A DNA stretch of 64,000 bases from Dysidea avara (Eukaryota; Porifera; Demospongiae; Dictyoceratida; Dysideidae), in the NCBI RefSeq assembly GCF_963678975.1, contig NC_089275.1:38168819-38232818 (forward strand), read 5' to 3'. Each line of letters begins with the position of its first letter. Within the stretch, counting starts at the first letter, position 1. This document shows positions 1-64,000 of the stretch, in pieces. A program made the translations under genes and the position numbers. Under the pieces are notes generated by a model. It was not told the origin of the DNA and made no database searches. It was given only the letters and a program-made list of their open reading frames with translations.

Positions 1-431
1 CTAACTCGGTCATCTTATTGGCCACATACTTCATCATCAGGAATACAGCATACACATTCACATCTTGTACTTTCGTCGTCTGTCAGCTGTAGCGGAGATG
101 TAGGACAAATTCCGGCACTGTTAAACAATATGTCAATCCCTCCGAACTCGTCCACGCTTCGTTGTACTGATTTCTTCACATCTTCAACATTAGTGAGGTC
201 ACCACAAACATAGATCACAGCTGGACTACCCAGTGATAACAGTTCTGTGACTAGCTCCTTTAGTTTGGGTTCTGCACTAGGAAGGTCACAAAGCACAAGT
301 CGAGCTCCTTCTTGGGAAAACAATCGTGCTGTAGTGCTCCCAAGTGCACCAGCCCCGCCAGCAATCAACGCGACCTTTCCTTCAAAACGCTTGGACCGCT
401 TCTGGTCTGCGCTCCCCTTCTCCGAAGACAT
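1..431 (-). pseudogene. SDR-family oxidoreductase, first exon, truncated by window edge and frameshifted
   Basis: This is the N-terminal half of a classical short-chain dehydrogenase/reductase, an NAD(P)-dependent oxidoreductase with a Rossmann fold. It begins MSSEKGS and is a close paralogue of the gene at 38446-39110. The dinucleotide-binding motif TGxxxGxG reads AGGAGALG here, so its Thr is lost, and the NNAG motif reads NSAG. Compared with the paralogue, 11 bases are missing near position 74, inside the segment encoding LTDEEMFKKVQDV, so the frame breaks. Beyond the break the sequence still matches (MKYVANKM-like) but in another frame. The rest of the gene lies outside the window. Two motif changes plus a frameshift suggest a decaying copy, though an allele or assembly error cannot be excluded. 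The substrate is unknown. Confidence 0.8.
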
Positions 432-502
432 GTTTGGCTCGATGACTTTTTGTTTAAAATACCCGAGGTTCAAACCTCGCAAACCATACTATTATTAAAA
501 TT

Positions 503-753
503 TGTGACCGGGCCTGCGAAAATAGGGCATGTGGGCACAAAGTAAACCCCATCACTCTACCGGTCATATCTCAGTACTGGAATGGTATTCTTGCATTCTG
601 TAACTTGCATCATGCTGCCAATTAAATGCTTACTAAGAGCTGAAAATTGCAATGCCATAGCATAATGGTACAAAAAGTTATGGGTGATTAACGTGTGAAA
701 AAGTAGGCAAAAATCATGTGCCCACATGCCCTATTATCGCAGGCCCAGTCACA
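503..753. mobile_element. MITE, TGTGACC family, copy 1
   Basis: This 251 bp element has inverted ends of about 37 bp. The left end begins TGTGACCGGGCCTGCG and the right end closes with CGCAGGCCCAGTCACA. It has no coding capacity. A second copy lies at 6574-6827. It sits just upstream of the SDR relic start codon. The target-site duplication is not clear. Confidence 0.85.
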
Positions 754-849
754 TTTGCCTATAGCTATATGGACAAAATTAATATCTGTTTTAACGACAC
801 ATAGAAACAAAATCACAATTGTTCTAATCAATAAGAATATGGCTCTCCA

Positions 850-1662
850 CTAAACGAAGCTCAGTGGAGACAGCGGGGAGCTCTGTTGACTGCAGCTTTC
901 TGCTCCCACGAGTACAGCGGAACGTAATAAAGAAAATGATACAGGGGATTTATTACTTTTTGCAACACAGAAGGCAAAATTCAAAAAGCGTAAAGCGTCA
1001 TATGGCTTCTTTAATTGACCAAAGAATGTTGTTCTATAGTCCATATTAGGAATGATAACAGTAAACAACCACCATAATGGGAGTGAACTATACATGATTA
1101 TGGCTATAGTTAACATGTAAGAAACCATACCACGCTCTACGCTTTTCACTCTCCAATGTTGCAAGAAGTAATAAATCCCCTATAAAACACAGTGCATCCG
1201 GGAGAGTGTCTGGTTGTAAGAGGTACTGTGATTCTGTGATAAAAGATCTGCCAGACGGTTGTAGAAAATAGTAGCCTCCTTGCCCAAACCACCAAAAGTT
1301 GAAAAAACAAACGGAGTGAAAGATTCACAGTCAACATTATGTATAGGATCCCCATATTCTCGCTTCTTCTCGAGCTCATGTCGACGAAAAAGGGAAGTAA
1401 CCAAGGTCTGACGATAACTTGGTGTGTTGGGATGGAAAACCCTGATGTTGAACAATGCACCTTGTCGTCTGCCCCAGAAGCCCCTTGCATGGATGTCAGC
1501 TCTTGCGGTATTACTGCAGTTAGCTGAAGATGGTGTAATTAGTTCCCCATTGAGTGGCAGTAATGGAGGTTCAACTGTAACATCATGACACACTTCCTGT
1601 AACCATTCTGCCGTTAAATCTCGTAGTTCACTATGGCGGATGAAAGTCAAGTCACCAACCAT
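850..1662 (-). mobile_element. Non-LTR retrotransposon, 3' end of ORF (5'-truncated, broken)
   Basis: On the minus strand this reads as the C-terminal part of a retroelement polyprotein found widely in cnidarian and sponge genomes. It contains RHSELRDLTAEWLQEVCHDV, then ARADIHARGFWGRRQGALF, SFTPFVFSTFGGLGKEATIF and finally SFSLLRSAVL before a stop at 850-852. The region is downstream of reverse transcriptase in such elements, and the ADIHARGFWG segment may be a nuclease-like fold (inference). The reading frame is split by a MITE at 942-1182. Removing it joins HCVL directly to SFSLLRSAV. A related fragment lies at 29060-29440. Confidence 0.75.
942..1182. mobile_element. TA-flanked MITE inserted in the LINE ORF
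   Basis: This 241 bp element starts CAGGGGATTTATTAC and ends GTAATAAATCCCCTA, with inverted ends of about 25 bp. It is flanked by TA at 940-941 and 1183-1184. The interrupted LINE reading frame is restored if the element and one TA are removed, which fixes both boundaries. The TA duplication suggests mobilisation by a Tc1/mariner-type transposase (inference). Confidence 0.85.
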
Positions 1663-2892
1663 GTTGACAAATCATGGCATGATCAACACTATGAAGTTCC
1701 ACACACACAGTGACTTGGAATATTTGCTAGTTGCCAGCCATACCTCAGTGAAACCCCTGCTCTTGAAGTGGAAGAGCAGTTAACCAAAGTGAAGAGCATT
1801 TAACATTGCCAATGGTCGTTGAAGCTGAGGAACTACACAAGACTTGATATTGGCTAAGCTAGAAGTCATTATTTGTTGTCTGGACTGACGGATGTAGAGT
1901 GAGCCTGTTGAAGGCAAGGGATATGAAAATCCTCAGTTTGCTGTTCTTTCATAGCAACTAAACTAGCACTCAGCAACCTAGAAGATGAAACAGGCTGAGA
2001 TGAAAACTGGGAATCACTACAGTAGGTAGGGTTGGTAATGTTCAGATGTTCAATCCACCAAAGCAACAAGGAAGTGAAAGTTCTCTCCACCTCAGAACTG
2101 GGCATTCGACTTGTTAAAGCAGGAAGGAAGTGTTGGTAATAGCTTCTTCAGTGGTTGAAAGAATGCACCCACTGATTCGATGGTACGCCTCGTGGTATGC
2201 ATTACATATATAATTCCAGCGTATTAATCATTAGGTTAGTCCCTCATGCGCCACAACACAGGGCCTTTCAGGTTTCTAAATTCCGTAGAACCCTGTGTTT
2301 CGATGTCTAACTATTATATAGTGCCTGGCCCTTGCTCTAATTAAAGCGAGGCGCGAGCCGAGACTAAGCCGGTGCAGTTAGCTATTCTGTTTAACTCGGG
2401 TTGAAGGTTGCAGCACATTATCTATGGTTGGAGACACGACGGGTGACACGAGTAGTATGATATGGAGCTGGACTCTGAGAACCAATCTGATGATGAGTGG
2501 AGGTATGCAGGCCCATAGGGAAGGGGGGTTCTGAAGAACCCCCTCTTCAGTAAAAAGGCCCACATTTTCAGTAAAAGGTCCATAATTTTAGTATAAAAGT
2601 CCAAAATTTTATCATTTTTTAGTGACTGAAAGTCTGAAATGTCACCAAATTTAGCCTTCTTATATTTTCAAAAAATTTCCCATGACCTCAGATACTTCTT
2701 TAGCACGCCATGATGTAAACCACACAAAAGGTCCACCTTTTTGTCTAAAGAACCTACCCAGGTAAAAGTCTGGCTACGGCCCAGGTGTGACTTGAGAAAA
2801 ACATTGCTGGGCCGGTTGAAATGACATTGAGCTCGAGGTCAATCAGACAGATCGTACATCTACATGTGTTGTCTGCAAGGTTGCTCACATTA
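1663..2892. other. Gene-free stretch
   Basis: No convincing coding exon is visible. Upstream LINE remnants may extend to about 2110 on the minus strand. A short inverted repeat around ACACAGGG lies near 2259-2300. The part from about 2480 to 2780, with a GGGGGGTTC/GAACCCCC hairpin near 2524, looks like a small decayed repeat. Confidence 0.4.
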
Positions 2893-2935
2893 GCAATTGT
2901 AGGGTCCAATTTCTCTGACCTCCAAGAATCAACTA

Positions 2936-3128
2936 CCTTAAGGTGACTAAATTCAGCGATTTTAGTTTTTCGCTAAATTTAGTACACACTAAACCTGCAA
3001 AATTTATGCTTAATTCATTACTAGTATTAATCACAAATTCATAAAATCACAAAATTTTGTATGCGTAAATTTTGCCAATATACGAAATCGCTAAATTTAG
3101 TGTATCGCTGAATTTAGTCACCGTAAGG
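2936..3128. mobile_element. Small TA-flanked MITE in the left foldback arm
   Basis: This element of about 193 bp has inverted ends CCTTAAGGTGACTAAATTC and GAATTTAGTCACCGTAAGG. It is flanked by TA at 2934-2935 and 3129-3130. It is absent from the matching place in the right arm near 8530, so it inserted after the arms formed. Confidence 0.75.
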
Positions 3129-4724
3129 TAATAACTACCTACAAATGCTAGGCTAGGTGACACTTAGAAAATGCCAGATTGGCGCTATTTTTTGTTAACG
3201 TCTTGTGGTGCGAATCAGCTAGCTAATATGTTTACAAATTACGAGATTTTTTGTTATAATTTATCTTCAAGGAAATGTCTTTTCAAGCTGCAATATGCAC
3301 TCTCAACCTTTCTTACTAACTGTACTCTAAACTAAAACCATCATGGCTGCATTGTCTGGAGTGAGTTCCAGCCATAGCATCGCGAAAACGAAATTTCTGA
3401 CTCAAAAAAAGTTTCGATACCGCTAGAGCATCAGTACAGCAGCGATGCCAAAGTAAACCTCCCATGCGGCCAGGTCAAGCTGGTCTGGCCGGCATGGGTC
3501 CAACTACTACCACACCAAATATCATCGAATTCCAAAATTGTTTGCCATCTGGATGAGCTTGACAGCTGTCAAAAATGTTGATTTTATCAACTTGCAAGGA
3601 CTTTTGCAAGCCAGATGTGCTAGTTTACTTCTCAAAAGCTTGCTAGACCCATAGTCAATAGCCTTCATTCATAGGGTTGGTCTGGCAGCTCTTCTAGCAA
3701 CCTCAAATTCTGCCAAAACCCTATATCGAAGAATTTTGCCAACACGGACCAATTTACACCAAGTTAAAGAAACCTTGCACACCAAACGTGATGCTTTGCT
3801 TCTCTGAAGTCATGCTGCATCCTTGTTTAGTTTTTTTTTTTTTTGAATGATACAAAGTATAAAATTGTATATACAACATACGAGTACACAAAACTTTAGG
3901 CTCAAGCAGTAAATCAGTACATTAAATGTGACTCCAGATCCATTGGAGGTGGAGTTCTGTCAAAGTGACCAGATGATGACCGAGCATCATCAGCATCCTT
4001 GTTTAGTTGTATTCATCCATAGTGTGGCTCTGGCGGCTGTCTTATCAAGGCCAAAATCCATCAAAATGCCGATCTCACCACTTGTCACCAGATTTAGGAG
4101 TTTTACAAATCAAGCATGCTGGTCTGCATCTCTATATACATTCTTGCTGGATCCTTCAATCGTCTTCGTCAGCTTTCTTAGAACTATTTCAGAGCACCCT
4201 CAATTGGGCGCAACCATAATACCACTTATTGCCTGTAAAAAAAAAAAAGTAGTATTTCATTGGTTCCACACAAGAATGACGAAAATAAACAACGGAAGCA
4301 TCAAATGTAGTCTAGCTCCAAATATTGTAGTCTATATGTTCACAGATGATGCAAATAATTACCAAAAACCACAATTGAAATTTCCATTCATGTAGAATGC
4401 CTAAAAGTGGATATTTAATTTAGTTCAGTTATGCAGTTCTGCAATTATTTCTACTGGTTTTTCTTTCATGGAATCAATGAACTAAAATAAACAGTAAGTG
4501 TTTTATGGTTGCCTCGATGGTTGCTCCCAATTGCAATTGGCACACTCTGACTTTTCCAAGTGACTGAAGAAAGCTGCCTACACATATGAAGGCGTGCAGA
4601 AGCAGACCAGCATGCTTGACTTATAAAAAAATCCTAAAACTGGTGACAATTGGTGAGATCGGCATTTTGGATAGATTTTGGCCTCGAGAAGACAGCCACC
4701 AGAGCCGCCCTATGAATGAATACA

Positions 4725-4840
4725 GCAAAACAAAGATTTTCGCTTAGGGTCCTAGGCTATGGGTATAAACACCTCAAACAGGCTCTGCCTTCTGTGCGCA
4801 CCCTCCAGTGCCTAACTGGTAAAGTAGATAATAACAACAG
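4725..4840 (+). repeat. Short SINE-like repeat, copy 1
   Basis: About 110 bp reading AGATTTTCGCTTAGG, then CACCTCAAACAGGCTC and CCTCCAGTGCCTAACTGG, ending in a simple AATAACAACA tail. It interrupts the right foldback arm and recurs at 5006-5111. A short body with a microsatellite tail suggests a retroposon fragment (inference). Confidence 0.5.
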
Positions 4841-5005
4841 GGATGCAGCTGACTTTAGAGAGGCAAAGTATCATGTTTGGTTTACAAAATTTCTTTAACA
4901 TGGTATAAATTGGTTGATGTCAGCAAAATTCTTCAATATCAGATTTTGGCGGATTTTGAGGTTGCTGGAAAGCTGTCAAACCAACCCTATGAATGAAGGC
5001 TATCA

Positions 5006-5111
5006 TACAGTAAGATTTTCGCTTAGGCTCCTAGGCTATGGGTAAACACCTCGAACAGGCTCTGCCTTCTGTGTACACCCTCCAGTGCCTAACTGGTAAA
5101 GTAGATAATAA
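5006..5111 (+). repeat. Short SINE-like repeat, copy 2
   Basis: Nearly identical to 4725-4840, with the same orientation and a tail of AATAATAACAATAACA. It abuts the outer end of the composite repeat at 5112-8021, and the two together form the insertion in the right foldback arm. Confidence 0.5.
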
Positions 5112-6573
5112 TAACAATAACAGTATGATAGTACTATAATAGTATAGAGACCACAAAGGAGTAGGTGTGGCCCACGAAATAATATCACCCAAAAACCAGC
5201 CTCAATTTTCCTTGATGATGATGAGGCAGTATTGATTAGGTAAAACTAAGCCCAAACAAGCCTTCAGATCAACTCGAAATGCTTTCAACAAGTTGCTATG
5301 GATTTATATATTTTTTCAATTATGTAATGGAATTTCTACTGACTGGCTGAGTAAAAGCCTTCAGACAAGCGTAACTTGATAATGGGGCTAAGGCTACGGG
5401 CTTGATTTTTTCACTGTTTGACGTCACTTCGGCCCGAGAGGTGGCGGACATACTGCAGTATGTACAATGCTTTCTTCATGGACTTACCAGTGTCCTCCTT
5501 TGTGTCCCATTCATCTTTGCTGACAGCAAAAAGTGTCAATTTGGTGGTAGCACGTGATGGCTTCCCTTCGTAAGGCCATACCTATTTGAAAAGTTGTTGC
5601 TCGGACCCGACCGACCCAATTTTGCACAGATTTTAATTAAGAAAAAAAATTAGTTCACCTGACACCTTAAATATTGCTGCAAAAGATCGAGATACTCTAA
5701 TAGAACAGTCAGTTGGTACAATTTTGATCTCAAATATAATACTAGCTATGCGTATGCATGCTCTCCACCCCTGCTGAAGAAAATCTCGGAAAATGTATGA
5801 TATAGATGCTCATTGAACTACTAGCTATGTTTATCCGTTTTTAATAGTAGAAGGGATTTGATAGGTCTGCACACAGCTTTAATGTGACTTACTGATCTAT
5901 TATACTTACTGATCTATTATATGGCTTGTAATCAGAAATCATAAGCATGTACATATCTAAAAATAATCATACAGTACGGTAGTACTGTATATTAGGGATC
6001 ATGCAGTTTTGGGCTTTCTTGCCCAAAATATTACCCAGCCTCAAATTTCCTTCATAACAGCTTGGCAGTATTGGTTAAGCATAGCCAAGCCCAAAAATTC
6101 CTTCAGAGTGACCCCGGACCCTTCCAACAAGTTTCTACAGAATATTAAAAATTTTCTATATAACAGAATTTTATTCTGACTAACTAACTAATCAACTAAC
6201 TGATGCCTTCAGCCAAGCATAACTCGACAATGGGTAAGTGATGTTTTCACTGTTCGACGTCGCTTTGTCCCGAGGCGTGCATTTTCTCCAACCGCAGTAC
6301 ATACAATGCACGTATCATGGCCGGACATACCCTTGTCCTCCTTTGTGTTCCAGTTCATTTTGTTGACAACACAAGGTGTCGATTTTCGATAGCGTGATAT
6401 GGCTTCCCTCTGGCTGTGCCATGCTTTTCGCTTGCATTTTCCGTAGCGACTGGATTCATAGCAAAGAAGTTTCTTGTACTGTTCTTTGTTAATGCTGTGT
6501 AATGAGCGGAGCATAGCTACAAATGAAGCGTAATGGCCACCTCACTTTTCTGGGCGCACGTTTAGACGCAAAA

Positions 6574-6827
6574 TGTGACCGGGCCTACGAAAACAGGGCA
6601 TGTGGGCACAAACTACACCTTGTCAAACTAAATGTCATATCTCAGTAGCTACTGGAACAGAATATTTGCATTCTGTAACTTGCATCATAACGCCAATTAA
6701 ATGCTTACTACGTGCTAACAATTTCATTGCCATAGCATATTGCTATAAAAGTTATGAGTCAAGAAAGTTTGCAAAAGTAGGCAAAAATTATGTGCCCACA
6801 TGCCCTATTTTCGCAGGCCCAGTCACA
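6574..6827. mobile_element. MITE, TGTGACC family, copy 2
   Basis: About 254 bp, TGTGACCGGGCCTACG to CGCAGGCCCAGTCACA. It is clearly homologous to 503-753 along its whole length, including the interior. It is nested inside the Harbinger-like element. Confidence 0.85.
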
Positions 6828-6927
6828 AATTATTTTATGGTCTGAATGCCTAGTACCATTCTTTCTTTTAATGTGGTACACATGGATTCAGTAGTCATAA
6901 TTGTGTTATTCAAAAGGCAAACAAGTG

Positions 6928-7228
6928 GAAGTAAAAATTAGGAATTTTAAGCTGGATTAGGGATCAAAGAACAAAAAAGTAGAGAAACAAGGGAACAGCT
7001 GAAAGTTGTGAAACAAGGTAGGTTGCCTATACCTGCAGATATACTAGTGGACATGTAATCCCTAATTCAGTCATGGTTATAGACTGAAGAGTAGGGATTA
7101 GATGTCCACTAGTATATCTGCAGGTATAGGCAACCTCCCTTGTTTCACAACTTTCAGCTCTTCCCTTTTTTCCTTGCTATTCTGTTCTTTGATCCCTAAT
7201 CCAGCTTAAAATTCCTAATTTTTACTTC
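6928..7228. mobile_element. Foldback element (GAAGTAAAAATTAGG ends)
   Basis: This is a near-palindromic 301 bp element. The arms start GAAGTAAAAATTAGGAAT and close in the reverse complement, and the centre carries CTGCAGATATACTAGTGGAC and its complement around a short loop near 7075. A diverged copy of the core and right arm is at 62262-62440. It has no coding capacity. Confidence 0.8.
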
Positions 7229-7740
7229 TATAATATTATAGTTAGCTAGCTGTTTTTTTTTTCCTACCAACCGACCCATTTTATTGTAAAATAAATCTGA
7301 GTAACATTTCAAATAGGTATGGCCTAACGGAAATCATCTGTATTTTTCATAGTGGCTATTTTGACTTTTGGGGTGCTTTTCGAACAGTTCTTGATTCATA
7401 CTGCTGTGTAATAGGTTGAACATAGCTGACAAGGAAGCGTAATGGATATTTCACTTTTCAGATGATAATTGATATAACTGCGGTGTGTGGCACTATTTTT
7501 TTCTTTCGGTATGCATGGATTGCAGAGGTGCTTTTCGAACGGTTCTTGATCCGAAATGCTGTGTGTAACGGGTTGAACATAGCTGACAATGAAGTGTAAT
7601 GCATACTTCACTTTTCAAACGATAATTGATATAGCTGGGGCATGCGGCGCCATTTCTTTTGTGGTATGCATGGGTTCATGATCACCAGTCATAATAATTA
7701 TTTACAAAAAAAAAGTTACCAAACAAGTACATAGAAAAAT

Positions 7741-8002
7741 TTGGAATTTTCAACTAGAGTAGGGACCATAGCACATCGATAAAACGTACTGAAACAAGCT
7801 GGAGTAGTGCACGATATTAAATCACAGTAAAACAATAAGAAGTGTTATATCCCTACTGTGCTCAAGATACCATAATGGAAATGCACAGTAGGGATATAAC
7901 ACTTCTTATTGTTTTACTGTGTTTTAATATCGTGCACTACTCCAGCTTGTTTCAGTCCTTTTTATCGATGTGCTATGGTCCCTACTCTAGTTGAAAATCC
8001 CA
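7741..8002. mobile_element. Foldback element (GGAATTTTCAACTAGAG ends), copy 1
   Basis: This near-palindrome of about 262 bp has arms beginning GGAATTTTCAACTAGAGTAG and an inner pair ATATCCCTACTGTG / CACAGTAGGGATAT around a loop near 7868. Copies are at 35603-35868 and 54025-54284. In every copy it forms one end of the composite repeat, so it may be part of that element. Confidence 0.8.
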
Positions 8003-8590
8003 AATTGTTCGGTGAACTTGTTGACTATGGGTCTAGAAAGCTTTTGAGAAGTGAACTAGCACATCTGGCTTACAAAAGTTTCTGCAAGTTGATAAAATTG
8101 GCATTTTTGACAAATTTTAATGGCTGTTTAGCTCAGCTGATTGACAATTTTGGAATTTGCTGATATTTGGTGTGGTAGTAGTTGGACCCATGCCAGACCA
8201 GTTTGACCTGGGAGGGTTACTTTGGCATCGCTGCTGTATGCTCCATTGACATCGAAACTTTTTTTGAGTCCTAAATTTTGTTTTTGCAATGCTGTGGCTG
8301 GAAATCACTCCAGACAATGCAGCCACTGATGATTTTAGTTTAGAGTACAGTTAGTAAGAAAGGTTGAGAGTGCATATTGCAGCTTGAAAAGACATTTCCT
8401 TGAAGATATAGCAAAACATATTCATATTAGCTGATTTGCACGACAAGACGTGATCGACATTAACGACAAATAACACCAATCTGGCATTTTCTAAGTGGTG
8501 CCTAGCATAGCATTTGTGGATGGTTTGGTAGTTGATTCTTGGAGGTCGAAATTTTATGTTGCAGACCCTAGCAATTGGTATACCAGTTTC

Positions 8591-9299
8591 TGGTCCCCCG
8601 GCCGCACCAAAATATCAAAAATCTCTAGTTTTAATAGGCATTTTAATATTGCTACAGTGTAGCTATATTATTACGATTTTTGTTGCTTATTATGCTCTAC
8701 TTAATGCTGGTATGTGTTATTGTTACTAATTGTAAGTGACAGCATTAGTATATGGCTGTTTGGCTTTTTAAAGTTTGTTTTAGAAGCATTTAGTTTGTAT
8801 TTCGTGATTGATTTCTAAATGTGTCAGCATTTGTAGGTTTTACTTTGTTGTATATAAATAATTCATGCTAGTGCATGTATTATAGTCATGTAGCTGTATC
8901 CAGTAGAGTTTTAATGTAGTGATTTCAACAGTATAATAATAATGACATAATGACAAAATTCGCCTGCCTGCATGCCCCTTTTAGAGTAAACAGGACCAGA
9001 AACTGATATAATAATTGGAGTGACCTTACATTGCGTAAATATCACTTTTGCCATTAGCAAAAAGAAGGAAGCAACGAAGAACTTCTTTTGCCAAATAATG
9101 TATGGCATGATTGGTTATCTATACCCAATCACTATCACTTCGCACATACTAGACTACATCACCCATTCCACTTGATGATACAAGCACCACTACACTGATA
9201 AATGACAACCCTTCTCCTGAAGACAATCAGAGAATGGAATGCTACACAGTAACTCCCAGTCACTCATGTTATTATGCTATTCCACCAATTAGAACTGAA
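8591..9299. other. Gene-free stretch
   Basis: No supportable exon is visible. A short imperfect inverted repeat around ACCAGTTTCTGGTCC (8570-8600) and GGACCAGAAACTGAT (8993-9010) suggests the remains of another inverted-repeat element. The rest is AT-rich. Confidence 0.35.
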
Positions 9300-9960
9300 A
9301 CATATTTGCATTCTTTCATCTACCCTCAGTAGTAATGATTTACCTCAATTACTGGTCAAAATTGAAGCTTTATGCAGATCTCCCTGGCTATTATGCAAGC
9401 GTTAGTCCATTAAGTAGTACTCCACCTAACCTCTCTTCATCTCTCAGTAGACCAGATTGGTTTCTAATGATGCCATCACATTGTTTGAACTGTCAGTTGT
9501 TACCAATACCAAGCACCATCTGTTAGCTGCTAACAGCAGAAAACTAAATTGCTATAGCTCATGGACCTTTAATGTACTGGCCTGTATGCCCAGCTTGTTA
9601 CAATTGAGATTGGTTGTTTAGGGCACTTTACACCTGCTACACTGACAAACTTTTCTCGTGCATGCAAGTTACCATCCAGAGCTATTAAACCATGGTTTGA
9701 TCAAGCTGCAAGAATTGCAATATCCTTCTCATACAGAGTCTTCAATGCATGCTCACTTCTCAGAAATGTGGGATCTGACAGATCTGTTAAACTGATTAAT
9801 TTAACTAATAATAATTGGTGTGGTTTTTGTTGTTTTTGTTTGTGTGTGTGTTTGCCTTGCCAGGGCTCCAGCTGCTTTAAAGCTCCTTGGTACCCCTGCA
9901 TCTAAGTCCCTTATTTATTTCCTGTATGGCATTTGTCTTGAACCACATATATATAAGACA
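9300..9960 (+). mobile_element. Decayed LINE C-terminal (nuclease-like) fragment
   Basis: Frames with stops read KLYADLPGYYASVSPLSS, SLSRPD, then IEIGCLGHFTPATL, a QAARIAI segment and CLARAPAALKLLG. The order matches the better-preserved copy at 20164-20950, including the shared TTGCCAGGGCTCC stretch downstream. Several frameshifts and stops make it non-functional. The RPD...E arrangement in the intact copy suggests a restriction-like nuclease domain of a non-LTR element (inference). Confidence 0.65.
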
Positions 9961-11095
9961 TATAAATCATGTAATGTTGATTATTTTAAAAAGTGGATCG
10001 TTTTGTATGGTATGATGCAGAGGTAAATCAGGGTGCATCCAGCACATGTGGAGCACACCCACCATACAAAGCATGCTGAAACTAGGGGGGCATCCCCCTA
10101 AGGAAATCATAATTTGAAAATAGATACTAAATGATTGAATTTGGTGACATTTTAGTCAATAAAAATAACACAATTTTTAGGCAACAAATTCCAGCTCAAG
10201 ACCAGCTATATGGATGACATCTGGAAAAGTATATACTGTAATTATATGGAATCTCTGAAAAAGCTGTCATGAGCAGCAGGGGCAGTGGAGCAGACCAAAG
10301 AGTGAATTGAGTCAATCTAATTTACGCATTGCATGCATGGATGTTATTCAGGGCTTGCCCCCAATTTTTTTTTCATTATTTAATGGACTTTAGATGATCT
10401 ATTGTAAATAAATTAAGATACAGCTTTTAAAAAGACAGTGTAAAGGTAACTGTTTTATTAGAGTGACTGTTCTATTAGAGTGGTTGATGGCTTTGTTAGA
10501 ATATCTTGATCTTCCGTTACAAGCACTGAATAAGCCACTTTGGAACACTTAGATTTGCTACTTATTAGTGGTATTAGTATAAACTGTAGCTAATGGACTT
10601 TGCAACTGAAAATAATTATTTGGACTTGTACACTAAAATTGTGGACCTTTTACTAAAATTGTCACAATTTGATTGTAGAATGTCCGATTCAACTTATTTC
10701 AGTACTTTTTATTATCTACTTACATTAATATGGACATTAGATTCAGCTGCAGCATACTGAACAGTTCAAAGTCTGAAAGTGGCTTTATAAAAGAGATACC
10801 TCAATTGACTTAGTGATCATATTTTTAATGCATTACTGGCTCTATTGATGATGAAATTTCAAAGATGATCTAGTGGATCAACCGTACATAGCTGTATCAA
10901 GTGGTGCCAGCCATGCATGACATTGGGAGACTATATGGTGCTATAAGCAGGAATCTATATAGGAGGCACACTGCAAATGATCGGGTGGGAACACTTGATG
11001 CAGCTGTAACAATATAGGGTACTATTTGTAGCACTACAATTAACACATTGTATTAAACTCAATTTTGTAGCTTCTAAATTATGATATTATGTGTT
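9961..11095. other. Gene-free stretch with a reversed GAGATACTCTAATAG motif
   Basis: No exon is recognised. A degenerate tandem copy of the dispersed CTCTAATAGAGCAGTC motif, reverse strand, lies at about 10455-10515. A GGGGGGCATCCCCC hairpin is near 10085. Otherwise the stretch is AT-rich. Confidence 0.4.
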
Positions 11096-11336
11096 ATTGT
11101 GTTTAGAAAATTTCCCATATGGGTGCATTTGCCACATAAAATATTTAACGGTTTAGTAATATACTTCTTGGTGTAAATCCACTTGTTAATAATTTTAATG
11201 AATTCTCAATTCCTTGAAATACTTGAAATCTTTCTATAAAACTAGACGACCCTGCACTAAACAGCATCACCCTAAACATTAAATTCTAATTATTTCATGC
11301 ATGACAATATGGGTGATTTCCCAAAGTTTGGTCACA
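11096..11336. mobile_element. MITE with CCCATATGGGTG subterminal motif, copy 1
   Basis: About 241 bp. Both ends carry a copy of CCCATATGGGTG next to a terminal TTTGGTCACA-type sequence. It is homologous, in reverse orientation, to 53285-53526. The TGTGACC terminus is shared with other MITEs here, but the interior differs. Confidence 0.65.
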
Positions 11337-11403
11337 TAATATGTTCACAGTTTGCTAACTTGGAGAAAGATACAAGATACAGGCAACCTTGTGAGCATTA
11401 TAA

Positions 11404-11557
11404 GTACCAGGAGGTGCCCAGTGACTTTAAAGTGACATCCCATCTGAAATTACTTACAGTAGTCATCTTAATGAGTTACAGTACCAGGAGGTGCCCAGTG
11501 ACTTTAAAGTGACACCCCATCTGAAATTACTTACAGTAGTCATCTTAATGAGTCACT
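11404..11557 (+). repeat. Two-copy 77 bp direct repeat
   Basis: GTACCAGGAGGTGCCCAGTG and the following 57 bases are repeated head to tail with almost no change, giving a 77 bp unit. It looks like a recent local duplication. No function is apparent. Confidence 0.8.
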
Positions 11558-11828
11558 ATACCAAGTTTGGTGCTTTGGACCACCACATCATAAAATATGG
11601 TGTAAAAGACCGGACTAGCAGCTAAATTACAATCATCATCAGATTTAGCTAACATGTCACATCCATGCAAGTATAGTAATTAACCTTAATTTTGCATGAT
11701 CCAGTCAAGTACCGGAAGCTTAAGATCACTTATAAAGCAAAAATGTTTTCCTACGGAGATGTCTTCATGGTTAATAATTATGTAGATGTCCCACCGAGGG
11801 GTCCGCAACGCAGCAAAATCACGTACGA

Positions 11829-12078
11829 GATTCAGAATCTTTACGGATTCACCGGAGATTCAGAGATTCCGAGGGATTCAGTCGAGATTCTCCGGGATTC
11901 ATGCAGATTCGGTGGGATTCACCCAAGATTCAGTGGGATTCACTCGAGATTCAGTGGGATTCACTAGAGATTCAGTGGGATTCACTCGAGATTCAGTGGG
12001 ATTCACCCGAGATTCAGTTTATATTCAGTGAGATTCACCCTAAATTCAGGCAGTGAGGTTCACCCGAGATTCGAGGAT
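11829..12078 (+). repeat. 21 bp minisatellite (GATTCAGTGGGATTCAC)
   Basis: Roughly ten imperfect copies of a 21 bp unit, AGATTCAGTGGGATTCACTC with one more base. The unit is a multiple of three, so an artificial 7-residue repeat appears in open frames. It starts directly inside the left terminal repeat of the C48-carrying element, and a GATTCAGG sequence also sits inside the right terminus, so it may be a subterminal array of that transposon. Confidence 0.85.
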
Positions 12079-12893
12079 TCAATCAAATTTAACCCGGCCA
12101 AATCTCAGAGGTCGGCTTTCTAGCGACTAAATATGTTCACCAGGATATGTTAGTGTCAAAAGCAGCTCTAAGGGAAGTTTTGGATTCTGCTTCGCAGAAG
12201 TGCATTACAGCATCTCAAAGAATATTTATGGCTAGGGATTGTCGTGAGTGGTTTCCTGCCTCCCCAGACTGACTCTTTAGTTAGTTAAATGTACATGCAT
12301 GTATACTTACTTTATGTTTTGTACTCCCTTGCCATGCCCACCCAGGCGTTTTTAACCAACCCTGTCTGGTGGTCGCATGTGACCGAGGATTCCTTAATGT
12401 TAGTGTAAATGTTTGTGTCTCATATAATAATGATGGTTTCTCTCTCTCTTCAGCTAGTGAATATCATAAGTTTGGCATTGTAGCTACGTAACTTGGACAA
12501 CACTGATCAAGCAGCATGGACTCAGTAGCTAGCTAGCTCTTCATACTGGCTCAGTGTGATGATTTCTTGTACCAAAATTTAACTACCGAATGTCCAGCTT
12601 ATATATATATATATATATATAGGCTGCCACTAGTGTCATTAGGCAACTTGCAGTTGTAGCTGCTCGTATTATACATATATGTACAAGTGTAATATTTCTT
12701 GTAGCAGATGTATCATGTATATAAATATACCTCACCAGTTTTAGTACATGCCATGGAGATGGCTAATTGGACTGAGACTCGGAATAAAACTATGCACTAT
12801 ATGCATCTATACACCAACATCAAGATCATGCATGACAAGTAATCATGCCATGTGTACACTAACATAACATATTAACTGTAAGGATTTCACTTT
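12079..12893. other. Gene-free stretch with a dispersed repeat and (TA)n
   Basis: About 12285-12460 resembles 57750-57875: both contain ACTCCCTTGCCATGCCCAC, GCATGTGACCGAGGA and a TTTGTGTCTCAT stretch, so this is a dispersed repeat. A (TA)n run is at about 12600-12621. No exon is seen. Confidence 0.55.
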
Positions 12894-13420
12894 TCATTTA
12901 CAGTTTTTACAAAACCATTTTTGTCCTGGTACAATATTGTTATCAGTGCCTATGCACTCAAAGTGAAACCATTCTTTACACGTCATTTTGCCACATTGCA
13001 CCATTTCCTTTTTCTTGTCATTTGGTGACCTACAGTAACAGTACACTTCTGTTTTCACAATCTTTGATTGAAGCACTCTTTTCTCCCTGATAGTCGGAAA
13101 TAGGGCCATTCTTTTAGTCTCAAGGCAAGTAAGTATAAGTGTTCTCTCATCAAGCCTTGATTGTACACAATTGATGATGGATCTTGTCCATGGACAACAC
13201 TGGTAATATAAGCGGCTGCTAACAGTCCACAATCATTGTCTCCAGATTGTTTGTTAACATTAGCAATTCCAACGGTAAAATACTTGTTCTTGGTAAACAC
13301 AAGTTGCGACAGCAGTAATCTTGTGTGCTCATGGAGCAAAGAGTACTTAGAATCATATAGAATAACATCAGCACTATCAGCATTTCCACTAGCCGATGCT
13401 ACTACCCAATGATTACGGTT
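12894..13420 (-). pseudogene. Ulp1-like C48 cysteine protease with C-terminal PHD finger, broken
   Basis: Reading leftward, the sequence encodes NRNHWVVASASGNADS, then VILYDSKYSLLHEH, VNKQSGDNDCGLLAAAY and GLMREH. These supply the His (HW), Asp (YDS), Gln (QSG) and Cys (DCGL) of a C48 SUMO-protease-like active site. A one-base frameshift near 13145 moves the frame to LILTCLETKRMALFPTI. A PHD-type zinc finger follows, with C-x-C, Cys, HxxEC-like and a final CKNCK, and then a stop at 12894-12896. The N-terminal side is cut at about 13420 by a LINE tail. In metazoan genomes this arrangement usually belongs to transposon-encoded proteins rather than host SENPs (family knowledge). Confidence 0.75.
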
Positions 13421-14400
13421 ATTTATTTATTATTATTTATTGTTGATCAGCAGGACCCTCCAGGGGTATAATGCTGATGTGCAATTACATGTGTACAATT
13501 TCAATTAGTTACTTAACTATATAAGTATGTACAATTACGACAAGTTACTTAATTATATACATATGTACAATTACAATAATAAACTATAAAAATATATACA
13601 ATTACGATAAGTTACTTAACCATATACATAAAAGGGGCTAATTTTTGCTTAAATTCTTCAACACAGTCAGTCTCAATAATCTCAGCATCTAATCTATTCC
13701 ATTCTGGTACAGTTCTTGGGAGTAAGGAATATTTATATACATCAATTCTTGGTTGGTAAGGTACTAGTTCAGGGGCGGATCCAGGAGCTGGCAAGGGGAG
13801 GGGCACAAATAGGCTAAGTTGTAGGTGGTGGGGAAGTAGATTCTCTTGTCACAAGTTAGTTGCTGCATTTTTGAAGCACCAAACAATCACCTCTTTGTAG
13901 TGTCTCACTGTTGAATTTTTCCCTTTGCAGATGGTTGTGAACTCTTAAAAGCTGTTCAAAAGGTTTCGAATGTCTTAAACAACAGCAACACGATAATTAT
14001 TTTTAGAGGCGCTTAGTACGTACGAAGGTGCTGGGTAACTATTTCACAACTAGTTTGACTGGTTTGCTTTGATTTCAGGTGAAATTCTACCATATTTTCA
14101 CAAGTTTAATAGCAAAACTGATCCTGGCCTGACAAAGTTCAGTATTTTATTAGGAAGTAGCTATGGCTAGCTTCTCTACAAGGTGAGAGGGGGGGGGGGG
14201 GGGGGGGGGGGCATTTGCCCCAAATGCCCCATCCTGGATCCGCCATTGTAGTTTAAAGTTGTGTGAGTGTCGGGTCCGTAATACAGTAGATTAAAGTATC
14301 TGCAATGATGTCAATCCTGTGGGAATTGCATGGTGTCATTTTCTGTAAATCTTGTTTCAGGGTATCTTGCAAAGAATGAATATTAGGGAAATTGGCACTT
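13421..14400 (-). mobile_element. LINE 3' end inserted in the C48 gene, itself split by a MITE
   Basis: On the minus strand the reverse-transcriptase C-terminus reads TVLRTRHSHNFK, then LVPYQPRIDVYKYSLLPRTV, PEWNRLDAEIIETDCVEEF and a stop near 13612. This is the usual end of a jockey/CR1-type ORF2. The 3' tail ends in a run of AATAAT units at 13421-13445 that joins the protease fragment directly. The frame is interrupted by the MITE at 13770-14248. The upstream part beyond about 14300 is degraded. Confidence 0.75.
13770..14248. mobile_element. MITE, CAGTGGCGGATCC family, copy 1
   Basis: About 479 bp, starting CAGGGGCGGATCCAGG and ending CCTGGATCCGCCATTG. It is flanked by the 5-base duplication TAGTT (13765-13769 and 14249-14253). 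Removing it restores the LINE frame NFKLVPYQ. It contains a run of about 23 G (14189-14211). Relatives with 5-base duplications are at 15080-15361 and 46359-46645. Confidence 0.85.
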
Positions 14401-14621
14401 CAACCTTGACTGTTAGCTAGGTGTTATTGAAAAAGCACAACATGGCATGCAATTCAGTCCTCAATTTAGTCTCAACACTATTAAGCCTGTTGATTTTATT
14501 CAAGGATTAGGCTTTTCAGAGTCACCTAGCTTGACAAAACCTCTTGATGAAACGTGGATTTAACAGCAAAGTTTTGTCCTCCATACGCGTCCATACGCGA
14601 AGTGGTTTGTTTTCTATGTAC

Positions 14622-14713
14622 CTGTCATCATTTAGTCTGCCTTCCACACCTCGCTCCGAGCTGCCCTCGCATCTGTCCAAGTCCTGAGCCAAATCCACTG
14701 CAGCTTCAGACAT
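14622..14713 (-). CDS. Candidate first coding exon of the C48-carrying element
   Basis: The ATG at 14711-14713 opens MSEAAVDLAQDLDRCEGSSE and runs to a good splice donor (ACAG|GTACAT at 14622/14621). Reading on gives a stop near 14522. The stretch is richer in CpG than its surroundings, and it lies about 300 bases inside the right terminal repeat on the same strand as the protease fragment. That is where a transposon gene would start. No family is recognised and the link to the protease is an inference. Confidence 0.35.
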
Positions 14714-15018
14714 CGAGCTAGCACTGATCGAATAACCAACTATTGTACAACACAGTCAACACCTGAGCTATTGCCAGCTATCACAACGTACCAGTGTTAG
14801 CAACAGACAAAGGTGAGCTCTTGCGCGAGCCAAGTCAGTGCAACGACACGAGGTAACACCTCCAGCCGATCGCAAATTTTTCGTAGATCACGTGATCAAT
14901 ATCCGGAAAATTCCCGAAAATCTCCGGAAAATCTCCGGAAAATCTCGTGATAAGATACAAAGATTCAGGCTCAAGGTGTACGAGATTCAGGTTGCGTTGC
15001 GGACCCCTCGTGTCCCAC

Positions 15019-15960
15019 AAAAAGATCTGTGAAGGAAACGGATAGACAGTACTAAACTGGATTAGGCACTTACTTTGGACAGTGGCGGATCTGGGGAAAG
15101 GGGGGCACAGTACGTCCCCCCCCCCCCCCCCTTTCAAAAAATAGCATACAAGATCGAGATACTCTAATAGAGCAGTCACAGTGTTCATGAGGCAGTATAG
15201 CTTAACTATGAAGCTATGAATAAGGATCTTTATATACTTTATTATAGTAAATACATTTAATTTGATAAAGGGCAGCCATTATTGCTGTGACCTTCTTTTT
15301 TCTCTCTCCAACTTTTTTCAGCAAGGTGCCCCCCCCTCTTTCTAAACTCTGGATCCCCCTGTTGGACTAGAAGCTATTCTATATGCAAATGTTATATATA
15401 TATTATTTTATTTCATGAAAGCAAATCTAGGATAGAAATTAACAATGTGATGTACAAAAAGTTGTACTGTGGTTGAATCCCAAGTGGCAACCCACACCGA
15501 TTAAGATATTAGGTACCTGAAGCATATAGGCAGAATTATTGTACTGTACATGTGTTATAATTGTTGCCCCCATTACAGAAAAGAAAAACAAACAGTCAAT
15601 AAACTAATAAAATAATCAGTAGCCCAGTGACCGTTTTATGTTAATTTGTTCTAGGGATCTGTGAGAAGGATAAAGCCTGAGGGAGTCATGCAGAATACAT
15701 ATATGCAGAAAAATGTTAAGGGAATAATTATTATAAATTATCATTCATACTAATCTGACAAGGATTGGAGAGGCAGCTAACACATTAATTTTTAGCTAGG
15801 TCTCTATAGTGCAGTGACACTCATGAACAACTTATTTTATATATCCCTGCAACTGTGCATGTGCAATCTTGTATAGGCACCAGTCTATTATGCTTCTAAT
15901 ATATTATGCTGCAGTAAACAGTTTATTATGCTTAATACTGTTTATCCGGAAGCCTATATA
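15019..15960. repeat. Dispersed repeat block shared with 29449-30480
   Basis: CAAAAAGATCTGTGAAGG, AAGCTATTCTATAT and GAAATTAACAATGTGATGTA occur here and in the same order at 29449-30020. A further part (about 15720-15960) matches 30170-30430 in reverse orientation, via AGCATAATAGACTG-like and ATGAGTGTCAC sequences. At 29449 the block follows a LINE C-terminus, so the first part may be LINE 3' untranslated sequence. Confidence 0.55.
15080..15361. mobile_element. MITE, CAGTGGCGGATCC family, copy 2
   Basis: 282 bp, CAGTGGCGGATCTGGGG to GGATCCCCCTG, flanked by TTGGA at 15075-15079 and 15362-15366. It includes a C-run at 15116-15131 and the dispersed GATCGAGATACTCTAATAG motif at about 15150. It splits the repeat block shared with 29449-29510, where the empty site is visible. 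Confidence 0.8.
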
Positions 15961-16406
15961 CTGCAGGTTTATTGAATGCAGATGAATGCAAATGCGGATG
16001 ATGCTACTAGTACTTGCCTTTAAAATGGCACAACATGAATTTTGGTGATTGCTGAAGTTTCAATCCAATTCAGTTACCAAAATGCTGCACGGTGTACCTC
16101 AAATACAACTGTCAGCCACAAATTATTATGTTTTGAGTCTAACAGTTGGAGACTTGACGCAGTGTTCTAAAATAATCAATCCATAAATGTCACAATAACC
16201 AAATAATGATCCATACAACAATGTATAACAACACAATCAATACTGGTACACATAGTAAAATACATTAACAGTTTTTTAAAAAAAATTTTACAAGACTTTA
16301 TCACTCATTGATAATTAGCATTTTAAAAACAATACATATATTATAACTTATACATAAAAATCTTCAAAAACACATTTCATATTATACATATAAGATTTAG
16401 ATGAGT
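15961..16406. other. Gene-free stretch
   Basis: AT-rich sequence with no supportable exon. If 16407-16506 is a terminal exon, the part from 16280 to 16406 would be its 3' untranslated region. Confidence 0.4.
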
Positions 16407-16506
16407 TCACAACATCATACTGTCAGTTTCAGTCCCAACGTCTGTGTAGTCCGATGTAGTGCTAGAAGATGACACAACATTGATTATTACATCAACAGGT
16501 ACGTAG
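16407..16506 (-). CDS. Possible orphan terminal exon
   Basis: A short open frame follows an AG at 16507-16508, reading YVPVDVIINVVSSSSTTSDY, then TDVGTETDSMML and a stop. It is rich in Ser/Thr/Asp, like a cytoplasmic tail, and lies 2.2 kb downstream of the Frizzled-domain gene on the same strand, so an alternative last exon is conceivable. The acceptor has a weak pyrimidine tract. Low confidence. Confidence 0.25.
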
Positions 16507-18716
16507 CTATGTTTTGAACAAGATTGCGTTTAAGACAACTAACATTATTTTGGTGTTAGTGCAGATAATGCAATGCATATTCAGAAACAAGAACTCAGAC
16601 AGTATGACAATTCTGGTAAAGAGTAACAGTGAACTTACATACCATTGAACACATACAGTATGCATTCATGTACACAACACCCGCGTGCACACACACAAAA
16701 TATGCGTAACAGACAACCGTTTAATTAGAATCTTTTTCTAGCAAGGGATTTTGCGTGTGCTAAGTCACAAATTACACACTGTACTACTAATGTTTATATT
16801 ATGTACATTAAATATATAGACACTCTTTGTAGACAAATAACACTTTTGGGAAGGTGCAAGTTCAGCTATGACACTACTCCATTACTGTCACAATCAATCC
16901 TGTCTTCTCTCCAGCTCTGTTTTATTAATTTTTATTTAATAGGCGCAGCCAAGTTTGCCTTAAAAGTCTGTGGGAAATCTGTACCCACAGCCGGAATACA
17001 TGGAAGTAATTGCAACTATGGTACTTACCTATACACATACAATTATAATTTTAAAGATACTATTAAAGTATCTAGACTGGAATTTTAAAACAGGGAATGT
17101 AAAGTTCACGAGTTACTGGGATCAAAATCAGTAAAGAAATAATTTATAACAGGAAGAATTTCAGCTGTCTATTAATGATATTATTGGTATGGCATTCCAC
17201 AAGCAAGGAACTCTATTGAAACTAGAATGTCTAGTGTAGTTGTTAGATGAGAGCATGTGACTAAAGCCTTTTGAAGTAGAGAAGTACTGGATAAAAAAAG
17301 AATATGAAATGGTAAATGCTGAAAATGGCAATTTGATGTTTTTGATTGATAAGTCTAGAAATAGTACATCGGTGATCTCATAAAGTCATAATTATGTAGA
17401 TACATAAGTTGTAAATGATTGAGTTACACTCTTGATGTCATGATGAGGCTGCTAAATGGGGGTAACAGTAAGGTTGTACTAGGAACAGGCAAAGTCTGTT
17501 AGATTTTGAAAGGATCTGCCACTGTGTAACAAAATTATGATTCAGCATTAATGAGAAGTTGAAGTAGCTACACCATATAGCTAGAGCTGGGCCAAAGTTT
17601 GTACAATGAAGTGGCCTTGAGCTTAAGGTTAGCTAACTATATAGCTGTACCTTTATTTTATTTTATTTTATGATCTTTTATAGCCAGATTGGTTTATGAT
17701 GATGTACTTCATTATCTTGTAATTTGAGGTTAAAAAACAAGAATTGATTATTGAGGCTTGTTTCTAAAGCTATTTTTGGACCTACTTCACATGACCATTG
17801 TAGCTAATAAAGTGTACAATTTTATGTAGTTTTGACCAATTTTGGTCTTTCAGTTTCCAGTTTCAATTTCAGTTTTCAATTTTCACTGTTTCCAATGTCC
17901 CAGAGCAATCACCCCAATAGACTGTACTATGTACTGTATAAATATTCTGAAATCATTGTATAATCAATGAATATTTTTTTTTGTAAAACAACTCACTGAT
18001 TTTGCCATATAGCAAGAAATTTTTTGAGGGATGAAATTTTCACGAATTTTGTGAGCAATGATAGCTTGTAATTGTGAAATGTTTGAGGTTATTTATTACC
18101 TAACCAAAATCGTTTACTAGACTTTCGTGAATTAAAGTAATTCTGAATATAGAATTTTACACTGTTTCACGAAGTTTCATCACTCAAAAATTTCTGGCTA
18201 TACAGTAGTTGTCTTCTGTAGTTGCTGAGTGTATATCCAAGATTTGGTAATGGTAAAAGTTAAAGGTGTATGCATGCCCAACAAATAATACAAGTACATA
18301 CAAACATCAAAGATATTTATACGTACACTATGCTGAGCAGCTGATACAATATATACATACATACAATGGGACCTCATGCAGACATTTGAACCTCCTGAGG
18401 GTTTACCTGATACCTGAAATGTTTGTGTCTGTAAAGTTGTGTCTGTAAAGTTGTGTGCAATTAATAAAAAGGAACAAATTTTCAATGAGCTACTTTTAAA
18501 ATTCAGAGTTCAGATACATGCATTAAAAGTGTTAGTTAATGAGCTGCTAACCCTGTGTACATAGATACGTATGTGCATATATAAAACATAAGGACGCCAG
18601 CATATTTTAGTTGCATAGTTAAGGTTCCACAGTAGCTCTAGTGCATAACACATTGGTTGGTCCCATAGGGTTCATTACACCATTACACATCATAGAGAAA
18701 TAATATAAGCTGTGTA
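16507..18716. other. Gene-free stretch
   Basis: I see no exon I can support. The longest open frame (16801-17088, plus) has no recognisable domain and no codon pattern that stands out. There are short AT-rich runs and a few CACACA stretches. Confidence 0.4.
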
Positions 18717-18961
18717 TTACACATACGTTGTAACTGAATCATCATAGATGTTTAATTTCAATGGAGCAGTGTCTGGTTTAATGAGCACAGCTTCGTAACG
18801 TTCTTGAATTCTTCTTTTACACCCATACCGTATTAGCAGTAGAGTGAGCACGGTGATACAGATGACTGCAACGAGTGATGTTATCACTATACCAACTACA
18901 TGTCCATCATCAGGATCACCAAATTGAACTGTGGTAGGTGATGATGACGCTAATGTTGCTT
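18717..18961 (-). CDS. Frizzled-domain single-pass membrane protein, last exon (TM and cytoplasmic tail)
   Basis: The exon follows an acceptor (TTCCAATTAG) and begins AA, completing a Glu codon with the G left by the exon ending at 22395. It encodes a short stalk (LEATLASSSPTTVQFGDP), one hydrophobic helix (VVGIVITSLVAVICITVLTL), a basic stop-transfer RYGCKRRIQERYE and a tail of about 30 residues. The tail ends DDSVTTYV, where T-Y-V fits a class I PDZ ligand. There is no second hydrophobic segment before the stop, so this is not a seven-helix Frizzled receptor, and the KTxxxW Dishevelled-binding motif is absent. The intron to the previous exon is 3.4 kb and full of transposons. Confidence 0.75.
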
Positions 18962-19487
18962 CTAATTGGAAAATGATTGAATGAATCACACACACGCGCA
19001 CGCACGCATACGGACACACGCATGCGCGCATGCACACACACACACACAGAGGTAAAAATCATGTCTCTAACTTGTACAAGGCTAACTACTTTTGGACGCA
19101 GCTTAATCTATATACCAAATGTTCCAATTTTGTTTTGTTATTTTAATAAGGCTTATAATCAACACAATTGGCATTTGCCAAAATGTTGTTAGCTAAAACC
19201 TAGTGAGTCGAATGATCACCAAATTTTTCTTCTGTGTACCTGTATGTGCATGTACGGTACATGTTGTTGTGATTGAATACTACCAATATAATGAACAATC
19301 TTCTTGCCAAATGGTCTACTCAATAGTGAGGTGCACTGTAACATATAAATTATGTACATGCTCATAAATATGAAACCAAACAGCTTTTTTTTGTATGCAT
19401 GCTACACTGAGAAATGCTTTTGGCATAAGAAATGCATACATACAGTACTATTATGCAATACTGAAATCACAATAGTAATACAATTAT
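18962..19487. repeat. Intron sequence with CA-rich microsatellite
   Basis: A degenerate (CA/CG)n run lies at about 18989-19048. The rest, to 19487, is intronic sequence of the Frizzled-domain gene with no visible exon. Open frames made of Thr-His or Cys-Val repeats here are microsatellite artefacts. Confidence 0.6.
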
Positions 19488-20163
19488 CAAGACACATGGT
19501 AGTGTGTTGTGCGGCCCAAGAAGCCGGCGCACAACACCCATGAGTATATTGACAGGAAGAATGAAAACGCAATTTTCGCACCTCCGTAGCTCTGTGCTGC
19601 CTTGATGAAACACAACACTTTTGCTGTGGACACACCCGCTAACTTCAGTATCCCACATACCAAATTTGAGCAAAATCGCCTCAGGCATTCCCGAGATATG
19701 CAACTTCATAAATTGGCTTAGTTTCTTCTCTTTTTTTCTTATTATTTTTCTTCCTCTTTTTGCACACTTACAAAAACTGCTATAAAACGCGAACGCTATA
19801 TCGGATTGCCTTGAAATTTTGCACACAGAAGGGGGGTATAACGGTGCATCTCGGTACCAACTTTGGCTGGAATACAATAAATAGGCAAAGAGTTATTAGC
19901 GATTATTCACGAAAAATAACATCAATATGTTGTCACGCCTACAGGGTAAACCGCTTATGGGAAGAAGCTGAAAATCGGTGGGTGAATAGGTTAACTATTG
20001 AACCTCAAACCTTTTGTGGTTTGAAAGAAATCGAGCTAAAAACCAGGAAGATACAACAAAAAAAAACAACAGTGTGTAACAATTATGCAATCGAGATTAG
20101 CTAATAAAAAACTACTACTTGTCACGCCTACCAGAAAAACCGCTTGGGGTAATGCTTTGAAAA

Positions 20164-20950
20164 TTGCTGTACAGATGGAGTAATCATCTTAGAAAGGCTG
20201 TTCAGTGGTGTAGAAGAATCAGACATGGGCTTCAAAAGCATTTACCAGAAGTTTTTAAACTTTATGCTGACCTTCCAGGTTATCTTGCCAGTGTCAGCCC
20301 TCCTAGCACTATCCCCACCGAACTTTCTACCTCCCTTAGCAGACCTGACTTGGTCTTGGTTTCTAAGGATTCCATCTACCTATTTGAGCTGACCGTTCCC
20401 ACTAATACCCAGCAACACTTATTGGCTGCATTGGCTGCAAGAGCTTGGAAGGAAGATAGATATGGCTCTTTACTGTATGATCTTCAATGCACTGGATTAG
20501 TTGTTGGTCTCATTTCTATCGAGATAGGATGTCTGGGTCACTTTATGCCAGAAACACTTGCTCAAGTGGCTACTGCTTGTTGTGTGTCAAAGAAAACTGT
20601 CTGGTCACTGTTTGAGCAGGCTGCTCGTATTGCAACTCCTGCTATTACAGAATTTTCATTTCTAGAGCTTCCCCTAAGTGGGGTCTATTGGACTTCCTGA
20701 CCTGAACCTTGTTACTTTGTAGTTATAATTTTGTACTGTAAGTTAAGTAATGTAAGTCTTGCCAGGGCTCCTGCACTGATCACTCTGGCTATCAGTGTAC
20801 GTAACCCTGAGTCTAGGCCGCTGTTTGTATACTATATTGTCTTAATGATCAATAAGATGTTATCATCATCATTAAAGCCACGGAGTTATAACACGAAATC
20901 CAACTTGGCGTAGCAAGTGCAAGATCGAGATACTCTAATAGAGCAGTCAT
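20164..20950 (+). mobile_element. LINE-encoded C-terminal nuclease-like domain fragment
   Basis: An open frame of about 178 codons reads RIRHGLQKHLPEVFKLYADL, LPGYLASVSPPSTIP, SLSRPDLVLVSKDSIYLFEL, IEIGCLGHFMPETL and ARIATPAITEFSF, with a stop at 20698-20700. RPDLVL followed by YLFELTVP resembles the D and E positions of a PD-(D/E)xK nuclease fold; in this repeat family the segment lies downstream of reverse transcriptase. A decayed copy is at 9300-9960. The GATCGAGATACTCTAATAG motif follows at about 20924. Confidence 0.7.
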
Positions 20951-20964
20951 CCTAATAGAGCACT

Positions 20965-21495
20965 AACCCTGAAGAGAATTTAAGAGATCAGCTAGAAACA
21001 AGTAACCTGTATAGAGATCAGCTAGAAACAAATCACCCTGTAGAGAGTTCAGTAACAAACAATTCACTCTGTAGATAGATCAGCTAGAAGAAGTTATCTT
21101 GTAGGGAGTTCAACTACAGAAAGAGATAGTTCAGCTAGAATAAGTCACCTTGTAGAGAGTTCAGCTACAAACAATTCACCCTGTACAGAGATCAGCTAGA
21201 AGAAGTTACCTTGTAGAGAGTTCAGCTACAAACAAATAACCCTGTAGAAAGATCAGCTAGAAGAAGTCACCTTGTAGAGAGTTCAGTTACAAAGAAACCA
21301 CCATGTAGAGAGTTCAGCTACAAACTAGTGACCCTGTAGAGACATCAGCTAGAAGAAGTTACCCTCAAGAGAGTTCAGCTACAAAGAAACTATCATGTAG
21401 AGAGTTCAACTACAAACAAGTGACCCTGTAGAGACATCAGCTAGAAGAAGTAACCTTGTAGAGTGTTCAGTTACAAAGAAACCACCATGTAGATA
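20965..21495 (+). repeat. Minisatellite (GATCAGCTAGAAGAAGT / GTTCAGCTACAAACAA)
   Basis: About 530 bp of imperfect tandem repeats alternating GATCAGCTAGAAGAAGT and GTTCAGCTACAAACAA halves separated by ACCCTGTAGAGA-like linkers, a higher-order unit of roughly 70-75 bp. The units vary in sequence and length, so the array is not recent. The regular spacing is not CRISPR-like. Confidence 0.85.
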
Positions 21496-21680
21496 ATTCT
21501 GTAATAAATATACGCATTATATGTGTAATTTGTACATTTACTGATTAGAAATATTTAAAGTGTTTAACATCTGCTTCATCTTTTCTTCTTTCTGTGGTAA
21601 AGAAAAAATATAGGTTTAAAAAGTCCCAAAGCTGGTCCTAGGCCGGCTTTGGGGTATACAAATACAAAACGAAGTGAAAT

Positions 21681-22004
21681 CTAATCCAAAACAGCCAAGC
21701 TGTAAAAAAGAGTGCGGCCCTCAAAAAGGCTATGGTGAAAAAAGATGTGAAATCCAAGGTGGCAGCCAAGAAATGGCTGTGATGGTAGGTTAATGGTAAA
21801 AATTTTAATAAAGAAAATTCAGGTAAATTTTGTGCCAAGACCAAGCAGTACCAAAATTCACTGGAATTGTCGTTACTAAAATTTTTACCATTAACTTACC
21901 ATCACAGCCATTTCTTGGCCGCTACCTTGGATTTCACATCTTTTTTCACTATAGCCTTTTTGAGGGCCGCACTCCTTTTTTACAGCTTGGCTGTTTTGGA
22001 TTAG
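21681..22004. mobile_element. Foldback (CTAATCCAAAACAGCCAAGC), copy 1
   Basis: 324 bp near-palindrome. The arms run CTAATCCAAAACAGCCAAGC through GCGGCCCTCAAAAAGG and AAATCCAAGGTGGCAGCC to TTAATGGTAAAAATTTTA, then return as the reverse complement after a short centre near 21840. Copy 2 is at 29558-29867. Confidence 0.85.
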
Positions 22005-22159
22005 GTATTAGTAATCAATTATATACTTACTGTATTCTTGAAAGTCTTCTGCAAACAGTTCTTCTATAAAAAAGAAACAGTATGCCACTTATGCAGTATG
22101 TACCTTACACATAGCTCCTCTTTCACACAATTTCTGTATCCATATACACCGTACATTTA

Positions 22160-22225
22160 CATACATGTGAGTAAATGCACACACACACACAAACACACAC
22201 ACACACACACAAACACACAGATTGT
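22160..22225 (+). repeat. (CA)n microsatellite
   Basis: CA repeats with interspersed AAACACAC at about 22176-22219, with a second short run at about 22350-22366 next to the splice donor of the Frizzled-domain exon. Intronic. Confidence 0.8.
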
Positions 22226-22394
22226 TTATGCACGTACACCCTAACACTTGGTAGTAAAACATGTGTTAATTAAATTCAATGCATCACCATGCAGTAACCA
22301 ATTTTACATGCTATTAACAGGCATGATGTATTTTATGGACAACTAATACACACACACACACACATATGCATGCACAAACACGACACACACATAC

Positions 22395-22786
22395 CTAGCT
22401 TGTCAAGTGCAAAACAATTTGAGGAAAAATTTGTTGTTCTGAGGTACACAGATGGATGCCTACAATCAAGACTGCCCAGATCTCGTGACAGTGAATTATT
22501 GATCTTCAAAACAAGCCGAAACTCATCTGGACAAAAATACTCTCTTATAGCATCAATCAGTTCACAATTGTCCATACAGGCTGGCTCAGGAAGGGAATTA
22601 GAACAAGGAACAAATGCAAAATAACATGCAGAAAATGATAATGTTGCTCTGCAGCGGTCGTCAGTGAATAAAACATTTTCCAGAAGCTCTTTTAGGTCTT
22701 TGAAATCTTGCACTCTTGATGACGGTGGAAAAAACTTAGTATTCCTCAGTATATCAGCACATCCTGATGGAGTACCATTGACACAC
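22395..22786 (-). CDS. Frizzled-type cysteine-rich domain exon
   Basis: This 392-base exon has an acceptor CTCTATTTGTAG|GTGTGT and a donor AAGCTAG|GTATGT. It is phase-compatible on both sides. The 130 codons encode exactly ten cysteines in the spacing of a Frizzled CRD: CVNG, GCADIL, RCRATLSFSAC, FVPC, PACMDNC, EYFCPDEF, LDCRHP and SSNCFAL. In animals this domain binds Wnt lipids or acts in secreted and single-pass proteins such as sFRP, ROR, MuSK and collagen XVIII. It splices straight into the membrane exon at 18717-18961 without a kinase, netrin or seven-helix region, so the product is predicted as FZ-TM-short tail. Wnt binding is not shown. Confidence 0.85.
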
Positions 22787-23116
22787 CTACAAATAGAGGA
22801 GATAATAATAAGTCATATGAATGCATGCACACATGCATGCACGCACTCACCCACACACACACTTTACAACCGCACACGCCTCTTCACCGTTTGTCTGGAG
22901 ATATCCCAACCTTTCATGGGAGCATTTATTTATTACTGAGTAACCCATATTCACAAGTTTCAAATTTAGGTCAGGTAATAGGTCCCGGACAGTCCACAGA
23001 CAATAGCAGGGACCCGAGCCAAGTACCTGGTTCAGTTATGTCCAAATGCAATTGCATTAGAATAACATAGGGTGCAAGCATGATGTGTGCATTGTTGTTG
23101 AACTATAGCAAGGGCC

Positions 23117-23487
23117 CCTTTATAGAGGATATGTGCTAACTTACGATTGAAATAAAAACATGATGTTTAATCCTTACGTCATGACAGTACACAAATAAAT
23201 TGTAGGTATGGCATAGAAAGTGTGAATTGCAAAAGGTAGACCAGTTACAAGAGTTTCTCCAGAGAGATAGATTCCTTTACATGTATAACAGCGTCACTGA
23301 AAGGAGGAGCCCCTTCCATAGTACATGTGGCAAGTTATAGTCCGAGCTGCATTTGCTACCCGTACTTTTGTATGGGACTCACGATAGTCATTCACCATCA
23401 AAAATTCTTGGGCACACCACTAATATTATATTGATCATTTTTTTGTTCAATAATAATAATAATAATTTGCGCATATCCTCTATTCCA
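23117..23487. mobile_element. MITE (ATAGAGGATATGTGC ends)
   Basis: About 370 bp with short inverted ends, ATAGAGGATATGTGC on the left and GCGCATATCCTCTAT on the right. An interior TACTTTTGTATGGGACT is shared with 49447-49732, which has related ends, so both belong to one superfamily. Intronic in the Frizzled-domain gene. Confidence 0.6.
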
Positions 23488-23636
23488 TCACATCATGGTC
23501 AGTGACTACCTTGGACACAAGCACACACACACATTATCTGGTGTGTTTAACAGAGCCAAGACTTAAGCATAGGAGATCCCAGATATACACAAGTTTAGAA
23601 AAAAGTATGATGAAAGTTTATTAGAAAATTTTACCA

Positions 23637-23659
23637 CATATATATATATATATATATAT
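23637..23659. repeat. (TA)n microsatellite
   Basis: A pure TA run of about 23 bases in the first intron of the Frizzled-domain gene. Confidence 0.9.
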
Positions 23660-23801
23660 CTTTTATGCCTGCATGAAAAAGAAACACATGGCAGGGTTAC
23701 TAAATTCCTATTAATCTGTGGTCTAGCCTGTGGTAATTGTTTACCACATTCATCAAACAAAAATCAGCAAAGCCAAAAATGAAACATTACTGTTAACTTA
23801 C

Positions 23802-23887
23802 TTTCTGGACAAGATAAACGTCACTGGTACTTGATCACTGTGTGGTACTGACACAATAAATAAAACCAATGCTAGCACTCGCAGTTT
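23802..23887 (-). CDS. Frizzled-domain protein, signal-peptide exon (5' boundary unresolved)
   Basis: The exon ends at a strong donor (AGAAA|GTAAGT, 23802/23801) whose phase joins exactly to the cysteine-rich exon, giving ...ILSRK|CVNG. It encodes LRVLALVLFIVSVPHSDQVP, a hydrophobic stretch followed by a small-polar segment as expected for a signal peptide with cleavage after about HS. No in-frame ATG is visible before an upstream stop near 23945. The start may be in an unseen upstream exon, at a non-ATG codon, or lost. The sequence just upstream is purine-rich and not a convincing acceptor. Confidence 0.55.
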
Positions 23888-23949
23888 GTCACTTTCTCTC
23901 GTTCTTTCTCTATCTGCTTTCGAAATTTTGTAATTGTTAGGCGCATCTG

Positions 23950-24316
23950 CTTAAATCAATTTCACAGAAAGTTAATAATTAACATACTTTAAGTGTATGT
24001 GCCTAATGAAAGAACCTCATTGTGAGCATTATGCCTTGGTGTGATTTACAGTCACCACACATATCAATGTTTTTGGAGTCAACAAATTCATTGTATGGAG
24101 CACAAGTTCCAGAAGACTATTTTGCTTGGTAAGCATAGTGAAAGGGTTATTGCTGGCCATGTACCACAAAAGTTATGCCATGTACCACTAACAGACCTCT
24201 AGCAATTGCCATTTAGTCCCTAGTATAGCTGAACTTCGTGTTGGAGTTTCGTGGTTGTTCACATGCACTTATCAACCATGACTAAGTACAAGAAATGAGC
24301 ATGCATGCACTTAAAA
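23950..24316. other. Gene-free stretch
   Basis: This would be the promoter or upstream intron side of the Frizzled-domain gene. I see no motif I can call and no exon. Confidence 0.35.
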
Positions 24317-24849
24317 ACAAAGCCTGCAGCTGCAACATGATGGCCTACCCATTAAAAAGCTATATGAAACAAATTGTTTTTTTCAGACAAAATAACTGTG
24401 AAAATGCTATTTTCAAGGGTTTTATTGAAGTTTTACATTAATTCTTTTACACACAGTTCTGTAGTACCATGTACAAGGATCATCCTGATGTGCATTATTT
24501 CTTTATCAAAGCAAAAGTTATAATGAAGTTTTAATTGGTTACAGGTGAACATAAAATCATTGGAATATCAGTATCAATGTACCAAACAACAAGTTACCTC
24601 TGCAATTTGATCAACATAGCAAGGATAATTGCTTGATTTATGTATATACAGAGAGATTTAAATCATTTTGTAAAACTCCATCATTCAATAATGATACACA
24701 TCAGGATGATCCTTGTACATGATACTACAGAACTGTGTGTAATGGAAATGCAAAACTTTAATAAAACCCCTTATTTACTGTCAGGCTGACAAAACAATTT
24801 GTTTCATATGACTTTTTAATGGACCATTTGTTGCAGCTGCAGGCTTTGT
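24317..24849. mobile_element. Long-armed foldback element (ACAAAGCCTGCAGCTGCAAC)
   Basis: 533 bp with inverted arms of about 180-190 bp. The left arm starts ACAAAGCCTGCAGCTGCAAC and includes TATGAAACAAATTGTTTT and GTACAAGGATCATCCTGATG. The right arm is its reverse complement, ending AGCTGCAGGCTTTGT. The loop is about 24510-24690. No coding capacity and no other copy seen. Confidence 0.8.
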
Positions 24850-26640
24850 ACTGGTCTGATCCAGCCTTTAAACTAATAGGATATCGATTGCCTTCCATGT
24901 AAATAAATAGCTTTATCAAAAAATAGGGTTCCAAAGGACTTTTTCACCTTCTAAAATCACTTAGTACATGTGCTACAAACCCCATAAGAAATTTGGTGCT
25001 TTTATCAAAAAGTGAAAGTTTTTATGGCTTAGCATAGGCGCTGACTATTACTATTTACCCTGGGAATGCATCCTGAGAATGACTTTAATTGTGACAGATC
25101 CCCACATGCTGTCAGAAAAAAATTTGAACAAAATCATTGTGTTTCCAAGACACGCATTAATTGGCTACTGCCAAATCTGGGCGGTAGAAACGATTTGGTA
25201 TCTATATTTCACCAGACCCTTACTTTTTTGTGAAGGGGCAGACGGCGACAGACTACCAGAAAAGATGTCTGTTATAGTAGCATGATAGTGTACCTATCCA
25301 CTAGTGGTATCACTTTGATTTTGCCTGATGTGCGATTTGGATCAGTTTTTGTAAAATTTGGTCACATAAGACAGGTGTAACAAGAAGGCGTGGCACTATA
25401 TTACATCATGTGCAATCCAGATTTATGTAGGGAAAATTGTTTCTGCACAATGCAGTACTGCATCAAGTAATCACTACCCGAAATACAAACCTTGTAGTCA
25501 TACTTTAGCAATACTTGGGATTTGTTGAAAAAGAATAACGAGGTGACTTTTCTGTACAGGTGGATTATGAATAAAACATTTAAATTACCTCCTAAAAACT
25601 TGCTTTAGCATCTGAAAAGTAACTTGGTTTACCGTGCCTGAGTTTATTAATGGTTTTAGTCCTCAAACTACCCATTTTATCGCTGCTTGGTTGAGAAGTA
25701 CCAATTGACATTGTATTTCTTTTGCCCCACAAAAATGGCTGGGAAGCTGTCTGTGGATCAAGTCACCGCCTGGACTGGGATTTTTTTCTACATTCAGCAT
25801 AGTTTTCAGTTACAGGTTTCTGACTCTCTGCTTCACAGACTTACTGTTAACCTCCTTGCAGGTCCCTAGAGGGACAGTTGTCCAATGAATAAATAAATAA
25901 GTAATTTGCGTATGCGGCGCATTCTTATGACCACACCTCTTCGTCTAATTTACTTAGTCAATTTCTTAGAAGCTGAATAAATCTCTAAATACACTACATA
26001 AATTAGTAAGGACCAAGTGGTAAAAGGCCTACGAACGAGACGTGTACGAATCTCATTACAAATAGGACAATATATCGCGCCTACGGCACGCCCCCCCCCC
26101 CCCCCCCCATCCCAAACAAAAACAACGTCACAAATGATTTGTACAAACGACAGGCACATACGACTTCTTACTCAGTTTGCACTTGAAATATCGTAGCTAA
26201 TATGAACAAACTTAGCAGTAGCACACGAGAGTTATAGGCCACCGACGTCCTCGTTAACACCATGGCTCCTCAAACAACACGCAAAATTAATACCGCCGCG
26301 TATACCACAATCGAATTGGCTAATACTGTGTTGAGTGTGGAGCGTTATGTTTAACCACTGCCATTCCTTCTACACAGTATTAAGTATTCATTGCGTTGAT
26401 GATCATGATAAAATTGATGATGTAGTAGCTATCCCAGTAGCTTTCTACCGTGTGTCTACCTTGATTCGTGGGGCCATGGCCCAAGTAGGCCAGCGGCTGG
26501 GTGGGTCAGGAGCATGGGACATGGCCCACCAGCCTGGAGATGCTTCTATGATCGAGATGCTCCATTAGAACAGTCATGTATTCTATTAAAGCAGTCAGGC
26601 GCTGGTCTGCTAGCTTTGGATTAGCCAACAAATATAATAT
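24850..26640. other. Mostly gene-free, with transposon ends
   Basis: About 25255-25370 matches 63180-63335 (shared AGAAAAGATGTCTGTTA, TTTGATTTTGCCTGATGTG and TTTGGTCACATA), so it is the right end of a TGTGACC-type element. Near 25840-25905 CTTGCAGGTCCCTAGAGGG followed by AATAAATAAATAAG looks like a LINE 3' tail. A C-run is at about 26090-26108. A copy of GATCGAGATGCTCCATTAG is near 26551. No host exon is recognised. Confidence 0.5.
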
Positions 26641-26649
26641 ATCCGACAC

Positions 26650-27600
26650 TGTGTAGTGACCTAAGGAAGTTTTTTGAATGCTTGGATGCCAGTAAAGCAG
26701 CTGGGATTGATATCCTTGGTCCTCTTTTGTTCATTCTTTGCATCAATGATTGATTTTCCTTCACTATTTTTATTTGCTGATGACACCAAGTGCATACGTG
26801 CAGCTAAGACTACTGAAGACTTCAGCATTATAAATAGGACCTTAACATAGCCAGCAACTGGTCAGTGTTGTCATTTAACTGCTCCAAATGTGCTGTTTTA
26901 CACTTTTGGTGCAACAATAATAGTACAGCTCAGAACTTCCACAACAACAACAACATTGAATCGAGAAAATTGATTAAAGACCTTGGGATCATGATAACTA
27001 CTGACCTCTCTTGGTTTGCTCATTGTTGCAGGGCTTACAAACAGCTAGGCTTAATTCCTTGTAGTTTTACAACTAACTGTATCTTGATAAAGAAACAATT
27101 ATATATTTCCTTGGTGCGCTCTCAACTTATGTACTGCTCCCAAATCTGGTGACCCTACTTTGTTCAAGACATCCAGCTTTTGGACAGGGTTCAGCGGAGA
27201 GCCGCAAAGTACATTCTTAATGATTATACTTCATCCTATAGAGCTAGACTATTAAAGCTGTCGATGCTCCCCCTCATATAAGTTTACCTATGAACTAAAT
27301 GACCTGTTATTTTTCATTAAATCCATCAAGAATCACTTTGACACCTCCAAGTGGGTCCATTTAAACAGCAACAGTTCTGCTAGATCATCATCTCATTCCA
27401 AGCTAATTCATAATTATCGAAATACAACTCTCTCGCCACTTTTATTTTAACCGTCTGCCACGCTTATGGAATGTACTGCCACCTTTAAATCTTTAGCAAC
27501 ACTGAAGAGACAGTTGAACAATATCTCCTGGTCCATCTTCACTCAAACTTTTGATGACAATAATTACTGTACTTATCATGTTGTATGTCCTAGCTTGCCA
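26650..27600 (+). mobile_element. LINE reverse transcriptase remnant
   Basis: Frames with stops read CLDASKAAGID, GPLLFILCIND, then LFADDTKCIRAAKTTEDF, containing the catalytic FADD motif. They continue IKDLGIMITTDLSWFAHCCR, VRSQLMYCSQIW, RVQRRAAKYILNDYTSSYRA and LPRLWNVLPP. The order is that of a jockey/CR1-type ORF2. A segment between ASKAAGID and GPLLF is missing, and several stops are present, so it is dead. Confidence 0.8.
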
Positions 27601-27644
27601 CAAGTGTAGTTCTACCCAAATTATGCATACCCCTTTGTTAATAG

Positions 27645-27740
27645 TAGTGAACATCACTACAAAATTAGCAGTGAACATCACTACAAAATTAGCAGTGAAC
27701 ATCACTACAAAATTAGCAGTGAACATCATGATCACTACAC
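27645..27740 (+). repeat. 24 bp tandem repeat
   Basis: Three to four copies of AGTGAACATCACTACAAAAT plus four bases. The unit is a multiple of three, producing a spurious repeat in open frames on both strands. Each unit holds the short palindrome AGTGAACATCACT. Confidence 0.85.
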
Positions 27741-29040
27741 AAAAAATAGTGAGTATTGTGGCAGACATTAGTAGCAATCTTCACTACATTTAGTAGTGAC
27801 CTTCACTAGTTTTTTTTTACCATAAAAGAGCTCATAAAAGAGCTTTATGTTTCAACTGCTACTTTACCTAAAGTGCACTAGATTTGTTATTTTAAGAGAT
27901 AAATTTGCTGGTACCACCAGATTCCTGGATTTACAGCTTCCTAAACATAACATAAAATATTAACTAGTAAGACTGGCCAGCCCAATTTATTGAAGTGAGC
28001 TAGGCTAAGCCCTGATTCATGCATGGACCATGATAAGTGAGGTAGGTAAAAACTGTAGTACTAACCACTGTAGTATATACTGTGGTTAGTTTCGTGATGT
28101 AGCCTCAGGGAATCACAGAGAACAGTGGCATATCTAAAACACAGAAAAACAGCTACCAGACACAGTGCATAGTAGCTATATATATCTTCATCCTAGGAAA
28201 CTATTTGGCTACACAGCTCAACATACCTCACCGTATATATAACTAACTACACGTTGAATCTTATACCATAATCTTTAGTTATAGCTATTGGAATTTAATT
28301 TTCAAGTGATGAATCTACAGTATATGGGGTGAGACAATATTTCAGTATAGCTATAATATTCTTAAATATCAGTTGCCCCATGCATGCACGGTGGGATAAA
28401 GTGTAGTCCGATAATTTTGGATCATCGGGCCAGCTAACTATAAGGAGTCCAAATATTCAACAAATTTGACATAATTTATCTGCATGGATGATCCATGCAA
28501 AATAATAAAGGAATAACTGCTTTGATGTAAAGGTTCTCAGTGCATGCAGTTACAGCTACACGTCATGAGCGATTTAGCCACATGATACGCATAGTGCACA
28601 GATGATGATGATAGAGAAATAACAATTCAGTAATATCACCATGTTCCTTGGTCACCCGATAGCTACCACAAAAATATGCATAGTATTATGTCAGTACTGA
28701 CATACTGACAAATACTTTTTAAAGCTTACTTGTGTGTGTGTTTGTCTGGACTAGCTATACTGATGCTTTTATAATATTTACTATAGCTAAATATAATATG
28801 TATAATACTGACAGCATTCAAATCTATTCATCACAGCTAGTGAAACCCTCAAACTCATGCATCTATAATCAGGTCTAGCTGGTTTTTAAAATAGTTTAAC
28901 CAGTGTATGCCTCTAGATTTAAGTTAAAGACATTGTAACAAAGCTTTTAACTGTACATATTAAAATGCAGAAGTGCATCAGCAGCAAATTACAATAATGA
29001 GCAGTTTTTTTGGCATAGACCTAGCCAAGCCCAAGGAACA
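27741..29040. other. Gene-free stretch
   Basis: AT-rich sequence with many TATAGCTA-type motifs and no exon I can support. Confidence 0.4.
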
Positions 29041-29059
29041 AGCTCACTACAGTGGATAT

Positions 29060-29440
29060 AGAACAGAGGGTGACTGATGTGCTTATGATGAGAGGGTGAG
29101 AGAGGTTGAGAGAGCTTGCTTCTCTCCTCTGGACTTTTCTGCTTGTGGAGGTATGGGACTGACTGCAACCACAGTGTATAAGAAACTTGCTTCCATGTTG
29201 GCTGACAAGCAGGAAATGAATTATAGTTGGTGTTTGCACTGGATGAGATGCAGACTTTGCTTCTCTCTATTAAGATCAGCCATTATGTGTTTGAGGGGTC
29301 ATCGTTCTACTGCACATCGTCCTACATCTGCCAGTATCGATCTGGCCTATTCTGAGGACTTGAAATATGGTCAGACATGAACATCAACATAGCTGAATAG
29401 ATGGGCAGGTTTTCACAAATCGGCCACACTTGCAACTGTG
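29060..29440 (+). mobile_element. LINE C-terminal fragment
   Basis: One open frame reads REVERACFSPLDFSACGGMG, ATTVYKKLASMLADKQ and RCRLCFSLLRSAIMCLRG, ending with a stop near 29378. It is the same domain as SFTPFVFSTFGGLG...SFSLLRSAV in the element at 850-1662, but in plus orientation. The sequence after the stop matches 15019-15070, so that is probably shared LINE 3' untranslated sequence. Confidence 0.75.
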
Positions 29441-29557
29441 TCACAAGAAGATCTGTGAAGGAGACTATATGGGATAGACAGCACTAAATTAGATTAAGCT
29501 ATTCTATATTAGCTCTAATTAATAGCACTGAAATGTTCTCTTTATATATATACGTAT

Positions 29558-29967
29558 CTAATCAAAAACAGCCAAGCTGTAAAAAAGGTGCGGCCCTAAA
29601 AAGGCCATGGTGAAAAAAGATGTAAAATCCAAGGTGGCAGCCAAGAAATGGCTGTGATGGTAGGTTAATGGTAAAAATTTTAATAACAACAATTCAAGTG
29701 AATTTGGTGCCGAAACACAAATTCACATGAATTGTTGCTATTAAAATTTTTACCGTTAACCTACCATTACAGCCATCTCTTGGCCGCCACCTTGGATTTC
29801 ACATCTTTTTTCACCATGGCCTTTTTAGGGGCCGCACCTTTTTTTACAGCTTGGCTGTTTTGATTAGATATCACTTCTTTTTGTATTTGTATACGTCCTG
29901 TAATATACCCACAGTGTGGCGCGCCGGGTTCTTGGGCCGCACGACACACTATTGTGTGTCTTGATAT
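29558..29967 (-). mobile_element. Short deletion form of the CAAGACACA...foldback element
   Basis: Read on the minus strand, it starts TCAAGACACACAATAGTGTG and GCGGCCCAAGAACCCGGCGC, then runs directly into ATACAAATACAAAAAGAAG and the foldback (29558-29867). The same two ends are about 2.1 kb apart at 19488-22004. It splits the repeat block that is continuous at 15366-15450, so it inserted as a unit. The open frame at 29767-30078, with its KKDVKSKVAAKRWL end, lies in the foldback arm and is treated as chance. Confidence 0.65.
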
Positions 29968-29999
29968 ATAATTTATGATAGAAATTAACAATGTGATGT

Positions 30000-30480
30000 A
30001 CAAGAAGTTGTGCTGTGGTTGAATCCCAAGTGACACCCACTGACTGAGTTGATACAGTATAATAGGTAAGATGACCACATATATATTAAGTAGTTAATGG
30101 GCAACAGTACTTCAGTACACCTTTAAACAGTTGTTCACAAGCAAAAAAGTAAATCATCCATTCAATAAGCCTGTAGGCTTCAGGATAAATAGTATTGAGC
30201 ATAATAGACTGTGTACTGCTGCTGTTGCTGCAGTAGCATAATATTACATAAAATTAAAAGCATAATAGAATGGTGCCTACTACTGTAGATTGCTCACTAC
30301 AGGTGTCTAGTGGGATATATAAAATATCATCCATGAGTGTCACCGCACTAGATACCTAAAACATTAGATACCTCTCCAATTTCCCGGCTATACTAAATTC
30401 CCATTTGTCAGATTAGTATAATATTCACTTAATGTTTTCCACACAGTTTTAGTTTCAAGACATTCACTCCTTATATAGTT
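30000..30480. repeat. Continuation of the repeat shared with 15360-15960
   Basis: GAAATTAACAATGTGATGTA and GGTTGAATCCCAAGTG match 15432-15490 directly. The part 30170-30430 matches 15720-15960 in reverse orientation. The mix of direct and inverted matches implies a rearrangement after duplication. Confidence 0.55.
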
Positions 30481-30675
30481 TGTTAATCTTTTCTGTAATG
30501 TGGCAATAATTATAACACACATACAGTATAATCAGTGTGCCTATATGTTTCAGGCTGACCTGGTCAATTATCTAAACCTGGGTCATAAGTATATTTAATG
30601 ATTTTACATTATTTTGAGGATATACAGTAAATACATACATGCACTATAGTTAACTGTGGTACATACATTTTGTTT

Positions 30676-30778
<103 letters not shown>

Positions 30779-30830
30779 ACATGTCATGAAACTAGTAAAA
30801 TATTTAACTACACTGGTGGATTGGTGTACA

Positions 30831-30956
30831 CTAAGCACTGGCTCCTCCATCAATAGGTAACACAACACCAGTGATGTAAGATGCTTCTTTACTGCACAGA
30901 AATAACACAACTTCAGCTGCCTCTTTTAGGTGGCAGAGACGTCCCAATGGAGTTGT
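30831..30956 (-). CDS. SDR-family oxidoreductase, exon 3 (C-terminus)
   Basis: After an acceptor TTCTTTTATAG the exon reads TTPLGRLCHLKEAAEVVLFL, CSKEASYITGVVLPIDGG and ASA, with a stop at 30831-30833. P-L-G-R, the EAAEVVLFLCS helix and ASYITG...DGG form the standard C-terminal signature of classical SDRs. Its phase (0) matches the donor of exon 2 at 31950. The C-terminal segment supports cofactor and substrate binding and tetramer packing in this family. Which substrate is used cannot be told. Confidence 0.85.
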   Translation of the reverse strand, partial: TTPLGRLCHLKEAAEVVLFLCSKEASYITGVVLPIDGGASA

Positions 30957-31023
30957 CTATAAAAGAACAAATTGTGATTACTACAGGTCGACGGCTACAC
31001 ATCTATGATATGACTTCCAGGTA

Positions 31024-31470
31024 GTGAAAACTCATTCCTTCAACAAAATAACTACCACTTTGTCGACAATACTATACAGTATTAATGTTATACTCCATTC
31101 ATCTCTAATTGCATTTAACAGTTATTTTCAGTTTAACAAACTTCCTACTCGATCCCATCTGCTGACTCTGACAACTAGGACCTCAATAGTAAATGCTTAC
31201 AGGTACTCATTCTTTGTCAATACACCATTCCTCTGGAACCGCATACCTTATGAACATCTTGTCCCTATCCTTGTCCAACACTTTTAAATCAAAACTTTGT
31301 TCATTTTGTTTTTGTCTAACTTCTTTTTGTATGTCTATGTCCTTTGTTTTTTTGTAATTGTATTGCTTTGTACTGTCACTGTGTGAGTTTTAGTTTTGCA
31401 TTTGCTGGGGACCACCTTGTACAGGCACTTAGCCTTTGGTGTACCCTTTTATTTGACAAATTAATAGGTG
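31024..31470 (+). mobile_element. LINE ORF2 tail and 3' untranslated region, in an SDR intron
   Basis: The frame reads FNKLPTRSHLLTLTTRTSIV and NAYRYSFFVNTPFLWNRIPY, the usual end of a jockey/CR1 reverse transcriptase, with a stop near 31285. Then comes GGGGACCACCTTGTACAGGC and a tail near TTGACAAATTAATA (about 31455). It is inserted opposite in orientation to the SDR gene. Confidence 0.7.
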
Positions 31471-31949
31471 GGGATTTTCATTACATACTTGAAAGTTCAA
31501 ATTCTCACTTTGGTGTACTACACAAGACCAGATTCTGCCCATGGCTGGAGACTTACTTTAATCACACACGACAATATGCTGTTATTGTCGAAACTGACCA
31601 AACTTGCTTGTTGATATCTAATACCTGGAATTATACAAGTGGTCTGATGCCTTTAGCTAATGTGGAGATGATCAAAGACAGTTAGGCTGTTTGATGGTAT
31701 TGGTTGAAAACTTTTATATTGAAATATTTCACCCGATATAAGCCCTTGTAACCCATCACTCAGGGCCTGTACATAAACCTTCCTCATTAACCTCTTTGTC
31801 ATCCCCACCCACCATCTATCATGTTATACATGCTAAAAGGACTATTTATACTGAGCTGTTAATTACTCATACAGTGGACGCCATTGAAGGCAAGGAATCG
31901 CTGTAAAATTTGGTACACATAACCTTATAGTACAATATTAGACACTCAC

Positions 31950-32017
31950 TTGTAGTACTGCTGTAAGTACACTAGCTTTCACCTTTTCTTTATCTTGGTT
32001 AGGATCAGCTCTCATCA
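31950..32017 (-). CDS. SDR-family oxidoreductase, exon 2
   Basis: This 68-base exon lies between an acceptor TTTTTTTGCCTACATAG and a donor CTACAA|GTGAGT. It starts TG, completing an ATG codon with the A left by exon 1. It then encodes MRADPNQDKEKVKASVLTAV plus LQ, which fills the variable substrate-loop region between the APHALEGSKM and PLGRL segments. Both phases agree with exons 1 and 3. It is too short for ordinary ORF listing but is well supported by phase and family length. Confidence 0.8.
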
Positions 32018-32065
32018 CTATGTAGGCAAAAAAAATAATCATCTACACACAACAGATACATGAAT

Positions 32066-32480
32066 TAAGACACATGATAGTGTGCCTTGCATGTGGTCAA
32101 GAATAAAACTGGCACACCTCACCAGTGTGTTATTGCAGGACAGGACAACATCATGCACCTCCTTCTTGAAACGGGATAGCAAACACTTTTATTTTTAGTG
32201 GTGCATGCAGTAGCACATTTATACCAAATTTGAGCAAATCACCTTACATTTTCCAAACATATGCGGCTGTTCTTCATTTAAGCCTTCATTATTATTTGTA
32301 TGCCCAAGCCAGGTTCACTATACCCCCAATTCATGGTGAGCATTTTAAATAAAATCCCAACTCTTTAGATCAATGGAAACAAAAGTTATAGCTGTGAATG
32401 TAAGCACCTGTAATTTAATTTCTGTAGTCACTGTACAAATCGATTTCTTTATTCTTCCGACTGTCTAGTGATATAATTCC
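32066..32480 (+). repeat. Left-end fragment of the CAAGACACA element
   Basis: TAAGACACATGATAGTGTGC and the following 200 or so bases match 19490-19700 with many differences. The part near 32405 (GTAAGCACCTGTAATTTA) recurs near 52530. The foldback end is missing. Confidence 0.5.
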
Positions 32481-32523
32481 AAAACTACTCACCATAATAG
32501 TATGAAACTTTGGTAACTCATTC

Positions 32524-32876
32524 CAGGGCCGCCCACAGGGGGGGGGCAACTGGGGAATTTTGCTCCGGGCCCCAGCCTGAAAGGGGCCCCAGGAGGCCCC
32601 ATGAAGGGCCCCCTGAATACCTGTTTAAAAATCGATATACTCTAGTAATAGAGCAGTCAGATATAAATACTCTAATAGAGCAGTCACAGTATTCTTCAGA
32701 GGAGCAGTGTAGCAAGCTTATAGATAAGGAGATATGGTTGGTGCTGGGTAGTTATTGTTATTGCCAGCAGGTTGTGACCTTTTTTTTTTTTTTTTGGTCT
32801 TCACCTTATAACTTGGGTCAAGGGGCCCCACTTTAACTCTTTGCCCTGGGCCCCTTAATTTCTCTGGGCGGCCCTG
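32524..32876. mobile_element. hAT-like MITE (CAGGGCCGCCCACAGG)
   Basis: 353 bp, CAGGGCCGCCCACAGGGG to CTCTGGGCGGCCCTG, flanked by the 8-base duplication ACTCATTC (32516-32523, 32877-32884). Eight-base duplications and CAG-type ends fit hAT (family knowledge). Inside are two GATACTCTAATAG-type motifs and GCAGGTTGTGACC followed by a T-run. A right-end fragment of a second copy is at 37270-37338. Confidence 0.85.
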
Positions 32877-32899
32877 ACTCATTCTCTGGACAGTTAGGC

Positions 32900-34590
32900 A
32901 ATTCAGAAATTGTGTGAACTAAAGTAGGCAATTTGTTTGCTGAAAAGGTCACATGCAACCCTTTGAAGTTCAGCTAAGTTTTCATATCATTTATTTTGAG
33001 AGCTTCAGATTCTTTGTGCAAACCATAAAATATGCAAAATTAATGCACATTTCAATTTCTTACATACAATGTACCAAGAAGGTCCAAATTTCACTCGATT
33101 CTAAAAATCTATTTTGGTAGGGAACTGGGAATGGGATAGGAACTGAGAACGATCAATAGAAAATACCTTATAAAAGCCATCATGTCAATTATTCAAGGGC
33201 CATTTTACTTCTACAACAAAAAATGCCGGTTTCTTAGCAGCGTTGGTGGATCTTTCCACTAAAAATGTAATGATTGAAACACTCTAATAAAGCAGTCGGT
33301 TTGCACTACGTAATAATTAGGACCGTACAGACACCACATTTTTACATCTGATCTGATATTTATTCCTAGTACTGATACAGGTTTTCTGATGAACCAATAA
33401 TGCAGAAGGAGCCAATACTTCAAAAGTGTAACTGATATCCCATATATTTTGAGATACAAGTATTAACAAATGACTACTGTAATTATGGTAAATACAATAC
33501 CATGTGCTATACTGTTACCAGTAATTGTTTGTAAAGTGTTGCAGTAACAAACTGGTCTGATTTGCAATACACAAAAAGTACATATCAACTGTCAAAAAAG
33601 AAACTACAAAAATGTGGTACCAAAAATATCCAGTGACAACAGAACTGCCTACTCTGGGATTTGACCCATGGATCATGAACAGCTGCACCATTTTCTCCAA
33701 CCATGTGTGCTACATTAGAGTTCACCACAACAATAGTACACAGGATATAACTATTTTACATCCCAGTGCATGGGATATGATGGATATTAAAATAAGCTCC
33801 TGTTAGTGAATGTGCACAAGATATCATTTGTATTGAATGTGTGGAGATTTAATTTACAGCTACTAGAGAGACACTACATACAGGCTATAACTATGGAGAT
33901 GGATGACTTTACTAGGTAGCAGTGTCCAGGTAAGATTCTCCTTTGTCTGGGGTTTGTGGAATGGCAACATGTGGCATACAAGGGCTAAAAAGACTCAACA
34001 TGTGACAACGATTACTCTGAGACAGAATGGAGCCGGAGGCTATTGGAGAAGGTTAGTTCATTACTCCAACCTTCTCCAATAACCACCAGCAAAGGTTGGT
34101 CCTTTACACTGCTGGGACTGACCAGTCTGATGGCTGGACTGAATATCATTACAGACTGTTTCTTGACATTATTTTGCTTTGGACCATCACAATAGTATAG
34201 TGTGACTGTGTAAAGGATTAACCGTGTTGTTGTCATGTTTCTTGGTACCATATTTGGTAATTTGGCCCATTGGTAAACAATACCTGTTATGATGTCACAA
34301 ACTAGTCCAAGTAGGATGATAAGTTACTGGGTGAGAACTAACTTATCACACAGCATATAGCAGAGTCACTCTGTATGGCAGTTATCATTCAGCGCAGCAC
34401 TTTTATACTCCCATGCACTGGGATATAAATCACCTATACTGATATCCATGATATCATTACCAATTATACTAATATAGTATCGGTACAGCCCTACTAATTA
34501 CTCTAATAGAACAATCAAGAATTTGAGAGAATGGTCAACCTGTAGTTGATTCATGAATTATAACTTCTTTGGAACCAATTGATTGCATGT
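32900..34590. other. Gene-free stretch inside the SDR intron
   Basis: No exon is visible. A motif copy (ACACTCTAATAAAGCAGTC) is near 33279 and another (TACTCTAATAGAACAATC) near 34500. A short inverted repeat AACCTTCTCCAATA / TATTGGAGAAGG lies at about 34038-34082. A tRNA-like B-box sequence is near 33660 on the minus strand, without a convincing cloverleaf. Confidence 0.4.
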
Positions 34591-34595
34591 AGAAG

Positions 34596-34915
34596 CAGTG
34601 GCGAAGCAAGTAGTTGATATGAGGGGGGGGGCTGGGCTGACCCACACTTATTTCTATAGTTTGGTAAGGCGAGACCAAAAAAAAAAAAAAAAAAAGGTCA
34701 CAACCAACTGACAAGAGCTTTTCACCTCACCAGCTACCATTTCTAGCTGATAAACTACATAAAAATCCTTACATAGCTCGCTACACACTGACTACTTTAT
34801 TAGAGTGACTGCTCTATTAGAGTATCTCGATCTTTATGACGGTTTTCAGCCCCACTCCAAGATCATTCTGAGGGGGGGCTTCAGCCCCCTAGCCCCCCCC
34901 TTTCCGCCGCCTATG
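34596..34915. mobile_element. hAT-like MITE (CAGTGGCGAAGC)
   Basis: 320 bp, CAGTGGCGAAGCAAG to TTTCCGCCGCCTATG, flanked by the 8-base duplication TGTAGAAG (34588-34595, 34916-34923). It carries a poly-A run and a reversed motif pair, GAGTGACTGCTCTATTAGAG, near 34805. Its ends resemble those of the CAGTGGCGGATCC family, yet the duplication is eight bases rather than five. Confidence 0.8.
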
Positions 34916-35602
34916 TGTAGAAGTCCAGTGGCAACAATTTGATGGTCCTGGCCAGTGTCATTTTATGTGCCTGTTTTCTATTTTACACATGACACTTCTT
35001 CATTACAATTAACACTTCGTCAAAGCAAACGACTAACAATAGCTACATGTAAGCATACATCATGACATTACATTGCTATTAACAAACATCTATCTCCTAT
35101 ATCCAAAAAATAAACTGATTATGATTTTGAACTTAATTAGTCTTACAAACTAGAGGAATGTGAAAATCCCCTATATGACTGACTGTTCATAATGTTCTTA
35201 CATAATGACTGCTCTAATAGAGTATTTCAATGGTTCAAATGTAGGACATGATGATCTCTATCAGACATTTTCTTTTGGTTGGTATTGTTCTTGCTACAGT
35301 TCCCCATTTCCATCATTCAATCTTGTTTCATTGTACTTTTTATCACTGGAACCCATACTTTACTCTTAACTTGATAATGAACTAGTTTGTGAACTTTATA
35401 TAGCTGTGATATTATATTGGTTCTGGGAGTAATTGGGACTGTTTCTGAACATCGTGATGTTAAGATGTGTATTATAAATAAGCGTGATGTTGTTTTGAAC
35501 AGTTGTACACAGTATTTTACCTTGTTTTGTTAAAATAAATAATTCATACAATGTTTTGCATATACAATGCTACTGAGTTATAACATCGTGATAGTTATCA
35601 CT

Positions 35603-36765
35603 GGAATTTTCAACTACAGTAGGGACCATAACACATTCATAAAAGTACTGAAACAAGCTGGAGTATATAGTGCACGATATTAAATCACAGTAAAACCGAT
35701 AAGAAGTGCTATATCCCTACTGTGTTCAAGATACCATAACAGAAATGCACAGTAGGGATATGACACTTCTTATTGTTTTACTGTGATTTACTAGTAATCA
35801 TGGACTACTCCAACTTGTTTCAGTACTTTTTATCAGTGTGCTATAGTCCCTACTCTAGTTGAAATTCCAATTTTTTGTGTAATTGTTTGTTAATTTTTTT
35901 TTGTAATAATTATTATGACTGGTGAACCCACGTATACCGCATCAAAAGAAAGAAATGGCACCTCACGTCCCAGCTATATCAATATCGTCTGAAAAGTGAA
36001 GTATATAAAATATGAAGTATCCATTACACTTCGTTGTCAGCTGTGTTCAACCTGTTACACAACATTACGAAACAAGGACTGTTCGAAAAGCACCTCTGCA
36101 ATCCACGCATACTGCATCAAAAGAAAGCGGCGTGCCCCAGCTACCAATTATCGTTTGAAATGTGAAGTATCCGGCCATTGCACTTTGTTTTCGGCTATGT
36201 TCAACCCGTTTCACAGCAGTACGAATCAAGAACTGTTTGAAATACACCTCTACAATCAAAGTAGCCACTATGAAAAATACAGACGATTTCTGTTATGAAG
36301 GGAAGCCATCACGTGCTACCGCCAAATTGACACTTTTCGCTGTCAGCAAAGATGAATGGGACAAAATGGAGGACTCTGATAAGTCCATGAAGAATGCATT
36401 GTATGTACATACTGTGGTATGCCAAAAGGAACCTCTCTGGCCAAAGCAGTGAAAAATTCAAGCCAGTATAGCCTTAGCCGCTATTAAGTTACACTTGTCT
36501 GTAGGCAAGTTACACTTGTCTGAAGGCATCAGTCAGTCAGTTACTCAGTCAGTCAGTCAGTCACTAGAAAATTCTATTAAGTAATTAAAATTCTGTAGTA
36601 ATTTGTTGAAAGCATTTCAAAGGCTTGTTCGGCCTTAGTTTTACCTAACCTATACTGCTCATCGTTGTCTAGGAAAAGTGAGCCTGGTTTTTGGGTAATG
36701 TTTTTCCATGGGCCACGCCCACATCTTTGTGGTCACCTACTAAACAGTACTATTGTACTGTATAA
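35603..36765 (+). repeat. Composite dispersed repeat, copy 2
   Basis: It starts with the foldback (35603-35868), passes through diverged tandem copies around GAAGTATCC...TTCAACCTGTTAC, then ATGAAAAATACAGACGATTT and CCATCACGTGCTACCGCC, and ends near TTTGTGGTC...CAGTACTATTGTACTG. A short tandem CAGTCAGTCAGTCAGT run is at about 36529-36565. It matches 54025-54972 directly and 5112-8021 in reverse. An open frame of up to 96 codons (36162-36452) spans part of it, without a known domain. Confidence 0.7.
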
Positions 36766-36769
36766 TAAT

Positions 36770-37216
36770 CATGATATGTTGCACCATACAATGAATTGTA
36801 AAAGTAGCAAAATTTCACAACCACTTAACCCTAGCTACATTGTGGGCATTGTCTCTGCTCTGATTGTCTAAAGACATGGTTGTCATACTCTGTTTTCAGT
36901 AGCAATCTAATCGTTTTATAAGTAGCTACAGCTACAGGCATTTACTTCCTCTTACTGTAGTGTAAGCACTTCAAATGATTTGTGGTAATATCAAAATATG
37001 CTCCTCTAAGGAAAGTGGTGATACAGAAAATGAACTCTCTGGCATGGTTTCCTTGCAGGAAGTAGACCATATAAAGAGAAAAGGAAAGGCAAAGCACAGA
37101 AGGCAGACACCTGTTGGAACCAGAAAACAAGTGTTTGTCATGGTGGTGTGAAATGGTGGCCATGTACTGCTTTATTTAGCCTCTAGCTTTGTGACTGTGG
37201 TCAGGTCTAATAATTG
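36770..37216. other. Gene-free stretch
   Basis: AT-rich intronic sequence with no supportable exon. Confidence 0.4.
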
Positions 37217-37338
37217 GGTTTTTGGTCTTCGACTTACAGTTAGGCTGAAGTTGTGATTCAGAGTGGAACCCTCCTTGCCCCTAGGGCCCCACTTTAACTC
37301 TTTGCCCTGGGCCCCTTAATTTCTCTGGGCAGCCCTGC
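37217..37338 (+). mobile_element. hAT-like MITE, right-end fragment
   Basis: TTTTTGGTCTTCGACTTA followed by AGGGCCCCACTTTAACTC and TTTCTCTGGGCAGCCCTG matches the right part of 32524-32876. The left end is missing. Confidence 0.65.
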
Positions 37339-37375
37339 TTATAACACCCGATATTACCACTATTTGATATTACCA

Positions 37376-37640
37376 GATGAGTTTCTTTCCTAAGAACATT
37401 CGTGACTGGAACAATTTACCCCACCAAATCATAGAATCTGACTCAATTAACTTCTTTTCTAATAGATTATCATGATTTTAATGGCTGGACTAATGATACC
37501 TTAAGTTTGTTGTATGTATATAAAATGTAAATTGTATGTATGCTCTGGACCTGTAATGTTCCACAGCTCCCTGGGATAATATCAGCATAAGCTGCCTATC
37601 CCAGTAACAAATCAGCATATTGATAGTGTAAGCAATTACA
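37376..37640 (+). mobile_element. LINE ORF2 tail and 3' region
   Basis: The frame reads MSFFPKNIRDWNNLPHQIIE then SDSINFFSNRLS and a stop, the standard end of a jockey/CR1 reverse transcriptase. A 3' region of about 150 bases follows. Confidence 0.65.
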
Positions 37641-38445
37641 TATCTCCAAGTCTGATTTTCAAATGCTTGATCAGTCAAACATGCATTTATATTCCATGAC
37701 CCGATGACTGTTCTATTAGAGTATGTTAATCATGGCTTTAGCAGTGATTAACATACCGGTGCTAGTGCAATATACCAGTGCTGTAAACATACAGGTTTTA
37801 TAGACACTTAAAACTGTGATGAAGCCTGAAATGTGTCTGACTGATAAGCAGGATAGTTGCTACACAATTCTCCAAAAGCACCCTTGTAATAAACTGGCAA
37901 AAGCAGCCAGGTTATTCTGTTCAGTAAGGTTAAAACCAACACCTTGTAGTTTTCATTGTTAGATCTAGAGTCATTGTTAATCTGTAGAGTCATTGCTTAG
38001 TTCTCAGCCGCCCAAGTCAAATATACTCCAAATTTTGCCCAAAATACTTTCAGGAATTTCCCCAATTTTTAAAACCTATTATGCTCCAGGTTAGCAAAAT
38101 TCATTGGAACATTTTAATCAGTGAATGCTCTATTAGAGTATTTCACTACAAAGTGACTGTTCTATTATAGAGTATCGATGCATTTGAGAGTTCTACTGAC
38201 TGCTTTATTAGGGAGTATCGATCTATTTTCATGGATTTAAGCTCCACAGTTGAAATATCCACCTAATGTGCTAGCACTATACTGGCATAGCACTCTAGCC
38301 TATTATGCTTTTTATTATGCTGGCACAGGCTTAAGTTGGCTGCAAACGCCTGGTTTAACATTAACAAGAATGGTGAGGGTTTTACTCAGTTAGTTACATG
38401 AATGTTATAAAGTGCACTAGTACTATTAAAGTATACATCACTTAC
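37641..38445. other. Gene-free SDR intron with several dispersed motif copies
   Basis: Reversed copies of the CTCTAATAGAGCAGTC motif lie at about 37706-37725, 38127-38145, 38155-38180 and 38198-38220, the last three within 100 bases. No exon is seen. Confidence 0.5.
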
Positions 38446-39110
38446 TTAAGTCTGCTATGCCATCAAGGGCGTCATCAGCCATTTTACTACCTTCAAGTGC
38501 GTGCGGAGCAATGGCACAAACACGAATGTTGTTTTTAGCAAGGCTCTTTGCTGCAGCTCTTGTCATTCCACTCACCGCAAATTTTGAAGCACAGTAAGCA
38601 AACAAAACCTCATTACTATTTATTGCAGCAAGACTAGATGTATTTACAATAACACCTCCTTTGCCTAACTCAACCATCTTATTGGCCACGTACTTCATCA
38701 TCAGAAATACAGTATACACATTCACATCTTGTACTTTCTTAAACATTTCCTCGTCTGTCAGCTGCAGTGGAGCTGTCGGACAAATACCGGCATTGTTAAA
38801 CAATATGTCAATCCCTCCGAACTCGTCCACGCCTCGATCGTTGTACTGATTTCTTCACATCTTCAACATTAGTGAGGTCACCACAAATACAGATCACAGC
38901 TGGACTACCCAGTGATAACAGTTCTGTGACTAGCTGCTGTAGTTTTGGTTCAGTGCTAGGAAGGTCACAAAGTATAAGTAAAGCTCCTTCTTGGGAAAAC
39001 AATCGTGCTGTAGTGCTCCCAAGTGCTCCAGCCGCGCCAGTGATCAACGCGACCTTTCCTTCAAAACGCGTGGGCCGCTTTTGGTCTAGGCTCCCGTTTT
39101 CAGAAGACAT
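38446..39110 (-). CDS. SDR-family oxidoreductase, exon 1 (with a 4-base frameshifting insertion)
   Basis: Exon 1 encodes most of a classical short-chain dehydrogenase/reductase, starting MSSENGSLDQKRPTRFEGKV; a further in-frame ATG lies at 39143. The cofactor motif TGAAGALG, the NNAG motif (FNNAGICP), the Ser strand (VNTSSLAAI) and the catalytic YxxxK (YCASK) are all present. The exon ends at a donor ACTTAA|GTAAGT, phase 1, matching exon 2 at 31950-32017. With exons 2 and 3 the product would be about 284 residues, normal for the family. Near 38834-38840 four extra bases (CCTCGATCG against CTTCG in the paralogue at 1-431) shift the frame between VKKSVQRS and DEFGGID. The rest is intact and well conserved, so this is a recent loss, a polymorphism or a sequence error. 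Confidence 0.8.
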
Positions 39111-39143
39111 CGACAACCTTTTTGCTATAAAAACTGAAACCAA

Positions 39144-42004
39144 AACTCCCTGAAACCACAGAATTAATTAGGTGGGGTCTATTCTACGGAACGGAACGCT
39201 CTCTCAAATGGAACCTTGCAACTTACCATTGCTGAAACTTCCCTTACAAGTTATCAGTGGCACCTCCAGCGGGTGATTAAAGGTAAGATAAAAACAATTA
39301 AAGGATCGATTGTGGGTTCTTGTTGGTTGTCATTAGTAACGAAGTACTAATTGCGTGATCAGCTGTCCGGCTCAGTGATCAAAGTTTGTCCATTTTCTAA
39401 AGCAAGTGCACGTGCTAGAGGGATTTTGAATGAAATGGCCAGAACTGACAATCAACCTAGACTGCTTTTAATATACGTAGCTACCAAATTTTAAATTCAT
39501 ATTTTTCTGCCACAACTGACCCAAGTCGGTTAGCTATATGTTTGGACACATGCTGCCTAAGGACTCACATGCATGCACCTAATTAATTGTATTACATTTT
39601 GCTCATAATTATGATGGTGTTAATAATATTTTTGGCTAGCTAACTGAATCGATGAACGGGTGGCCATGCATATGGCTGCAGGCACTCATAAGGCCAGGTA
39701 AACCAGTATCGCTGTGTCTAATTTCATGAGTGTTGCTTAGTCACTGCAGTTGGCTGGCTGACACACCCCTGGCACACTAAAAAATAAAAATCTGAGCATA
39801 GCTATTATGGATCCTGTAGAGGATCTATGATTCTATGATATCACATGGTATAGTGTGTATATAGTAAAGAGCCCCATGCATGCACAATTTTTACAGGACA
39901 ACTGAAAAATCTAGTTTACTTTAACTCAAAGCCTTTAGACCTAGCTAGTGCGTCTAAGTGTATATAGCTAAATAGCTAACAATGATAGAATGAAAGCCAT
40001 TAGTTCACAAAGAAAGCTATGCAGCTAGGCTGGCTGCATCTACCAAAGCAACCACCATCAGTTGAAGGAGGCTGAACTTTTAATTGTGATGCTAAAGATA
40101 GCCATAATACAATTATATTTTGTGATGGTTAGCTATAGCTATATACATATTAGCCATGAATGTTTAGTAGGTTTATATACACGTGTGCATGAGTATAAGT
40201 TATAGCTAAATGTATATATTTATGCATATACACAAACCATGACAGACCATAATTCATAAAGTCAGTCCTCCATCTCCAGTAATTTTTAACTTTTATTTAT
40301 TGATATTGCATTATGTTTTGCAGAAGAATTAAGTGATTTTATTAGCTCATATACATACCACAATCAGTTGCAAAATCAAGTGACCAAACTCATGTGCTTG
40401 CCAGCATTCATCATTCAAAAGTGTTTTATTGTCGAGATCTTGACTCCCTGCACTGCTTGTTCTCGATTGTGGGATAGCATTTTCAATCAAAAAATCTTAT
40501 ATTCAAAAAGTTAAACATAATTAGACTAGCTATAGCTACCTATGCACTAGCTACATATCTATGGATGGAAGTACTATCTCAGTATAGCTAGCAATATACA
40601 ATGTTGGGTTCCTAACAGTTTATTAAATTGTGTAGCTGCCTGACTGAATAAACAACTATGGTTTCTGTTTTTCAAGATTGTACACTGTATCTTTGCTACA
40701 AAAAGTTATAGCTATACCTTATCCTGAAATTGCTGTCCATGCAGCACTTTAACACCTAGTGCTGGGGGTGGTGGCAAGAGCAGTCCATCTAGCCCAGGAA
40801 GAAAAATTAAATAAAAATTAAAAATAATTCTATTACAGTGCTAATAGCAATACTACAAGTCACAACTTAGCTTTTAGAGTAAAAGAAGTTGTAAAAATAA
40901 TTATGTGATCCAGTCTGTCTTATTTTATATAACTGCCTGATATCCAAGTTTGATACCTGAAATATTATTGTGCCGTGCAAACAGCTGTGCACCTACCAAA
41001 TTTTGAATTGTGCTAAACTTATTCACAATTAAGGCAGTAATTGAGTTGGAAAGTCATGCCAAGGCTATATGAGTGGTTGCATTTCATAACTTTCATGTCA
41101 CTTAGTTCTACATGGAAGTAGCTCAACAAAGGACAACCAGTTTAGCTACACATGTTCAACAGAACATGCTAAGAATAATGCTATATATAGCACTACAGAA
41201 ACTCAACAATAAAACTTATAAATGTTTAAGCAATCACATGCAATACGGCTGCTATTTCAAATCAGTGGTGAACTAATGGGGTTCCAAGGGTTTCACAGAA
41301 CTTCCCCCTCTCCAACCTTTGGGAAAGACTTTGACCACGTTTGGCTGAATCAATGAAAAGTTTAGCGTATGAAGTTATCAATTTATTAATGGTCTACTTA
41401 TTATAGCTATAATGCAAAGTGATCATGCCTCCAGCATAAATTACTTCCTCAGTTTTGTCACAAAACCACCCCCAAACTACCCAATTGGGTGCACGTTGTA
41501 GGAAAAGTTTGAACTGTTGTATGTGCATGCAACAATGATTTTGGAATATATCATTAACTGATCACTTTATAACTAACTGCAATTTCAGTTAGGCCATTGG
41601 CACATGCAGTGCATAGACTTTGTAATTCAGCATGTTGTATATTAAAGCAAATAGTTATATAAATAAAACCGCATATGTAATTCATATTGTGCTTCACATG
41701 ATCACTAGTATCAGATTTGTACTGTACTTACAGTTATTATAAATTTGACCAATCAGTTTTTGTGCGCAAAGGTTAACCTGTATGTGTGGTCAGTATTTCT
41801 GCATAGAGTGGTTTGGGAGATGTTTGTGATTTTCGGCTACCTATATGTTTGTATCAAGTACATGCATCCATGCTTGACTGCAGAATATTTGACTGCAAAT
41901 TAACAAATTTTCTTTTAGCTTCTTCTCTGACTTATGACATGATAGAGCAGAACGTACGGTATATAAATTTAGAGTTAGCTAGTTGTCAAATAGTAAAGGT
42001 ATAA
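39144..42004. other. Long gene-free stretch
   Basis: I find no supportable exon or repeat copy in nearly 3 kb of AT-rich sequence. The first 150 bases (around CTATTCTACGGAACGGAACG) would be the SDR 5' flank. Confidence 0.45.
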
Positions 42005-42893
42005 CGTTCTAGTACAGTTCTAGTTCTAGTTCAGTTGCCAGAAATATTTAAAGTTAGTATTAGTTCTAGTATTCATTGTTTAGAACAATTTTAGTTAGTA
42101 TTAGTTCTAGTATTCGTCGTTAGAAACAATAATAGTTTGTATTAATTTTGGTATCCATGGCTGAAACAATATAAGTTAGTATTATAGTACCTACAATTTA
42201 GTAAGTATTAGTTATAGTACAGTACCAAGAGTTAATAACTATTATTAACTCTTGACGGTACTGATGCTAGAATACCTATTCATGATCATTACTTTTAAAA
42301 GATTGATCACTAACTAGGTGTATTAGAATTATCATACTCTACCACTTTGAGAAGTAGAACTTAATCAAAGATTTAAAAAAAACATCCTATTACAATACTT
42401 CTTGTTTCTATGTAAGAAGATCCCTCTTTCTATTTCACTGTTTTTGTTTGTCGCGTGGTTTTGTTTTCCCCTTGTCACCTTTCCACCAGAAGAAAATATT
42501 CTTTCGACCAGAGCGGTGGTTGCTAAAATAATATTACAAGCCACTTGAGATAGTAATGGAGTGTTGCCTGGTTGCCTTTGTTCTTACAAATATCATTTTA
42601 TAGTTTAATGAGTACTTCAAAGTGAGGCTTTAATGTGCCAGACAGTCAGTTCACCAATCAGGTTCCTTCCAAACAGTTGCAGTAGTAGCTATGTAGTTAA
42701 AGTTTTAGTTTAGTTTTTGTATTGTTACTATAAAGCTATTAATTGTTCTTCTTCAAAAACTTAAAAGCAACACTTTTCTAATATAGTTCCAGTTTTCCAA
42801 TTAGATTGTAATGGAATTATAGTTTAGTTCTAGTTCTTAAAAAGAAAAGGCGGCTGTACTAAAGCTACTTTTAGTTCTAGTCCTAGCGTACTA
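42005..42893. repeat. Element or array rich in AGTTCTAGT motifs
   Basis: Both ends carry TTCTAGTAC-type sequences in opposite orientation (TTCTAGTACAGTTCTAG near 42008, CTAGTCCTAGCGTACTAG near 42876). The left part is an imperfect tandem array of TTAGTATTAGTTCTAGTATT-like units (42050-42245), and similar units recur at 42695-42850. It could be one non-autonomous element of about 0.9 kb. Confidence 0.5.
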
Positions 42894-43779
42894 GAAAAAC
42901 ACTTGTCAAAACAGTATTTTAGTCACCATATAGTGCAACGCTCAGTGACACGATGTCATAAAGCATGTAGACTTAAGTCATGGAAGCATGCGTTCCTTTT
43001 ATAATTATGCAATGCTAGTACTATAAGGTATTCGAATTTGTCATGTCCAAATATAGTAATAAGATGTTGAAGCCATTATGCATCTTCATGTAATAAGCAC
43101 ATCACATGGTGTTGGATACAGATTAGCTACACAATCTAAATCTAAATTATTTGTAGAAACCTGTGGTTGCTGCTTGAGAATTAATGGTGGCAATTAACAC
43201 TGTAAAGGAAGGCGTGCATAGCTACATATTAAGCCCATTCATGGATGAAATAGTTTAATATCATTAGACACGTTAGTATATTAACTGCATTTATACCACT
43301 ATAGAAATTCACTGAATCTACTTACTGCTTCATTTCAGTGTGAGAAGACCAATGTAATAAAATCAGTGTACATCAAATTAGTTTGGATATCATGGTAACT
43401 TGTGCTGTATACAATCCAGAATTATGCCATGAGTTTTTAACCTTTGGGTGTTACGTGTATAAATTATAGTTACTGTGTGCATAGCTACAAGTTACTTGCA
43501 GCGTCATTGTGTATAGTTATAACTATACAGACTTTGTGATCAGTAATAATAACTAACTGTACACTCGTAAACTTTAAAAGTAGATCATTTTTATTTTGAT
43601 ACCCAAACAATTTTCCAGTTACATATAGAGTGAAAGAGCCTGAAGAAAAGGACAAAAAGTTTGGGTCAACAAAGTATGTAGCTGCAGTATTCTTTTCACT
43701 AGCTATGGTTTCTGTTAACAAATAAATAAAGGCAAATATTTTACTAAAAATAAAGTGCACTTGCATGATGGTAATCTAA
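42894..43779. other. 3' flank of the first caspase-like gene
   Basis: A possible polyadenylation signal for the minus-strand gene is the TTTATT at 43590-43595 (AATAAA on the minus strand), about 185 bases beyond the stop. An open frame at 43485-43766 follows a good-looking acceptor (TTTGTTAACAG near 43720), but no donor in the upstream gene has a compatible phase, so I do not call it an exon. Confidence 0.4.
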
Positions 43780-45138
43780 CTACGTATGTCTGCTAACATG
43801 TGGGTAAGGTTCACTGGCCATGTCATATAACTCCGATAACAACTTCTCAAGGAATTGAACATCTATCCCTGCTTCTTTTAGTGGCTGAAGGTAGTGTCGC
43901 AAGCCTCTAATAAGCTGGAGAACTGATACTTCTCCTTTTGGAAAAATTAAACAAACAGCTTCTATTACATGGAGAGCTATTGTGATGAAAAAGTTTCTTT
44001 CCTTTAAATGTGTTTTATCATAAGCTACTTGCATGGAAGCTGCAGAGTAAAGCATTGCACACAAGACACCATCATTTAAGTGCTCACTGAACAGGTGTAC
44101 CTTAATATTCAACATTAGGTTTTGTAGTATAAATAGCACTGTCTGTGATTTAAGCCATCTGTCAATTTCTGGATGTGGTAAAGGCTTAGAACCATGGTTA
44201 TAAAGACTCCACAGTAGCCCATGCCTATTGGAATCTGTCACATCTGTTTTAGAGACATTGACCATATGCAGTGTTGGATTCATTTTACCAAATTGCAGTC
44301 TGTGTTTCTTTTGGTTGTATGTTACAATCAGTGTTGAGAAGCTAAAACAATAGTCTTTAATTTCTTCCATTGCTTGTTGGATAGCAAACTGTCCCTTACA
44401 GTTATGCTGTGCTAGATAATGTAGCAAGAAGAAGGTAAAAATTGAATGACCTAATGCATCAATTGACATGCACCTTTCTCTAGGTGCACAACCACACATT
44501 ACAAACACATCTGATGTTGCTTGAAAATTACTGGGGGATGATGTTAAACTGATGCCGAGATCTCCTGCATAGCAGCAGTCAAAAATGAATAATGAATAAC
44601 TAGCTTGGCATTGTGCTTCATGTAGCCATTTCACTAGATCATTTCCAGAAATACCCGAATTAGGTTTGTTGGTTCCAACAAAATCTGACGGAGCTAAAAC
44701 ACATTTTCTATCAATTGAATATCCATGACCAGCAAAATAAAATATAAAAATGCTGTTTTGTTCAGCTTTTCTGGCGACTTCCATGAACAAGCTACAGATA
44801 CCAGCTCTGCTGCACTGGTCTGGTTGAGCAGATGGGGTGCATACCTTAACACGTTCTTCACTCAATCCCAAGTTAGTGACAAATGCCTTTCCCATATCTT
44901 CAGCATCCTTAGTAACAATACTCCCGAGTGATTTATCCTCATAAAACTTATTAAACTGTTTATCTATTCCAATGCAGAGAGCAACGCCTTTGTTGTGGTC
45001 GAACTTCAGCACATCGTGTGGTGAGGAGATCATTGCGTATTGCTCTGAGTAATCCGGCTCGTCGATAGACGAAGATGATGAATGATCCGGTGAACTCTTA
45101 CATGGGTCTACCCAAACCTTACTCCAAAGTAGTTCCAT
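43780..45138 (-). CDS. Caspase-fold (C14) peptidase, metacaspase/orthocaspase-like, paralogue 1
   Basis: An intronless frame of 452 codons. Residues 1-30 start MELLWSKVWVDP and end in a Ser-rich linker. Residues about 48-270 form a C14 p20-like domain: KGVALCIGID (strand 1), FIFYFAGHGY with catalytic His about 138, and FDCCYAGDLG with catalytic Cys about 189. FVMCGCA and GHSIFTFFLLHYL follow. The DCCYAG form matches metacaspases and bacterial orthocaspases rather than the QACxG of animal caspases; such enzymes usually cleave after Arg/Lys (family knowledge). The C-terminal 150 residues (EHLNDGVLCAMLYSAAS, LQLIRGLRHY) are conserved in paralogue 2 but unknown to me. No death-fold prodomain or membrane segment is seen. 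The ATG is the first in frame and matches paralogue 2. Confidence 0.85.
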   Translation of the reverse strand: MELLWSKVWVDPCKSSPDHSSSSSIDEPDYSEQYAMISSPHDVLKFDHNKGVALCIGIDKQFNKFYEDKSLGSIVTKDAEDMGKAFVTNLGLSEERVKVCTPSAQPDQCSRAGICSLFMEVARKAEQNSIFIFYFAGHGYSIDRKCVLAPSDFVGTNKPNSGISGNDLVKWLHEAQCQASYSLFIFDCCYAGDLGISLTSSPSNFQATSDVFVMCGCAPRERCMSIDALGHSIFTFFLLHYLAQHNCKGQFAIQQAMEEIKDYCFSFSTLIVTYNQKKHRLQFGKMNPTLHMVNVSKTDVTDSNRHGLLWSLYNHGSKPLPHPEIDRWLKSQTVLFILQNLMLNIKVHLFSEHLNDGVLCAMLYSAASMQVAYDKTHLKERNFFITIALHVIEAVCLIFPKGEVSVLQLIRGLRHYLQPLKEAGIDVQFLEKLLSELYDMASEPYPHVSRHT

Positions 45139-45358
45139 CCGTTCTTGCGACGTTTTTTAGTTACGTTATGAATTCATCGGCGACACAGGAATGTGCGTCA
45201 GTTAATTGGGGCGTGGCCATCGCGCACGTCTAGTCTCCGCGCAGACGCATCATGACCGTTGCCTCAGTAACCACTTGTGCATAGTGATCGTTCAGGTTGA
45301 TAAGTACTTATCTAAAGTGAGGAAGTTAGTTACAAATTAAAGAAGGAGGGACCGAGGG
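45139..45358. other. 5' flank of caspase-like paralogue 1
   Basis: CpG-richer than its surroundings (around CATCGCGCACGTCTAGTCTC), consistent with a promoter. No specific element can be called. Confidence 0.35.
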
Positions 45359-45369
45359 AGGTCCAAAGT

Positions 45370-45489
45370 AGTCTCGCGTGGCCAGACCACTATTTTCTTC
45401 GGGGTGGCGCTTATCGATTAGAGAGCGCTTATAATCTCTAATCGATAAGCGCCACCCCGAAGAAAATAGTGGTCTGGCCACGCGAGACT
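45370..45489. mobile_element. Perfect 55 bp inverted repeat with 11-base target duplication (MULE-like foldback)
   Basis: The arms 45370-45424 and 45435-45489 are exact reverse complements around the 10-base spacer GCGCTTATAA. The ends are AGTCTCGCGTGGCCAGACC and its complement. AGGTCCAAAGT is duplicated on both sides (45359-45369, 45490-45500). Long arms with a 9-11 base duplication fit Mutator-like elements (family knowledge). The lack of any arm mismatch implies recent insertion or gene conversion. It lies 232 bases upstream of the caspase-like start codon. A diverged relative may be at about 58130-58205. Confidence 0.9.
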
Positions 45490-45500
45490 AGGTCCAAAGT

Positions 45501-46358
45501 CTGATTGACGAGTGGAAAAAGGGAATTATAAGGCCAAAATAAACCCATCATGAACAAGATGATGTTTAAAAACACACAATTATAAATGGCAACGTACCTT
45601 GGAAATATGTGACTATACATGCGCAAAATATGTAGTGTACGGAAATACAAAAATAGATAGCTAACCTACAAAACTAACACACACATAAACCACAAGGAAG
45701 AACACAACAAAAATTAAATCCCCACCCACATCACATTTCACTCACCCCATTGCCTCAGATTTGATTATTGCAATCATGTGAGATGGTTTTGATGTAAAGA
45801 CTGACTAGCTATCGCTTACAGTATAGAAAACATCCTTTGCTGCTATATGTGAGGTAAAATCTGAATAATAACATGCTTGGAGCCGCAACAGGTACGTAGC
45901 CAGCCTATACTACTGTAGTGATTTGGTATTTAATAATAATCAATTCCTTCATGGGTTAAGACCGCTTCGTAGGCGTTTCTTACTAGGCCATTCGCGAATA
46001 AGGCTATCCTGAGCGTCGCAAGTGTGAAACGGTGCTAACGATTCTTGCGCTTTTACGGCTTCCTGTACGTCACAAACCACAACATCTTGTCGTTACGTCA
46101 TAACTTCACGATGCGCCTTTCTACAGGGGTATATGAGAGTAGGATACTCTCCTTAGTATATATATTATGAACTCTTGCTTCTACTAATAGCTACTACTGT
46201 TCGGTTTCTAGAAATATCATTGGCAAAATCTAACTGTTCTAGATTAGATCTAGTTGGGTAGACAGAAGAAAATGCGGTCAACAATAGTGGGCTGCATTCC
46301 ACATGCAAAATGCACTATATAACAACTTCCCCGCTTACATGGGTCAACAATAAGGTAC
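45501..46358. other. Gene-free stretch with a GC-rich patch
   Basis: About 45960-46140 is much richer in GC and CpG than its neighbours (CGCTTCGTAGGCGTTTC, CTTGCGCTTTTACGGC). It has no clear domain or RNA fold. It may be part of an unrecognised repeat. The rest is AT-rich. Confidence 0.4.
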
Positions 46359-46645
46359 CAGTGGCGGATACAGGGGAGTTGCAATGGTTTCAGCTGAAAC
46401 CCCCTCTGAAAATAACGTGTGCCCCAAATTTATTGACGAGTCGTCGTGTCAGTGATAAAATCGTCACATGCATTATAGAAAGATCCTCTACTGGCAAAAA
46501 TCTTCATACTTTAGCCTTTGAAATCACAATTATAACATTGTACAGCAGGTTGCGACCTTTTTTTTTTTTTGGTCTTCGACTTACACCTAGGCTGAAGTTC
46601 AGTGGAATCTGAAACCCCCTCTGAAAATTTCTAGATCCGCCACTG
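46359..46645. mobile_element. MITE, CAGTGGCGGATCC family, copy 3
   Basis: 287 bp, CAGTGGCGGATACAGGGG to TCTAGATCCGCCACTG, flanked by GGTAC (46354-46358, 46646-46650). Its interior holds GCAGGTTGCGACC, a T-run and TGGTCTTCGACTTACACC, the same inner module as the 8-base-duplication element at 32524-32876. Confidence 0.85.
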
Positions 46646-46969
46646 GGTACTGTAAGATTGTATACACCATTGTACCTACGCACTCATACATATCTGACTG
46701 TAGCTATAACCTTACAGCAAGGCCTTGACAAACTTCCTGAATGTGCATGGCTAATGGTAGTAATGGAATTTATTATAACCTGACTTAAGAAATGTGAAGA
46801 CCTAAGAATTACTAAAGGGGATCGGAAGTTCTCTATCATTTATCTCCTGGAGTTTTTATTATCGACCTCGAAGAAGCTATTCTTATCAGTTCTTGGGCAT
46901 TGATGGAGCTGGTTATGGTACAAACACCATTAACTTGGGTTTTCAAATTCCTTACTACAGATTCTAGAC

Positions 46970-46970
<1 letters not shown>

Positions 46971-47006
<36 letters not shown>
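46971..47006. repeat. (TA)n microsatellite
   Basis: Pure TA run of about 36 bases. Confidence 0.95.
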
Positions 47007-47007
<1 letters not shown>

Positions 47008-47031
47008 CATATGCCGAATCCAAGATATAGA

Positions 47032-47215
47032 TTATTATTATTATTAGCACTTTACAGTGACCAGCACTGAAGGTCTGACAGCAACATGTGCTGCAGCCTT
47101 AGGATTACCCAACCTAATTTCAGGGACTTAGACCTAATGACTTGACTTACTGACTGACTGAAAAGGTGTAACAGAAAAGGGACCAAAGTAAGGAAAAAAA
47201 TTCTGGTCAATGGTG
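47032..47215 (-). repeat. SINE-like repeat, copy 1
   Basis: On the minus strand it ends CCTTCAGTGCTGGTCACTG, TAAAGTGCTAATAATAAT with a microsatellite tail, preceded by GGTAATCCTAAGGCTGCAGC. Copies with the same 3' end are at 57431-57617 and 60285-60412. A conserved 3' end with an AATAAT tail is typical of SINEs that borrow a LINE tail (inference). Confidence 0.7.
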
Positions 47216-49118
47216 ACTCATGAAAATGAGATAGTGGTGCGAGTACAATTCCTTGGGCCAGGTACACCAAGGAGACCGTGTCATGAATAACTGTTTTTAC
47301 TGTCTGATTCTACCTATTGGGATCTGCAAGTAAAAAGGATTTGATTCACAATAAGATAGTTCTGCCAATACCATAATATGATAATGTCAAAGCTTGATTT
47401 AGAGCCAGGAGTGCACAACCTATTCAAACAGAAGTATGTAACAATGACCTTTCACGTGCATTTAGAAATGTCATATACTCTACCATTCAGTCTAATTGTA
47501 CAAAGCATCTAGTCACGGCCAAAAAGGCTTATTGTATATAGTTGTGGTGATGGGTCTACGCAGTTTTAAAAGTCAGCTAGCAACCTGCACTATCTTTCAC
47601 CCATCAGGTGAATGTGCCTGGAGTGATATATATATCACTCTAATACTGTGACTGTGTCAGGTTTTGCTAATTTATATACCTTTAGCCCTCTGGCCTGCGG
47701 CGGTTGTACTTCCTGTGTATATATCAGCAAAATCCCTTGCAACCATGGTATAATTATTACATATATAATAATAATATTATTGTATACACTTGGTATACGC
47801 TCCTTGACGTGCACACACAGATTTTCTTTTTGTGTGATCTGACTGTGGTTGTATCAGACCGTGGATTAGTTTACTGTTGTCTCATTAAATTTTGTAATGA
47901 TGGTTCTCTTCTTTGTAGTAGTGACAGATCAGTTGTCAATACAACAATAAGTATAGCTAGTTACTATGACTGAGCTAAATCTAAAGGGGTGGTGGTGGGG
48001 GAGAGGGGGGTTGTTGAAATCCCTGCGACTGGTTATAGTCAAATCAGTTTTAACAAATAAATTTCTATAATCACACAGTTTTGAATTGGCATCAACATAA
48101 TTGATTTGCATGCATACAGGTATATGGTAATTGGGGTACAGCACTGAAGGTCCGCTAGCTTTGGGTTAGCAGCCATTAAAAGAAAAAAAATTACTTGCAA
48201 CACTTAAATTACTTACTTGAAAATACATTAAAGAGGGTCGGGGAGTATTGGAGCATCTACATGCAAGAGTTGTCATGTCTCAACGTAAAAATCTGTCCTT
48301 AATTATGTAGCTATTCTTATTAGTCTTGATAGATAGATAATGTTGAGGATAATAGTTGCCTGTACAATGCTAGCATAATAGGTAGAACAATTATAGCCAG
48401 AGTATATTGATTGTTGTCTATGAATTTCTTTTTCTGTGGTTACTTATATACATGGTTGAGAATCATGAATGAAATAAAGTTACATGTACAGCCAGCTGTC
48501 AACATCACACATAGTTACCAAATACAGCTACTAGTGATGTAGTAAGAATATGTGTTTACGATTCTGTATTTACAGAGATGCACTGTCCATTTTACATGCT
48601 TTGCACTTAATCCTACATTCATGATTGCATGGTTGTATAAAAATTCCATACTTTCTCATAGTGTTATACTCAAGTGTTCATTACATTACATATATCTACA
48701 TCACTACGTGTATTTGTAATAATTGTAAAGATTTTCTGTGACCTATGGTATACCCTGTATAGAAGTGTACAGAAAGTATGCTTATGCAGCAACCTTTGAG
48801 ATATATAAAATGAAAATTCTATCTGCAGTTGTATGTACAAAATGTCCCATGCCCACCTAACCACTAAATGAAGTATTTTGACTGCTCTATTAATGCTCAT
48901 AAGATTTCTTCTTTGTCTGTACATAATAAAAAATTGCAAATGCTGCAATGTCATATGTGATCAGTGTATGGGGCTGAAAATTTATCATACTGTTTCTCAT
49001 TTTTAATGTTATGTGAACCAGGTAGCTAAATCAGCCGACAACTCTATTTCTGCAGCAAAATTTGTAAGACCATTGAATGCCACAAGGCATACTGTACTGG
49101 AGACTCACCTCTACTTTG
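47216..49118. other. Gene-free stretch
   Basis: No supportable exon. A fragment similar to the SINE tail (ACAGCACTGAAGGTCCG) is near 48138. A partial motif copy (TTTTGACTGCTCTATTAATG) is near 48876. Confidence 0.4.
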
Positions 49119-49298
49119 TTTCTTAATGCATACACATGAACAACATACATATAATCAACTGTAAACATAAAAAATGTAATCAAAAGCAGCATAGTGTTTC
49201 TGTGTGCAATTGCTCTAGCTGTTATGTGCTTCAAGTCACTGTGGCACATACTACTGCAAAGGTTCCCAAATTGGTGCTTTACAAAGTTGCAATGGTTT
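49119..49298 (-). CDS. Candidate internal exon, duplicated at 61457-61644
   Basis: Bounded by CTATCTTTTACAG|AAACC and GTAGAG|GTGAGT, both good sites. Only one frame is open through the 180 bases: NHCNFVKHQFGNLCSSMCHS, DLKHITARAIAHRNTM, a hydrophobic LLLITFFMF and YVVHVYALRNKVE. The copy at 61457-61644 keeps the acceptor, the frame and most residues, and two indels (+2 and -2) there cancel. That hints at coding constraint. No domain is recognised and no partner exons were found. Confidence 0.4.
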
Positions 49299-49446
49299 CT
49301 GTAAAAGATAGAATGCCATTTTAAGAAGATGAATGCACAGTAAAGTATTGAACAACTTGTATTGAAAACACAAAGCATTAAAGATGTCTTAATATGACAA
49401 ATGGCATTATAACTGTTACATCACTCATAGTAAAAACGATATTGCC

Positions 49447-49732
49447 AATAGACGATATGCACACTTTATTACTCGAACGAAAAATGATCAATTAAGCATA
49501 GACGGTGCAAAACAAAGGCCATCTTGTTTGCCATACACTTCTTTCCGTGCAAAAGAAGTGTATGGCAAGCGAGATGGCCTGTCCTCAGCTCGAGTGGTGA
49601 GTTATTGTTCAAGCCGCATTTTCTTCCCATACTTTTGTATGGGACTTCCGCTTTTAAGTTACCGTTAAGTTTTGCGCCGTCTACGCTTAATTGATCATTT
49701 TTCGTAGTAATAAAGTGTGCATATCGTCTATT
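49447..49732. mobile_element. MITE (AATAGACGATATGCACAC ends)
   Basis: 286 bp with inverted ends of about 65 bp, AATAGACGATATGCACAC to GTGTGCATATCGTCTATT. An inner inverted pair surrounds AGAAGTGTATGGCAA near 49540. CATACTTTTGTATGGGACT is shared with 23117-23487. No clear target duplication. Confidence 0.8.
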
Positions 49733-50879
49733 AGGGATCTGCAATACATATCGATACACCAAATAAGTATCACAATACGATACTGTACTTAGAAAATATC
49801 GATATATCAAAGTTTTCTAGCAGAACAGTCAGTGATTGCTATATTACTGTAACAGTGATCTAGATACTAGCCTCTCTATTTACCTTTGCTACAAAATGGA
49901 ATGTTACGAGAAGCCATACAAATATGCGTGTATAAGTGCTGCTGTAATGGCTAAAATATTCTTACCAGCAAACACAGTAGCTGTTACTAAAAACAGTAGC
50001 TTTTACACTTTAAGTATAAAGAACTGCACCATTGAGCAGTAAACAAATCTGCTGTATATACTAGCCATCTTGACGACTCATCAAAATGCGGAGTAATCCA
50101 GACAAGCCTTTGTGGGAGCATGTGTTAAAATGTTTGTGGTAGCTAATTGTTTGGATGGTGTAATAGAGGCAGGTACCCAGGTAGAGATGTGCTTTTTAAT
50201 AGCAACTCTGTTTCCCATACTAAAAATCATATCAGAACACACTAGCTATATTTGTCACATCAGTATAATACTGTAGTTTATCAGCATTCACTGAATAAAG
50301 AAATTTGTATACACAGTGAATGTAGAATCAGTGTCAGCTCTTTAAGGTACAGATAAATTGGCTATTGTTAGCTAATATGCCAGTTATAACTAGCCATGAC
50401 CACTTCATTATAGTATCGTGATACAGTATCATATCGAACAGTTTATTGATGATGATACGTGATACACAAAATGCACTGCATCGCAGAACACTATTGCCAA
50501 TATTGAATGTCTTATTAAATTAGAATCCGATTCAGTACAGGAGTCTATCCTGGTAAGGGTCAGAGTCCATGGTCCAGCCAGCAATGCCAGACCCCTTTTC
50601 CAGTTACTTGAATTTGTAAAAAGATCAAGATATTCTAATAAAGCAGTCATTGTGATATACTCTAATAGAACAGTCATTGCATTACTCTAATACAGCATTA
50701 AAGTACAGAATATAACCACTAGCTGTTCTATTTGGTCTAAGCCATTATACATCTATGTTAATTGTCTTCAAATTACTTTTAAAAAGTTTCAGTGAGACAT
50801 CTGCATGACTTGCATTGCCTTTTGGCTAATTGATCATGCATGATTGCATGTCAAGCAATAGCAATTACAAACAAAATAG
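49733..50879. other. Gene-free stretch with motif copies
   Basis: GATCTGCAATACATATCGAT (49735) and ATCGTGATACAGTATCATAT (50414-50434) may be ends of an ATCGATA-rich element. Three motif copies (ATATTCTAATAAAGCAGTC and relatives) lie at about 50629-50692. TTCAGTACAGGAGTCTATCC at about 50530 matches 62467-62486, part of the tandem duplication. Confidence 0.45.
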
Positions 50880-51310
50880 TTTCCGTATCTCAAAGAACTA
50901 AATTTCCACTTTCAGAATTTGCAAATTTTCTCTGTATTAATGAGCAGAACATAGTTGAAAATAAAGTAAAAAGTAATAAATAAAAAAAATTCCCTTGTGT
51001 CAATTCTGTATCATTAAACAAGCACGAATTACTTGCGTTTGTTTAATTTGAGATAAAATGTAGCTTAGCCCGTTAATGGCCATAGTCGCCATAATTATGG
51101 TGGCGGCATGGCCTTATACCTTAAAAATCACAAAAGGAGTAAAACCTAGCCTTGCTACAAACTGTTTTGTGCTTTTCATAGTAAATGCACTAGTGCTAAA
51201 ATGGACATGCTCCATAGGGGTTCCGTTTCTGGGATAACTGGATCCTAGTGTGCAAATATTATATAAACATGGATAAGTGTTTGCTGTTAAAATAGGTGAG
51301 TTAAATTGTT
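50880..51310. repeat. Segmental duplication block, copy 1
   Basis: TTCTCTGTATTAATGAGCAG, GTTTAATTTGAGATAAAATG, GCGGCATGGCCTTATACC and GGGATAACTGGATCCT occur here and, in the same order, at 62560-62715 and 63337-63460, where a TGTGACC-type element (about 62718-63344) splits the block. Non-coding as far as I can see. Confidence 0.65.
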
Positions 51311-52120
51311 ATTTGAGTTGAAATCCATTGTATTACAAAGAAGACACTATTATTGATGGGGACACGTTGAGACAACCGTCGACTATTTTATCCCAGAAAT
51401 GGCATGGTTCACATGAGTACATATATGCAGGAGTGGCTCAAGGGGGGTTTCTCAGGTTTCCGGAAACTGGTCATGGATTTGCAAAGGCAAAAGATATTCA
51501 GATCGAGATACTCTAATAGAGCAGTCAATCACTCTAATATAAAACAGTCACAGTATTCAGAGAAGCAGTGTAGCTATAAAACGGATTTTCATGCACTTTA
51601 TCAGTGATATTAATATATAGTTAGTGGAGGGCAGTCATTCTCAGCAAGTGATTACTTTTTTTTTGGTCTTCACCAAAAGTTTAGCTATGCTCCTGATCAG
51701 AAACCAGTCACAAAAAATCTTGGAGCGGCCTATGATATGTGTGAGTGAAACACCAGAAATGGGACAAATCATGAAGAAATCAGCTATGAAATGGATTGTA
51801 CCATAAGTAAGCCACATATAATAGCTCTATGGAGTGTAAAGCATCTTTGTAAACATTTAGTTGGGATTCTGTTGTTTGTTCTGGGTGATTTGTACTAAAG
51901 TTTAGACTTAGCCATGTAATAAGTTTGTATTTTGAAAACAAAAACAACACAGTCATGCTCCTTATTTCGTAGTGAGTATTTAAAGGTATAGTTACTACAG
52001 TGAGTAATTCTGTGTAGACATTTTGCTCAGCTAGTTTGCTAGTCACACAATTTCTTTACTGTTGATGTAGTTTACTGTTACACAAAGGGAAACAAATATG
52101 TGTACGGATCACTAGAAATA
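51311..52120. other. Gene-free stretch with MITE remains
   Basis: CAGATCGAGATACTCTAATA at 51500-51519, a second copy just after, and GATTACTTTTTTTTTGGTCTTCACC near 51648 match the inner modules of the CAGTGGCGGATCC MITEs. The clear termini are missing. Confidence 0.5.
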
Positions 52121-53281
52121 TGTGACCAGATCTGCAAAAACCCGACACAATCACATGAGCCCAAATTTACAGTATAAAGCATTTGAATACAATGAGTGAA
52201 TTACTAAAAAATCCGTAAGTTTTTTAAACGCTTTTTTCGTAGTGAAGAAAGAATGTAGCAACAACGACCTGGATATCATCTTATTTGTCTACTCTTAAAA
52301 ATCTTTGTTTCATTGCAGCAGACCCAAGGATATGCAAATAGTTATGGGTGTTTGCTTATGCGTCACGTCAAAACAATACTACGTGATCAATTTTTCTGTA
52401 CTAATTTTGCCTTTGTATGTAGTGAAGAAAGATGATACTAGGACATACTTACCCAGTAATCCATTCTCCTATTCATGGTACAAATTTCAACTTTGTATAT
52501 CATTCTACTGTAAGTTACAACCGCTTTTAGTAAGCACCTGTAATTTATTTTCCTTATATTTGCTGTACTAATCAATTTTTCTGCTTTTGCTACTTTACAG
52601 GGCTGTAACTCACAAAGTTATTGGCATATTATGAGGTTGAAACTAGGGCTCAAACGAATAGCCGATTATTCGTATTAATATTCGTTGGCATAGTATTCGA
52701 ATAATAAAATTAACCCCCGAATATTCGCACATGATCGTTATACAAAGGCACGTGATTAGCTGTAAGCAATTAAAGAAGCGGAGACTATGCTATTGAATGG
52801 AAAGAATGGTGGTGAAGAAGCGAACAGTAGAAATAGCATTAGGCAGCCACTAATTGGTGAAGATGTACTAATGCGCCGTAAGCACAAGACTTCATATGGA
52901 TTCATGGTTTACTCCAGATACTTCTACTTTGTTATAAACACTTTCCATCACAATATCGCTGCGGTAATCCTTTCAGAAAGGGCACTATGCTACCCTTTTC
53001 TTCTCAGTAAGTTATTCATACGAAGCCACAAACTTGTTTGTGGTTCTTTATAGGTTTCTTGGTAGTGGCCACCTTAATTACTGGATTGCATTCATAGCAA
53101 TGAAACCTTACACCAAATATTCGAGTATTCGGACAATAGTTGAGTAAATTATTGAATACAGAAAGCTACTATTCGTTTGAGCCTTAGTTGAAACTTTTCC
53201 AGAGCATACATGTACGTAGCTAAGTAGATTAAAATATTTAATAAACAGGAAAATGCACGATTATTTTGTAGATCTGGTCAT
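52121..53281. mobile_element. TGTGACCAGATCTGC element with a nested hAT-like MITE
   Basis: The left end TGTGACCAGATCTGCAAAA and the right end TTTTGTAGATCTGGTCATA are inverted copies. About half of the interval is the insertion at 52644-53186. The left interior shares GTAAGCACCTGTAATTTA with about 32400. No transposase frame. Confidence 0.6.
52644..53186. mobile_element. hAT-like non-autonomous element (TAGGGCTCAAACGAATAG)
   Basis: 543 bp, TAGGGCTCAAACGAATAG to CTATTCGTTTGAGCCTTA, with the 8-base duplication GTTGAAAC exactly flanking it (52636-52643, 53187-53194). Eight-base duplications are typical of hAT. Subterminal ATTCGAATA / ATTCGAGTATTCGG repeats fit transposase-binding clusters. The 88-codon frame inside (52787-53053) has no recognised domain. 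Confidence 0.85.
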
Positions 53282-53284
53282 ATA

Positions 53285-53526
53285 TGTGACCGAATTTTGG
53301 AAAATCACCCATATGGGTGTGCATGAAATAATTAGAATTTTCATGTTTAGTGGGTTGCTAATCTGAGCAGGACACAGTTTTGAAAATATTTCAAGAATTT
53401 TAAGGTATTGAGAATGGCTTAAAACCATCAACAAGTAGATTTACACTATAAAGTTTGTGATTTGAGCATTAAATATTTTAGGTGTCAAATGCACCCATAT
53501 GGGTAATTGTCCTAAATTCGGTCACA
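53285..53526. mobile_element. MITE with CCCATATGGGTG subterminal motif, copy 2
   Basis: 242 bp, TGTGACCGAATTTTGG to TAAATTCGGTCACA, with CACCCATATGGGTG just inside both ends. Homologous to 11096-11336. It directly abuts the right end of the element at 52121-53281. Confidence 0.8.
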
Positions 53527-53529
53527 CAT

Positions 53530-54024
53530 GTAAAAAGCTCATTTTATTTAATCTTCAAGCCATCATTGGGGTGAGCTGGAGTGAGCTTTATACTCGCTGT
53601 AGTGATGGTACAAGTGTCCTGCTTCCAAACGTATACAAACTGCGATACGAACATCAAGTCCCCATAATGAACATGGAAAGCCCCACACTCTCAGTAATTA
53701 ATATGGCTGTGGTATGAGTGTCGCCTTTTTTTTGTAACATGGAAGGGCTTGCTTCGCCTGGCTCCATACAAGCAAGGTGTTTGTAGTTCTGCATAAAAGA
53801 AGACTGTTGATGGGTGCTAGCTAAATGTGTTTTACAACACAACTTACCAGCAAAGCTGCTAATTTAATCAAAAGACTGTGTGTTGTTTATCATACAAAAG
53901 TAGACACTATACAGCCAGCTAAATAGATACAGTAGCCATACAGCTACGTGTGACTATGACACAATTCTATTCATATATAGGTGTCCTTTAGATAGATGAT
54001 AACAGTACAAGTACACAAAAAATT
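53530..54024. other. Gene-free stretch
   Basis: No supportable exon. The inverted pair GGAAGCCCC.../GGAAGGGCTTGC near 53680-53755 is weak. Confidence 0.35.
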
Positions 54025-54972
54025 GGAATTTTCAACTAGAGTAGGGACCATAGCACATCGATAAAAAGTACTGAAACAAGTTGGAGTAGTCCATCATATT
54101 AAATCACAGTAAAACAATAAGAAGTGTTATATCCCTACTGTGCTCCAAGATACCATAATGGAAACACACAGTAGAGATATAACACTTCTTATTGTTATTA
54201 CTGTGATTTAATATCATGCACTACTCCAGCTTGTTTCAGTACTTTTTATCAAAGTGCTATGGTTCCTATTCTAGTTGAAAATTCTAAAGTTTTTTTTGTG
54301 TACTTGTTTGTTAACTTTTTTTGTAGATAATTATTATGACTAAACCAACGCATACTGCATCTGAAATGGTGCCGTGTGCCCCAATTATATCAATTATCAT
54401 CTGAAAAGTAGAGTATCTATATGTTCAACCTGTTACACAACATTTCAAATCAAGAACTGTTTGAAAAACACCTCAGTAGTCAAAATAGCCACTATGAAAA
54501 ATTTAGATGATTTCCGTTATGAAGGGTAGCCATCATGTGCTACCGCCAAATTGACACTTTTCGCTGTAAGCAAAGATGAATGGGACACAAAGGAGGACAC
54601 TGGTAAGTTCATGAAGAATGCATTGTACATACTGTGGTATGCCAAAAGGCACATCTCAGGCCGAAGTGACGTCAAACAGTGAAAAAATCAAGCCCGTAGC
54701 CTTAGCTTTTACTGAGTTATGCTTGTCTGAAGGCATCAGTTACTCAGTCAGTTAGTCAGTAGAAAATTCCATTAAATAATTTTTTAAAATTCTGTAGCAA
54801 CTTGTTGAAAGCATTCCGGGTTGGTCTGAAAGCTTGTTTGGGCTTAGTTTTATCTAACCAATACTGCATCACCGTTGTCAAGGAAAATTGAGGCTGGTTT
54901 TTGGGTGATATTATTTCGTGGGCCATGCCTACTACTTTGTGGTCCCTACTATACAGTACTATCGCACTGTAT
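54025..54972 (+). repeat. Composite dispersed repeat, copy 3
   Basis: The foldback at 54025-54284 is followed by the same middle and far end as 35603-36765. It lies at the 3' end of the second caspase-like gene, and that gene's open frame runs about 20 bases into it before stopping. Confidence 0.7.
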
Positions 54973-56547
54973 GATCATGGGGCAATCCTGGGAAGTGATG
55001 TGAACAGAAACTTCAGTAATGGTAGTTAGCACTATATTATGCGTCTGTGTTATGTCTACTTTGCCACATATTAAATTTTGTTTACTAGGATTGTTGCATA
55101 CCTTATTTATGGCACCATTTTGAACTGGTCCATCAACCTCATCCCCATCACTCATATCATCTTGGGTAACATAAGGACTAGACTTGCTGATGGCTAGATT
55201 AGGCTCCTCAGCAATCTTACACATATCTGAGAGTAGCTTATTGAGAGACTGATTATCTAATCCTGCGTTAAACACCGGCCCATTATAATGCTGCAACCCA
55301 TCAATCAGCTGGAGAATCGATATGTTTACTTCAGGATAAGCAAACCCGATAGCCCCTACTACACTGATGGCTAATGTAACAAATAGATTCCTCTCATTTA
55401 CATGTGTTTTATCATTTGCCACTTGAATAGAAGCCACAGAGTAGAGCATGGCGCAAAGAACACCATCTTGTAATTGCTCATTAAATGATGCTTTTACCTT
55501 CAGCAGCTGTAGGGAGTTTCGTACTCTTTGAGAATTTAGCCACTCATCAACTTTAAAATGTGGTGAAGATTTAAGTGACTTATCATAGAGACTTATCAGT
55601 AATCCGAGTCTACTGGAATCTGTTTCATCACTGTTTAGGTCAACAACCTTAAAATCTAGTCTATCCAGTGTTGGGGTCATTGTACCAGAAAGCAGATCAC
55701 CTGTTTCGTGGTTGTATTTCACAAGTAATGATGAGAAACTCATACACAACTCTGCAATTTCCTCCATTGCTTTTGTAATGGGAAACTGTCCCTTGCAGTT
55801 TTGCCGTTCTAGATACCTCAGAAAGAAATAAGTAAAGATTGAATGACCCAAGGCATCAATTGACATACACTTTTCTCTAGCCGCACACCCACACATCACA
55901 AACACGCCTGGTGTCACCTTCAAAATGTTACCAGGGGACGTTAAATTAGTGCCAAGATCTCCAGCAAAACAACAATCCAAGATGATGAGCACATGCTTAG
56001 CTTTGCAGCCAGCTGCATGTAGCCACTCCACAAGATCATCCCCAGATACTCCTGTATTGAGATCCTCCACTCCAGCAAAATCTGCAGGAGCTAAAACACA
56101 TTGTTTTCTAACTAAATATCCATGGCCAGCAAAGTAGAATATAAAAATGCTGTTTTCCTCAGCTTTTCTTGCGGTTTGCATGAATGAGGAACGGATACCG
56201 GCTTTGCTGCATTGGTCAGGTTGGGCTAAGGATGTGTACACTTTGACGCGTTCTCGATGAATCCCAAACTTGGTGACAAACGCTTCTCCCATGTCTTTAG
56301 CATCGTTTGCGACAGTCACACCAAGCGACTTGCTCTGGTATTCCTTATGATACTGCTTGTCTATTCCAATGCAGAGAGCAACGCCCTTATTGTGATCGAA
56401 ATCCAGTACATCGTGTGGCGAAGTGATCAGTGCGTATTGTTCGTCAGTGACAGGAAGTGGCTGTGATGAATTTGACGTGATCTGTGATAGAAGGTTGGGG
56501 ATCTCCGCAAAGGGGTTAGTCCAAATATGATTCCACAGCAACTCCAT
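54949..56547 (-). CDS. Caspase-fold (C14) peptidase, metacaspase/orthocaspase-like, paralogue 2
   Basis: A frame of 532 codons, colinear with 43780-45138. The start MELLWNHIWTNPF matches the paralogue. The peptidase domain has KGVALCIGID, FYFAGHGY (His about 142) and LDCCFAGDLG (Cys about 193). The shared C-terminal region contains LQDGVLCAMLYSVAS and ILQLIDGLQHY. An acidic extension (DDMSDGDEVDGPVQNGAINK) is present only here. A strong splice donor (AATAAG|GTATGC, 55102/55101, phase 0) follows GAINK, so the last 50 or so codons, which run into a repeat, are probably intron and a further exon may lie downstream. All catalytic residues are present, so activity is plausible. Substrates and regulation are unknown. 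Confidence 0.85.
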   Translation of the reverse strand: MELLWNHIWTNPFAEIPNLLSQITSNSSQPLPVTDEQYALITSPHDVLDFDHNKGVALCIGIDKQYHKEYQSKSLGVTVANDAKDMGEAFVTKFGIHRERVKVYTSLAQPDQCSKAGIRSSFMQTARKAEENSIFIFYFAGHGYLVRKQCVLAPADFAGVEDLNTGVSGDDLVEWLHAAGCKAKHVLIILDCCFAGDLGTNLTSPGNILKVTPGVFVMCGCAAREKCMSIDALGHSIFTYFFLRYLERQNCKGQFPITKAMEEIAELCMSFSSLLVKYNHETGDLLSGTMTPTLDRLDFKVVDLNSDETDSSRLGLLISLYDKSLKSSPHFKVDEWLNSQRVRNSLQLLKVKASFNEQLQDGVLCAMLYSVASIQVANDKTHVNERNLFVTLAISVVGAIGFAYPEVNISILQLIDGLQHYNGPVFNAGLDNQSLNKLLSDMCKIAEEPNLAISKSSPYVTQDDMSDGDEVDGPVQNGAINKVCNNPSKQNLICGKVDITQTHNIVLTTITEVSVHITSQDCPMIIQCDSTV

Positions 56548-57199
56548 TCAATTATCGTATGGGGGACCAATGAATTGACTATGAAAATATTATACTCTCA
56601 TTTATTATTGAAAACCACAAAAATCTTGTTACCTCCGTTTTTCCTTTGTATATTTCCAAATACTTACCTCGGCTCAACTTGCTCAAGAGCCATTCCTAAT
56701 AATGTTTTTCTGCTAGGTCACGGTACTATAGTATGTTCACGTTGAGCTGAATCCTCAAAAACATTTAATAACTCATGGATGCAATTACACACGGTCTTGA
56801 AATTTGGCTCATTTGTAGTACTGCTTGACTTGTTTTTCAGGATTCAGCTCAACATGAACATACTATAAGAGCTGCCAAAAGGCAACTCGAATTTGTAGCA
56901 ACTTATAGAGAGAACATCTTGACAACTTGAGAAGCTCAGCTCAAGTAGTTATAACTAGCTGTTCAAGTAAAAGCCGTTGACACTTATTTATTTAGCTATA
57001 TATCTATTTGTTTTTATTAGTTTAACGAATAACCTTAACCAAAAGGTGAGGTTTCTTGTGACCATCATGTAGATAGACTTAGTAGCAAGATGTACATAAC
57101 TAGTTACTTTCCAGACAGTTTGATATGGACTATTTATCAGGTTCCCATTGTTGGGAAGTTTTAATGTAGCTAGAAGTCTATACTATTCAGTACAGTAAT
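56548..57199. other. 5' flank of caspase-like paralogue 2
   Basis: A pair of inverted matches (ATAGTATGTTCACGTTGAGCTGA at 56728-56750 and CAGCTCAACATGAACATACTATAAG at 56845-56870) bounds about 140 bases, a small MITE-like hairpin about 180 bases upstream of the start codon. No other feature. Confidence 0.5.
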
Positions 57200-57428
57200 T
57201 TATTCTTCCCTAGATCAATAAGACTGTGGAATTCACTTCCACCTGACCTAATCCAACAACAATCATTACAAATTTTTAAGCACTGACTGAAATTATTGTT
57301 ACCTTCCCCTACCAATCAGTAATCCCATAATCAATCACATTGTAAAACATTTTGTATGTAAGTTTCATATGTGTGTTAATCCTCAAACTGAGGCTGCACA
57401 TTTCTTGGAAAATAAAATAAATTCTATT
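57200..57428 (+). mobile_element. LINE ORF2 tail and 3' end
   Basis: The frame reads FFPRSIRLWNSLPPDLIQQQ then SLQIFKH and a stop, the reverse-transcriptase C-terminus. A 3' region follows with AAAATAAAATAAATTC at the end. Confidence 0.65.
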
Positions 57429-57430
57429 CT

Positions 57431-57617
57431 GCAGTTCGAATCCTGGGGTTGGAGGGATTTTCTTCCTTACTTTGGCCCCTTTTCTGTTACACCTTTTCAG
57501 CTATAAGCCACTAAGTCTAAGTCCTTGCAATTAGGTTAGGTAATCCTAAGGCTGCAGCACATGTTGCTGTCAGACCTTCAGTGCTGGTCACTGTAAAGTG
57601 CTAATAACAATAACAAT
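57431..57617 (+). repeat. SINE-like repeat, copy 2
   Basis: Starts with CAGTTCGAATCCTGGGG, which resembles a tRNA-type B box. It continues GGTAATCCTAAGGCTGCAGC and ends CCTTCAGTGCTGGTCACTG, TAAAGTGCTAATAACAATAA. No A box is evident. Copies at 47032-47215 and 60285-60412. Confidence 0.65.
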
Positions 57618-58939
57618 ATTCTAGCAAGCTATGAATTTGATATTATTCATAATAATGTACATTCGTGCATATCAGGGGTGGTGGAGCAGGCCAAAAAGTG
57701 GGGGGCATGGCCCCCCCGTCTCCACCGCCTTTGGTGCATATTATACTTATTTTTATACTCCCTTGCCATGCCCACACAGTTGTTAATTAACTAACTCAGT
57801 TTGGTAGTTGCATGTGACCGAGGACTCATTTATGTACCTTTTGTGTCTCATTATTCAATAATGATGGTTTATCTCTTAATCTGGGGTACAAGCATTTGTT
57901 TAATCTCAGTTCCTCTAGCAACTCTGTGTGGTGTGATGTAATGGGCTGGGGGCCCCGCTACAGTGCAAGGACTGGACCACGCGTTTCCTTCTCTACAATT
58001 CTTATTAACGCATCTCAATACACATTTACATCTCCACGCATGCGTACACAACACATGACATACACTATAGTGATATACACAGGTTCTCTGACTCTGTTAC
58101 ATATACATGAGGCTTGGAAGTGATCTTGCATGGCCAGCCCACTATCTTCCCTATTGCAATTACCCATACACAAACAATAGGGAGTGCATGGTCTGGTTAC
58201 ACAAGATTTGCTTGGAAGACTTTTAGCTGGGAACCACTATAATTGTTTTGATCTATAGCCTTTCAAATTTAATTAATTTACACTCCTCTTGATTATGCTA
58301 AGTTTTAAGGTTACATAATAATCTGATATGTGTCCCATGTACTAAGTAGTACCTCATATGCAGGTCAGCAACCAAGGGTGGTGGAGAAGGCCAATGACTT
58401 AAGAATAAGAAGCCAACTTTAATGGAAGTTACAAGGTTTGAAAGTCATGGATGGGGTGGGGGGATGTATAGGCTGGCAGTATCTGTTCCTTCACAAAGAG
58501 ATCTTCTCCACTAGGCTGAGCAGGGAGTTTCCCATAGAAACTTGATCAGAAGTCTATATATTTTTAAAAGTCATGTAAGCATTTTTTGTTGTCACTATCA
58601 GTGATGTAAGATATGCATTGGCTATATTGTGTATTGTTCTGCTGACTCAGATAATTGATAGTATAGTAACAATGAAATTGATTTCTACAAGTTTTGTGTG
58701 TTAATTGCAACACACCATCAGCAACATGTTATAAGGGTAATCCCAGGGTATGTCCCTTGCATCCTTATGGCTCTAGTGATGTTACCGTATTTATTGAATG
58801 TGCAGTGTATTGTGTATTGGTACACTTTTATGTTCCACTATCCAGTAAGTCACTAGCTACTTTGCCAGGAACTGTGCCAATTATAAAGTATTGCCATGTA
58901 TATATACATGTTAGTGTTTGGGATTGTAGAACTGCTTTA
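57618..58939. other. Gene-free stretch with repeat fragments
   Basis: 57750-57875 matches 12285-12460 (ACTCCCTTGCCATGCCCAC). 57675-57730 is a fragment of a GGGGTGGTGGAGCAGG type. About 58130-58205 is an imperfect hairpin (CTTGCATGGCCAGCCCACTA / GCATGGTCTGGTTACACAAG) related to the foldback at 45370. No exon is supported. Confidence 0.45.
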
Positions 58940-60575
58940 TCACATGTTCTGGGGTAGCTTGTTCCATAGTTCAATCACTGAAGGGTTAAAAGAAAATTGA
59001 AACTCTCCATTCTAGTGTTTAATTGTTCTAGAGTTTAAATGATTACTTGTATAAGAGTGAAGGGGGGAGGGGGAGATAACAGGCTAGAAGTTTAAAAAAA
59101 AATCATCTGGAATATCAACTAAATAATGAATAATTCCATACAGCATTTGCAATTAAAGATTTATTCCTTCTGCTCTGCAGGGTGGGTAGATCAAGATCAG
59201 TCACAATTGTGGAATGTAGAGAAGTCTTTATAACAGATTCTCGTGGCAGATCTTTGTACGCCTTTGATCTATTGATATTCACACATGTATGTGTACTCCA
59301 TAACAGGGCAAACCATCACTTTGTAATTTTACATTTAATTGTGGGAAAACATTGATAAAGATTTCAATATAAGAATGCATTAACTCTGGTGGTTTTATTA
59401 GCAACTTGTTTATGATTGTGTTTGTTCCAGTTCTATAGCTTCACCTACATAGATATTTAGCATTTGTATAATCTCTTGGTCAATGTGCACATAAGTGTGA
59501 TCCTGCTTGTTATTTGTAGAAATTCACATTTTTTTTGGGATTGAAGTTAGCCACTTATGTGACCACTGCGTTAAAGTCATGACTGTTTTGTAATTGAGGG
59601 CAGTCCTCCACACAGTAGTTCTTTAAGTACAGTATAACATCATCAGCATAAAGTTAGGTCATTGATACAGATAATGCAACCAGAACAGTTCCTTGTGGCA
59701 TAGGTAGTGGAGATGGGGGACCAGCAAAGCCATGGCCCCTCATATCTATGGGACAATGTTTGCAAAGATACTCTTATAGAACAGTCAACTACTCTAATAG
59801 AACAGTCACTTTCAAATTTCCTTTAAAAGTTGTAAATATCCACTTTGAATTTATATATTATCTAACACTACCTGTTGACTCTTGAAGAGCCCAATACCTT
59901 AAGATCATTTTAGCATTATTTTGCCACAATGTAGCAGGAGGTTGCTGGAGTAAGTTCTTTTCTTGCCAGCTTGAAAGTAACACGGCCACTTCTAGGGGTG
60001 GTGTGGTATAACTTTTAACATTTTCAAGCTAAAGGACTCCACATTCCAAATCACTCCTTACTAGGGAACAAAATCAGATTTAACCTTTAGAAAGGGCTTT
60101 GTTTGTGAGAAAGTAAGATGTACCTCTTTGAGAAAGTAAGATGGGAGATTGTCTGGGCCTGGAGCTTTGTGGGGCTTTAAATCAATTGTGAAGCAATTGC
60201 GATACACCACCAGAGTGTATGTGAATTAATATTGGTGTGAATTTCAGGGAGAGGATTGCCTTCTAATGCTGATACATTACACCTTATTAGCTATAAGTCA
60301 TTGAAGTCTACGTCCTTGTAATTAGGTTAGGTAATCCTAAGGCTGCAACACAACTTGCTGTCAGACCTTCAGTGCTGGTCACTGTAAAGTGTTAATAATA
60401 ATTATTATAGTATCTTCTTGAGTAAAAGATGATGTGAAATATTCAACTAGAACATTTGCTTCAGAGATTGAGGGTGTAAGTTGTTCAAATGTACTAATAC
60501 CAGTGTTACTTATAAGACCAGAGTTTTTTTGTGACATTAATAAAGCTAGATACTTATACTTGTTAAATGCTGATC
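58940..60575 (-). mobile_element. LINE reverse transcriptase, degenerate but ordered
   Basis: Read leftward, the segments appear in canonical order: LLMSQKNSGLISNTGISTFE, ANVLVEYFTSSFTQED, IDLKPHKAPGPDNLPSYFLK, PQGTVL, LYADDVILYL (catalytic YADD), then QFSFNPSVIELWNKLPQNM and a stop near 58951. Stops and frameshifts are frequent. A SINE-like repeat (60285-60412) and a MITE fragment with two motif copies (about 59700-59815) are inserted in it. Upstream sequence to about 61040 may also belong to it. Confidence 0.75.
60285..60412 (+). repeat. SINE-like repeat, copy 3
   Basis: GGTAATCCTAAGGCTGCAAC to CCTTCAGTGCTGGTCACTG and TAAAGTGTTAATAATAATTA. 5'-truncated relative to copy 2. It splits the LINE frame between FTQED and the PLPEIHTNI segment. 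Confidence 0.7.
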
Positions 60576-61456
60576 ATGAGTGACATTCCCCTTTAAGAGA
60601 TTCTTAATCTTGATAAGTATACCAGTCACTTGGACTGTTGGTTCAGTGAGCACATTTGTATGGTTGTTGTCTCTTTTGTATATAGATGTTTTTGAGTTGT
60701 CTGGTTGTTTTGTTTGGTTGTGTTCCACTTAGTTGCATATCGAATACAGATTCTGTATCTGAGAACTTTTTCCATAAATCTTAATTGGGGTAGTAGGCGG
60801 GTAAGTGTAAAATCTTCACAAAGTGACTGAATAGATTTATAAAATAGATTACCTAATTTGATTGAAGTCAGCTTTGGACCATAAGTATAGATATGTCTTC
60901 TAGCAGGCCTAGGGGGACAAAGTTGAGCCAATATCAAAGACTTTGTAAGTACAATTTCATGCGTATGGTCACTAATGTTTGTGCTTTTATGAGCCCTGTC
61001 TATGTGACCAAAGAGTGTACTTGTGGTAGTCCATTGCAACTTTTTAATTGTCTTCTTAACAGATCTAAATCTTTAGAGTTCTTCTTTCTCAGGGTCCAGT
61101 CTCAAACATTTGCTTACTGTGTTTAGTGGCCTTGCTACTCAGTTCTGTTGTGATAAGTAATTGGCTGTCTTTTGTGAAGGTGATTGTGGTGAATTAAGAT
61201 TGGACTACTATTATTGCTTTGAGAAGATGGACGTTGGTTCATGTCTACTTATGTGGGAGGATGTACGTGTTGTAACGTGCATCAGCTGCAAGTTTGAAAA
61301 AACTATATGTTGTGCCATTTCTCATTTCTAATGTTATGTGAACAACATTTACCAGGCAAATCAACCAACAATTCTTTTCTGCAGCAAAATTTGTAAGACA
61401 ATGCATTGAATTTTAAGACATACGTATACCAGAGACTTTGACTATTCAACATCTAC
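60576..61456. other. Gene-free or LINE-derived stretch
   Basis: A 137-codon minus-strand frame (60626-61039) has no clear domain and may be an upstream part of the LINE. From about 61300 the sequence matches the region around 48990-49110 (TTTCTAATGTTATGTGAAC), part of the segmental duplication. Confidence 0.4.
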
Positions 61457-61644
61457 GTACTTTGCTTCTTAATGCATGTACATGAACCACATGTATATTC
61501 AATTGTAAACATAAAAAAATTGCACTCAAAAGCAGCGGAGTGTCTATGCGTGCAAATGTTCTAACTATTATGTGCTTCAAGCCATTGTGACACATACTAC
61601 TGCAAAGGTTCCCAGATTGGTGCTTTACAAAGTTGAAATGATTT
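61457..61644 (-). CDS. Candidate internal exon, paralogue of 49119-49298
   Basis: The acceptor CTATCTTTTGCAG is kept, and the frame reads NHFNFVKHQSGNLCSSMCHN, GLKHIIVRTFARIDTP and VVHVHALRSKVR. The donor of the other copy (GAG|GTGAGT) is not preserved; the nearest GT gives a weak site (GTAC|GTAGAT), so this copy may be dead. No domain is recognised. Confidence 0.35.
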
Positions 61645-62261
61645 CTGCAAAAGATAGAATGCCATTTTAACAAATGAAATAATGCATAGCAAATAATTCA
61701 ACAACTTGTATTAAATTTAAAAAATCAAATTAATATATACTGTACGGTATATACAATATACACACAATGACATTAAAGGTGCCTTATATAAGACAGATGG
61801 CATTACATATTATTTCATTTGTAGTAAAAAACAATATAATTAATTTAAAATGACTTATCATGCAGTATGGTAGCACTGTATATTTATGATCATGGAGGTT
61901 TGAGTTTTTCTGGGCAGAAAAATCACTCTAGAACCAGCTTCATAACACCATTCTGGTGCCTTGGCAGTATTGGATAGGTATAACCAAGCCCAAAAGTGTC
62001 TTCAGTATGACCCTAAATGCTTCCAATAGATTGTTACAGAATTTTATTTTTATATTGAAAGGAATTTTCTGCTGTGAACTTCATATTGCACCAATCTCTC
62101 ACATGCTCTTGACTACAATGTGCAAGGTAGTTACCATATGAGTGCAGCAATCTGGAAAACTGAACTGCACATCCCCAAAAGTTTGGTGAATCAGACAAAA
62201 TAATGGTTAAATCTTTAGTAATGGGGAAGTACGTGCGGCAGTCAAGTGAACTCATCCCTGG
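61645..62261. other. Gene-free stretch with a composite-repeat relic
   Basis: About 61890-62060 resembles the far end of the composite repeat (CTTGGCAGTATTGGATAGG, AACCAAGCCCAAAAGTG), as at 6060-6110. No exon is supported. Confidence 0.45.
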
Positions 62262-62440
62262 GAACGCCTGCAGATATACTAGTGAACATTTAATTCCTAA
62301 TTCAGTCATGATTATAGACTGAAGTAGGGATTAAATGTTCACTAGTATACATGCAGGTGTAAGCAACTTCCCAGGGGCAACTTTTCTCTTTTTTTCTATG
62401 ATCCCTAGTTGAACTTAAAAATTTCTAATTTTTCCTTGTA
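62262..62440. mobile_element. Foldback (GAAGTAAAAATTAGG type), partial copy
   Basis: CCTGCAGATATACTAGTGAAC, a loop around CAGTCATGATTATAGACTG, the return arm GTTCACTAGTATACATGCAGG and a right end near TTAAAAATTTCTAATTTTT match 6928-7228. The outer left arm is missing. Confidence 0.65.
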
Positions 62441-62539
62441 ATTGTGTAATTAAAATTGTTTAAATTCAGTACCAGAGTCTGTCTTGGTCAGTCGGCCATC
62501 CTATTTTGCAATATACTTACCTATCAACCCTATTTGTAG

Positions 62540-63530
62540 TCATGGTTTGCAAACTATATTCTCTGTATTTTAAAGAGCAGAATGTATAGTTGAAAATAAT
62601 AGAGTGAAAAAGTCTAGCAGTAATATATAAAGCATACCCTTGTTTTAATTCTGTATAATATGAAATACTTGCTTGTTTAAGTTGAGTATAAAATTTAGCT
62701 AATGGTCATAGCCACCTTATATGACTGGATTCCGGAAAAACGATCCAAATTGCACATTGGAAGTTTCGAGATAAACGGTTTTAAAGAAATCAAGTCAGCA
62801 TAACTTGCCAATGATAGAAAGCACATGCATGAAAAGATGCATCAATCTGTTATCTTTTAGACCACTTCCAGTACTTGCATAATTGTAGCTGCTTGTAGAG
62901 TTTCCAGCTAAACGAGATACAAAATCTGATAGCATCATGAGTGCTCACAAAGGGGTGGAGGGTGGTGGGGTGGGGACTTAAAAATGGAGGCAGACTACGG
63001 TTGGAGTTCAGACATGAGATTACAGGGCTGTGCTGGATTCTTAATGGAGCAAAATCAATAGCAGAAGCGTCTGGCCAACATTATCAGGCCATCCATCAGT
63101 AAATCACTGATTCTTGCCAAGCCAGGTCCTTCACAAGGCCAGAAACCGCCATTTGAGCTCAGTCTCCATACCACCCAGAAAAGATGTCTGTTAGCTATAA
63201 ACCAGCCTCGAGTAGTTTGAGTAGTACTGAGAATCAAAACTAGTAGTATGATAGTGTAGCTATCCACTGGTGGTGTTAGTTTGATTTTGCCTGATGTGTG
63301 ATTTGGGTCAGTTTTGTAAAAATCTGGTCACATATGTAGGCGGCATCGCCTTATACCTTATAAATCACATAAGGAATAAAATATAGCTTACTGATTGGAG
63401 CAAGATACTCTAATACTAAAATGGATAATTATATAGGGGTTCCATTTATAGGATAACTGGATCCTTCCAAGAATAGTGCACAATTATTACATTAGTGTTT
63501 GTTGTTAAAATAGCCAATAGGTGAGTTACA
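62540..63530. repeat. Segmental duplication block, copy 2, split by a TGTGACC-type element
   Basis: Homologous to 50900-51310. About 62718-63344 is an insertion whose ends are ATGACTGGATTCCGGAAAAA and TTTTTGTAAAACTGACCC-like in inverted orientation, ending GGTCACATATG. Part of the insertion's right half is shared with 25255-25370. Directly after it the block resumes at GGCGGCATCGCCTTATACC. Confidence 0.6.
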
Positions 63531-63589
63531 TGTATGACAGGGAAGATGTATCATGCCATTGCAAATCAACACCTTGCCGTTATCAGTGA

Positions 63590-64000
63590 AAAAAAATAGT
63601 CCTGGGCGATACTGAAAATAATGCTATTTGATATATTGACAAGCTTATATTCACGATATGATTAAATATTGAGTATAATTAAATTTGTCAAGCAGTTAGA
63701 CTAGTAACATTACATAACACATTATTGCATCATATTATATCATAGAATGTGTATAATGGTGCCAGACAACAGCTGGAATTTGCCCATAATCGAATTGCCT
63801 TTCCTTGTAGGTATATAGCAAGTGCAAAAAACACAACCACTAGCCAGATGTAATTAAGCGATATTGGCGATTATATTGTCTAGACAATATTATTGTGGCT
63901 CTGTAATTTACCTTGATACGATATATTGTGTAGTTCAATATCGCGATACTGCCAATATATTGAAATATTGCTCAGCTCTCTCTCTCTCTATCTCTCTCTC
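63590..64000. other. Incomplete inverted-repeat element and CT microsatellite at the window edge
   Basis: CCTGGGCGATACTGAAAAT at 63601 and ATCGCGATACTGCCAATAT near 63940 look like the two ends of a GATACTG-type element. The last 25 or so bases are a (CT)n run cut by the window end. Confidence 0.45.

Follow-up and report, generated by a model that had tools for sequence, protein, structure and literature searches.

A predicted single-pass protein with a divergent Frizzled-type CRD and no detected kinase in the sponge Dysidea avara

MFRP and Corin span the membrane once and carry Frizzled-type domains; they have type II topology and additional ectodomains (CUB, LDLa and protease), and no ectodomain of these kinds was found in the sponge gene described here. 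This gene lies on the minus strand of a 64,000-nucleotide stretch of the Dysidea avara genome (contig NC_089275.1, positions 38,168,819 to 38,232,818; the window). Its predicted product resembles the ROR/MuSK receptors in being single-pass with an extracellular Frizzled-type CRD and in its long C8–C9 segment (between the eighth and ninth cysteines; 27 in Ror2 chain 7me4 by hand count), and differs from them in having no detected Kringle, Ig or tyrosine kinase and a tail some 50 residues long. With the Frizzled receptors it shares a ten-cysteine CRD whose core has the spacings C3-x8-C4-x6-C5 and C6-x3-C7, but no seven-helix region was detected in the window gene and its CRD scores 4.4 bits against the Frizzled/multi-CRD domains of its own genome. 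Secreted Frizzled-related proteins have a single CRD and a possible decoy role in common with it, but the window protein is predicted to be membrane-anchored and no netrin domain was found in it; a sponge SFRP study made the lack of a membrane helix a requirement (PMC6386478). Mini-ROR2, as described in an extract of the paper reporting it, retains the CRD together with the Kringle that the window protein appears to lack, and the same extract states that vertebrate work mostly indicates a requirement for the intracellular domain. CAM-1 without its kinase retains partial activity, according to a passage of PMC2920835.

An earlier note on this DNA had joined three minus-strand exons into a protein ending in TTYV. 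Our analysis supports a protein that crosses the membrane once and carries one Frizzled-type CRD. The CRD exon with its ten cysteines and GT donor, the start of the membrane exon and the phases were borne out, but exon 1 had to be replaced, exon 4 needed a new end and two exons had been missed (Table 1). The revised model draws on a tandem paralog at C4:38153290-38161916, directly outside the window, which has the same five exons and 204/266 identical residues, and this comparison was the sole test of exons 1, 3, 4 and 5. The exon 1 proposed in the note was ruled out, as it has no in-frame ATG past the upstream stop and is absent from the 353-nt intron 1 of the paralog; the exon that takes its place has 18/29 aligned codons identical to the paralog and encodes a predicted, signal-peptide-like stretch as read from the sequence. 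The protein is likely to be one of 268 aa ending in DSMML, with one hydrophobic helix besides the signal peptide (Kyte-Doolittle maximum 2.9; 65/77 codons of exon 4 are identical in the paralog) and conserved tyrosines in the IYDD and SDYTDV motifs of its tail. Neither copy has stops or frameshifts, both retain the splice sites and the ten cysteines, and Ka/Ks for the five-exon pair is 0.39 (Fisher p 1.4e-6), in tests of conservation that rest on two copies only. The two copies may have been homogenised over a portion of exon 4.

Table 1. Exons of the window gene and two features of the earlier note, in window positions
Feature	Position	Strand	Description
Exon 1	26172..26263	minus	ATG, signal-peptide-like MVLTRTSVAYNSRVLLLSLFILATIFQVQTE, phase-2 donor GTAAGA; based on the counterpart in the tandem paralog
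Exon 2	22395..22786	minus	Ten-cysteine Frizzled-type CRD; GT donor at 22394
Exon 3	22031..22063	minus	Symmetric 33 nt, EELFAEDFQEY, membrane-proximal stalk; AG and GTAAGT flanks kept in the paralog; may be alternatively spliced
Exon 4	18727..18961	minus	Stalk, one membrane helix, start of the cytoplasmic tail; donor AC/GTATGT, phase 2
Exon 5	16407..16461	minus	Tail end TTSDYTDVGTETDSMML and stop; collinear conserved block in both copies
TTYV stop of the earlier note	18717..18726	minus	GTATGTGTAA, read as intron start
Exon 1 of the earlier note	23802..23887	minus	Rejected

The TTYV end is most likely a read-through of the splice donor AC/GTATGTGTAA, to judge from the two sequences, with the donor overlapping the stop in both copies and matching at 7/9 positions (a hand count on the printed sequence; 3.6% of GT sites attain 7). 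The acceptor of exon 5 is by far the strongest among 320 phase-2 candidates (E 6e-16 over 53/55 nt), and this exon has a Ka/Ks of 0.13 (p 0.0095, window copy against paralog) and was seen only in the two gene copies among the genome loci examined. The PDZ ligand suggested earlier is unsupported because the best gene model, in this two-copy comparison, ends in DSMML (DSVML in the paralog) and has no S/T-x-hydrophobic C-terminus. We consider it improbable that exon 4 is terminal and the protein is anchored via PDZ scaffolds through TTYV, or that TTYV ends a minor intron-retained form, although both copies keep the stop in frame and similarity runs beyond it (79 nt at 75% plus 215 nt at 65%). This flanking similarity is not decisive because that past the donor of intron 1 is comparable. 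The CRD-kinase gene at C8:7771753 has its helix and kinase within one open frame, and a donor at the exon-4 position is therefore not general, but another CRD-kinase gene (C7:12234019) has a membrane exon whose phase-2 donor is in the corresponding position, an equal distance after IY. Further points against a terminal exon 4 are the in-phase, conserved terminal exon downstream and, in both copies, the absence of AATAAA and ATTAAA up to 600 nt from the TAA, and the three- and four-exon models ending in TTYV are superseded by the five-exon model.

Taken by itself, the CRD is weak evidence for a Frizzled-type domain. The Pfam Fz model was the top match to the CRD exon (E 0.0022) at 18.9 bits, and scored 16.9 bits against a 253-aa four-exon model, both below the gathering cut-off of 32.1, and it did not match the 159-aa stop-to-stop frame of the exon. 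The window CRD nevertheless has the Fz cysteine order and core spacing, and the ten cysteines are invariant in 7/7 CRDs of an alignment for which seven of ten matches were chosen and three left out. The core (C3-x8-C4-x6-C5 with C6-x3-C7) is found in 3/3 CRDs of the window clade, 20/20 single or kinase-linked CRDs and 7/7 Frizzled/multi-CRD domains, and C6-x3-C7 is kept in 0/5 CRDs of the C13 type; exactly ten cysteines are present in 16/20 of the single or kinase-linked CRDs, with boundaries cut by hand. Homology to Fz was recovered via intermediates and profiles, with one comparison spanning 60 aligned columns. Searching the PDB with the seven-CRD profile (E up to 1) gave ROR2 as the top match (6.1e-4), followed by Ror2 (0.0053), FZD10 (0.31) and FZD5 (0.66). 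A phmmer search of the PDB with the CRD gave no Frizzled-type chain, a profile of the three closest CRDs gave no match to the Frizzled/multi-CRD group (3%), and no relatives were found among prokaryote and virus contig collections. Single-sequence AlphaFold2 modelling of the CRD gave an unusable fold (mean pLDDT 44). The two phmmer matches to Synembryn-A in the PDB were taken as chance.

Within the D. avara genome the window CRD groups, by its sequence, with divergent single CRDs rather than with those of Frizzled, and at least five members of this set have a linked tyrosine kinase. An HMM built from 20 other CRDs gave the window CRD 36.9 bits (attained by 0/2000 shuffles and 0/2000 cysteine-fixed shuffles), and an HMM of the five kinase-linked CRDs gave 29.4 bits (0/2000 in both controls), a relationship to such CRDs that exceeds chance; the score against 15 CRDs of unestablished architecture was higher still (43.6 bits). 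In contrast, the score against the Frizzled/multi-CRD domains was attained by 29/1500 shuffles and 253/1500 cysteine-fixed shuffles. It should be noted that these CRD sets were chosen and cut by hand, omitting the near copies C8:7824577 and C7:13594652 and most of the 73 Fz-family matches. A CRD tree did not resolve the neighbours of the window CRD, and the long C8–C9 segment is common to it and the divergent single CRD set.

The earlier note had also stated that the gene has no room for seven helices, a kinase or other ectodomains, and a 7TM or kinase continuation was rejected here as no such exon was found. A Pfam scan of the three minus frames of 3–33 kb recovered no 7TM, kinase, Kringle, Ig or other ectodomain, but weak domains may escape such a scan because it also missed the weak Fz domain itself. 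A tblastn search with two kinase queries against a 91.8-kb stretch that contains both copies gave a best E of 3.9 (positive control 9e-10), a kinase-motif pattern had no match over the genome loci examined (in a run without a positive control), and no Kringle or Ig was found between the conserved exons of the two copies. The tail has a likeness to the kinase juxtamembrane region that is suggestive only at sequence level (467/20000 shuffles were as good, before correcting for five comparisons).

The genome holds 73 Fz-family exon matches (E up to 1e-3), several of them clustered and the window CRD not among them. Same-strand kinases lie downstream of the CRD exons at C7:12234019, C8:7771753, C8:7791284 and C10:21290878, and these CRD-kinases resemble the window gene in their related CRDs but differ in that no such kinase was detected beside either copy of the window gene. 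The genome also has a portion of a Frizzled 7TM region, 27 Wnt exon matches and a Frizzled-Kringle-helix-kinase arrangement; there are 11 matches to the Wnt C-terminal exon, with three on the contig of the window, 0.9–1.3 Mb distant. The Frizzled-Kringle-helix-kinase arrangement bears on how ROR/MuSK-like receptors arose; a tyrosine-kinome study, by contrast, assigns the Ror and MuSK families of kinases to Bilateria (PMC8662651).

To the observed anatomy, conservation, CRD kinship and lack of a detected kinase nearby we add an inferred ligand, partners and sign of effect. We tentatively favour, at somewhat below even confidence, a kinase-less type I CRD receptor of 268 aa that would act like mini-ROR2, or like C. 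elegans CAM-1 stripped of its intracellular part, as an accessory to, or a decoy for, Frizzleds and CRD-kinases. A signal peptide, divergent Frizzled-type CRD, short stalk, single helix and short tail would place the CRD at the cell surface, where it may bind a secreted ligand (Wnt or other) or a partner receptor, and the protein would then aid signalling by Frizzleds or the CRD-kinases of its own genome, or alternatively sequester their ligand. The co-receptor or decoy role proposed in the earlier note thus remains reasonable by analogy with the laboratory parallels of mini-ROR2 and C. elegans CAM-1, and its suggestion of Wnt-lipid binding is weakened by the grouping of the CRD. A dedicated decoy that binds Wnt palmitoleate as Frizzled does seems rather doubtful: the ten-cysteine CRD and the matches to the Wnt C-terminal exon would suit it, and the CRD of Nrk, which is related to ROR, contains a fatty acid, but the window CRD has a C8–C9 spacing of 22–23 against 16 in 7/7 Frizzled/multi-CRD domains, with which it does not group, and the ROR2 CRD is described as having no lipid groove (both CRDs in an extract of PMC11219042).

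It is also possible, though unlikely, that the ligand is not a Wnt and that the gene belongs to a lineage-specific receptor set, for example for self or microbe recognition, in which the kinase-less form would modulate the kinase forms. The abundance and clustering of the Fz-family matches, the kinase-linked members on C7, C8 and C10 and the starred branch of the CRD tree (95/86), which separates the window clade from the side with Frizzled, fit such a set, but a role in immunity is conjecture. That the two copies are decayed or non-functional remnants following loss of a kinase is very improbable; the search around both copies gave no kinase and exon 4 is possibly homogenised in part, but the intact reading frames, splice sites and cysteines and the Ka/Ks value count against decay. 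Related to the favoured receptor is a more speculative idea, of which we are correspondingly less confident, that the gene is a natural mini-ROR, descended from a CRD-kinase that lost its kinase exons and gained a short tail, with two copies selected to tune lineage-specific CRD-kinases, possibly with non-Wnt ligands. If this origin is true, its trace would be the phase-2 donor, which sits at the point from which splicing leads to the kinase in a CRD-kinase gene.

Comparing the tandem copies led to the replacement of one exon found by eye, a new end for another and two additional exons, which is a practical lesson for reading such genes. Work on ROR2 and CAM-1 shows that a CRD held at the membrane can function when the kinase is absent, but through engineered truncations or mutants. 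If the favoured reading is true, a gene of its own for such a protein, in a genome with CRD-kinases and Wnts, would allow one to ask what the natural role of a minimal CRD receptor is.

A search of the genome (550.8 Mb in 108 contigs, with the window on C4) with the CRD of the window gene returned ten matches at E <= 10 (12 candidates scored), which were the window CRD itself, a tandem paralog just outside the window, a relative on contig C7 and, at E 0.007 to 3.6, seven weaker matches. The CRD exon (22786-22395, minus strand) and the start of the membrane exon at 18961 (minus) are retained from the earlier note. The first exon of that three-exon model was dropped, as it has no in-frame ATG and no counterpart in the 353-nt intron 1 of the paralog, and a different first exon was exposed by the paralog upstream sequence, which aligns to window 26240-26013. 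The resulting five-exon models, in which exons 1, 3, 4 and 5 take their support from this single paralog, predict proteins of 268 aa (window) and 267 aa (paralog) that are identical at 204 of 266 aligned positions, with a Ka/Ks of 0.39 (p 1.4e-6). The tail motif SDYTDV is conserved between the two copies and agrees with the tyrosine signals of endocytosis or SH2 binding, generic motifs that are frequent by chance.

Features of the window gene, its tandem copy and a relative on C7
Feature	Position	Strand	Remarks
Exon 1	26263-26172	minus	ATG and signal-peptide-like sequence; both copies have a phase-2 end followed by GTAAGA
33-nt exon	22063-22031	minus	Conserved in the paralog with its splice sites; not in the earlier model
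Terminal exon	16461-16407	minus	In phase, conserved in both copies, ~2.3 kb beyond exon 4
Tandem paralog CRD	C4:38161087-38161476		CRD genome search, 76% identity, E 5.8e-61
Relative CRD	C7:10803981		CRD genome search, 29% identity, E 4.2e-12
Duplicated short-chain dehydrogenase	Window 39110-30830; C4 upstream of paralog, window 488 to about -4786		85-94% identity (pieces compared)

The terminal exon encodes TTSDYTDVGTETDSMML in the window and AASDYTDVGTETDSVML in the paralog, each followed by a stop, with synonymous changes at 5.0 of 12.2 sites versus 3.0 of 41.8 non-synonymous (p 0.0095). It was by far the strongest of the 320 phase-2 candidate acceptors, each followed by 15 or more open codons, that were compared within 15 kb downstream of exon 4, and it matched over 53/55 nt (E 6e-16). 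The runner-up belongs to the same block, 45 nt upstream, and its acceptor is missing from the paralog sequence; ten others gave short or out-of-order matches (best E 6e-10), and one further in-order candidate matched over 41/55 nt at 79% (E 5e-4). The earlier note had ended the protein on exon 4 with a PDZ ligand, TTYV, and this reading is no longer favoured: the last codons, ACA ACG TAT GTG TAA, contain the donor AC/GTATGT, which agrees with 7/9 consensus positions (hand count; seven or more are found in 3.6% of GT sites), and because of this donor and the conserved in-phase terminal exon in both copies TTYV is most likely intron sequence, although an intron-retained transcript may keep that ending.

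The tandem duplication spans two genes, the short-chain dehydrogenase and the CRD gene. Ks over the helix and tail (window 18961-18717 versus paralog) is about 0.12 (older model) compared with about 0.4 in exons 1-2 (p 0.002, with boundaries picked afterwards), and gene conversion over this part is possible. Intron 3 contains a minisatellite (window 20983-21493, repeat units of ~61 and ~92 nt) and a 179-aa open frame (20161-20700, plus strand) that weakly matches a transposase-like HTH (E 0.083) and is possibly a mobile-element remnant; a ~90-nt inverted repeat was seen by eye near 21.7-22.0 kb. Elsewhere in the window, two similar minus-strand open frames (43780-45156, E 1.3e-14; 54949-56547, E 4e-13) match the caspase-type Peptidase_C14.

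Taken alone, the window CRD makes a weak case for Frizzled-type identity. Pfam Fz is the sole family match of the exon at 18.9 bits (cut-off 32.1), and is absent for the longer stop-to-stop frame and in a read-through scan covering the exon. An HMM of seven Frizzled/multi-CRD domains from the same genome scored it at 4.4 bits, a value reached by 29/1500 shuffles and 253/1500 cysteine-fixed shuffles (42/2000 and 331/2000 in a repeat run), and a profile of the three closest CRDs did not match the Frizzled/multi-CRD group (3%). Through its relatives the case is good. All ten cysteines are common to seven aligned CRDs (chosen from the ten search matches), and Fz is the best Pfam family for the other six (E 0.037 to 2.2e-6, all below cut-off). 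The seven-CRD profile matches the Frizzled group at 89.9% (E 1.7e-6, 60 columns), helped by one member, C10:21269070, which sits on the Frizzled side of the CRD tree; its only PDB matches at E <= 1 are ROR2 (6.1e-4), another Ror2 chain (0.0053), FZD10 (0.31) and FZD5 (0.66).

Fz-type CRD exons are strongly expanded in this genome, with 73 places and clusters on C13, C7, C8 and C10, and up to three consecutive CRD matches occur in single open frames at C9:14.55-14.60 Mb and C11:16.55-16.61 Mb. C13-type exons have hydrophobic exons downstream, two of which were tested and gave no Pfam Frizzled match. From Fz and homology matches we hand-picked 20 further CRD exons, a subset of the 73 Fz matches; at least five have a same-strand downstream kinase match (C7:12234019, C8:7771753, C8:7791284, C10:21290878 and C8:17190204). 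The HMM of all 20 gave the window CRD 36.9 bits (0/2000 shuffles, best 10.4; 0/2000 cysteine-fixed shuffles, best 24.1), that of the five kinase-linked CRDs 29.4 bits and that of the other fifteen 43.6 bits (0/2000 in both controls for each), scores which place it in a divergent CRD set that includes kinase-linked CRDs, with these not the closest. An HMM of five C13-type CRDs gave 10.6 bits (0/2000 shuffles, 3/2000 cysteine-fixed). In a tree of 35 CRDs with five long end branches and 8/32 inner branches unresolved, the window gene clusters with its paralog and C7:10803981 (95/93); this group is separate from the Frizzled/multi-CRD group (98/97) and has the C13-type CRDs on its side. For the C8-C9 cysteine spacing, members of the window group have 22-23, versus 16 in 7/7 Frizzled/multi-CRD domains and 19-28 in 19/20 of the other CRDs, the twentieth having extra cysteines.

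The earlier view that the gene has no kinase was borne out for the sequence covered. Pfam searches of the three minus frames found only the last exon of the upstream short-chain dehydrogenase at 18-33 kb and nothing at 3-18 kb, and two kinase domains found no match (best E 3.9) in 91.8 kb covering both copies, in a search where the C7 kinase exon was recovered as positive control at 9e-10. The genome search gave at least 151 kinase matches with 135/2309 candidates scored, so the negative result on C4 applies to the stretches named here. Seven genome matches were obtained with the exon-4 peptide: the query, the paralog (E 4e-39) and five others at E >= 0.03. Three observations bear on a plausible origin of the gene, from a CRD-kinase by loss of the kinase. 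In the C7:12234019 gene, as in window exon 4, the phase-2 donor that closes the membrane exon lies exactly five residues and two bases beyond an Ile-Tyr pair; this position is not general, because in C8:7771753 helix, juxtamembrane region and kinase share one open frame; and the tail motif LIKPxxxPL also follows the helix of C8:7771753, with a score reached by 467/20000 shuffles (five comparisons, uncorrected).

Two further CRD loci are of note. C8:17182801-17192000 (minus) combines an Fz CRD (E 1.1e-5) and a Kringle (E 1.3e-22) with a hydrophobic helix and a tyrosine kinase; the kinase has MuSK (4.6e-86) and an EGFR-labelled chain (4.7e-86) as its best PDB matches, followed by Trk receptors and, lower, ROR1 (8.6e-80). 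This is a ROR/MuSK-like arrangement, assumed from order and strand to be one gene. C6:17972001-17986000 (minus) has a CRD relative at C6:17981970, what may be a membrane exon and, downstream, an acidic open frame of 213 aa, and a pattern search (without positive control) found no kinase motif there, so this is perhaps another kinase-less CRD receptor.

The genome also has 27 Wnt exon matches (E <= 1e-3) and a partial 7TM region of a Frizzled (Pfam Frizzled E 7e-18). Together with the kinase matches these mark it as an animal genome, probably that of a sponge. Wnt exons cluster at C4:39.07-39.48 Mb, C13:5.32-5.50 Mb and C15:7.77-7.82 Mb, where stop codons inside several matches may reflect intron read-through or decayed copies. 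Three full-length Frizzled GPCRs are reported for Amphimedon (PMC4302439), a description of sponge SFRP also lists proteins with CRDs, some receptor tyrosine kinases among them (PMC6386478), and CRD-FZ domains are considered older than Ror/MuSK kinase motifs, with the Ror and MuSK families assigned to Bilateria (PMC8662651). Among the papers listed by our searches, which covered few subscription journals, none concerned a sponge single-pass CRD receptor that lacks a kinase.

PMC11219042 states that mini-ROR2, a laboratory ROR2 with CRD and Kringle, retains the Kringle, that the ROR-related Nrk CRD contains a fatty acid, that earlier vertebrate work suggested a requirement for the intracellular domain, and that in cited work CRD and helix alone were essential for cell migration by CAM-1, the C. 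elegans ROR-type receptor. CAM-1 keeps partial activity without its kinase and none without its CRD, and Wnt sequestration has been proposed for it (PMC2920835). By analogy with mini-ROR2 and CAM-1, the predicted product of the window gene would serve, without a kinase, as an accessory receptor or a decoy; role and ligand are both inferred.
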